Below are positions 1 to 36,395 of a DNA stretch of 36,395 bases, piece by piece. The notes beneath the pieces are model-generated. The model was not told the origin of the DNA, ran no database searches, and saw only the letters and a program-made list of their open reading frames with translations. How positions within the stretch are numbered: the stretch's first letter is position 1; each line of letters opens with the position of its first letter. Both the position numbers and the translations under genes were made by a program. This DNA comes from an uncultured Flavobacteriaceae bacterium (GTDB lineage Bacteria; Bacteroidota; Bacteroidia; Flavobacteriales; Flavobacteriaceae): the NCBI GenBank assembly GCA_905182835.1, contig CAJJDI010000027.1, positions 1 through 36,395 of the forward strand, given 5' to 3'.

Positions 1-778
1 TTCTTATGTGTCTCAATTAGATCACGGTATTAAAGCATTAAAAGAATCTTTAGAGCATTTAAGTGAGTTAGCTCTTGGTGGAACAGCCGTGGGTACTGGT
101 TTAAACACTCCTAAAGGGTATTCTAAGCAAGTCGCTAAGGTAATTTCTGATTTAACAAAACTACCTTTTGTTAGTGCGCCTAATAAATTTGAAGCATTAG
201 CTGCCAATGATGCAATAGTTAGAACTCATAGCGCCTTAAAAGGTCTCGCAATATCACTTAATAAAATAGGTAACGATATTAGGTTTTTATCTTCAGGACC
301 CAGAAGTGGTATAGGGGAAATTTCATTACCAGCAAATGAACCTGGAAGTTCTATTATGCCTGGAAAGGTAAACCCAACTCAGTGTGAGGCATTAACTATG
401 GTTTGCGCACAAGTAATTGGGAATGACACTTCAATCTCATTTGGAGCTACTCAAGGTCATTTTCAGTTAAATGTTTTTAAACCTATGATGGCTTCAAATT
501 TAATTGAGTCCAGTAAGTTATTAGCAGATGTATGTAATAGTTTTAATAACAATTGTGTTAAGGGTATTAAAGCAAATGTAGAAGTAATTAAAGATAAACT
601 AAACAGTTCCTTAATGTTAGTTACAGCATTGAATCCAAAAATCGGATATTATAAAGCAGCTAAAATCGCCAATAAGGCTCATGAAAATGGCACTACCCTA
701 AAAGAGGAAGCTATTAAACTAGGCTATTTATCCCCTGAAGAATATGATGATTGGGTAAAACCAGAAAAAATGGTTTAA
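1..778 (+). CDS. fumC: Fumarate hydratase class II, C-terminal part (5' end outside window)
   Basis: Interconverts fumarate and L-malate in the TCA cycle as a cytosolic homotetramer. The frame is open from base 2, and the gene begins before the window, so the GTG at base 8 is internal rather than a start. About 258 C-terminal residues are visible of the roughly 465 usual for the class. The fumarase/aspartase superfamily signature [16 protein letters not shown] lies near base 350, and the substrate-contacting GGTAVGTG and the C-terminal K-x-G-Y-Y helix are also present. The cysteine and threonine pattern after the signature fits FumC better than argininosuccinate lyase, aspartase or histidine ammonia-lyase. 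The stop is 11 bases before the hutI ATG on the same strand, so the two may share a transcript. No truncation is seen other than the window edge. Confidence 0.95.
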
Positions 779-789
779 ATAAAAAAAAT

Positions 790-2031
790 ATGTCATTCAC
801 TCTATTAATTAATATAAAAAAACTCTTACAGGTTAGGGAAAGTAATTTGCATTACGTTTCTGGAAAGGAAATGAATATTATTCCTTCAATTAATGATGCG
901 TATTTATTATTAGAAAATTCTTTGATAAAAGATTTTGGAGAGATGAAGGACTGTCCAAAAAAATTAGAAAAATTCAAAGTAATTGATTGCAAAGAGCAAA
1001 TGGTCCTACCTTCTTGGTGTGATTCTCATTCTCACATAGTTTATTCTGGAAATAGATCAAATGAGTTTATTGATAGAATTAAAGGCTTGACTTATACTGA
1101 AATTGCAAACAACGGAGGAGGCATACTAAATTCTGTTGAAATACTAAGAAACACCAGTAAAGAAGATCTATTAAAACAATCTTTAGAAAGAATAGAGAAT
1201 GTGGTTAAGCAAGGAACTGGAGCAATAGAAATTAAATCTGGGTATGGACTAAATATAGACTCCGAAAAGAAAATGCTTGAAGTGATATCAGATATTGACA
1301 AAAGCAATAATATTATAATTAAGTCAACCTTTCTCGGTGCACATGCATTTCCTAAGGAGTTTTTACAAAATAAAGATGGGTATGTTGACTTAGTTATAAA
1401 TAAGATGATTCCAGAGTTCAATGATCTAAAGTTAATTGATTATGTAGATGTATTTTGTGAAGAAGGGTATTTTAATTTAAATCAAGCAGAAAAAATAATT
1501 TCTGCAGCTAAAAAAATTGGAATTCAAGCTAAAATTCATGTAAATCAGTTCAATTCAATAGGTGGTGTAAAATTAGCTGTTAAATACAATGCATTATCAG
1601 TTGATCATCTTGAGATTTTAAATGATGAAGACTTAGATGTTTTAAAAAACGGAACAACTATGCCTGTAGCACTACCAACATGTTCTTTCTTTCTTGGACT
1701 TAATTACACGCCTGGTAGAAAAATAATTGATAGCGGCCTACCCTTAGCGATAGCAAGTGACTTCAATCCTGGTTCTTCTCCTAGTGGTAATATGAATTTT
1801 GTAATAAGCACAGCTTGTATTAAAATGAAGTTGACTGCTGAGGAAGCTATTAATGCAGCTACAATAAATGGTGCATATTCTATGGGAATAAGCGATAAAG
1901 TAGGGAGTATTACCAAAGGTAAAATTGCTAACTTAATTATTACAAAAAAAATAAAAACTATTAATGAATTACCTTATAACTTTGGTGAATCTAAAATCAG
2001 TAAGATTATTTTAGCTGGGAATCTTATTTAG
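790..2031 (+). CDS. hutI: Imidazolonepropionase
   Basis: Hydrolyses 4-imidazolone-5-propanoate to N-formimino-L-glutamate, the third step of histidine degradation, in the cytosol. The product has 413 residues, typical for HutI. It is an amidohydrolase-fold protein with the metal motif DSHSH (His80 and His82), the HutI-specific GGGI and EIKSGYGL (about 147-154), metal or catalytic histidines His250 (KIHVNQF) and His273 (VDHLE), and Asp324 in ASDFNPGSSP. I chose the ATG at 790 because it lies just after the fumC stop and matches the family N-terminus; the in-frame extension to 751 would lie inside fumC. It converges with the formimidoyltransferase-cyclodeaminase gene, whose product consumes its product, leaving one base between the two stop codons. 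hutH and hutU are not in the window. Confidence 0.95.
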   Translation: MSFTLLINIKKLLQVRESNLHYVSGKEMNIIPSINDAYLLLENSLIKDFGEMKDCPKKLEKFKVIDCKEQMVLPSWCDSHSHIVYSGNRSNEFIDRIKGLTYTEIANNGGGILNSVEILRNTSKEDLLKQSLERIENVVKQGTGAIEIKSGYGLNIDSEKKMLEVISDIDKSNNIIIKSTFLGAHAFPKEFLQNKDGYVDLVINKMIPEFNDLKLIDYVDVFCEEGYFNLNQAEKIISAAKKIGIQAKIHVNQFNSIGGVKLAVKYNALSVDHLEILNDEDLDVLKNGTTMPVALPTCSFFLGLNYTPGRKIIDSGLPLAIASDFNPGSSPSGNMNFVISTACIKMKLTAEEAINAATINGAYSMGISDKVGSITKGKIANLIITKKIKTINELPYNFGESKISKIILAGNLI

Positions 2032-2032
2032 A

Positions 2033-3721
2033 TTATTTAAGCTCAATATCAACTAAAGAAAGTATTTCACTTTCAATCTTATTAGTTTCTTCGACTAATG
2101 CCCTGCCCTTTTTAAGAATTTGTGAAATAAATTTATCATCATTTAAATCTTTGCAATTAATTCTGACATTTAAAAAAGCGCCCATAACAGCGGTACGAAT
2201 ACATAAAACTGCAACACCTGCATCCGATATAGAATTAGGATTACCGAGCTCGGCCATACATTTTATACTTTCTAAGCATGCAAACGCAGTTTGCATAATT
2301 TGAAACGGAACTTCAATTGCGTATTTTGTAGCATTCTGAAGAGCTATTGATCTAATTTTCTTTTGTTCAGGTGAATCTTTAGGCAAAGAAATCGCTGCCA
2401 TTATTTTATTAAAGGCAAGAGTATCTTCATCAACAAGACGTACTAATTTATTTTGGTAGCCTAGACTTTGTTCTCCCCAATTAGAATAAAACTCCCACTT
2501 ATCATCCCAACCTCTTTTATTTGCAGATAAATTAGCAACCATAGTTGATAACGCAGCACCTAATGCACCACAATAAGCTGAAATTGAACCTCCCCCTGGC
2601 GCAGGTGATTCACTAGATGTTTTATTAGCGAAATCAATCAAATTCATTTTAGCTAGTTGTTGATCATCATCATTTAAAGCATACTCAATTATACGTTCAT
2701 TTGGATTAAATGACTGTAGCTCATCTAAGCCTAAAGACTTAACAGCTATGTGAATTATTTCCTTATCTGAAATAGCCAGAGATCTACTTTGTTTCTTTAA
2801 AAAATACTTACCAGCATCAATCAATACTTTTTTTGGAACAAGGCCTATCAACTCTGAACCTGTAACTCTTAAACCTCTTATGTTAGCTCTTTCACAAGTT
2901 TTTTCAAACACATCATGTAGACTTGTAACATTAATATTGGTCAAATTATAAGAAATTTGAGCAATTCCATACTCTTCAATAAACCAACCAATTCCTTTTA
3001 GATTTTTAAATAATCCTGGCTGTCTCACAGCATCACCATTTTCATCTTTTAAAATTTTACCTGAGATTTCACCACCTTCACGTTGAATTCTTCCTGCTTC
3101 TCTTAAATCAAATGCAATTGCATTAGCTCTTCTTGATGAAGTTGAATTTAAATTAACATTATAGGCAATTAAGAAGTCGCGGGCAGAAATTGCAGTAACT
3201 CCAGATTTAACAACGTTGTCATTGAATATATTAGGACCATAATCTGGCTCCCAGTCTGATGTAATAATTTTCTTTGACAACCCTTCATATTCACCAGATC
3301 TACAGTTAGATAAATTTATTCTTTTTTCTTCTTTAGCTGCATTTTCATAGCAATAAACAGGGATACCTAACTCATCACCAACTCTTTGACTAAGTTTATG
3401 AGCATATTCAACGGTTTCTTCCATTGTAATATTTGAAATAGGAATTAAAGGACAAACATCAACAGCACCCATTCTTGGATGCTCCCCTTTATGAATACTC
3501 ATATTAATAAGTTCTTTAGATTTTTCAATCAACAAAAAAGCTGCCTCAATAACTGGTTGAGGCTCACCAACAAAAGTAATTACTGTTCTATTGGTGGCTT
3601 TTCCCGGGTCAACATTAAGTAGCTTTACACCTTCAACAGTTTCAATTACATCAACAATCTTGTTAATGATAATATTATCTCTACCTTCAGAAATATTAGG
3701 AACACATTCAATTAATTGCAT
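2033..3721 (-). CDS. Bifunctional glutamate formimidoyltransferase / formimidoyltetrahydrofolate cyclodeaminase
   Basis: This fused enzyme (FTCD type) transfers the formimino group of formiminoglutamate to tetrahydrofolate and then releases ammonia to give 5,10-methenyl-THF, so histidine breakdown feeds the one-carbon pool. The 562 residues split into a formimidoyltransferase at about 1-325, with the active-site His81 in HPRMGAVDVCP, a linker, and a cyclodeaminase at about 366-562 that opens with SPAPGGGS (about 372-379) and carries VDEDTLAF. Length and domain order match animal and Bacteroidota FTCD. It implies the folate-dependent route rather than HutG or HutF hydrolysis of formiminoglutamate. 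It faces hutI tail to tail and starts 63 bases from the divergent GNAT gene across a very AT-rich gap. Confidence 0.94.
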   Translation of the reverse strand: MQLIECVPNISEGRDNIIINKIVDVIETVEGVKLLNVDPGKATNRTVITFVGEPQPVIEAAFLLIEKSKELINMSIHKGEHPRMGAVDVCPLIPISNITMEETVEYAHKLSQRVGDELGIPVYCYENAAKEEKRINLSNCRSGEYEGLSKKIITSDWEPDYGPNIFNDNVVKSGVTAISARDFLIAYNVNLNSTSSRRANAIAFDLREAGRIQREGGEISGKILKDENGDAVRQPGLFKNLKGIGWFIEEYGIAQISYNLTNINVTSLHDVFEKTCERANIRGLRVTGSELIGLVPKKVLIDAGKYFLKKQSRSLAISDKEIIHIAVKSLGLDELQSFNPNERIIEYALNDDDQQLAKMNLIDFANKTSSESPAPGGGSISAYCGALGAALSTMVANLSANKRGWDDKWEFYSNWGEQSLGYQNKLVRLVDEDTLAFNKIMAAISLPKDSPEQKKIRSIALQNATKYAIEVPFQIMQTAFACLESIKCMAELGNPNSISDAGVAVLCIRTAVMGAFLNVRINCKDLNDDKFISQILKKGRALVEETNKIESEILSLVDIELK

Positions 3722-3784
3722 AATTTATATTATTAAATAAATATATTAATATTAAATTTAATTATTCAAATAAAATATATTTTA

Positions 3785-4249
3785 ATGGATATCAGTTTTT
3801 TAAATTTTAACAAGAAATATTCTAATAAATTTTATGATTTGAATATAGAATGGTTAGAATCATATTTTTATGTAGAAGAACACGATAAACAAATATTAAG
3901 TAATCCTGAAGAGTATATCATTAATAAAGGTGGTTCTATATTGTTTGTTTCTTGTGGTGATAAAATAGTTGGAACGGTTGCTCTTATGCCAACAAGTGAT
4001 ATCGACACATATGAGTTAACTAAAATGGCAGTAGACCCAAATTATAGAGGTAAAAAGATTGGACAAAAACTGTTAGAACAAATTATATTTATAGCACGAG
4101 AGAAAAAATTAAATAAACTAATACTGTATTCAAATAAGAAATTAGAAAATGCTATCTACTTGTATAGCAAATATAAATTTGTTGAAATTCGATTAGAAAA
4201 AAACTGTCCATATAAAAGAGCAAACATAAAGATGGAGTTATCTATCTAA
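3785..4249 (+). CDS. GNAT family N-acetyltransferase
   Basis: A 154-residue single-domain GCN5-related acetyltransferase. The acetyl-CoA-binding motif A is clear: VDPNYRGKKIGQKLLE at about 83-98, with the R-G-x-x-I-G pattern, preceded by the beta-strand YELTKMAV. The C-terminal segment IYLYSKYKFVEI is the usual motif B region of the fold. The substrate cannot be deduced; families of this shape acetylate small amines, amino acids or protein N-termini. The gene stands alone on the plus strand. Its last 8 bases overlap the 3' end of ettA on the other strand, so the two transcripts must be antisense at their ends. The start at 3785 is the first ATG of the frame and leaves an AT-rich divergent region toward the cyclodeaminase gene. 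Confidence 0.85.
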   Translation: MDISFLNFNKKYSNKFYDLNIEWLESYFYVEEHDKQILSNPEEYIINKGGSILFVSCGDKIVGTVALMPTSDIDTYELTKMAVDPNYRGKKIGQKLLEQIIFIAREKKLNKLILYSNKKLENAIYLYSKYKFVEIRLEKNCPYKRANIKMELSI

Positions 4250-5933
4250 TTAGTTTTCTGTATTTAATCCTTGTCGGAAGAGTTTCTTTACCAAGTCTTT
4301 TTTTCTTGTTTTCTTCATACTCACTATACGCACCTTCAAAAAAGTATACTTCAGAGTTTCCTTCAAAGGCTAAGATATGAGTACAAACTCTGTCTAAAAA
4401 CCATCTATCGTGACTAATTACTACAGCACAACCTGCAAAACTCTCTAAACCTTCTTCTAAGGCTCTCAGAGTGTTTACATCGAGGTCATTAGTAGGTTCA
4501 TCTAAAAGCAAAACGTTCCCTTCTTCTTTTAATGTCATTGCTAAATGAAGTCTATTTCTTTCTCCACCAGAAAGTAATTTAACTTTTTTGTTTTGTTCAC
4601 TACCACTAAAATTAAATCTACTTAAATAAGCTCTAGAGTTAACTTGCCTATTACCCATTGTGATAAGTTCTTGTCCACCAGAAAAATTTTCCCATATACT
4701 TTTATTAAGATCAATATTTGTATGAGACTGATCCACGTAAGCAATCTTAGCTGTTTCACCGATTAAGAACTCACCTTTATCAGGATTAAGTTCTTTCATA
4801 ATCATTTTAAATATAGTTGTCTTACCTGCTCCATTAGGTCCTATTACCCCTACGATTCCAGCTTGAGGTAAACTAAATTCTAAATTATCATATAATAACT
4901 TATCGTCAAATGCTTTACTAACCTTAATTGAGTTAATAACATTCGTGCCTAAACGAGGTCCATTAGGGATGTATATTTCTAGTTTTTCATCAAGTTGTTT
5001 TTGATCTTGATTTAATAATTTATCATAATTACTTAATCTGGCTTTTTGTTTAGTTTGTCTACCTTTAGCACCTTGCCTGACCCAGTCTAACTCTCTTTCA
5101 AGAATTTTCTGCCTCTTTGATGCAGTCTTACTCTCTTGAGCTAACCTTGTAGATTTTTGATCTAGCCAAGAAGAATAGTTACCCTTCCAAGGTATACCCT
5201 CACCTCTATCTAGTTCTAGGATCCAACCTGCTACATTATCTAAAAAATATCTATCGTGAGTTACTGCAATTACAGTTCCTTTATACCTAGACAAATGCTG
5301 TTCTAACCAATCAACAGACTCTGCATCTAAGTGATTTGTAGGTTCATCTAACAACAATACATCAGGTTCTTTTAATAATAATCTACACAAAGCTACTCTT
5401 CTTCTCTCCCCTCCAGATAAGTTTTTGATTTTCTTTTCTGGGCTTGGAGTCCTCAAAGCATCCATGGCGATTTCTAGCTTCGTTTCCAATTCCCATGCAT
5501 TTGAAGCATCAATCATATCCTGAAGTACAGCCTGTCTATCTAGATACTTTTGCATTTTTTCTGCATCAGAATAAACCTCCTCTAATCCTAATTTATCATT
5601 AATAGAATTATATTCATCCAGAATAGCTACTGTTTCGCTAGCACCTTCTTTAACTATTTCAAGTACAGTTTTATTATCATCAAGTATAGGCTCTTGTTCT
5701 AAAAATCCAACTGAATAGTCTTGTAAAAAGTTAATATCTCCCTGAAAATTATTATCTATACCAGCAATTATTTTCAATAAAGTAGATTTACCAGAACCAT
5801 TTAAACCAAGAATTCCAATTTTAGCTCCATAGAAAAAACTTAAATATATGTTTTTTAAAACAGGCTTACTCTCTCCTGGAAATGTCTTGGTTAAACCAGA
5901 CATTGAAAAGATTATTTTTTTATCATCACTCAT
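4242..5933 (-). CDS. ettA: Energy-dependent translational throttle protein EttA (ABC-F ATPase)
   Basis: An ABC-F protein that binds the ribosomal E site and gates the first steps of elongation according to ATP/ADP balance. It has 563 residues (E. coli EttA about 555), two ABC domains and no membrane segment. Walker A motifs are GLNGSGKST (43-51) and GPNGAGKTT (about 350). Signatures are LSGGERRRVALCRLL and LSGGERNRLHLAMTL, each followed by LLLDEPTN with catalytic Glu. The lysine/arginine-rich inter-domain linker with WVRQGAKGRQTKQKAR is typical of EttA rather than Uup or resistance ABC-F proteins. Its ATG overlaps the upstream small membrane-protein stop by one base (TAATG), which suggests translational coupling, and its end overlaps the GNAT gene. 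Confidence 0.95.
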   Translation of the reverse strand: MSDDKKIIFSMSGLTKTFPGESKPVLKNIYLSFFYGAKIGILGLNGSGKSTLLKIIAGIDNNFQGDINFLQDYSVGFLEQEPILDDNKTVLEIVKEGASETVAILDEYNSINDKLGLEEVYSDAEKMQKYLDRQAVLQDMIDASNAWELETKLEIAMDALRTPSPEKKIKNLSGGERRRVALCRLLLKEPDVLLLDEPTNHLDAESVDWLEQHLSRYKGTVIAVTHDRYFLDNVAGWILELDRGEGIPWKGNYSSWLDQKSTRLAQESKTASKRQKILERELDWVRQGAKGRQTKQKARLSNYDKLLNQDQKQLDEKLEIYIPNGPRLGTNVINSIKVSKAFDDKLLYDNLEFSLPQAGIVGVIGPNGAGKTTIFKMIMKELNPDKGEFLIGETAKIAYVDQSHTNIDLNKSIWENFSGGQELITMGNRQVNSRAYLSRFNFSGSEQNKKVKLLSGGERNRLHLAMTLKEEGNVLLLDEPTNDLDVNTLRALEEGLESFAGCAVVISHDRWFLDRVCTHILAFEGNSEVYFFEGAYSEYEENKKKRLGKETLPTRIKYRKLIR

Positions 5934-6118
5934 TAAACTCTTCCTTTAAGAGCATAGAAAACCCATGCATTTGCAAAAAACCCTATACCAACTGAGACAA
6001 AACCCCAGCCAGCTATTTCATTATATTTAAAAGCTCCTAATCCAACCAAAACTAGACCAATAATTATCATTATAAAAGTCGCCCATCCCAATACTGTATT
6101 TTTGTTCATCATTTTCAT
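5933..6118 (-). CDS. Small two-helix membrane protein (resembles the flavobacterial CAL67264 family)
   Basis: A 61-residue hydrophobic protein with two likely transmembrane helices, about residues 9-29 (WATFIMIIIGLVLVGLGAF) and 37-56 (GWGFVSVGIGFFANAWVFYAL), joined by a short KYNEIAG loop and ending in KGRV. From memory this matches the small flavobacterial family named CAL67264, whose function is unknown; I could not run a search to confirm it. The stop codon shares one base with the EttA start (TAATG), and the gene begins 6 bases after the preceding secreted-protein gene, so it is inside an operon with ettA. It may start at Met1, Met3 or Met4 of MKMMNK. No catalytic residues are seen. Confidence 0.8.
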   Translation of the reverse strand: MKMMNKNTVLGWATFIMIIIGLVLVGLGAFKYNEIAGWGFVSVGIGFFANAWVFYALKGRV

Positions 6119-6124
6119 ATCAAA

Positions 6125-6571
6125 CTATGATTTTTTTCTTTTTTTTCTTTTTTTCTTTTTTTCTACCTTGTCACTTTCAAAATCCATTTCTATATATCTA
6201 GAAACTTCTTCAGAAGTAAATATTGAGTTTAAAGATTTTACAAATTCAAATTCATTTAACTTAAGCTTACTTTGCCTTACATCTCTAGTATAATCTTCAT
6301 TATCTATAATTAAATTATAACCCTCCATTTTATCAATTAGCAAACCTTTAAGTATTTGCATTTCAAACTCATCTAAATTAAATTCAAGCTTACATTTTGG
6401 TAAAACTTTATCTAACTCTTTGTATATATCTAGACTAGAGACATATGCAGAACCATCATATTTAGGCATTGGAGCATATCCTCTTTGACCTCTTTGTATA
6501 TTGTTTAGTTGTTGAGAAAAAGATAGTGCTGAAAATAAAAGAAGCATGATTGTAATTAAAATTCTTTTCAT
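6125..6571 (-). CDS. Hypothetical secreted protein with lysine/arginine-rich C-terminal tail
   Basis: I do not recognise a family. The 148 residues begin with a good signal peptide (MKRILITIMLLLFSALSFS, likely cut before QQL), so the protein is probably periplasmic or surface exposed. The middle part (about 45-125) is acidic and predicted helical, with repeated FNLDEFEMQIL and KLNEFEFVKSL patterns. The last 12 residues are almost only lysine and arginine (KKKKRKKRKKS). They are encoded by a 33-base pure homopurine run (bases 6131-6163) in which stretches of 7-8 A are separated by single G, a pattern prone to slippage. It lies between the M24 peptidase gene and the small membrane-protein gene in the same orientation. 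Confidence 0.75.
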   Translation of the reverse strand: MKRILITIMLLLFSALSFSQQLNNIQRGQRGYAPMPKYDGSAYVSSLDIYKELDKVLPKCKLEFNLDEFEMQILKGLLIDKMEGYNLIIDNEDYTRDVRQSKLKLNEFEFVKSLNSIFTSEEVSRYIEMDFESDKVEKKKKRKKRKKS

Positions 6572-6603
6572 TTGAAATAATTTTTACGAAATTAATGAAA
6601 TTA

Positions 6604-7923
6604 TTAATTAATAAACGGGATTTTAATTATTTTAGTTTGCCTATTATTAACATATCTAAATCCCTTATTACCAAAAAAACCTGCTTCCTCCAGCATAATC
6701 TTAATATCTCTATTCCACTCAGAGATAAAGCTAGTAATGTTTAGTTCTATAGCATAAACAGTATTGTAATTAAGAGGATAATCACCAGCTCCAGGTACAC
6801 CTCCTTGAGAATCCCACATTCCTATAGTTGGACCTGAGGAGTGTCCGTATGATCCAAGTGGGTGAGTGTAAATTGATGGTCGCAAACCCTTTTGCTTAGC
6901 TTCTTCTAAAGACTTAATAAGAATTTCATTCCCTGTATGATTATATTTAAAATTATTAGTTAGAATATCTTGTAAATTATTTCCTAATTGAAGAGCTTTA
7001 TTTAAAAATTCAGGAATTTCTATATCTGATTCTTTCATTACATATGCGATTTGTTGGCAATCGGAGTTTAATCTCAAATATGTTACACCAAAATCACAGT
7101 GAAGTAAATCTCCATATATAATCGTTTTATCATTGGGTCTATCTGAAAAAGAGTGTAGATGATCTTGTTGCAATTCACTGTTACGTTGAATATCTACAGT
7201 TGGGTGAAACCAAGTGTCTAAACCTAAATCTGTGACCTTTTGCCTCATCCACCACTCAACATCAGTAGTTGTAGTTAAACCTGGTTTTATTACCAAATTT
7301 GAAAATGCCTCTAAAATTATATCATGTGTTATGTCAATAATGTTTTCATATAGTTTCATTTCATAATCAGTCCTTGTTTCAATCCACAAATTTGATAACT
7401 TTTGAGCACTAACAATTTTATTTTGATAATCTAGAGGAAGATAATCCATGAATTCATCATAATCTGTTTTATCTAATCCGTCAGATATATTAAAATCAGT
7501 AGAGAAATTTAAACCTATTTTCTCTGGATTTCTTTCTTGAATTAACTCTACTAATCTCTCCCATTGAACGGGCTGCTTTTCTTTATCCCAAGCGGATAAT
7601 ATATTATCTCCAAAGTTATATCTAGCTACAGCTAATTTGTCAATTGTATTGTTTTTTTTATTTCTATAGAATAGTATAATTGTTCTTCGTCTAGCGTTAA
7701 GCCATTCTGCAGGTAACATAGTTTTTAGTACTGGGTCTTCGTTATACTCTCTGGAAATGAGTACCCACATATCAATCCCTGATTGATCCATTAATTCTGG
7801 CAGAAGATTATTTAATCTATCTTTTAAAATATTGTTTACAACAACAGCTCTATCCTTTTCAAGTAGAATCTCTTGAGAAGATAAATTAGTTGTTATTAGT
7901 AGTGCAATAATTAACTTATACAT
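6604..7923 (-). CDS. Secreted M24 family metallopeptidase (Xaa-Pro aminopeptidase-like)
   Basis: A pita-bread-fold metallopeptidase predicted to release N-terminal residues before proline. The 439 residues start with a signal peptide (about 1-17, ending SSQ), so it acts in the periplasm or outside. A creatinase-like N-terminal domain (about 20-185) is followed by the M24 catalytic domain (about 190-430). All five metal-ligand positions are present: Asp277 (CDFG), Asp288 (NSDCQQ), His361 (YGHSSG), Glu393 (AIELN) and Glu412 or Glu413 (MLEEAGFF). The SDCQQ and GHSSG forms differ from the usual D-x-T-R and GHGIG of intracellular PepP, so the exact specificity is uncertain. It lies 5 bases downstream of menE, probably cotranscribed with it. 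Confidence 0.87.
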   Translation of the reverse strand: MYKLIIALLITTNLSSQEILLEKDRAVVVNNILKDRLNNLLPELMDQSGIDMWVLISREYNEDPVLKTMLPAEWLNARRRTIILFYRNKKNNTIDKLAVARYNFGDNILSAWDKEKQPVQWERLVELIQERNPEKIGLNFSTDFNISDGLDKTDYDEFMDYLPLDYQNKIVSAQKLSNLWIETRTDYEMKLYENIIDITHDIILEAFSNLVIKPGLTTTTDVEWWMRQKVTDLGLDTWFHPTVDIQRNSELQQDHLHSFSDRPNDKTIIYGDLLHCDFGVTYLRLNSDCQQIAYVMKESDIEIPEFLNKALQLGNNLQDILTNNFKYNHTGNEILIKSLEEAKQKGLRPSIYTHPLGSYGHSSGPTIGMWDSQGGVPGAGDYPLNYNTVYAIELNITSFISEWNRDIKIMLEEAGFFGNKGFRYVNNRQTKIIKIPFIN

Positions 7924-7928
7924 GATTT

Positions 7929-8981
7929 TTAATTTATAAATTTTGTAGTCTTCAATCTATCAATTTTATTTGTTTTGGTGTATACAAATCTATCAATAAA
8001 ATATATTTTTTTTGGGGTTTCAAATTTGCTTAAATACTTGAATACATCTTGTTGAAGCTTATATCGTTTAGATTCAATTATTAATACAACTTTAGCTCCT
8101 AGTAACTCACTATCAACAGATGATATGATAAATCTTTCAGAAATAGAATGAGTTAATTTTTCTTCAATTTCTTCAGGAATTAATTTTAACCCACCAGAAT
8201 TAATGATGTTATCAATTCTACCTAGCAAAATAAATTCACCTTGAGATGTGATTTTTACTATATCGTTTGTAATAAGTTTATTAACGGATATATGAGGAGC
8301 TTCAATTACTAGACAATTGTTTTTGTTAGCTGAGATAGATACTCCCTTTAATACTGAAAAGTTGTTATTTAATGCATATTCTTTAGAAACTTTTTTAATC
8401 GCAATATGAGTGGCTGTCTCTGTCATTCCATAGGTTTCAAAATATTTATTTTTTTTAGAAAGAATTTTTAACTTCAATTTTTTTGAAACATAACCACCTC
8501 CTAAAATAAGGGTGTTAATATATTTTAATTTATTAATTGAATTACTTGCTTGCATCGGCGTCATAGCAGAGAAAAAATAATTTTTATCTATGAATTTACT
8601 AGGGTTTGAAGTTGGATTAAATAAATGCAAATCCAAACCTAGAACCATTGCTCTTATTAACATCATTTTACCTGCAATAAAACTTAATGGTAAAAAGGAG
8701 ATTGCAGATTTACCTGGAGTTAAATTAAAATAATCTCTAGTCATATAAGTAGAATTAACTAGTGATTTTTTTTCAAGCTTGATGCTTTTTGGTTTACCGG
8801 TAGAGCCTGAAGTTTTACATAAAATAAAAGATGCATTATTAAAGATTTCTAAAATAAATTCAGACAGAATTAATGAATTACTATTTTGACTCTCAATGTT
8901 ATTATTAGCAAAATTTATTAATTCCTCTCTGTTGTAGTTTATAGAATTTAATTTAAATATTTTATGGATGTTAACTATCAT
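7929..8981 (-). CDS. menE: o-Succinylbenzoate--CoA ligase, short flavobacterial form
   Basis: Activates o-succinylbenzoate to its CoA thioester for menaquinone synthesis, via an acyl-adenylate. Signatures of the AMP-forming (ANL) superfamily are TSGSTGKPK (57-65), YGMTETA (184-190), GRIDNIINSGG near 255 with the hinge aspartate, and a C-terminal lysine in KTNKIDRLK. At 350 residues it is well short of the roughly 450-490 of E. coli or Bacillus MenE, because most of the N-terminal subdomain before the P-loop is missing; short MenE proteins are usual in Bacteroidota. The menaquinone neighbourhood supports MenE over other ligases. It is separated from menC by the CPBP and DoxX genes and by a plus-strand gene, so it needs its own promoter. 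Confidence 0.88.
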   Translation of the reverse strand: MIVNIHKIFKLNSINYNREELINFANNNIESQNSNSLILSEFILEIFNNASFILCKTSGSTGKPKSIKLEKKSLVNSTYMTRDYFNLTPGKSAISFLPLSFIAGKMMLIRAMVLGLDLHLFNPTSNPSKFIDKNYFFSAMTPMQASNSINKLKYINTLILGGGYVSKKLKLKILSKKNKYFETYGMTETATHIAIKKVSKEYALNNNFSVLKGVSISANKNNCLVIEAPHISVNKLITNDIVKITSQGEFILLGRIDNIINSGGLKLIPEEIEEKLTHSISERFIISSVDSELLGAKVVLIIESKRYKLQQDVFKYLSKFETPKKIYFIDRFVYTKTNKIDRLKTTKFIN

Positions 8982-8986
8982 TATTA

Positions 8987-8994
8987 CAAATATA
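8987..8994 (-). promoter_or_regulatory. Possible -7 element next to the menE start
   Basis: Read on the minus strand, this is TATATTTG, an exact match to the Bacteroidota -7 consensus TANNTTTG. It ends only 5 bases before the menE ATG, so initiation here would give an almost leaderless mRNA. There is no TTG at the ideal 19-base spacing upstream, so the match may be chance in AT-rich DNA. Confidence 0.25.
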
Positions 8995-9055
8995 CAATTC
9001 GTTAAATTTATAATTATTTTAACCCTAGGTATAATTTATATTTAATTATAATAAA

Positions 9056-9063
9056 TATATTTG
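9056..9063 (+). promoter_or_regulatory. Possible -7 element for the DUF3857 gene
   Basis: TATATTTG matches TANNTTTG exactly and lies 34 bases before the ATG at 9098, a sensible leader length. No TTG occurs at the expected spacing upstream, so support rests on the -7 box alone. The 116-base region 8982-9097 between menE and this gene must hold promoters for both directions and contains nothing else I recognise. Confidence 0.35.
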
Positions 9064-9097
9064 AAGGAATAATTATAAACTTTTATCCAAAAAAATA

Positions 9098-11050
9098 ATG
9101 AAAAAAATTGTTATTATATTTTTAATATTTGTTGACACATTAGTTTTTTCTCAATTTCACAAAAATTATGATTGGTCTAATCAAGTAATTGTTGAAGAAA
9201 TCATTGATTCAAGTTTTAATAAATCTTCAATTGGATTAATAAATAAGTATATACTAGAGTATTACGATCTAAATGACAGTTTAAATAGCACTTTTAGTAA
9301 ATTATTAACAAGACATTCTAAGTTTAAAATATTAGATTTAGAGGGAGTTGAGTTTCATAACATCTTATATGTACCGATGTATAATTCAGTTAGTTTAATC
9401 GATTTGAAAGTTAGAGTAATAGATAGTGTTGGCAATATAAAAAACTTAGATAATTCAAATTTGATTGAATTAGATAATGAAGATTATAATAGTAATTTTA
9501 AAATATACCAATTAACAGATCTTAAAGTAAACTCCATCGTAGAATACATTTATACAACCAAAGAAAAGAATGAAATTCATGGTAGCCAAATACTACAGGA
9601 AGAATACTTTAATGTTAAAACAGAATTTATTTTAATCCCTGGTAAATATAAATCTAAAGTGAAAGCATACAATACTAATGCTATTTTTAACACAGAATTA
9701 ATCGACGAAATTCCAATAAAAAAAATCACACTTAATAACCTAGACTCTTATGTTAATGAAGAGTACTCAACAGGCCAGGCAAACAGAGTAAACATAATTT
9801 ATCAATGTTACAAGGATGAAAAGAAAAATTCTCAAAATGAATTTTGGAGAAACATCACCAATAGCATACATCCAATAGCATTTCCAACTAAATTCTCTAG
9901 AGAATTAATTATTTTAAATGATTTAATTTTTTCGGAAAGAGAAAATTACACTCAATTTCAAAGATTAAATTTAATTGACAATTATATTAAAACCAATTTC
10001 AAAATTATAGAAAACGGAAACTCTAAATTATCAAGTTTAGATTATATTTTAAAAAATAAAACAGGGAGCAATATTGGATTCATTCAGTTGTATTCTAGTT
10101 TATTAACACATAACACTATCAATTATGAACTTTTAATAACTTCAAACAGGTATTTCAACAAATTTGATCCTGAATTTTTTAACCCTGATAATTTAAGAGA
10201 GATTTTATTCTACTTTCCAGAAGAAAAAAAATATCTAATTCCTGACAGAATTGAATATAGAGTTGGTGAAGCACCCTATAATGTTTTGGGGAATTATGGA
10301 ATATTTATGGATAGAAATAAGGATTATTATTTTAGTGAAATAATTGAAAATGATAAGAAGTATAGCACCATAATCAGAACAATAGATGTTAATTTTAAAA
10401 AAATGAAAGAGGTTATAATAAGTGAAAACCAAAAATTCACTGGCCATTGGGCAGTAACTAACAGAGCAATGCTAAACTTATCAAACAATGTTAACACAAG
10501 TGATTTCAAAGATTATTTAACCACATCTGGAATAAGAGGAAAAAAAACAATAGACTACTCTATTGAAAATGATGATATTTTTCAACCAATTTACAATAAT
10601 CCGTTTATTGTAAATTCTGTAATCTCTTCAAATAGTATCATTAGCAGGCATGTCTTAAATATTCCTGTAAAGAAATCTAAAATATATAAATTTCAGTTAG
10701 GCAGTATTATTGGAACACAAAGTGAATTATATTCTAATAAAACTCGAGTAAGCCCAATTGAGATAAAATACCCTAATTATTATGAATACGATATCTCTGT
10801 AAAAATCCCAAGAGGATATAAAGTTGAAGGTGTAGAGAAAATCAATATAAACGAAAATTATATTTCTAACGGAAATATAATTGCGAAATTTGAATCTAAA
10901 TATAGAGTCATAGGAGATACGATTGTGATCTCAATTGAAGAGTTCTACAAATCATTAAAGTATAGTAAGTATAGGTACAATGAGTTCAGGAATGTAATTA
11001 ATGCAGCAGCGGACTTTAACAAAGTAGAGATTTTATTTGTCAGGAAATAA
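9098..11050 (+). CDS. Secreted DUF3857-domain protein with degenerate transglutaminase-like domain
   Basis: A 650-residue protein with a signal peptide (about 1-18, ending VFS before QFHK). Residues about 30-230 look like a DUF3857 domain, with the YVPMYNSVSLIDLKVRVIDS strand pattern and VNSIVEYIYT. Residues about 280-400 resemble the transglutaminase-like domain that normally follows, and the C-terminal region (about 410-650) is beta-rich. In the usual motif L-D-x-x-L-x-x-K-x-G-x-C the cysteine is replaced: LDYILKNKTGSN, with Asn325. The expected His region (about 362-369, NPDNLREI) has no histidine; only the Asp of YLIPD (Asp383) remains. A non-enzymatic periplasmic or outer-membrane role is therefore likely. 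Its last 18 bases overlap the DoxX gene on the opposite strand. It interrupts the menaquinone gene block. Confidence 0.75.
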   Translation: MKKIVIIFLIFVDTLVFSQFHKNYDWSNQVIVEEIIDSSFNKSSIGLINKYILEYYDLNDSLNSTFSKLLTRHSKFKILDLEGVEFHNILYVPMYNSVSLIDLKVRVIDSVGNIKNLDNSNLIELDNEDYNSNFKIYQLTDLKVNSIVEYIYTTKEKNEIHGSQILQEEYFNVKTEFILIPGKYKSKVKAYNTNAIFNTELIDEIPIKKITLNNLDSYVNEEYSTGQANRVNIIYQCYKDEKKNSQNEFWRNITNSIHPIAFPTKFSRELIILNDLIFSERENYTQFQRLNLIDNYIKTNFKIIENGNSKLSSLDYILKNKTGSNIGFIQLYSSLLTHNTINYELLITSNRYFNKFDPEFFNPDNLREILFYFPEEKKYLIPDRIEYRVGEAPYNVLGNYGIFMDRNKDYYFSEIIENDKKYSTIIRTIDVNFKKMKEVIISENQKFTGHWAVTNRAMLNLSNNVNTSDFKDYLTTSGIRGKKTIDYSIENDDIFQPIYNNPFIVNSVISSNSIISRHVLNIPVKKSKIYKFQLGSIIGTQSELYSNKTRVSPIEIKYPNYYEYDISVKIPRGYKVEGVEKININENYISNGNIIAKFESKYRVIGDTIVISIEEFYKSLKYSKYRYNEFRNVINAAADFNKVEILFVRK

Positions 11051-11410
11051 TTTTATTAAACTTTTTACCCATATAATTAATAAAATTTGGATCAGAATTC
11101 TACCAAATAATAAACTTTTACTCAAAATTATATTTTTGCTTACTGTATAGGTGAATAACATATCTATATGTACAATAAAAAAAAGTACAAGTAAACATAC
11201 AAGCAAGTTAACTCCTGTTTTACGAGTTTTTTTAAATAGAATAAGTAATCCGCCAAGTATCTCTAATAAGCCCGTTAAATCAACTATAAATTGCTGAAAA
11301 GGAATGTATCTAGGTATAATTTTAAGATAAAAATCTGAATCTGAAAAATGAGCAGCTCCAGCAGCTATAAATAAAACAGATATTACATAAAGATTTATAT
11401 ACTTTTTCAA
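11033..11410 (-). CDS. DoxX family membrane protein
   Basis: A 125-residue integral membrane protein with four predicted helices (about 5-22, 45-62, 70-90 and 98-118). The LTGLLEILGGLLILFKKTRKTG stretch in the middle is characteristic of DoxX/DoxD-like proteins, whose roles are poorly defined, though some take part in quinone-linked or redox-stress functions. The start is a TTG at 11410: a stop codon lies two codons upstream, and the next in-frame ATG would delete the first helix. It lies 9 bases after the CPBP protease stop and is the last gene of the menaquinone operon. Its end overlaps the convergent DUF3857 gene by 18 bases. Confidence 0.78.
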   Translation of the reverse strand: MKKYINLYVISVLFIAAGAAHFSDSDFYLKIIPRYIPFQQFIVDLTGLLEILGGLLILFKKTRKTGVNLLVCLLVLFFIVHIDMLFTYTVSKNIILSKSLLFGRILIQILLIIWVKSLIKLFPDK

Positions 11411-11419
11411 ACTTTAAAA

Positions 11420-12388
11420 TTATCGTTTACTCCATATATCATCTTCAGGAGCTGAAATATCTTTAACTGGACCAGCTAACTTATTAAACCAGTTATTCCA
11501 ATTGTACTTCTTCGAAAAAATAAACAGTAATATTGGGAAAATAACAAATACGGGTACAATTATTTCTGAGGCACCCATAGTTGATGGGTCAGCAATTGAT
11601 TTATACACAGAATGGGTCTGAAAAGCAGTCCAATCAGCAGTTACAAGCAGGGCTGTAAATAAGTTATTAGCAGCATGAAAACCAAGCGCTAACTCCATAC
11701 CATCATCCATTAGTGTTAAAATCCCTAAAAAGAATCCAGTTCCTATGTAATATATCATAATAATATTACCAAGCTTCTCAACTTCAGGATTAGCTAAATG
11801 CAATAAACCAAAGATTATAGAAGTTACGATGAGAGGAACCCATTTATTTTTAAATATATTTCCAATCCCTTGCATCAAATAACCTCTAAAAATATACTCC
11901 TCAAAGCTAGTTTGCAAAGGAACAAGGCAAATTGCTATTACAGCTAAGATTAAAAACTTGTTTAGCTTAAAATTAAAAACATAATCATCTGGAGAAAAAT
12001 AAATATCTATACCTGTCATTATAGTAGATATAACTCCCCATAAAATAAATGCAAATGCAACCCTACTCCAATCAATTTTAGCTCTTGAAGTAGTAAGGTT
12101 TGTTATAGTTTGTTTGTGTAAAAACTTTACAGCTATAAACAGCAGAAATATTAAACCACCTGCGAAAGGCAATAATATATATAAAAAATTGAGGTTTGAT
12201 TCAAACAACCCCATAATATATGAAGTATCTTGCATTTTATCCATATCAACATCTCCAGTTGCTATTTTACCAATTAGCGCAACAGTATGTGGTATTGAAA
12301 AAACTAATACTCCAGCTAAAGCAATTGCTAATCCAATAAAATATCTCCACCAATCAGTTAAATTTTTTTGAGCTTGTTCTATGTACAT
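11420..12388 (-). CDS. CPBP family intramembrane glutamic endopeptidase
   Basis: A polytopic membrane protein of 322 residues from the CAAX protease/bacteriocin-processing (Abi, CPBP) family. Catalytic motifs are complete: EEYIFR (Glu163, Glu164 and Arg168), FGLLH (His197) and HAANN (His238 and Asn242). Helices occur at about 17-34, 66-88, 110-128, 144-158, 184-200, 207-226 and 268-288. Bacteria generally lack prenylated CAAX substrates, so the true substrate is unknown; relatives process or remove peptides or act in self-immunity. Here it lies 3 bases downstream of menC and 9 bases upstream of the DoxX gene, so it is cotranscribed with menaquinone genes. No bacteriocin-like peptide is seen nearby. 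Confidence 0.88.
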   Translation of the reverse strand: MYIEQAQKNLTDWWRYFIGLAIALAGVLVFSIPHTVALIGKIATGDVDMDKMQDTSYIMGLFESNLNFLYILLPFAGGLIFLLFIAVKFLHKQTITNLTTSRAKIDWSRVAFAFILWGVISTIMTGIDIYFSPDDYVFNFKLNKFLILAVIAICLVPLQTSFEEYIFRGYLMQGIGNIFKNKWVPLIVTSIIFGLLHLANPEVEKLGNIIMIYYIGTGFFLGILTLMDDGMELALGFHAANNLFTALLVTADWTAFQTHSVYKSIADPSTMGASEIIVPVFVIFPILLFIFSKKYNWNNWFNKLAGPVKDISAPEDDIWSKR

Positions 12389-12391
12389 AAT

Positions 12392-13423
12392 CTAAATATT
12401 TATATTCCAGTTATTATTTTTATTAAAGTGCAATTTAGCATTTTTTATGGATAATGGAGATGCAAAATTGTTGGAAAACAATGAGCCAGTACCTAAACCC
12501 TGTGGCAATGAGTTGTTTAGCGTGTATGCCCATTGTGATATAGCACTTAAGCCAACATTACTCTCCAAAGCACTCGTTACCCAATATTTTGTGTTTTTTG
12601 GGATCACTTTGATCCACTCTTCGGAAGCTTTAAAACCTCCTAATAAACTTGGTTTAAGAATTATATATTGCGGCTTAATTTTATCTAATAATTGTATTTT
12701 ATTTTCTAAACCACTAACCCCAATTAATTCTTCATCTAAAGCGATAGGAATTGGTGATTTTAGACACAGTTCAGATATGTATTTTATTTGCCCTGCCTTT
12801 ATAGGCTGTTCAATAGAATGAATACTTAATTTAGATAGTTTATTTAAAATACTCATTGAATCTTTATATGAATACACTCCATTTGCATCTAGTCTAATTT
12901 CTAATTCTGAAGGGTCATATTTATCTCTTATACTTTTTAATAAAGCAAATTCTTTATCAAAATCTAATGCACCAATTTTAAGTTTAATACAATTATATCC
13001 TTTAGATATATTTGATTCGACTTGTTTTTTCATAAAATCTATCTCTCCCATCCAAACTAAACCATTAATAGGTATACTATCTTTACCCTCAGTAAAATCA
13101 GAAGGGAATAAGACGTTTTCTTTTAGTGAATTTAATGATCTTAATGCCATTTCTAATCCAAATACTATAGATGGGTAATTAGACAGCTCAACAAATAAAT
13201 ATGATGGATGTTTATTTATATTTAGGCATAGCCATTCAAGTTTAGACTCAAAGCCTGAAAGATCGTCAATACTTAACCCTTCAATTATACTACACTCTCC
13301 TAATCCAGTTTTTAAATCATCTGTTAGTGTTAAAAACCAGGAATCTTTAGAATGTAATACACCTCTAGAGGTTCCACCTGGAATTTTAAATAAAAAATTA
13401 CGTCTTTTATAAGTCGCTTTCAT
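12392..13423 (-). CDS. menC: o-Succinylbenzoate synthase
   Basis: Dehydrates SHCHC to o-succinylbenzoate in menaquinone synthesis. It is an enolase-superfamily protein (343 residues) with a capping domain (about 1-115) and a beta/alpha-barrel. Residues expected for catalysis are visible: the K-x-K pair Lys147 and Lys149 (KLKIG), metal ligands Asp179 (RLDANG), Glu205 (IEQP) and Asp230 (ALDEE), and the second-side Lys257 in ILKPSLLGG. These distinguish it from dipeptide epimerases only in combination with context, and the men neighbours make MenC the natural call. It follows menA after 52 bases, the longest gap but one in the operon, which contains no clear promoter. Confidence 0.93.
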   Translation of the reverse strand: MKATYKRRNFLFKIPGGTSRGVLHSKDSWFLTLTDDLKTGLGECSIIEGLSIDDLSGFESKLEWLCLNINKHPSYLFVELSNYPSIVFGLEMALRSLNSLKENVLFPSDFTEGKDSIPINGLVWMGEIDFMKKQVESNISKGYNCIKLKIGALDFDKEFALLKSIRDKYDPSELEIRLDANGVYSYKDSMSILNKLSKLSIHSIEQPIKAGQIKYISELCLKSPIPIALDEELIGVSGLENKIQLLDKIKPQYIILKPSLLGGFKASEEWIKVIPKNTKYWVTSALESNVGLSAISQWAYTLNNSLPQGLGTGSLFSNNFASPLSIKNAKLHFNKNNNWNINI

Positions 13424-13475
13424 AATCTAAACTATTTAGTCATACTTCTGCAGTGTCTTAAAATTACAAAACATA

Positions 13476-14378
13476 TTATAATATAATTATTAAAGAATGA
13501 ATTAAGCTAAACATGAAAGTAGAAATTGCAAGTATCTTTAATTCTTTATTGTAAAGTTTTGGTTCCTTTATTTGATAGACATTTTTAAAGTGTAGTACAA
13601 TTGGAAAATACGATAGTAAAACAATTAAACTTATTGATGTGAAATAAAAACTAACTATAAAAATTACAGAAATAAGAATAGAAATTATTAAGATTAAAAG
13701 ATGGTACTTTTTTGCATTATCAAATCCTAACTTACCAGCTACAGTGATTTTATTGGATAATTTATCGGAAACTAAATCTCTCATATTATTAAGATTTAAA
13801 ACCCCAACACTTAGAAGGCCGACAGAAATAGAAGGTAATATCAATATTATATCTAAGCTTTTAGTGAATAAGTAATAAGAACCCATCGTACTAAGGAACC
13901 CAAAAAAAGCAAAAACAAAAATATCACCTAAAGCATAATATCCATAAGCTTTATTACCTACTGTATATTTGATAGCTGAAAAAATACTAATAAATCCTAA
14001 AAAAAAGAAAATTATAATATTAAAATATTCGTCCGGTTTAAAAGAACAATAGAGAAGAAAAGAAATGAATACTAGTAAAATAATTACATTAACTATAATA
14101 GCAGATTTCATTTTATCTGGTGTAATTACTCCACTTTGGATAGCTCTTTCTGGTCCAATTCTATTATTATTATCCGTTCCCTTAACCCCATCTCCATAAT
14201 CATTTGCAAGGTTAGATAATATTTGTAGAGAAACTGTGGTTAGAAGTGCTAATAAAAAAATAGTATTGTTGAAACTTTGTTCAGCGTAAGCAAAAGAACT
14301 TCCTATTAATATACCAGAGATTGATAAAGGGAGTGTTCTTAATCTAAAGCTAGAAATCCATACTTTAAAATTAGTCAT
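13476..14378 (-). CDS. menA: 1,4-Dihydroxy-2-naphthoate polyprenyltransferase
   Basis: Attaches the polyprenyl side chain to 1,4-dihydroxy-2-naphthoate with decarboxylation, giving demethylmenaquinone in the inner membrane. A UbiA-superfamily protein of 300 residues with about eight or nine helices. The first aspartate-rich motif is NDYGDGVKG (about 59-67), followed by NRIGPERAIQSG, a MenA-type segment. The second is NNMRDLVSD near 195-203, followed by NKITVAGKLG. The side-chain length cannot be read from the sequence. The ATG lies 4 bases after the menB stop, so the two are transcribed together. Confidence 0.93.
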   Translation of the reverse strand: MTNFKVWISSFRLRTLPLSISGILIGSSFAYAEQSFNNTIFLLALLTTVSLQILSNLANDYGDGVKGTDNNNRIGPERAIQSGVITPDKMKSAIIVNVIILLVFISFLLYCSFKPDEYFNIIIFFFLGFISIFSAIKYTVGNKAYGYYALGDIFVFAFFGFLSTMGSYYLFTKSLDIILILPSISVGLLSVGVLNLNNMRDLVSDKLSNKITVAGKLGFDNAKKYHLLILIISILISVIFIVSFYFTSISLIVLLSYFPIVLHFKNVYQIKEPKLYNKELKILAISTFMFSLIHSLIIIL

Positions 14379-14382
14379 AATA

Positions 14383-15222
14383 TCAAGGAATCCATTTCTT
14401 ATTAAAGTTTGGAGGTCTTTTTTCTAAAAAAGCATCACGTCCTTCTTTTGCTTCGTCAGTCATATAAGCTAATCTAGTTGCTTCACCAGCAAAAACTTGC
14501 TGACCAACCATACCATCATCAGTGAGGTTCATAGCAAACTTTAGCATCCTTATAGAAGTTGGGGATTTTTTTAAAATCTCTTGAGCCCACTCATATGCTG
14601 TAGTCTCTAACTCATCATGAGGAACCACTGTATTTACCATCCCCATTTCATAAGCTTCAGATGCAGAATAACTTTTACCTAAGAAAAATATTTCTCTAGC
14701 TTTTTTTTGACCTACCATTTTTGCTAGGTAAGCGGAACCATAACCACCATCAAAACTTGTAACATCAGCGTCAGTTTGCTTAAAAATAGCATGTTCCTTA
14801 CTTGCAATAGTAAGATCACAAACAACGTGTAAACTATGCCCTCCTCCAACTGCCCAGCCTGGAACAACAGCAATAACTACCTTGGGCATCATTCTAATAA
14901 GACGCTGAACCTCTAGTATATTTAATCTATGATAACCATCATCCCCTACATAGCCCTGATCTCCTCTAGATTTTTGATCTCCTCCACTACAAAATGAATA
15001 AACACCATCCTTTGTTGATGGTCCTTCACCGCTTAATAAAACTACACCAATAGAAATGTCTTCTTGAGCGTCATACAAAGCGTCATACAATTCAGAAGTT
15101 GTTTGAGGTCTAAAAGCATTTCTTACATTTGGTCTATTAAATGCTATTCTAGCAACACCATTAAACTTCTTGTAAGTAATGTCTTTATAAGTTTTCGCTA
15201 TTTTCCAATCAATTTTAATCAT
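14383..15222 (-). CDS. menB: 1,4-Dihydroxy-2-naphthoyl-CoA synthase
   Basis: Crotonase-fold enzyme that closes the second ring by Dieckmann-type condensation of o-succinylbenzoyl-CoA to DHNA-CoA. The 279 residues carry the family landmarks: SGGDQKSRGDQGY with the oxyanion-hole and disordered A-loop region, PGWAVGGGHSLHVVCDLTIAS with the bicarbonate-site glycine of type I MenB, and QTDADVTSFDGGYGSAYLA with the catalytic Asp and Ser/Tyr area. The C-terminus ends in EKRPPNFNKKWIP, typical of MenB. It lies between the CvfB-like gene (6 bases away) and menA (4 bases away), both on the same strand. Confidence 0.95.
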   Translation of the reverse strand: MIKIDWKIAKTYKDITYKKFNGVARIAFNRPNVRNAFRPQTTSELYDALYDAQEDISIGVVLLSGEGPSTKDGVYSFCSGGDQKSRGDQGYVGDDGYHRLNILEVQRLIRMMPKVVIAVVPGWAVGGGHSLHVVCDLTIASKEHAIFKQTDADVTSFDGGYGSAYLAKMVGQKKAREIFFLGKSYSASEAYEMGMVNTVVPHDELETTAYEWAQEILKKSPTSIRMLKFAMNLTDDGMVGQQVFAGEATRLAYMTDEAKEGRDAFLEKRPPNFNKKWIP

Positions 15223-15228
15223 AAAAAG

Positions 15229-16065
15229 TTATTTATCATTTAAATAGATACCATCATTTTTAATAGTAATCAATTGTTGTTTGTATAAACTTCCTAAAGC
15301 TTTTTTAAATGATTTTTTACTCATCTGAAATGTGTCTTTAATAAGCTCAGGAGAGGATTTATCTGTTACAGCTAAGAAACCGTCAGAATCAGTAATCTTA
15401 TCTAGTATAAAGTTTGAGTTTGGCTCTATATTTCTATAACCAATATGACCAAGAGAAATATCTAACTTATTGTTCTCATGAACTTTTTTTATTACTCCTC
15501 TAAGTTTATCTCCAACTGAAATATCTTTAAATATATTATCACTAAATATTAAACCAGAATGGATATTATTGACAATTACATTCATCCCTAATTCTGATGG
15601 GTGTGAAATAATGATATCTACTTCTTCAAGTTGTTCTACACTTAAAGTCTTATTATCTAAAAATCTATTGGTTTTACTTGAAGCTAATAATCTATTTGTC
15701 TCATCATCCAAATAACAATGAACCAAATACCAATCCCCTTTTTTCATTTTAAAAGCCATTTCCTTGAAAGGACAGAACAATTCTTTCACTAAACCCCAGT
15801 CTAAAAAAGCACCAAAGCTCGTGACTTCATTACATCTTAACAGAGCAAAACTTCCTTTTTGTATATAAGGTAAATCTGTAACTGAAACAATACGCTCTTC
15901 ATTATCTAAATAAACAAATACATCTAAATAACTATCAATTTCACGAACCTCTGGAACATATCTATTTGGTAACAAAACTTCATTACCGTCTTCATCCCCT
16001 AAAAAAAGACCTGGAGGGGTATCTCGAAGAATTTTTAAATTATTTACTACACCTAATTCTATCAT
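15229..16065 (-). CDS. CvfB-like S1-domain RNA-binding protein
   Basis: A 278-residue protein with the layout of CvfB/YitL: S1-like domains in the first about 210 residues (start IELGVVNNLKILRDTPPGLFL, then ALLRCNEVTSFGAFLDWGL, a classical S1 entry) and a C-terminal winged helix (about 215-278, PELIKDTFQMSKKSFKKALGSLYKQ). Staphylococcal and pneumococcal CvfB bind RNA and influence virulence genes; the role in Bacteroidota is unknown. Despite the winged helix it is not a typical transcription factor. It lies inside the menaquinone operon, 27 bases after menD and 6 bases before menB. Whether it controls these genes or is only carried along cannot be told from sequence. Confidence 0.85.
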   Translation of the reverse strand: MIELGVVNNLKILRDTPPGLFLGDEDGNEVLLPNRYVPEVREIDSYLDVFVYLDNEERIVSVTDLPYIQKGSFALLRCNEVTSFGAFLDWGLVKELFCPFKEMAFKMKKGDWYLVHCYLDDETNRLLASSKTNRFLDNKTLSVEQLEEVDIIISHPSELGMNVIVNNIHSGLIFSDNIFKDISVGDKLRGVIKKVHENNKLDISLGHIGYRNIEPNSNFILDKITDSDGFLAVTDKSSPELIKDTFQMSKKSFKKALGSLYKQQLITIKNDGIYLNDK

Positions 16066-16092
16066 TTTTCAAAGGTACAAATATTAGAATGC

Positions 16093-17775
16093 TTATTTTA
16101 TAAAGTCAAAATAATTTAATAAGTAATCTTGATTATTCTCTCTGTCAATAATCACTTCTAATAATCTCGGTTTTTTGGATGGTTTATAAAAATTACTTAA
16201 CATTGATTTTAGATTTGACTCATCATCGCTATCATAAAATTCAAAACCATACATTTTACATAATTCTTTTGCTGAAAGTTGATGTTTTGTTTCAAAGAAT
16301 TTTTTAAATATCTCGCTATTGTTGTCTTTAGTTAAAATTTTAAAAATACCTCCACCTCTATTATTAATTAGTATTATTCTAAAATTTACAGGAATAAAAT
16401 CATTCCAAAGAGCATTACTATCATAAAAGAAACTTAAATCTCCAGTGATAAATACGGTATTGTGATTATAAGTGACAGAAGCGCCTATTGCTGTAGATGT
16501 ACTTCCGTCAATTCCACTAGTTCCTCTGTTACAAAAGACATTAATCGAGTTATCAATATCAAATAATTGTGAGTAACGAATAGCAGAGCTATTTGATATT
16601 TGTAACATTGATTTTAAGGGAATTGATTTTAATACAATATCAAAAACCTTAAGATCACAATAATCAAGACTAGATAGATACTCTTCATGTTTTAGTTTTC
16701 TTTTTGAGATAACTGAAGTCCATCTATTATTAAAATCAGAAGTATTGTCCATGAAATTTTCATACAACCTTGCTATAATATCATCTGGGCTACTTTTGAA
16801 ATGTTTAGTTAAACAAAAAAAAGTGTCATTTGCTTTTTGACAACCAATATGCCAATGTTCTTTAGGCTGATTATTTCTAAAAATTACTTTAATTTTTTTT
16901 GAAATAATCATACCCCCCATAGTGATTAAAATTTCAGGTTTAAAATCTTTTAATTCTACATCAGTTAAAGGAGCTATTAACTGATCAATTTTGTTACAAA
17001 AAAAAGGGTGGTAAACATTAGATGTGTTTTCTATTAGAACTAATACAGAAGAATCACTTGCTAGCAAATCAATTGATTTTTTGCTTAATAATCCAGGAGA
17101 AGAGACTCCAATGAGAATTATTTTTTTAATTGAATTTTGCCATTTTTTTGTAAAGGAATTAATTCTATTAACTTTTGAGTTATTAAATTTTGGTAAAATA
17201 TTTGTAGTATGAATCAACATACTGTCTGTCAAATCATATAATGGTTCTGAAAAGGGAACATTAATATGAACTGGCATTTGTTTTGTTATAGATATATTTA
17301 GAGCTTTATTAATTTTTATTTGATTATCCAGTCTTAAACCTAATAAACTAAAAAAAGATTTATCTTTTTGATCTAAATCAACTGAGTATTCAATGTTTTT
17401 TTGAAAAACATTTTTTTGATTTATAGTTTGGCCATCACCAATATTTAAAAATTTCTTTGGCCTATCTGCAGAAAGAATGACTAAAGGAATATTACTAAAG
17501 TAAGCTTCTGAAATAGCAGGATAATAATTCAACAATGCACTACCAGAAGTACAAACTAAAACTACAGGTTCGTTAATCTGTTGAGCAATTCCAAGTGCAA
17601 AAAAAGCAGCTACTCTTTCATCAACAACACTGTATGTTTTGAAAAATGGGTTATTATTAAACCCTAAGACCAACGGTGCATTTCTACTTCCAGGTGAGAT
17701 AACTATGTTTTTAATATTCTTTTTATAACATAAGTCCGTTATCGATTGAGCAAGAATATTTTTAGAAAAATTCAT
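16093..17775 (-). CDS. menD: 2-Succinyl-5-enolpyruvyl-6-hydroxy-3-cyclohexene-1-carboxylate synthase
   Basis: ThDP-dependent enzyme that adds 2-oxoglutarate-derived succinic semialdehyde to isochorismate, the first committed step of menaquinone synthesis. With 560 residues it matches the family. The N-terminal pyrimidine domain has SPGSRNAPL (about 28-36) and the activating Glu in DERVAAFFALGIAQ. The C-terminal cofactor domain has NRGTSGIDGSTSTAIGAS and the Mg/diphosphate motif GDLSFFYDSNALWN near 445. It follows menF after 46 bases without a recognisable terminator. Full-length and intact. Confidence 0.95.
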   Translation of the reverse strand: MNFSKNILAQSITDLCYKKNIKNIVISPGSRNAPLVLGFNNNPFFKTYSVVDERVAAFFALGIAQQINEPVVLVCTSGSALLNYYPAISEAYFSNIPLVILSADRPKKFLNIGDGQTINQKNVFQKNIEYSVDLDQKDKSFFSLLGLRLDNQIKINKALNISITKQMPVHINVPFSEPLYDLTDSMLIHTTNILPKFNNSKVNRINSFTKKWQNSIKKIILIGVSSPGLLSKKSIDLLASDSSVLVLIENTSNVYHPFFCNKIDQLIAPLTDVELKDFKPEILITMGGMIISKKIKVIFRNNQPKEHWHIGCQKANDTFFCLTKHFKSSPDDIIARLYENFMDNTSDFNNRWTSVISKRKLKHEEYLSSLDYCDLKVFDIVLKSIPLKSMLQISNSSAIRYSQLFDIDNSINVFCNRGTSGIDGSTSTAIGASVTYNHNTVFITGDLSFFYDSNALWNDFIPVNFRIILINNRGGGIFKILTKDNNSEIFKKFFETKHQLSAKELCKMYGFEFYDSDDESNLKSMLSNFYKPSKKPRLLEVIIDRENNQDYLLNYFDFIK

Positions 17776-17821
17776 TTAAATAAATATAGATTGTAAAGAT
17801 AAGAATTAAGAGAACTAATAT

Positions 17822-18883
17822 TTAATAAAAAACATTTTTCATTACAGAAGATTTAGCTAAGGTTTCTTCAAATTCATCTAAAGGATTTGAGTCTTTAGTT
17901 ATACCTCCACCTATATAAATCTTAATAAAATTATTAAATACTTCAGCACATCTTAAATTAACATACAACTTTACAGATTTGTTTTTCGGAGAGATAACTC
18001 CTAAATAACCAGTATAGTAAGATCTGTCATAATCCTCATTAACGCTTATAAATTCTTTAGAAATATCTAAAGGGATACCGCACACAGCTGGCGTTGGATG
18101 AATTAAGTCAACAATGCTATTATAATCACTAAAGGGCTTTAAGTTAGCGCTGATAGTTGTGCATAGATGATATAAATCACCAGATTTTATATTAACTGTT
18201 TTACTATAAGATAAATTATCAACAATATTAACTAAAGAATCTAAAATGTAAGATTTTACATATTGTTGCTCGTCAATCTCTTTTTTTGACCAAGTGACTA
18301 ACCCTTCAGAATCAATTTTTGTTGTACCAGCTAGAGCCACAGTCTCCATAAAGTCACCTTTAATAGTCAATAATTTTTCAGGTGTAGCACCTACCCAAAA
18401 GCCTACTTTTGGATGAAACCAAATATAAACATAAGAGTTATTATAAAAAGAAAGCAGCTTATTAAATACTAAAGTTAAATCAACTGAAGAGATTGACATA
18501 AGCTCAATTCTAGATAACACTACTTTTTTTAAAACACCTTCTTCCATCGCAATTAAAGATTTTTCGACGAGGCTAGTATGTTTATTTTTATTCAATGTAT
18601 TATCTAACTCATTATTCTTAGAATTAGATTTGAGTACTATATCTAAATGAACTGATCTATAAGAATTACATTTATCAAAAGGCATGTAAATTTTATCGAA
18701 TTTTTTTGCATCAAAAGGAGCAAAAATGAAGGCTTCGCTACTTAAATCACATTCTGTGTGTAATTTGTTGTCAATTTGGAGTTTAGCATTTATATCATCT
18801 GAATAAGGCTCATTAAAGACTACAAAAGGCAAGTTCTTATCCTTGTGATCAATAATAATTTGAAATAAATCGGATTGATTCAT
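17822..18883 (-). CDS. menF: Isochorismate synthase
   Basis: Converts chorismate to isochorismate, the entry step of the pathway. The 353 residues are a single chorismate-binding domain. Motifs are KKVVLSR with the active-site lysine region (about 120-126), ALAGTT, LYHLCTTISANLK, HPTPAVCGIPLD and the C-terminal IYIGGGITKDSNPLDEFEETLAK, whose Glu residues bind Mg. The sequence fits isochorismate synthase (MenF/EntC type) better than anthranilate or aminodeoxychorismate synthase, and the menD neighbour settles the call. EntC-type siderophore use cannot be excluded by sequence alone, but no siderophore genes are near. It starts 4 bases after the thioesterase stop. Confidence 0.92.
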   Translation of the reverse strand: MNQSDLFQIIIDHKDKNLPFVVFNEPYSDDINAKLQIDNKLHTECDLSSEAFIFAPFDAKKFDKIYMPFDKCNSYRSVHLDIVLKSNSKNNELDNTLNKNKHTSLVEKSLIAMEEGVLKKVVLSRIELMSISSVDLTLVFNKLLSFYNNSYVYIWFHPKVGFWVGATPEKLLTIKGDFMETVALAGTTKIDSEGLVTWSKKEIDEQQYVKSYILDSLVNIVDNLSYSKTVNIKSGDLYHLCTTISANLKPFSDYNSIVDLIHPTPAVCGIPLDISKEFISVNEDYDRSYYTGYLGVISPKNKSVKLYVNLRCAEVFNNFIKIYIGGGITKDSNPLDEFEETLAKSSVMKNVFY

Positions 18884-18887
18884 TAAT

Positions 18888-19313
18888 CTATTTAGATTTA
18901 GGTAGAGATATTGTAGTTAATTTACAATGAGAAATTAAATTATTAGAATCATCTGTGATGTTAATTGATATAAGTTGCGTAGTTCTACCTTTATGAATAA
19001 ACGTAGCTTTTGCATAAACAAAACCATCTTTGACGCTTTTTAAATGATTGGCTGTAATTTCAATCCCTCTTACTACATAACTAGAGTCTTTAAGTAACAT
19101 ATGTGTAGCCATACTCCCTGCAGATTCAGCTAAAGCAGCCGTAGCCCCCCCGTGAAGTACTCCGTCAGGTTGATAAACTCTCGAATTAACTGGCATTTTT
19201 AAAGTTAAAAAATCTTCCCCTATATCAACTAGTTCAATATTAAGAGTCTCCATTAAAGTGTTCTTACAAACTTTGTTGGCTTCTTGTAATATTATATCTT
19301 TATTCTCTAGCAT
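18888..19313 (-). CDS. PaaI-type hotdog thioesterase, candidate DHNA-CoA thioesterase
   Basis: A 141-residue single hotdog-fold acyl-CoA thioesterase. The conserved HGG is at His54-Gly55-Gly56 in VLHGGATAALAES, and Glu63 sits in the usual catalytic acid position of the PaaI/MenI group. As the first gene of the menaquinone operon it is a good candidate for hydrolysis of 1,4-dihydroxy-2-naphthoyl-CoA to DHNA, the step between MenB and MenA that no other gene here covers. This is inferred from position; the family also contains phenylacetate-pathway and broad-range enzymes. I chose the ATG at 19313 over a TTG 18 bases upstream because the ATG is conventional and leaves room for a promoter. Confidence 0.85.
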   Translation of the reverse strand: MLENKDIILQEANKVCKNTLMETLNIELVDIGEDFLTLKMPVNSRVYQPDGVLHGGATAALAESAGSMATHMLLKDSSYVVRGIEITANHLKSVKDGFVYAKATFIHKGRTTQLISINITDDSNNLISHCKLTTISLPKSK

Positions 19314-19328
19314 AATTAATTTTTTTAT

Positions 19329-19336
19329 CAAAAATA
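19329..19336 (-). promoter_or_regulatory. Possible -7 element of the menaquinone operon
   Basis: On the minus strand this reads TATTTTTG, an exact match to TANNTTTG, 15 bases upstream of the ATG of the first operon gene. The nearest upstream TTG (complement of 19361-19363) is at 24 bases, longer than the optimum, so confidence is moderate to low. The 40-base divergent gap 19314-19353 must also drive the alpha/beta hydrolase gene. Confidence 0.35.
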
Positions 19337-19353
19337 CAAAACCAAGTTTAAAA

Positions 19354-19992
19354 ATGAATTCAACTGAAAAAGAAATAGTTTATAAAGTTTCTAATTCCTA
19401 CTCTACATTAAATACTTTAAGTAGTAAAACAAAAAATGTGATATTTGCTTGCCATGGGATGGGTTATCTAAGTAGGTATTTCTTGAAGTATTTTAAAGGT
19501 CTTGATAGTGATCTAAATTATATCATTGTACCACAAGCACAAAGCAAGTATTATATAGCACCAAAAATGAAACATGTTGGCGCATCATGGTTAACTAAGG
19601 AAAACACCTTAAAAGAGATAGAAAATGTTATCAATTACTTTGATAGCGTATTCCAAAATGAAAATATTGAAGGTAAAAATTTAATTTTTATAGGGTATTC
19701 ACAAGGAGTTTCTGTTGTCATGAGGTATGTAGCAAGAAAAAAAATATCTTTTTCGAAACTTTTGTTAATGTCTGGAGGAATCCCTAACGAATTAACAAGT
19801 GAAGATTTTAAATATTTAGGGGACCAATCAGAAGTATATTATGTGTATGGAGAAAAGGATGAGTATATAAATGGTGAGTTCTTAAAGTTAGAAAAAAATA
19901 AAATTAAAAATATATTTAAAAGTGTTAACTCCATCTCCTTTGAGGGTAACCATCAAGTGAATGTTGATATTATAGAATCTATTATAAATTAA
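19354..19992 (+). CDS. Alpha/beta hydrolase (carboxylesterase/phospholipase-like)
   Basis: A 212-residue cytosolic alpha/beta hydrolase with a complete triad: Ser116 in the nucleophile elbow GYSQG, Asp169 in YGEKDEY and His200 in EGNHQV. The HGMGY stretch (34-38) should form the oxyanion hole. The compact size and the GYSQG/ACHGMG pattern resemble the phospholipase/carboxylesterase (PF02230-like) group, but the substrate is unknown. The frame is open upstream to 19258, which would overlap the divergent thioesterase gene; I prefer the ATG at 19354, which starts a normal fold with no added hydrophobic segment. Its stop codon TAA overlaps the start of a strong hairpin shared with dnaK. Confidence 0.83.
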   Translation: MNSTEKEIVYKVSNSYSTLNTLSSKTKNVIFACHGMGYLSRYFLKYFKGLDSDLNYIIVPQAQSKYYIAPKMKHVGASWLTKENTLKEIENVINYFDSVFQNENIEGKNLIFIGYSQGVSVVMRYVARKKISFSKLLLMSGGIPNELTSEDFKYLGDQSEVYYVYGEKDEYINGEFLKLEKNKIKNIFKSVNSISFEGNHQVNVDIIESIIN

Positions 19993-20019
19993 AAAAGGAC
20001 GCTATTACACGTCCTTTTT
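19992..20019. terminator. Bidirectional intrinsic terminator between the hydrolase gene and dnaK
   Basis: A perfect 10-base-pair stem, AAAAAGGACG paired with CGTCCTTTTT, around an 8-base loop (20002-20009). The A-run on one side and T-run on the other let it end transcription in both directions, suiting the convergent hydrolase gene and dnaK, which ends 20 bases further on at 20039. It is the clearest hairpin in the window. Confidence 0.9.
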
Positions 20020-20038
20020 AATTTGTAATTTAAAAAAA

Positions 20039-21943
20039 TTAGTCTTTAACTTCTTCAAAATCAACATCTTCAACATCATCAGATGCTGAGCTCTTGTCTT
20101 GCGTTTGATCTGCCTCACTCGGAGCTCCTTGTCCAGACTCAGCTTGAGCCTTATACATTTCCTCACTTGCAGCTTTCCAAACTTCATTGATTTTCTCTAA
20201 AGCAGGGTCTATAACTTCAATTTCTTTTGTTTCATAAGCCTTCTTTAATTCTTCTAAAGCTTCTTCAATAGGCTTCTTTTTATCCTCTGATAATTTATCA
20301 CCAAATTCCTTTAGCTGTTTTTCAGTTTGAAAAATCATAGCATCAGCACTATTTAGTTTATCAACTTTTTCTTTAGTTTTAGCATCAGCTTCAGCATTAG
20401 CTTCAGCTTCTTGTTTCATTTTCTCAATTTCCTCAGTAGTTAAACCTGAAGAAGCTTCAATTCGAATATCTTGAGTTTTATTAGTTGCCTTATCAGTTGC
20501 CGAAACTTTTATTATACCGTTAGCATCAATATCAAAAGTAACTTCAATTTGAGGAGTTCCTCTCTGTGCAGGAGGAATTCCATCTAAATGAAATTTTCCA
20601 ATTGTTTTATTATCTACTGCCATAGGCCTTTCACCTTGTAATACGTGAATCTCTACTGAAGGCTGATTATCTGCCGCAGTTGAAAATACTTGTGATTTTT
20701 TTGTAGGAATAGTTGTGTTGGACTCAATTAATTTAGTCAACACATTACCCATAGTTTCGATACCTAGAGATAAAGGAGTAACATCAAGCAATAAAACGTC
20801 TTTAACATCTCCTGTTAAAACCCCACCTTGAATGGCAGCACCAACTGCTACAACCTCATCAGGATTAACTCCCCTATTTGGTTTTTTTCCGAAGAACTTT
20901 TCAACAGCATCTTGTACAGCAGGTATTCTAGTTGAACCACCTACTAATATAATTTCATCAATGTCGCTAGTTGATAAATCTGCTGCTTTTAATGCTGATT
21001 TACATGGAGCCATTGTTCTTTTTATTAAGTCGTCAATTAATTGCTCAAATTTAGCTTTAGTTAGTGTTCTAACTAAGTGCTTTGGTCCACTTGCAGTAGC
21101 GGTTATATAAGGTAAATTAATTTCAGTTTGAGCTGAAGCAGAAAGTTCAATTTTTGCTTTTTCAGCAGCCTCTTTTAATCTTTGTAAAGACATAGGGTCT
21201 TTTCTTAAGTCTATACTCTCTTCAGATTTAAATTCTTCAGCTAACCAGTTGATTATTTTTTCATCAACATCATCTCCACCTAAATGCGTATCTCCATCAG
21301 TTGATAGAACTTCAAAAACTCCATCACCTAGTTCCAGTATTGAAACATCATGTGTTCCTCCACCAAAATCAAATACAACAATTTTTTGATCTTTTCCTTT
21401 CTTATCCATTCCATATGCTAATGCAGCAGATGTAGGTTCATTAATAATTCTACTCACTTTAAGACCAGCAATTTCGCCAGCTTCTTTTGTAGCTTGACGT
21501 TGAGAATCATTGAAATAAGCAGGAACTGTTATAACAGCTTCAGTAACTGTAGTACCTAAATAATCTTCAGCAGTTTTTTTCATTTTTTGCAAAATTATTG
21601 CAGATAATTCTTGAGGTGTATATAGTCTTCCATCTATATCTACTCTTGGTGTATCATTGTCTCCTTTAACAACTTTATAAGGGACTCTACCAGCTTCTTT
21701 AGAAGATTCAGAAAACTTGTTACCCATAAATCTTTTAACAGAGTAAACTGTCTTAGTAGGGTTTGTTACTGCTTGTCTTTTAGCTGGATCTCCAACTTTA
21801 ATTTCACCACCTTCTACAAATGCAATTACTGAAGGAGTTGTTCTTTTACCTTCTGCATTTGGAATAACTACAGGCTCATTACCTTCCATAACAGAAACAC
21901 AAGAGTTTGTAGTACCTAAATCAATTCCAATAATTTTACTCAT
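20039..21943 (-). CDS. dnaK: Molecular chaperone DnaK (Hsp70)
   Basis: ATP-dependent chaperone that folds and protects proteins with DnaJ and GrpE. The 634 residues begin [14 protein letters not shown], the first phosphate-binding motif. [13 protein letters not shown] (about 195-207) and [13 protein letters not shown] (about 335-347) complete the actin-like ATPase; the adenosine motif is the usual GGSTR. The linker [15 protein letters not shown] leads into the substrate-binding domain, and the lid ends in an acidic tail [10 protein letters not shown], the usual C-terminus for GrpE/DnaJ interplay. dnaJ and grpE are not adjacent. It has its own 215-base upstream region, with repeats described separately, and its own terminator, so it is probably monocistronic. 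Confidence 0.98.
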
Positions 21944-22025
21944 AATATATATTTATTTAAATTTTAAATTCTTTTTTTAAATTCAATTACTAATATTCAA
22001 GTATTGTGCCAATAGATATTTATAT

Positions 22026-22067
22026 CAAATTTGTCATTTGTTTTTATATAAATATGCCATTTTGTCA
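22026..22067. repeat. Repeated TGTCA/TGCCA half-sites between dnaK and panB
   Basis: Within the 215-base divergent gap 21944-22158 there are TGTCA at 22032-22036, TGCCA at 22055-22059 and TGTCA at 22063-22067. The last two form an imperfect dyad, TGNCA-N3-TGNCA. The first is framed by the 5-base inverted repeat CAAAT/ATTTG (22026-22030 and 22036-22040). The two TGTCA copies are 31 bases apart, about three helical turns. This could be an operator or an alternative promoter for the heat-shock gene dnaK, but I know of no matching named site. I see no exact TTG-N19-TANNTTTG promoter for either gene here, and nothing else in the gap. Confidence 0.35.
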
Positions 22068-22158
22068 TTTTTATAGGTAAAAAGAAGAATACAAAATTTG
22101 TTTAAATAAAATTATAACTCTATTTATATTTATTACTTTTACACTTAAATCTACTCTC

Positions 22159-22977
22159 ATGTCAATAAACAAAGAAGGATACAAAAGAATTACTGTTAAG
22201 ACTTTAACAGATATGAAGTCTAAAAATGAGAAAATATCTATGTTAACTGCATATGATTATACAATGGCTCAAATTGTTGATGGTTCTGGGATAGATGTCA
22301 TATTAGTTGGAGATTCAGCAAGTAATGTAATGGCTGGACACGAAACTACTCTACCAATTACATTGGATCAAATGATATACCATGCCTCATCTGTAATAAG
22401 AGCAGTAAATAGGTCTTTAGTAGTAGTAGATTTACCATTTGGAACCTATCAAAGTGATTCTAAAGAAGCTTTAAGATCTGCAATAAGAATAATGAAAGAA
22501 AGTGGCGCACATTCAGTTAAACTTGAAGGTGGTAAAGAAATTAAAGATTCTATCAAAAGAATAATTAATGCAGGGATACCTGTGATGGGCCATCTTGGGC
22601 TAACCCCGCAATCAATATATAAATTTGGAACATACACAGTAAGGGCTAAAGAAGAAGCTGAAGCACAAAGGTTAGTTGAAGATGCGAAAATGTTAGAAAA
22701 ACTTGGGTGTTTCGCTGTTGTTTTAGAAAAAATTCCAGCAAAACTCGCAGCTATTATTTCAAAGACCTTAACAATACCCGTAATAGGTATTGGAGCAGGT
22801 AATGAAGTAGATGGTCAAGTTTTAGTTCTACACGATATGCTTGGGATGACTAAAGAATTCAATCCACGATTTTTAAGAAGATATTTGAGTCTTTATGACG
22901 ACATGCATAAAGCAATATCCCAATATAGTAAGGATGTTAAAAGTAGAGATTTTCCAAATTCAGAAGAGCAATACTAA
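22159..22977 (+). CDS. panB: 3-Methyl-2-oxobutanoate hydroxymethyltransferase
   Basis: Makes ketopantoate from 2-oxoisovalerate and methylene-THF, the first step toward pantothenate and CoA. The 272 residues form the PEP-mutase-like barrel. Landmarks are [19 protein letters not shown], the Mg-binding [15 protein letters not shown] (Asp in VGDS), KLEGG (about 113-117) and [20 protein letters not shown] near the C-terminal end. It has an ordinary family length. Divergent from dnaK, it is followed after 13 bases by an RluA-family synthase gene. panC is not in the window. Confidence 0.95.
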
Positions 22978-22990
22978 ATTAAAAAAAAGT

Positions 22991-23683
22991 ATGCTTAATA
23001 GAAGTAATGAAAAAAATTTATTGATTCTACATGAAGACAATCATCTAATTGTTATAAATAAAAGATCTGGTGATCTAGTACAGGGAGACAAGACTGGAGA
23101 CATTCCTCTTTTAGATTATGTAAAGAAATACATAAAAATTAAGTACAATAAACCAGGGGATGTATTCTTAGGTACGGTTCACAGAATTGATAGACCTACA
23201 AGTGGAGCAATCATATTTGCTAAAACCTCCAAAGCATTATCTAGATTGAATAAAATGCTAGTAGATAAGGAGATAAAAAAAACGTATTGGGCTATAGTTA
23301 AAAATAAACCTAAAAATGAGGTCGGTGCAATTAATAGTTGGCTCAAAAAAAACCCAAAAAACAACAAGTCAACTAGTTACGACAAACAAGTAAAAGACAG
23401 TAAAGAGTCGATTCTAGAATATAAATTAATAAAACATTTAGATAATTACTGCTTATTAGAAATTAACCTTAAAACAGGTAGACACCATCAAATTAGGTGT
23501 CAGCTTAGTTCAATTGGCTCTCCTATAAAAGGTGATTTAAAATATGGCGCTAAAAGAAGTAACAAAGATGGTGGTATTTGCTTACACTCTAGAAATATAG
23601 AATTTATCCACCCTGTAAGTAAAAAAAATATTAATTTAACTTCACAAACCCCTAAAGATCCCATTTGGGATTCTTGCTTATAA
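22991..23683 (+). CDS. RluA-family RNA pseudouridine synthase
   Basis: Converts uridine to pseudouridine in rRNA or tRNA. The 230-residue protein is a catalytic domain without an S4 domain. Catalytic Asp67 lies in GTVHRIDRPTSG (61-72), and the C-terminal substrate motif is GRHHQIRCQLSSIGSPIKGD. The target base cannot be assigned; members of this size in Bacteroidota are usually annotated only as RluA family. I chose the ATG at 22991, because the frame is open back to 22895 but that extension lies inside panB. It is 13 bases after panB and 9 bases before the aldehyde dehydrogenase gene, so a panB operon is likely. Confidence 0.9.
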   Translation: MLNRSNEKNLLILHEDNHLIVINKRSGDLVQGDKTGDIPLLDYVKKYIKIKYNKPGDVFLGTVHRIDRPTSGAIIFAKTSKALSRLNKMLVDKEIKKTYWAIVKNKPKNEVGAINSWLKKNPKNNKSTSYDKQVKDSKESILEYKLIKHLDNYCLLEINLKTGRHHQIRCQLSSIGSPIKGDLKYGAKRSNKDGGICLHSRNIEFIHPVSKKNINLTSQTPKDPIWDSCL

Positions 23684-23692
23684 TCATTTCTT

Positions 23693-25069
23693 ATGCAAAA
23701 TTTTGAATTTATTGCTAAACAAAAATCTTATTTTCTATCTGGAAAAACTAGAAGTATTAGCAAGAGGATTGAAATGTTAGAAAAATTAAATTCATCTATT
23801 GTGAAAAATGAATTAAAAATATTTGAGTCACTTAAAAAAGATTTAAATAAATCTAACTTTGAAAGCTATTTGACAGAGATCGCTATTTTAAAAAGTGAGA
23901 TCAAATTGATTAAAAAAAAACTAAAAAATTGGAGTAAACCAAAAAGAATAAAATCAACTTTAGCAAACTTCCCTTCTAAAGATTATCTATTTCAAGAACC
24001 TTACGGTATTACGCTAATTATCTCTCCTTGGAATTACCCCTTTCAATTAGCATTACTTCCTCTTATTTCATCTATTTCTGCTGGAAATACAGCTGTCTTA
24101 AAACCAAGTGAGCATTCTCCTTATACTTCTAAATTAATTGAGGAAATTATTTTAGATATTTTTCCTGAAGATTATGTGAAAGTTGTATTAGGTGATTCTG
24201 AAATAGCTACAAAATTATTAGAATTAAGATGGGATTATATATTTTTTACGGGCAGTGTAAGAGTCGGAAAGATTGTAGCCAAAGCAGCATCTAAATACTT
24301 AACTCCATTAACCTTAGAATTAGGGGGTAAAAACCCATGTATAGTAGACAAGAATACAGATATTAAACTTACTGCAAAAAGATTAGTTTGGGGTAAGTTT
24401 GTAAATGCTGGCCAAACTTGTATTGCTCCTGATTATCTAATTGTTGAAAAATCTATTAAGAACAATTTAGTTAAACAACTAATTGTAGAAATTGAAAAAG
24501 CATATGGAAAGGATCAAGAGAAATCTGGCGATTACCCAAGAATCATAAATGAACAAAATTTAAAAAATTTAGCTTCGTTAATTGAGAATCAAGAAATTTT
24601 ATATGGCGGACATTACGATTTAAAAAACAAGTATTTTTCTCCTACTATAATTAATAATCCAGAGTTGAATTCTAGCATTATGAGTGAAGAGATTTTCGGC
24701 CCTATTCTTCCAGTATTAGAGTATGAGAAAACAGAAGATATCTTTAAATTAATTTATAGATTTGAAAAACCATTAGCGCTCTATGTTTTTACTAAAAATT
24801 CTAAATTTTCTGATGAAATCATAAATAAGGTTAGTTTTGGAGGTGGTGTTATAAATGATACTATGATTCAATTTGGAAATCATAGACTTCCATTTGGTGG
24901 AGTTGGGGAAAGTGGTATGGGTTCATATCATGGAGAATCTGGCTACAAGCTATTTTCTCATCAGAAACCAATAATTAAAAAAGCAAACTGGTTAGATATA
25001 CCCACTAGGTATGCGCCATACTCTGGTAAATTAAGTAGTCTAAAAAAGCTACTTAGATTTTTAACTTAA
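23693..25069 (+). CDS. Aldehyde dehydrogenase (ALDH3-like)
   Basis: NAD(P)-dependent oxidation of aldehydes to acids. The 458 residues match the short ALDH3-type enzymes. Visible residues are Asn114 (SPWNYP), the cofactor motif FFTGSVRVGK (184-193), general base Glu209 (LELGGKNP) and nucleophile Cys243 (NAGQTCIAPD). The C-terminal EEIFGPILPV and LPFGGVGESGMGSYHG are also class features. The long-chain or fatty-aldehyde preference is a guess from ALDH3 relatives. No membrane anchor is seen at the C-terminus. It is the last gene after panB and the RluA-family gene, and its final 17 bases overlap pxpC on the other strand. Confidence 0.92.
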   Translation: MQNFEFIAKQKSYFLSGKTRSISKRIEMLEKLNSSIVKNELKIFESLKKDLNKSNFESYLTEIAILKSEIKLIKKKLKNWSKPKRIKSTLANFPSKDYLFQEPYGITLIISPWNYPFQLALLPLISSISAGNTAVLKPSEHSPYTSKLIEEIILDIFPEDYVKVVLGDSEIATKLLELRWDYIFFTGSVRVGKIVAKAASKYLTPLTLELGGKNPCIVDKNTDIKLTAKRLVWGKFVNAGQTCIAPDYLIVEKSIKNNLVKQLIVEIEKAYGKDQEKSGDYPRIINEQNLKNLASLIENQEILYGGHYDLKNKYFSPTIINNPELNSSIMSEEIFGPILPVLEYEKTEDIFKLIYRFEKPLALYVFTKNSKFSDEIINKVSFGGGVINDTMIQFGNHRLPFGGVGESGMGSYHGESGYKLFSHQKPIIKKANWLDIPTRYAPYSGKLSSLKKLLRFLT

Positions 25070-25892
25070 AATTTAATTTAGAATTTTTTTTAAGTTGTGA
25101 TACAGAATTTATTGATTTTTCTTCTAATTGTAAAATTCTTGGATATCCACCTGTTGTTTGACAATCCCTCATTAAAATAATTAATGTTCCGTTGGGAGTT
25201 AATTGGACTGTACCAGGAATAACTGGGGAAGTAATAATTGATACTAACTCATTAACAATTAAATCCTTTAATTGTACAGCCATCCTATTGTAACTATTAG
25301 AAATAGAAAACTCGTGAGACATAATATAATTTTGTTGATAAGAGTTTAACATAAAAAATTCAGGACCTTTATAAACACTTAACACATTTCCGAAACTTTT
25401 AATATTTTTCACTAATAGTTCAGAATCGGACAAAGTAACTGATTTATCAAACTTTAAAATATCATTTTTATTCAACCTAACAGCTTTAGTCACGTTTTTA
25501 CACATACTTCTACTGTTATATGCTTTTTCAGTCTTAAAACCACCAGAGATTGCTATATAAGACCTTAACCCGTCAATTAACCTGCCAAAACTTAACACAT
25601 CATTTTTCTTAACAACTAATGAGGTGTTCATTAGAACATTAACATTATTAATAAATGGAGATAAATCAGCACCTGTTATGCATATAATTGAAGAGGTTTT
25701 GAATTCCAATACTGGTCCTATCATTGTTATTTCCATAACAGCATTCTCTACATTATTACCCAATATTTTATTTCCTAAATCAGAAGAGAAGCTATCCATA
25801 GAACCTGAATGTGGGATACCATAAGATTGTAGGCCAACCCTTCCCTTATCTTGAATAGTTGAAAAAAGTCCAGGTTTTAGTATTTCAATCAT
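25053..25892 (-). CDS. pxpC: 5-Oxoprolinase subunit C
   Basis: Part of the PxpABC complex that hydrolyses 5-oxoproline (pyroglutamate) to glutamate with ATP; formerly annotated KipA or biotin-dependent carboxyltransferase-like. With 279 residues it carries GLFSTIQDKGRVGLQSYGIP and SGSMDSFSSDLGN near the N-terminus, SNSYNRMAVQL in the middle, and SPVIPGTVQLTPNGTLIILMRDCQTTGGYPRI toward the C-terminus, all typical. I chose the ATG at 25892, which overlaps pxpB by 8 bases; a TTG at 25910 would extend it. The gene is last in its operon, and its end overlaps the aldehyde dehydrogenase gene by 17 bases. Confidence 0.92.
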   Translation of the reverse strand: MIEILKPGLFSTIQDKGRVGLQSYGIPHSGSMDSFSSDLGNKILGNNVENAVMEITMIGPVLEFKTSSIICITGADLSPFINNVNVLMNTSLVVKKNDVLSFGRLIDGLRSYIAISGGFKTEKAYNSRSMCKNVTKAVRLNKNDILKFDKSVTLSDSELLVKNIKSFGNVLSVYKGPEFFMLNSYQQNYIMSHEFSISNSYNRMAVQLKDLIVNELVSIITSPVIPGTVQLTPNGTLIILMRDCQTTGGYPRILQLEEKSINSVSQLKKNSKLNFKLKI

Positions 25893-26613
25893 TGATTGCC
25901 TCCCATTCAAATTTGAATTTGTTCGACTCTTTTAAAATAACCTGATGCTCTTCTAAGGTAATTGGATAAAATTTAATTAAATCTCCAGGTTGAGCAAAAG
26001 ATATTTCATCAGTAGATGTATTAATGAAATTTACAGGGGAATTTCCAATTATATTCCAACCTCCTGGACTATCAGAAGGATATACACCTGTTTGAGACCC
26101 TCCAATGCCTACAGACCCTTTAGCTACACTCAAGTCAGGTACAGATTTTCTAGGAAAATATAGTTTTTTATTTAAATTACTTAAGTAAAGAAACCCTGGC
26201 AAAAACCCTAAAAAGCATACCATATACTTATTTTCATGATGAAGCTTGATTATTTGATTCCTGCTTAGGTTTAAAGATGTACTAATATTATCTAAATCTT
26301 TAGAAAAAAATTTATCGTAACATACTGGAATTCTCCAAGTTTTACGTTCCACTAAATTAATTTTAATCTTATTTAAATACACCTGCTTCAAGGTCTTTAT
26401 TTCGCTATAGATATTATCTATACTGTATTTGTAAGTAACTAATAATGAAGAGTATGCGTTCCTTACCTCAAGTATTTGTTTAATATTATTATTTATCGCA
26501 TTTTTAAATGAAAGTACATCAAAAATAATATCATTTTCAATAGAATTCTCCCAACTAATTAAGATCGAACTTGAGTTAAACTGAAAATAATTTATAAAGA
26601 AATTCTTATTCAT
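25885..26613 (-). CDS. pxpB: 5-Oxoprolinase subunit B
   Basis: Second subunit of the prokaryotic 5-oxoprolinase (KipI/allophanate hydrolase subunit 1 family). The 242 residues contain the cyclophilin-like core motif FLGFLPGFLYLSNL and PRKSVPDLSVAKGSVGIGG, followed by SPGGWNIIGNSP. In Bacillus the homologue KipI also inhibits the sporulation kinase KinA, which does not apply to a non-sporulating group. The N-terminal 90 residues are divergent. It overlaps pxpA by 4 bases (ATGA) and pxpC by 8 bases, so the three subunits are translationally coupled, as expected for a complex. Confidence 0.92.
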   Translation of the reverse strand: MNKNFFINYFQFNSSSILISWENSIENDIIFDVLSFKNAINNNIKQILEVRNAYSSLLVTYKYSIDNIYSEIKTLKQVYLNKIKINLVERKTWRIPVCYDKFFSKDLDNISTSLNLSRNQIIKLHHENKYMVCFLGFLPGFLYLSNLNKKLYFPRKSVPDLSVAKGSVGIGGSQTGVYPSDSPGGWNIIGNSPVNFINTSTDEISFAQPGDLIKFYPITLEEHQVILKESNKFKFEWEAIND

Positions 26614-27329
26614 TTTGTAAAATAATTTTTATATAGATCTTTCAATAATAAATGTGAATCATCAGTATCTCCGTGCACACAAAAGGTATTCCCTATTGTT
26701 TTAATTAATTTATTTGAAATAGTCTTAATTTTTGAACTACCCATCACCCTATTGTATCTAAGTAACATCTTCGATGGATTTAAAATCATTGAATTAACTT
26801 CATTTCTAGATAACAAAGTGTGGTTATCATTGTAATTTCTGTCTAAAAAAACCTCATAATCTACCTCAACGCCATTTTCTTTAGCTATTTTAGAAACAAC
26901 TGAGCCGTAGGGGGCGTAAATCTTTACATTATCATAACATTTTACTACATCAACATATAAAGCAGCCAAATCAACATCAATAACACATTTATTATACAAA
27001 GCTCCATGGGCTTTAACATGATGAAGTTTACTTATTCCAAATTCACTCATCACCTCTAACAAAGAAGAGATTTGATCATGTAAAGAGTTTTTTAAATCCA
27101 ATAAATTGATAAACATTTCTTTTCTGCCAAAATTAACTCTATCTGGATATGATGGGTGAGCACCAACAAGAACATTATTATCAACAGCTAACTTAACAGT
27201 CTTTCTCATAGATTCCGTATCACCGAAATGACCACCACACGCAACAGAGCAGGAGCGTAAATAAAACATCAAATCACTCTCTCTTAAAACTCCTTCACCA
27301 ACATCAGAATTTATTAGTAACTTTTTCAT
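26610..27329 (-). CDS. pxpA: 5-Oxoprolinase subunit A (LamB/YcsF family)
   Basis: Metal-binding catalytic subunit of the 5-oxoprolinase complex, in the cytosol. The 239 residues show the family pattern: NSDVGEG at the N-terminus, SVACGGHFGDTESMRKTV, LVGAHPSYPDRVNFGRKEM, HHVKAHGALYNK and VHGDTDDS near the C-terminus. The usual S-A-N-I-A-C-G reads S-C-S-V-A-C-G and the usual K-P-H-G reads K-A-H-G, both tolerated variants. It begins 5 bases after the NRAMP-fold transporter gene, and its stop overlaps the pxpB start. Substrate supply probably comes from free pyroglutamate and glutathione or protein turnover. Confidence 0.93.
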   Translation of the reverse strand: MKKLLINSDVGEGVLRESDLMFYLRSCSVACGGHFGDTESMRKTVKLAVDNNVLVGAHPSYPDRVNFGRKEMFINLLDLKNSLHDQISSLLEVMSEFGISKLHHVKAHGALYNKCVIDVDLAALYVDVVKCYDNVKIYAPYGSVVSKIAKENGVEVDYEVFLDRNYNDNHTLLSRNEVNSMILNPSKMLLRYNRVMGSSKIKTISNKLIKTIGNTFCVHGDTDDSHLLLKDLYKNYFTK

Positions 27330-27334
27330 TATAA

Positions 27335-28555
27335 TTAAATTAAACCTATCACAGACAAGATACTTTTTAAGCCCATAAACATTGTTACAAGCACAATGAT
27401 TATTGTAATAAAATTAAACAAATAACCATTAGTATGGTTATTTAAAAGCTGTTTATTGTTCGCCACCCAAAGAAGAAATATCGCAATTACCGGTAGTAGC
27501 ATACCATTTGCTACTTGAGCAAATTTAATAATCTCAATAGATTTATAATTTAAACTTGAAAATAATATTCCTAAAAACAAAACCACAATCCAGATCAATC
27601 TAAATCTTTTTGAATTAGCTTTAGCTTCCCAGCCCAAACAACCACAAGTAACATAAGAAGCAGCCAAAGGGGCTGTTATCGCACTTGTCAATCCTGCAGC
27701 AAACAAACCTAATGATATTATTGTTTTAGAAAAACTTCCAAAAACAGGCTCAATACCTAAAGCTAAATCTGACGCGTTATTAATCTGGAAATCACCAACC
27801 GCAGCAGCTGTAATCACTATAGACATTGAAATTATTCCACCTAAGGCAACAGCTAATAATGTATCTGTTTTTACAAACTGAATATCCGAAGGCTTACTCC
27901 ACTTATCCTTCACTAACGAGGCGTGTAAAAAGATGTTATAAGGAACAACTGTAGTTCCAATCAATCCAATTATGACAAGTAAACTATTTTCTGGTACTTT
28001 TGGCACAAACAAACCTTCAACAAGTGAAAGCAAATTAGGTTTAACAATTATCGCAGAAGTTAAAAAAGCAAAACTCATTAATAAAACCAAAATAATTAAC
28101 ACTTTCTCTACAACTCTTATATTACCAAGAAACAAGATTACAAAAGCTATAAAGCCAATTAATATGGAATAAAAATTTATCTTAAAACCAGCAATAAAAT
28201 ATGTCAATTCTCCAAATACAGAGCTCATTCCCAAAACACCACCACTAATATTACCAGCCTCATAAGCAGTATTTCCTACTAAAATAGCAGAAAGAACAAG
28301 TGCTACAGCTAAATATTTATAAAATGAATTATCAAAACTATTTATCAAGTTCGACGATAATCCTTTCTGGGTTATTAATCCGATTTTTGCAGCAGTAAAT
28401 TGAAGGATCGTTGTCACAATCAATGAAAACAACAACGCCCATAATAGATCTAATCCATATTTAGCACCTGCAATTGAACACATAGTAATTGTACCCGGGC
28501 CAATAAAAGCCGCAGCAATAACGGTCCCTGGACCTATGTTTTTTAAAGAAATCAA
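27335..28555 (-). CDS. NRAMP-fold transporter of the 5-oxoprolinase operon (YcsG-like), without the DPGN metal motif
   Basis: An integral membrane protein of 406 residues with about 11 helices and the overall NRAMP pattern (IGPGTVIAAAFIGPGT, AKYGLDLLWALLFS, ITAPLAASY). True metal transporters have DPGN in helix 1 and M-P-H in helix 6. Here the positions read GPGT (residues 19-22) and V-P-Y (204-206), so the main Mn/Fe ligands are absent. In Bacillus subtilis the NRAMP-like YcsG lies in the ycsF-kipI-kipA (pxp) operon, which suggests this branch carries 5-oxoproline or a related organic substrate rather than a metal; that is inference. The start is a TTG, since a stop lies three codons upstream and the next Met is inside helix 1. 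It begins 2 bases after tilS and ends 5 bases before pxpA. Confidence 0.82.
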   Translation of the reverse strand: MISLKNIGPGTVIAAAFIGPGTITMCSIAGAKYGLDLLWALLFSLIVTTILQFTAAKIGLITQKGLSSNLINSFDNSFYKYLAVALVLSAILVGNTAYEAGNISGGVLGMSSVFGELTYFIAGFKINFYSILIGFIAFVILFLGNIRVVEKVLIILVLLMSFAFLTSAIIVKPNLLSLVEGLFVPKVPENSLLVIIGLIGTTVVPYNIFLHASLVKDKWSKPSDIQFVKTDTLLAVALGGIISMSIVITAAAVGDFQINNASDLALGIEPVFGSFSKTIISLGLFAAGLTSAITAPLAASYVTCGCLGWEAKANSKRFRLIWIVVLFLGILFSSLNYKSIEIIKFAQVANGMLLPVIAIFLLWVANNKQLLNNHTNGYLFNFITIIIVLVTMFMGLKSILSVIGLI

Positions 28556-28557
28556 AA

Positions 28558-29865
28558 TTAATTAAAACTGATTTTTAATATTCTACTGGTTGATTCAGTA
28601 ATTTTATACCTATCATCCATTCTTTGGTTTACAACCCAAATTAATTCATTATTTCCATTTACAAGAACTAAGGATCTGTTTTTATCAATAATTGATAGCT
28701 TTTTATCTTTAAAAAATTTACTTAAAGACTTTTTACCACTCATCCCAAAAGGAATAAATTCCATCCCTTTAGAATAAACCTCAACCCTGAGAGGGTACAC
28801 TAACTTACCCAAATCAACATATACAGATGAAGGATCTACACTTTTTTCAAAATTTAAACACAAATTAAAAAATAATGAGCCATAAATAGTATCAACTTGA
28901 GCAGCGTCACTACGCACATCAATTGAAACAAAACTCATATTAGATATTTCCTCTAAAATTAAAAAATCTCTATCTTTTACTATTCTATGTGTTTTAGAAA
29001 GTATTTGCTTACCAGATTGAGAAGTTAAAATGTTCTCTATATCCGTTAGTTGATTAAAACCGAATTTGTGGAAAAACTCAAACAAACACAGCTTTAAATT
29101 ATCTAATCTCAAAATTTCCTTGATATCATACTTAACCTGATGCCCTTTATCAAATATGATTTTTTTAGAGGTTTCATTAATTTTTTCTTGAATATAAGAT
29201 TTTGAATTTTTTAAATAATTTAAGGATTTATTGAAGTTTTTTAGCAAATCAGGAGCTGATTTCTTGAACTCAGGAATAACATTATTTCTTATTTCGTTTC
29301 GCAAATAATCATTTGACAGATTACTACTGTCTTCTCTCCAGCTAATATTATTTTCTCTAGCGTAATTAACAATTTGATTTTTCGAAAAGCTCAACAAGGG
29401 ACGAATTTTTTTCTTATTCATAATTGGAATTCCCAACAGACCACCTAAACCACTCCCCCTAGATAAATTCATTAGAAAAGTTTCTAATTGATCATCCAAA
29501 TGATGTGCTGTTAAAAGACAATCATAATTAATCAACAAATCATCAAACCACTTATACCGAAGCTCTCTTGCTGCCATCTGCGTAGAGAGACCACTGTTTT
29601 CTTTATAACTAATGGTGTTGAATTTTTTTAAATAAAAATCCACATTTAATAACTTCGCTAAAGCTTCAGCAAATTTAGCATCTTCATCACTCTCTTCACC
29701 TCTTAAAGAAAAGTTACAATGAGCAATAGAAAAATCTAAACCTAAATCATTACACAAATTACACAAGACCACACTGTCTACTCCAGATGAAGTAGCTATT
29801 AAAATCTTATTATTAAACAAAAAAGGAAGCTCATTTATTAAATGAGATTTAAACTCTTCAAACAT
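28558..29865 (-). CDS. tilS: tRNA(Ile)-lysidine synthase
   Basis: Attaches lysine to C34 of the CAU-anticodon tRNA-Ile so that it reads AUA, an important codon in such an AT-rich genome. The 435 residues begin with the N-type ATP pyrophosphatase P-loop, here IATSSGVDSVVL instead of the usual SGG-x-DS, then AHCNFSLRGEESDED, TAHHLDDQLETFLMNLSRGSGLGGL and REDSSNLSNDYLRNEIRN, all TilS hallmarks. The C-terminal TilS domain ends with PFGMSGKKSLSKFFKDKKLS. It lies 57 bases after lpd and 2 bases before the transporter gene of the pxp operon, so read-through or coupling is likely. Confidence 0.95.
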   Translation of the reverse strand: MFEEFKSHLINELPFLFNNKILIATSSGVDSVVLCNLCNDLGLDFSIAHCNFSLRGEESDEDAKFAEALAKLLNVDFYLKKFNTISYKENSGLSTQMAARELRYKWFDDLLINYDCLLTAHHLDDQLETFLMNLSRGSGLGGLLGIPIMNKKKIRPLLSFSKNQIVNYARENNISWREDSSNLSNDYLRNEIRNNVIPEFKKSAPDLLKNFNKSLNYLKNSKSYIQEKINETSKKIIFDKGHQVKYDIKEILRLDNLKLCLFEFFHKFGFNQLTDIENILTSQSGKQILSKTHRIVKDRDFLILEEISNMSFVSIDVRSDAAQVDTIYGSLFFNLCLNFEKSVDPSSVYVDLGKLVYPLRVEVYSKGMEFIPFGMSGKKSLSKFFKDKKLSIIDKNRSLVLVNGNNELIWVVNQRMDDRYKITESTSRILKISFN

Positions 29866-29922
29866 TATATACTGTAATTATTTATTACAAATATAATAAA
29901 GATCTATATCAATATAATTGAA

Positions 29923-31326
29923 TTATATATGTAGAGCTCTATTTTCAGTAGCAGCGAGTGCAGCCTCCTTCATAGCCTCTGAATAAGTAGGGTGAGCATG
30001 AGAAGTTCTAGCTATATCTTCAGCAGAAGCTTTAAATTCCATAGCAACAACGGCTTCAGAGATCAAATCAGCACATCTTGCTCCTATCATATGAACACCT
30101 AAAATTTCATCTGTTTTTTTATCTGCTAAAATTTTCACAAAACCATCCAAATCAGAACTAGCTCTACTTCTTCCAAGAGCTCTCATAGGGAATTGACCAA
30201 CCTTGTATGTAATATTATTTTCTTTTAAATAATCTTCTGTTTTTCCAACAGAAGCAACTTCTGGCCAAGTGTATACTACACCAGGTATTAAATTGTAGTC
30301 AATATGAGGCTTTTGACCAGCGATAATTTCAGCAACTAAAACACCTTCCTCTTCTGCCTTGTGAGCCAACATAGCTCCTTCTACAACATCTCCGATTGCA
30401 TAAATGTTTGAATGTTTTGTTTGTAATTTATCATTTACTTCAATTTGACCCCTTTTATTAGTTACTATAGATAATGCTTCTAAGTTTAGTCCATCTGTAT
30501 ATGCAGATCTACCTACACTCACTAAACAGTAATCTCCCTTAAACTCTATAGTTTGATCGTTTTTATCCGTAGCAATCACGTTAACATAATCACCATCTCT
30601 TACAACGGAAGTTACCTTATGTGAAGTATGAATTTTAAATTTTTGTTTTTTAAATACTTTAGTCAATTCCTTAGACAGTCCTGAATCCATTGTGGGTATT
30701 ATTTTGTCCATATACTCTATAATAGACACTTCTGACCCTAATCTTTTATAAACCTGACCTAACTCTAATCCAATCACTCCACCACCAATTACAATAAGAT
30801 GTTTAGGTATTTCTTTCAGCTTTAACGCCTCTGTAGAAGTGATAATTCTATCCTTGTCTATTTTTGCAAACGGTAAAACCGTAGGCTTACTTCCAGTTGC
30901 AATAATTATATTCTTACACTCAATAATTTCTTCAGAAGATTCTGAGGATATTTTTACATTATTTTGATCCACAAAAGAACCTAAACCATTAAATACAGTT
31001 ATGTTATTCTTATTCATTAAAAAATCAATTCCTTTTGTCGTCTGAGAAACCACTTCATTCTTTCTAGAAATCATCTTACTAAAATCCAATGAAATTTTAC
31101 CATCAATATTTATTCCGTGATTAGAGAAATTTTTTGTAGCCTCTTCATAATGATGAGAAGAATCTAACAAAGCCTTACTAGGGATACAACCTACGTTCAG
31201 GCAAGTACCTCCCATAGTATTGTATTTTTCAATTATAGCAGTTTTCATACCTAACTGTGCACATCTAATAGCAGCAACATAACCACCTGGTCCTGAGCCA
31301 ATAACTACAACATCAAAAGAATTCAT
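29923..31326 (-). CDS. lpd: Dihydrolipoyl dehydrogenase
   Basis: FAD-dependent E3 subunit of the pyruvate, 2-oxoglutarate or branched-chain 2-oxoacid dehydrogenase complexes, or of the glycine cleavage system. The 467 residues show the FAD motif VIGSGPGGYVAAI, the redox-active pair Cys42 and Cys47 in GGTCLNVGCIPS, the NAD motif IVIGGGVIGLELG, the second FAD motif AIGDVVEGAMLAHKAEEEG, and the catalytic His445-Glu450 in HPTYSE. No lipoyl domain is fused, and the partner E1/E2 genes are not in the window, so the complex it serves cannot be told. It has a strong promoter match upstream and may start a transcript that continues through tilS to pxpC. Confidence 0.96.
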   Translation of the reverse strand: MNSFDVVVIGSGPGGYVAAIRCAQLGMKTAIIEKYNTMGGTCLNVGCIPSKALLDSSHHYEEATKNFSNHGINIDGKISLDFSKMISRKNEVVSQTTKGIDFLMNKNNITVFNGLGSFVDQNNVKISSESSEEIIECKNIIIATGSKPTVLPFAKIDKDRIITSTEALKLKEIPKHLIVIGGGVIGLELGQVYKRLGSEVSIIEYMDKIIPTMDSGLSKELTKVFKKQKFKIHTSHKVTSVVRDGDYVNVIATDKNDQTIEFKGDYCLVSVGRSAYTDGLNLEALSIVTNKRGQIEVNDKLQTKHSNIYAIGDVVEGAMLAHKAEEEGVLVAEIIAGQKPHIDYNLIPGVVYTWPEVASVGKTEDYLKENNITYKVGQFPMRALGRSRASSDLDGFVKILADKKTDEILGVHMIGARCADLISEAVVAMEFKASAEDIARTSHAHPTYSEAMKEAALAATENRALHI

Positions 31327-31349
31327 AATAATAATATTAAATTATACAA

Positions 31350-31379
31350 CAAAAATACAAATGTTTTAACTCTACGCAA
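31350..31379 (-). promoter_or_regulatory. Bacteroidota-type promoter of lpd
   Basis: On the minus strand TTG (complement of 31377-31379) is followed after exactly 19 bases by TATTTTTG (complement of 31350-31357). This fits the primary-sigma consensus TTG-N19-TANNTTTG of the phylum. Transcription should begin about 7 bases further on, leaving a leader of roughly 15-20 bases before the ATG at 31326. It is the best promoter match I found. Confidence 0.7.
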
Positions 31380-31388
31380 TGAATATTT

Positions 31389-31417
31389 AATCAATTAATT
31401 TAACTGATAAATCAATT
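31389..31417. repeat. Direct repeat AATCAATT, two copies 21 bases apart
   Basis: AATCAATT occurs at 31389-31396 and 31410-31417, a spacing of about two helical turns, just upstream of the lpd -33 element in the 145-base gap 31327-31471 shared with the PLP-enzyme gene. It could be an activator or repressor site, though an 8-base repeat in such AT-rich DNA can arise by chance. I see no riboswitch fold in this gap. Confidence 0.25.
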
Positions 31418-31471
31418 TCAAATAAAATAATATTGCATATATTGTAACAGTATAATAGAGACTTTTTTTTC

Positions 31472-32671
31472 ATGAAAAACAAACCAGCTAACAAAATTCA
31501 AGACTTGCAGTATTTTGGTGAATTTGGTGGAGTGAATCCATCAATTTCAGACTCTTCAACATATACTTTTTTATCCGCAAAATCCATGTCGGATACTTTT
31601 GAAGGAAATACTGAGGGCTGCTACCTTTACTCTAGACACACAAATCCTAGTAATTTATATCTTGGTGAAGCTTTAGCAGCTATGGAAAATACAGAATCTG
31701 CTACTGTTTTTGGCTCTGGAATGGGAGCTATCACTTCTACCTTATTGCAATTATGTAAATCTGGCGATCATGTTGTTTCAAGTAGAACTGTTTATGGAGG
31801 TACCTATGCATTTTTAAAAAACTTTGCCAATCAGCTAAACATTAGCACTAGTTTTGTTGACATAACAGACTTGGAGGCTATAAAAAATAGTATAACGAAT
31901 GACACTAAGGTTATATACTGTGAAGCTGTAAGTAATCCTTTATTAGAAATAGCAGACATTTTAAAGATTGCCGAAATTGCCAAAGAGACAGGCGTTAAGC
32001 TTGTAATAGACAACACCTTCTCTCCTCTTTCAATAGTGCCAGCAAATTTAGGTGCAGATATCGTAATTCACAGTATCACTAAGTTTATAAACGGTACAAG
32101 TGATACTATTGCAGGGGTGGTTTGTGGAAGTCAGGATTTTATAAATGAACTTAGAGACGTAAATGATGGCGCGTCTATGCTACTTGGATCTACACTAGAT
32201 AGTTTAAGGGCAGCATCTGTACTTAAGAACCTTAGGACTCTACATATAAGAATAAAAAAACATAGTGAAAATGCAATGTATTTAGCAGGGATGTTTGAAA
32301 AAGATGGTATTAGAACAGTTTACCCAGGGTTAAAAAGTCACCCTTCACATAATTTATACAATTCATTTATAGATCACGAATACGGCTATGGAGGGATTTT
32401 AACTATTGATGCTGGTAAGCTTGAAACAGCTAACAAATTCATGGAGCTAATGCAAGAAAACAATGTAGGTTACCTAGCAGTTAGTTTAGGATTTTACAAA
32501 ACACTATTTAGCACTCCGGGATCATCAACTTCATCAGAAATTCCAGAAGAAGAACAAAAAGAAATGGGTCTTAACGAGGGTTTAATCAGATTTTCAATTG
32601 GACTTGACAATGATATCAAAAGAACTTATCAAGTCATAAAAGAGTGCATGAAAAAAGTTAATTTAATATAG
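31472..32671 (+). CDS. Cys/Met-metabolism PLP-dependent enzyme, subfamily uncertain
   Basis: A fold-type I enzyme of the cystathionine gamma-synthase/lyase and methionine gamma-lyase family, 399 residues. Landmarks are YSRHTNPS with Tyr53 and Arg55 for the neighbouring subunit's PLP phosphate, VFGSGMGAI, Tyr108 stacking on PLP (VYGGTY), Asp180 (DNTFSPL) and Schiff-base Lys204 (SITKFING). Methionine gamma-lyases normally have Cys after Y-G; here it is Gly110. The usual M-T-H-S-x-x-P near the C-terminus reads S-T-S-S-E-I-P. The N-terminal region also lacks the common T-x-A-I-H-x-G start. So it belongs to the family, but beta/gamma-lyase or synthase activity cannot be chosen from sequence. It is 3 bases ahead of the NhaC-family gene. 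Confidence 0.85.
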   Translation: MKNKPANKIQDLQYFGEFGGVNPSISDSSTYTFLSAKSMSDTFEGNTEGCYLYSRHTNPSNLYLGEALAAMENTESATVFGSGMGAITSTLLQLCKSGDHVVSSRTVYGGTYAFLKNFANQLNISTSFVDITDLEAIKNSITNDTKVIYCEAVSNPLLEIADILKIAEIAKETGVKLVIDNTFSPLSIVPANLGADIVIHSITKFINGTSDTIAGVVCGSQDFINELRDVNDGASMLLGSTLDSLRAASVLKNLRTLHIRIKKHSENAMYLAGMFEKDGIRTVYPGLKSHPSHNLYNSFIDHEYGYGGILTIDAGKLETANKFMELMQENNVGYLAVSLGFYKTLFSTPGSSTSSEIPEEEQKEMGLNEGLIRFSIGLDNDIKRTYQVIKECMKKVNLI

Positions 32672-32674
32672 AAG

Positions 32675-34114
32675 ATGAATAGCCCTAAAGAAATTAGCTT
32701 AAGTACATCTTTACTTCCGATCGTTTTACTTATTTCAATGTTAACTTATAATATATTAGTATTTGAAGATAAAGAATGGTTAGGTGAGTACACTTATCAA
32801 TTAATACTTTTAATCACCTCTTCTATAGTGTCACTAATTGGTTTTGTAAACAAAGTATCTTTGAAAACAATAATCACAAAAATTTATTTAAGCATAAAAA
32901 GCATAGCCACTCCAATTATTATATTGTTATTAGTTGGCGCTTTAGCAGGTACATGGAAAGTTAGTGGAGTGATTCCGGCCATGGTATACTATGGTCTACA
33001 ACTAATTGACCCATCTATATTTTTACCACTTTCACTTATAGTGTCATCAATTGTATCTCTATCTACAGGCAGTTCATACACCACTTCGGCAACAGTTGGA
33101 ATAGCTTTAGTTGCAGTCGGGACAGCTTTTCAAATACCACCAGGCATGACCGCTGGAGCCGTGATATCAGGAGCTTATTTTGGAGATAAATTATCTCCAC
33201 TCAGTGACACTACAAACTTAGCACCTGCCATGGCAGGCACTGACTTATATACTCATATAAAATACATGACCTATACAACTGTACCTACTATTTTAATAAC
33301 ACTTATAGTATTTACACTCATTAGTCTTAACATCACAACAGAATTTTCTGGAAACCTAGATAGTATTACAAGTCTTACAGACACGCTTGTTAATGATTTT
33401 TATATTTCACCTATTTTATTTGCGGTCCCTATTAGTGTAATCATACTAGCTGCATTGAAAGTTAAACCCGTAATAGCCTTAAGTATTGGAATAAGTTTAG
33501 CAATTGTTTTTACTGTTATTTTCCAATCTAATATTATTGACTTGCTATCTCCAGGTAGCTACTCAAGTATTTTTGATTCTGTTTTTTTAGACACAGAAAT
33601 TCCAACTGACAATGAAAGAATTTCAAAACTGTATAATTCTGGAGGAATGACAGGTATGATCTGGACAATAAACCTGACAATTTGCGCTATGATATTTGGT
33701 GGTGCAATGGATGCAATTGGAGCTTTAACAAAGATTACTAACAAGCTACTGTCACTTGCTAATTCTACTTTTGGATTAGTAGCTAGTACGGTAGTTAGTT
33801 GTTTAGGAATAAATATAGCCGCTTCTGATCAGTACCTTGCAATTGTAATCCCAGGAAAAATGTTCAAAAATGCATATGAAGAATATGATTTAGCGCCAGA
33901 GAACTTAAGTAGAACTCTAGAAGATTCAGGGACGGTTACATCTGCTTTAATCCCATGGAACACATGTGGGGCATATCATTACGGAGTGCTTGGAGTGAGT
34001 GTTGCTGATTATTTTATTTATGCGGTATTTAATTGGCTTAGTCCTATTATGACTTTGATATATGCAGGTATAGGAATTAAAATTAGATTAATAACCAGCT
34101 CAAGTAAAAAATAA
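32675..34114 (+). CDS. NhaC-family Na+/H+ antiporter or MetT-like carrier
   Basis: A polytopic membrane protein of 479 residues with about 11-12 helices. The NhaC-family signature GAYFGDKLSPLSDTTNLAPAMAGTDLYTHIKYM is clear at about 167-199, with SLSTGSSYTTSATVGIAL before it and NIAASDQYLAIVIPGKMF near 385. NhaC members include Na+/H+ antiporters, the malate/lactate exchanger MleN and the predicted methionine carrier MetT. Because its start lies 3 bases after the Cys/Met-type PLP enzyme gene, uptake of a sulfur amino acid for that enzyme is a reasonable hypothesis, but not provable by sequence. Full length, no disruption. Confidence 0.88.
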   Translation: MNSPKEISLSTSLLPIVLLISMLTYNILVFEDKEWLGEYTYQLILLITSSIVSLIGFVNKVSLKTIITKIYLSIKSIATPIIILLLVGALAGTWKVSGVIPAMVYYGLQLIDPSIFLPLSLIVSSIVSLSTGSSYTTSATVGIALVAVGTAFQIPPGMTAGAVISGAYFGDKLSPLSDTTNLAPAMAGTDLYTHIKYMTYTTVPTILITLIVFTLISLNITTEFSGNLDSITSLTDTLVNDFYISPILFAVPISVIILAALKVKPVIALSIGISLAIVFTVIFQSNIIDLLSPGSYSSIFDSVFLDTEIPTDNERISKLYNSGGMTGMIWTINLTICAMIFGGAMDAIGALTKITNKLLSLANSTFGLVASTVVSCLGINIAASDQYLAIVIPGKMFKNAYEEYDLAPENLSRTLEDSGTVTSALIPWNTCGAYHYGVLGVSVADYFIYAVFNWLSPIMTLIYAGIGIKIRLITSSSKK

Positions 34115-34162
34115 AATTTAAAATTAATTACATTAAATTGTATTATTAAACAATTTTAAAAA

Positions 34163-36395
34163 ATGGCTAAATTAAAAATAAATAAAAAAAACAATTTCTA
34201 CTTATTTAACAAAAAAGAAGTTAAACTTAATAGCTCTCAAAAATTGTTTATAGGAAGCTCTTTGATTGTTTTATCATTTGTACTATTCCTGTCATTCACT
34301 TCTTATTTTTTCACAGGAGTCTCAGATCAAAGTACACTAGAAAAGTTTGTAGAGAGAGATGTGATTACTGAAAACTGGATGAGTAAAATAGGTGCATATA
34401 TAGCGGACTTGTTTCTACATAAAGGGTTTGGTATTTCTTCATATATTGTTAGTTTTTTAACCTTCCTCTCTGCACTATTTGTTCTATTAGGTTCTAACAA
34501 AACAAAACTGACTAGACATTGGTTTTGGGGTTTATTGATTATGGTCTGGATGTCTATACTTTTTGGCTTAATTGATTTAAATTCTGGAAAATTTTCTGGT
34601 ATTATTGGCTTTGAAGTTAATATTTTTCTAAAGAGCTATGTTGGTAATATTGGAACATCATTTTTATTATTTCTTAGTGGTGTTTTTTATCTATCATTCA
34701 GATTAAATATTGGCATAGACTCAATTAAGAAATGGTTTTCATTTAAAAAGAAAAACAAGGAGATTGAAGACGGCTTAATAACCAATTTAGATGAGATAGA
34801 TAATGAAGAGGTTATAGATCAAAACGTAACTGAATTAAGCAACAATGACCCAGGCTTAGAAATTGAATTAGACAAAGAAGAGAAACTTAATACAGATCTA
34901 AATGTAAAAGATGAAGAAAGTCCAACTAATGAGCTAGAAATCGAAATAGAAGAAGTGAAAGAAGAAAAATCTGAATCGGATAATTTAGCAGAAAAATTAG
35001 TTAAAGATTTCGGATTGTTTGACCCAAAACTAGAGCTTGGAAATTATAAATTTCCAAATTTAGATATACTTAAAAAATATGATTCTGAAGGAATAACTAT
35101 CAACAAGGAAGAACTTGAAGAAAACAAAACAAAGATTGTTAACACACTTAGTAATTATAAAATTGGAATAGAGAGTATAAAAGCAACAATTGGACCAACA
35201 GTAACACTTTACGAAATTGTTCCTGAAGCTGGTGTAAGGATTTCTAAAATAAAAAATCTAGAAGATGATATTGCTCTATCTCTTTCTGCCTTAGGGATTA
35301 GAATTATAGCTCCAATTCCTGGAAAAGGAACAATTGGTATTGAGGTGCCTAATAAAAACTCAACCATTGTCTCAATGCATTCAGTTATTTCATCACAGAA
35401 GTTTCAACAGTCAGAAATGATACTTCCAATAGCTTTAGGAAAAACAATCAGTAATGAGACACTAGTAGTGGATCTTGCGAAAATGCCACACCTACTTATG
35501 GCAGGTGCTACAGGTCAAGGTAAATCCGTTGGTTTAAATGCAGTTCTTACTTCACTATTGTACAAAAAACATCCAGCTGAGGTTAAATTTGTTTTAGTCG
35601 ACCCTAAAAAAGTTGAACTAACTTTATTTAATAAGATTGAAAGACATTACCTCGCCAAGTTACCAGATAGTGAAGAGGCAATTATAACTGATAATACTAA
35701 AGTAATTAATACACTGAATTCATTATGTATAGAAATGGATAATAGGTATGAACTATTGAAAAATGCACAGTGTAGGAATATTGTTGAATACAACAAGAAG
35801 TTTAAATCTCGAAAATTAAACCCTAATGACGGTCATCAGTTTCTACCATATATAATTTTAGTCGTTGATGAGTTCGCGGATTTAATAATGACGGCAGGAA
35901 AAGAAGTAGAAACTCCAATAGCGAGAATAGCTCAATTAGCTAGAGCGATTGGGATTCACCTTATAATCGCAACACAAAGACCATCTGTAAATGTAATAAC
36001 AGGTATAATTAAAGCAAATTTTCCAGCTAGAATTGCATTTAGAGTTACATCAAAAATTGATTCCCGAACTATTTTAGACAGCTCAGGAGCCGATCAATTA
36101 ATTGGTAGAGGAGATATGCTATACACTCAAGGAAATGAACTAATTAGAGTTCAGTGTGCTTTTGTGGATACCCCCGAAATAGAAAGATTAACAGATTTTA
36201 TAGGTTCACAGAAAGCATATGCGAGTGCACATGTACTACCTGAATATATAGGAGATGAAAGTGGTACGAATATTGATATTGATATATCAGATAGAGATAA
36301 GTTATTTAGAGAAGCTGCTGAGGTTATTGTAATAGCACAACAAGGCTCTGCCTCTTTATTGCAAAGAAAATTAAAACTAGGTTACAACAGAGCAG
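34163..36395 (+). CDS. ftsK: DNA translocase FtsK/SpoIIIE, 3' end outside window
   Basis: Septum-anchored motor that pumps chromosome DNA and helps resolve dimers at division. 744 codons are visible and the frame stays open to the window edge. Four membrane helices lie at about 28-50, 90-110, 119-138 and 163-181, followed by an acidic, glutamate-rich linker (about 200-275). The motor has Walker A AGATGQGKS (447-455) with Lys454, LVDPKKVELTLF after it, and Walker B VVDEF (Asp569 and Glu570), then ATQRPSVNVITGIIKANFPARIAFRV. The last visible residues (AQQGSASLLQRKLKLGYNRA) begin the winged-helix gamma domain that reads KOPS-type sites, so only a short end is missing. It starts 48 bases after the carrier gene. 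Confidence 0.95.
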   Translation, partial: MAKLKINKKNNFYLFNKKEVKLNSSQKLFIGSSLIVLSFVLFLSFTSYFFTGVSDQSTLEKFVERDVITENWMSKIGAYIADLFLHKGFGISSYIVSFLTFLSALFVLLGSNKTKLTRHWFWGLLIMVWMSILFGLIDLNSGKFSGIIGFEVNIFLKSYVGNIGTSFLLFLSGVFYLSFRLNIGIDSIKKWFSFKKKNKEIEDGLITNLDEIDNEEVIDQNVTELSNNDPGLEIELDKEEKLNTDLNVKDEESPTNELEIEIEEVKEEKSESDNLAEKLVKDFGLFDPKLELGNYKFPNLDILKKYDSEGITINKEELEENKTKIVNTLSNYKIGIESIKATIGPTVTLYEIVPEAGVRISKIKNLEDDIALSLSALGIRIIAPIPGKGTIGIEVPNKNSTIVSMHSVISSQKFQQSEMILPIALGKTISNETLVVDLAKMPHLLMAGATGQGKSVGLNAVLTSLLYKKHPAEVKFVLVDPKKVELTLFNKIERHYLAKLPDSEEAIITDNTKVINTLNSLCIEMDNRYELLKNAQCRNIVEYNKKFKSRKLNPNDGHQFLPYIILVVDEFADLIMTAGKEVETPIARIAQLARAIGIHLIIATQRPSVNVITGIIKANFPARIAFRVTSKIDSRTILDSSGADQLIGRGDMLYTQGNELIRVQCAFVDTPEIERLTDFIGSQKAYASAHVLPEYIGDESGTNIDIDISDRDKLFREAAEVIVIAQQGSASLLQRKLKLGYNRA

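Follow-up and report, generated by a model that had tools for sequence, protein, structure and literature searches.

A gene of the NRAMP family (PF01566) that directly precedes the genes of a 5-oxoprolinase raises the question of what its product carries: a metal, or a compound related to the neighbouring enzyme. The gene was found in an uncultured Flavobacteriaceae bacterium, on a stretch of 36,395 nucleotides analysed at its full length (the window), at 27335..28555 of the minus strand. It encodes 406 amino acids and, by the reading of open frames, starts with TTG 2 bases past the tilS stop. The PF01566 match reaches 281 bits (E 1.5e-83) at a gathering cut-off of 29.8. The best named matches listed, at 76-77% identity, come from marine Flavobacteriaceae or Bacteroidetes genomes; by sequence, the nearest protein of solved structure is EleNRMT (E 1.6e-33). 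As originally predicted, the gene lies between tilS and pxpA-pxpB-pxpC, all on the minus strand and identified by Pfam matches; the block is tight, in the order tilS-NRAMP-pxpA-pxpB-pxpC, and the frames from the transporter through pxpC overlap or nearly overlap. The upstream tilS (28558..29865; TIGR02432, 175 bits, above the cut-off) probably plays no part in the transporter function. The downstream genes encode the 5-oxoprolinase subunits A (pxpA, LamB/YcsF, 26610..27329; PF03746, E 9.4e-63), B (pxpB, 25885..26613; PF02682, E 5.6e-57) and C (pxpC, 25053..25910; PF02626, E 1.1e-61). All three pass their Pfam cut-offs; among the subunit-specific NCBIfam models, TIGR00370 (PxpB) alone clears its own cut-off, with 145.6 bits at 145.55, and NF045499 (PxpC), at 158 bits, falls short of its cut-off of 500. 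Elsewhere in the window (31472-34114), a methionine gamma-lyase-like gene adjoins an NhaC/ArcD-like antiporter. No DPGN Nramp was found in the window's genome, which is 82% complete; its sole other PF01566 protein (L002, G000:C44:22147-23175) has GVSHL in helix 1 and is without metal ligands.

The AlphaFold2 model of the window protein, built from 49 window and contig sequences, has a pLDDT of 84.4 and a pTM of 0.85. Helix 1 is broken at residues 18-19 and helix 6 at residues 203-204, as expected of a LeuT-fold carrier. DraNramp is among the best fold matches (Z 48, rmsd 2.4, 376 aligned), for EleNRMT (7qia) Z is 46, and for 9a52, an integrative model of YcsG, it is 41 (rmsd 3.1, 19% identity); amino-acid carriers rank after the Nramp-type folds, with Z 25-30. 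The fold alone indicates no function. Reading of the sequence and alignment to DPGN rows confirmed the two motifs pointed out in the original prediction, both at helix breaks of the model: GPGT in TM1 (residues 19-22; 28490..28501, minus strand), where canonical Nramps have DPGN, and VPY in TM6 (residues 204-206; 27938..27946, minus strand), where they have MPH. In the alignment column table, E99-A-G-N102 of TM3 (28250..28261, minus strand) stands at the Asp and Glu columns of the DPGN rows. All canonical ligand columns are altered: Asp to G19, Asn to T22, Met to V204, His to Y206 and the TM3 Glu to N102, with no acidic residue at this last column. G19, T22, N102, V204 and Y206 are invariant across the GPGT rows of the branch alignment, and G19, N102 and Y206 are common to the YcsG-type rows too; P205 varies, being Gly in 8 haloarchaeal rows and Thr or Ala in 6 rows of one clade. 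The TM3 Asp column reads E99 in the GPGT rows, with Gln in a minority, and this one acidic side chain kept in the site counts against 5-oxoproline import. We take the TM3 Asp and Glu columns to be D131 and E134 of DraNramp, whose ligand residues are presumably numbered D56, N59, M230, H232, D131 and E134. This numbering is found in part in PMC12873925, according to which a change of the TM1 Asp in BfraNramp abolished transport.

Because the metal-holding residues are missing and 5-oxoproline enzymes are encoded beside it, the window protein is most likely, and in our judgement with good probability, a secondary carrier with the LeuT fold, from the NRAMP superfamily, predicted to import 5-oxoproline (pyroglutamate) and not a metal. 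The alternative, an importer of a divalent metal (Mn2+) serving PxpABC or related enzymes, as claimed for YcsG (MntG) and MumT, would agree with the Pfam and NCBIfam label of Nramp metal transporter and with a fold model closest to metal Nramps. It is very unlikely in view of the change of every ligand column, the loss of transport in BfraNramp, and partner enzymes of 5-oxoprolinase type from two unrelated families, described below.

The branch to which the protein belongs was followed through 143 aligned rows; GPGT is present in 142 of them and GPGS in one, and as one row (L001) repeats the window, the set holds 142 distinct loci. In PMC10606218, PF01566 is divided into Slc11 and two outgroups, 'orphan' and NRMT, and the residues named for the orphans are GYGNGG in helix 3 and V-Y in helix 6. 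The window branch carries the corresponding G94, Y98, G101, N102, G105 and G109, together with V204 and Y206. Judged by residue order against the available text of that paper, the branch would correspond to the 'orphan outgroup' of the Slc11 family (Cellier). The original prediction also suggested that the branch may have given up metals. In the rooted tree of PMC12873925, as far as that source was available, Nramp-related proteins are paraphyletic and fall outside the canonical Nramps, so the window branch may never have carried metals. The window protein represents a lineage of its own within a kind that was recognised only recently.

Among the best 80 of at least 597 named matching stretches, nearly all flavobacterial or Bacteroidetes by name, pxpA is directly downstream in 74 and the full pxpABC in 71. 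Four of the 80 (L146, L150, L160, L165) have no adjoining enzyme, and in two (L164, L167) a HyuA-HyuB fusion of 1254-1260 amino acids stands in place of pxpA. On haloarchaeal plasmids, HyuA is directly downstream in 9 of the 10 loci read, of 23 close haloarchaeal records listed; L186 is without it, and L185 is cut by the record end. The motif is present without pxp or Hyu neighbours in Pseudoalteromonas (L096) and Qipengyuania (L097). Over all 143 rows, a biased set, 104 adjoin pxp genes, 16 HyuA/HyuB or the fusion, three DUF2891 only (one of these also with gamma-glutamyltransferase) and 20 none. At L061 (6384-8126) a gamma-glutamyltransferase gene directly follows the transporter, and pxpABC is located about 259 kb away on the same contig. 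One clade, of six rows, has no adjoining enzyme, and in three of the six the transporter gene directly follows 2-oxoacid:ferredoxin oxidoreductase-like genes, so that some branch members may carry something else. The three (L197, L198, L203; GPGTVLTCA with VTYN or VAYN), whose oxidoreductase-like neighbours were named by eye, have HyuB elsewhere in their genomes; this sub-branch possibly carries another substrate. The search for the branch gave no viral contigs. A flavobacterial-type operon was also seen on a contig labelled Alcanivoracaceae (L162), which is probably mis-binned.

The co-occurrence of the branch with lactam-opening enzymes was counted in 247 genomes, all of the window's phylum. 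The branch alignment search returned 60 genomes at E <=1e-60, of which the 54 scoring >=240 bits were counted as branch; GPGT was read at the loci of 50 of these, and G008, G050, G058 and G119 were counted by score. The six genomes below 216 bits were counted out, three (G078, G097, G160) read as NRMT-like and three (G110, G036, G106) by score, the latter with strong Pfam Nramp matches (E near 1e-119). PxpA was scored by PF03746 and HyuB by PF02538; a match below the cut-off (G106) and a second fragment (G186) do not enter the PxpA count. The 54 branch genomes comprise 39 with PxpA and 15 with HyuB, none with both and none with neither, whereas only 32 of the 193 non-branch genomes have either enzyme (12 PxpA, 20 HyuB). 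In the whole sample PxpA is present in 51 genomes, HyuB in 35, and both together in none. The association of branch and enzyme has a Fisher p of 3e-32 by genome, with kinship ignored; by genus, which is the extent of the correction for descent, an enzyme is present in 27/27 genera with the branch versus 23/95 others (p 1.2e-13). Genera were counted by hand from listings, and unlisted genomes were taken as being without the genes. The originally proposed tie between a branch without metal ligands and 5-oxoproline metabolism is borne out by a co-occurrence far beyond chance.

Adjacency was defined as pxpA within less than 2.5 kb or HyuB within less than 7 kb. With these limits, 29 of the 54 branch genomes have the transporter beside pxpA, 10 beside HyuB and 15 beside neither; in these 15, which count against 5-oxoproline import, pxpA (10) or HyuB (5) lies elsewhere. 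The refuting case named at the outset, GPGT relatives without a general link to pxp genes, did not arise once the test is widened to the second enzyme: 29 of the 54 adjoin pxpA, a further 10 adjoin HyuB, and every one of the 54 genomes holds PxpA or HyuB. No pxp gene was found near DPGN genes at 32 loci, most with a flank of only about 1 kb, for which reason the reverse control was relied on. Among the 51 pxpA loci, 29 have a GPGT neighbour, six a YcsG-type neighbour (GPGFLTQ/GGTVGGYI), 16 no NRAMP protein and none a DPGN protein; G047, G128, G143, G162, G182 and G228 have pxpA with neither a GPGT nor a YcsG-type protein beside it. A chance neighbourhood is ruled out by this control and by the co-occurrence counts.

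That one carrier branch goes with either of two 5-oxoprolinase-type enzymes that are not homologous speaks for 5-oxoproline, or a five-ring lactam close to it, as the substrate rather than a metal. Other members of the HyuAB family are N-methylhydantoinase, caprolactamase and carboxylases. This breadth, together with the L167 fusion, whose best solved relative is named N-methylhydantoinase with 5-oxoprolinase second, means that the common substrate could be another lactam. A carrier for five-ring lactams or imides akin to 5-oxoproline (hydantoin, N-methylhydantoin, D-5-oxoproline), whether for one of them or for several, would also be in keeping with the hydantoinases of the HyuAB family and with a racemase-like gene (Amdase/Asp_Glu_race) that follows HyuB in some haloarchaea. 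It is nevertheless rather unlikely: the haloarchaeal stretches that were read show no annotated carbamoylase, and PxpABC, the partner in the window lineage, is known for 5-oxoproline (PMC13274462).

For 5-oxoproline import, the preferred reading, the following course may be proposed. The substrate site would lie where helices 1 and 6 are unwound in the middle, at GPGT and VPYN respectively; in it the backbone amides of GPGT together with T22 may hold the carboxylate, and Y206/N207 with Y98, E99 and N102 of TM3 may hold the lactam ring. These putative roles are drawn from the fold, from conservation and from the example of amino-acid carriers in the APC superfamily. Imported 5-oxoproline would be phosphorylated by PxpBC with ATP, and PxpA would open the phosphorylated ring to give glutamate for carbon and nitrogen metabolism. 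Phosphorylation by PxpBC and opening by PxpA are likewise assumed in PMC13274462. Where a relative has no PxpABC, ring opening would fall to the unrelated HyuA/HyuB (hydantoinase/oxoprolinase). Substrate, direction and site residues of the window carrier are what we infer; the basis is formed by motifs, fold model, gene block, co-occurrence and two alternative enzymes, with PxpT as a published distant relative. The altered ligands, co-occurrence, adjacency, DUF2891, the gamma-glutamyltransferase of L061, the reported need for PxpT/YcsG, which have the same fold, and the better match of a YcsG-type protein to this branch than to metal Nramps or NRMT all count for import of 5-oxoproline. Direction is not revealed by the sequence, and 5-oxoproline arises spontaneously in every cell (PMC13274462), as would suit an exporter or balancer of 5-oxoproline formed inside the cell, a damage-control valve. 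Such a role is highly improbable, as growth on external 5-oxoproline requires PxpT.

A further partner, DUF2891, is encoded directly upstream of the transporter in 55/117 rows. Its model matches Cj0554 of C. jejuni (PDB 8ieu, 8iev; Z 39.8, 34-35% identity), the product of the third gene of the cj0552-4 operon, the loss of which abolished 5-oxoproline use (PMC12795558). DUF2891 is possibly an enzyme in 5-oxoproline use. The protein, a lipoprotein (L113:6869-7987 and similar), has a helical barrel with epimerases and unsaturated glucuronyl hydrolases as other near folds. DUF2891 is present in 21/247 genomes, nine with the branch (seven adjacent) and 12 without, which excludes it as a strict branch marker; these 12 genomes, and its absence from the window's genome (82% complete), count against the argument from DUF2891.

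The idea of 5-oxoproline import through an NRAMP fold, presented as new in the original prediction, has already been published for PxpT/YcsG: C. glutamicum requires pxpT to grow on 5-oxoproline, a plasmid complements the mutant, and PxpT (Cg1142) is 50% identical to YcsG, the authors leaving metal transport possible (PMC13274462). The same paper, in reference to Niehaus 2017, states that deletion of ycsG blocks 5-oxoproline use in B. subtilis, a result for which polarity was not ruled out according to PMC10448178. In the latter, overexpression of YcsG raised cellular Mn, MntR bound the promoter of the ycsG operon, and the protein was named MntG, an Mn importer. MumT of A. baumannii, from the operon mumTLUHC, is less than 25% identical to reported NRAMPs, and mumT mutant cells contain less Mn (PMC5050338). 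These Mn effects (PMC10448178, PMC5050338) favour the metal importer and count against 5-oxoproline import, though they were obtained in whole cells with another lineage, which is also without the ligands.

This second pxp-linked type (GPGFLTQ/GGTVGGYI) was also found in records of A. baumannii, Lactiplantibacillus, Deinococcus and Bacillus badius. The A. baumannii locus (L093) holds an NRAMP-type gene, pxpA and a single ORF matching both pxpB and pxpC. In B. badius (L210) the order is pxpA - NRAMP - putative hydro-lyase, the last sharing 55% identity with the D-glutamate cyclase homologue of L. plantarum. Such a homologue is held by the YcsG-type operons L098 (PF07286) and L210; D-glutamate cyclase makes 5-oxo-D-proline. 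The B. subtilis order is presumably pxpA-ycsG-ycsI. It is given in part in PMC10448178. Because the B. badius order matches it, the GPGFLTQ type was taken as the YcsG lineage; PxpT was placed there by its published identity to YcsG, and YcsG by the L210 gene order.

The window protein had been likened to YcsG, an assignment ruled out by an identity of 23.6% over 407 residues with the B. badius protein and by the different motifs. The YcsG-type protein scores 75 bits against the GPGT branch, 31 against metal Nramps and 37 against NRMT. In trees with the motif columns removed, the GPGT rows (59) fall on one side with support of 89/91, the YcsG rows with 100/100 and the metal rows with 66/53, and the free tree places the YcsG lineage elsewhere than as sister to the pxp-linked GPGT clade. 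The YcsG rows also form a separate group, at 100/100, in a tree that takes in the long row L002. Forcing this sister relation in an AU test with 38 rows, those nested in the clade included, costs 0.02 log units (p 0.498), so one origin of the pxp tie is possible, and an independent, convergent origin of the two lineages is not claimed.

The new observation is that the branch tracks lactam-opening enzymes of two unrelated families, PxpA or HyuB; a search of titles and abstract openings found no report linking it to PxpABC or HyuAB. The original prediction was right in direction and not new in kind, and the second unrelated enzyme family strengthens it: one carrier branch with two unrelated enzymes, probably for the same step, is a strong handle for substrate assignment. 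In a wider sense, the orphan outgroup, bacterial and archaeal, may consist of 5-oxoproline or lactam carriers; together with the YcsG lineage this would mean that metal transporters arose from organic-solute carriers, and that YcsG/MntG and MumT move 5-oxoproline, their Mn effects being indirect. To this wider proposal we give an even chance. If true, it would provide a substrate for a whole PF01566 branch now called 'divalent metal transporter', correct the annotation in many genomes, bear on the origin of the Nramp metal site in proteins of LeuT fold, and open the dispute over YcsG/MntG and MumT to experimental test.

Among the known systems, the DUF969/DUF979 transporter of C. jejuni (cj0552-3) shares the proposed substrate and the DUF2891 partner with the window branch (PMC12795558), but is unrelated by name and Pfam family; DUF979, as an alternative carrier in the phylum, is present in none of the 247 genomes. 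DraNramp and canonical MntH have a similar fold, and differ in all ligand columns. EleNRMT, an Mg2+ transporter, is the nearest solved sequence; however, NRMT-like rows carry NDAGG and APW in contrast to GPGT and VPY, and no pxp linkage was seen in the four NRMT-like loci read. The YcsG-type lineage (PxpT of C. glutamicum, YcsG of B. subtilis, PxpG of C. difficile, MumT of A. baumannii) agrees with the window protein in the PF01566 fold, in pxpABC neighbours and in the lack of DPGN or MPH, with Gly, Tyr and Asn in the columns of the TM1 Asp, the TM6 His and the TM3 Glu. It differs in TM1 (GPGFLTQ) and TM6 (GGTVGGYI; ten rows read), in place of which the window protein has GPGT and VPYN, and at about 24% identity the latter lies outside a lineage delimited by these motifs and more than 40% identity, while sharing its pxpABC gene block. 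Sequence search gave no solved structure of a YcsG-type protein, and 9a52 was found by fold. The 'orphan outgroup' (Cellier), to which the available text of PMC10606218 gives no function, has the same G, Y, G, N, G and G of TM3 and V and Y of TM6 as the window branch.
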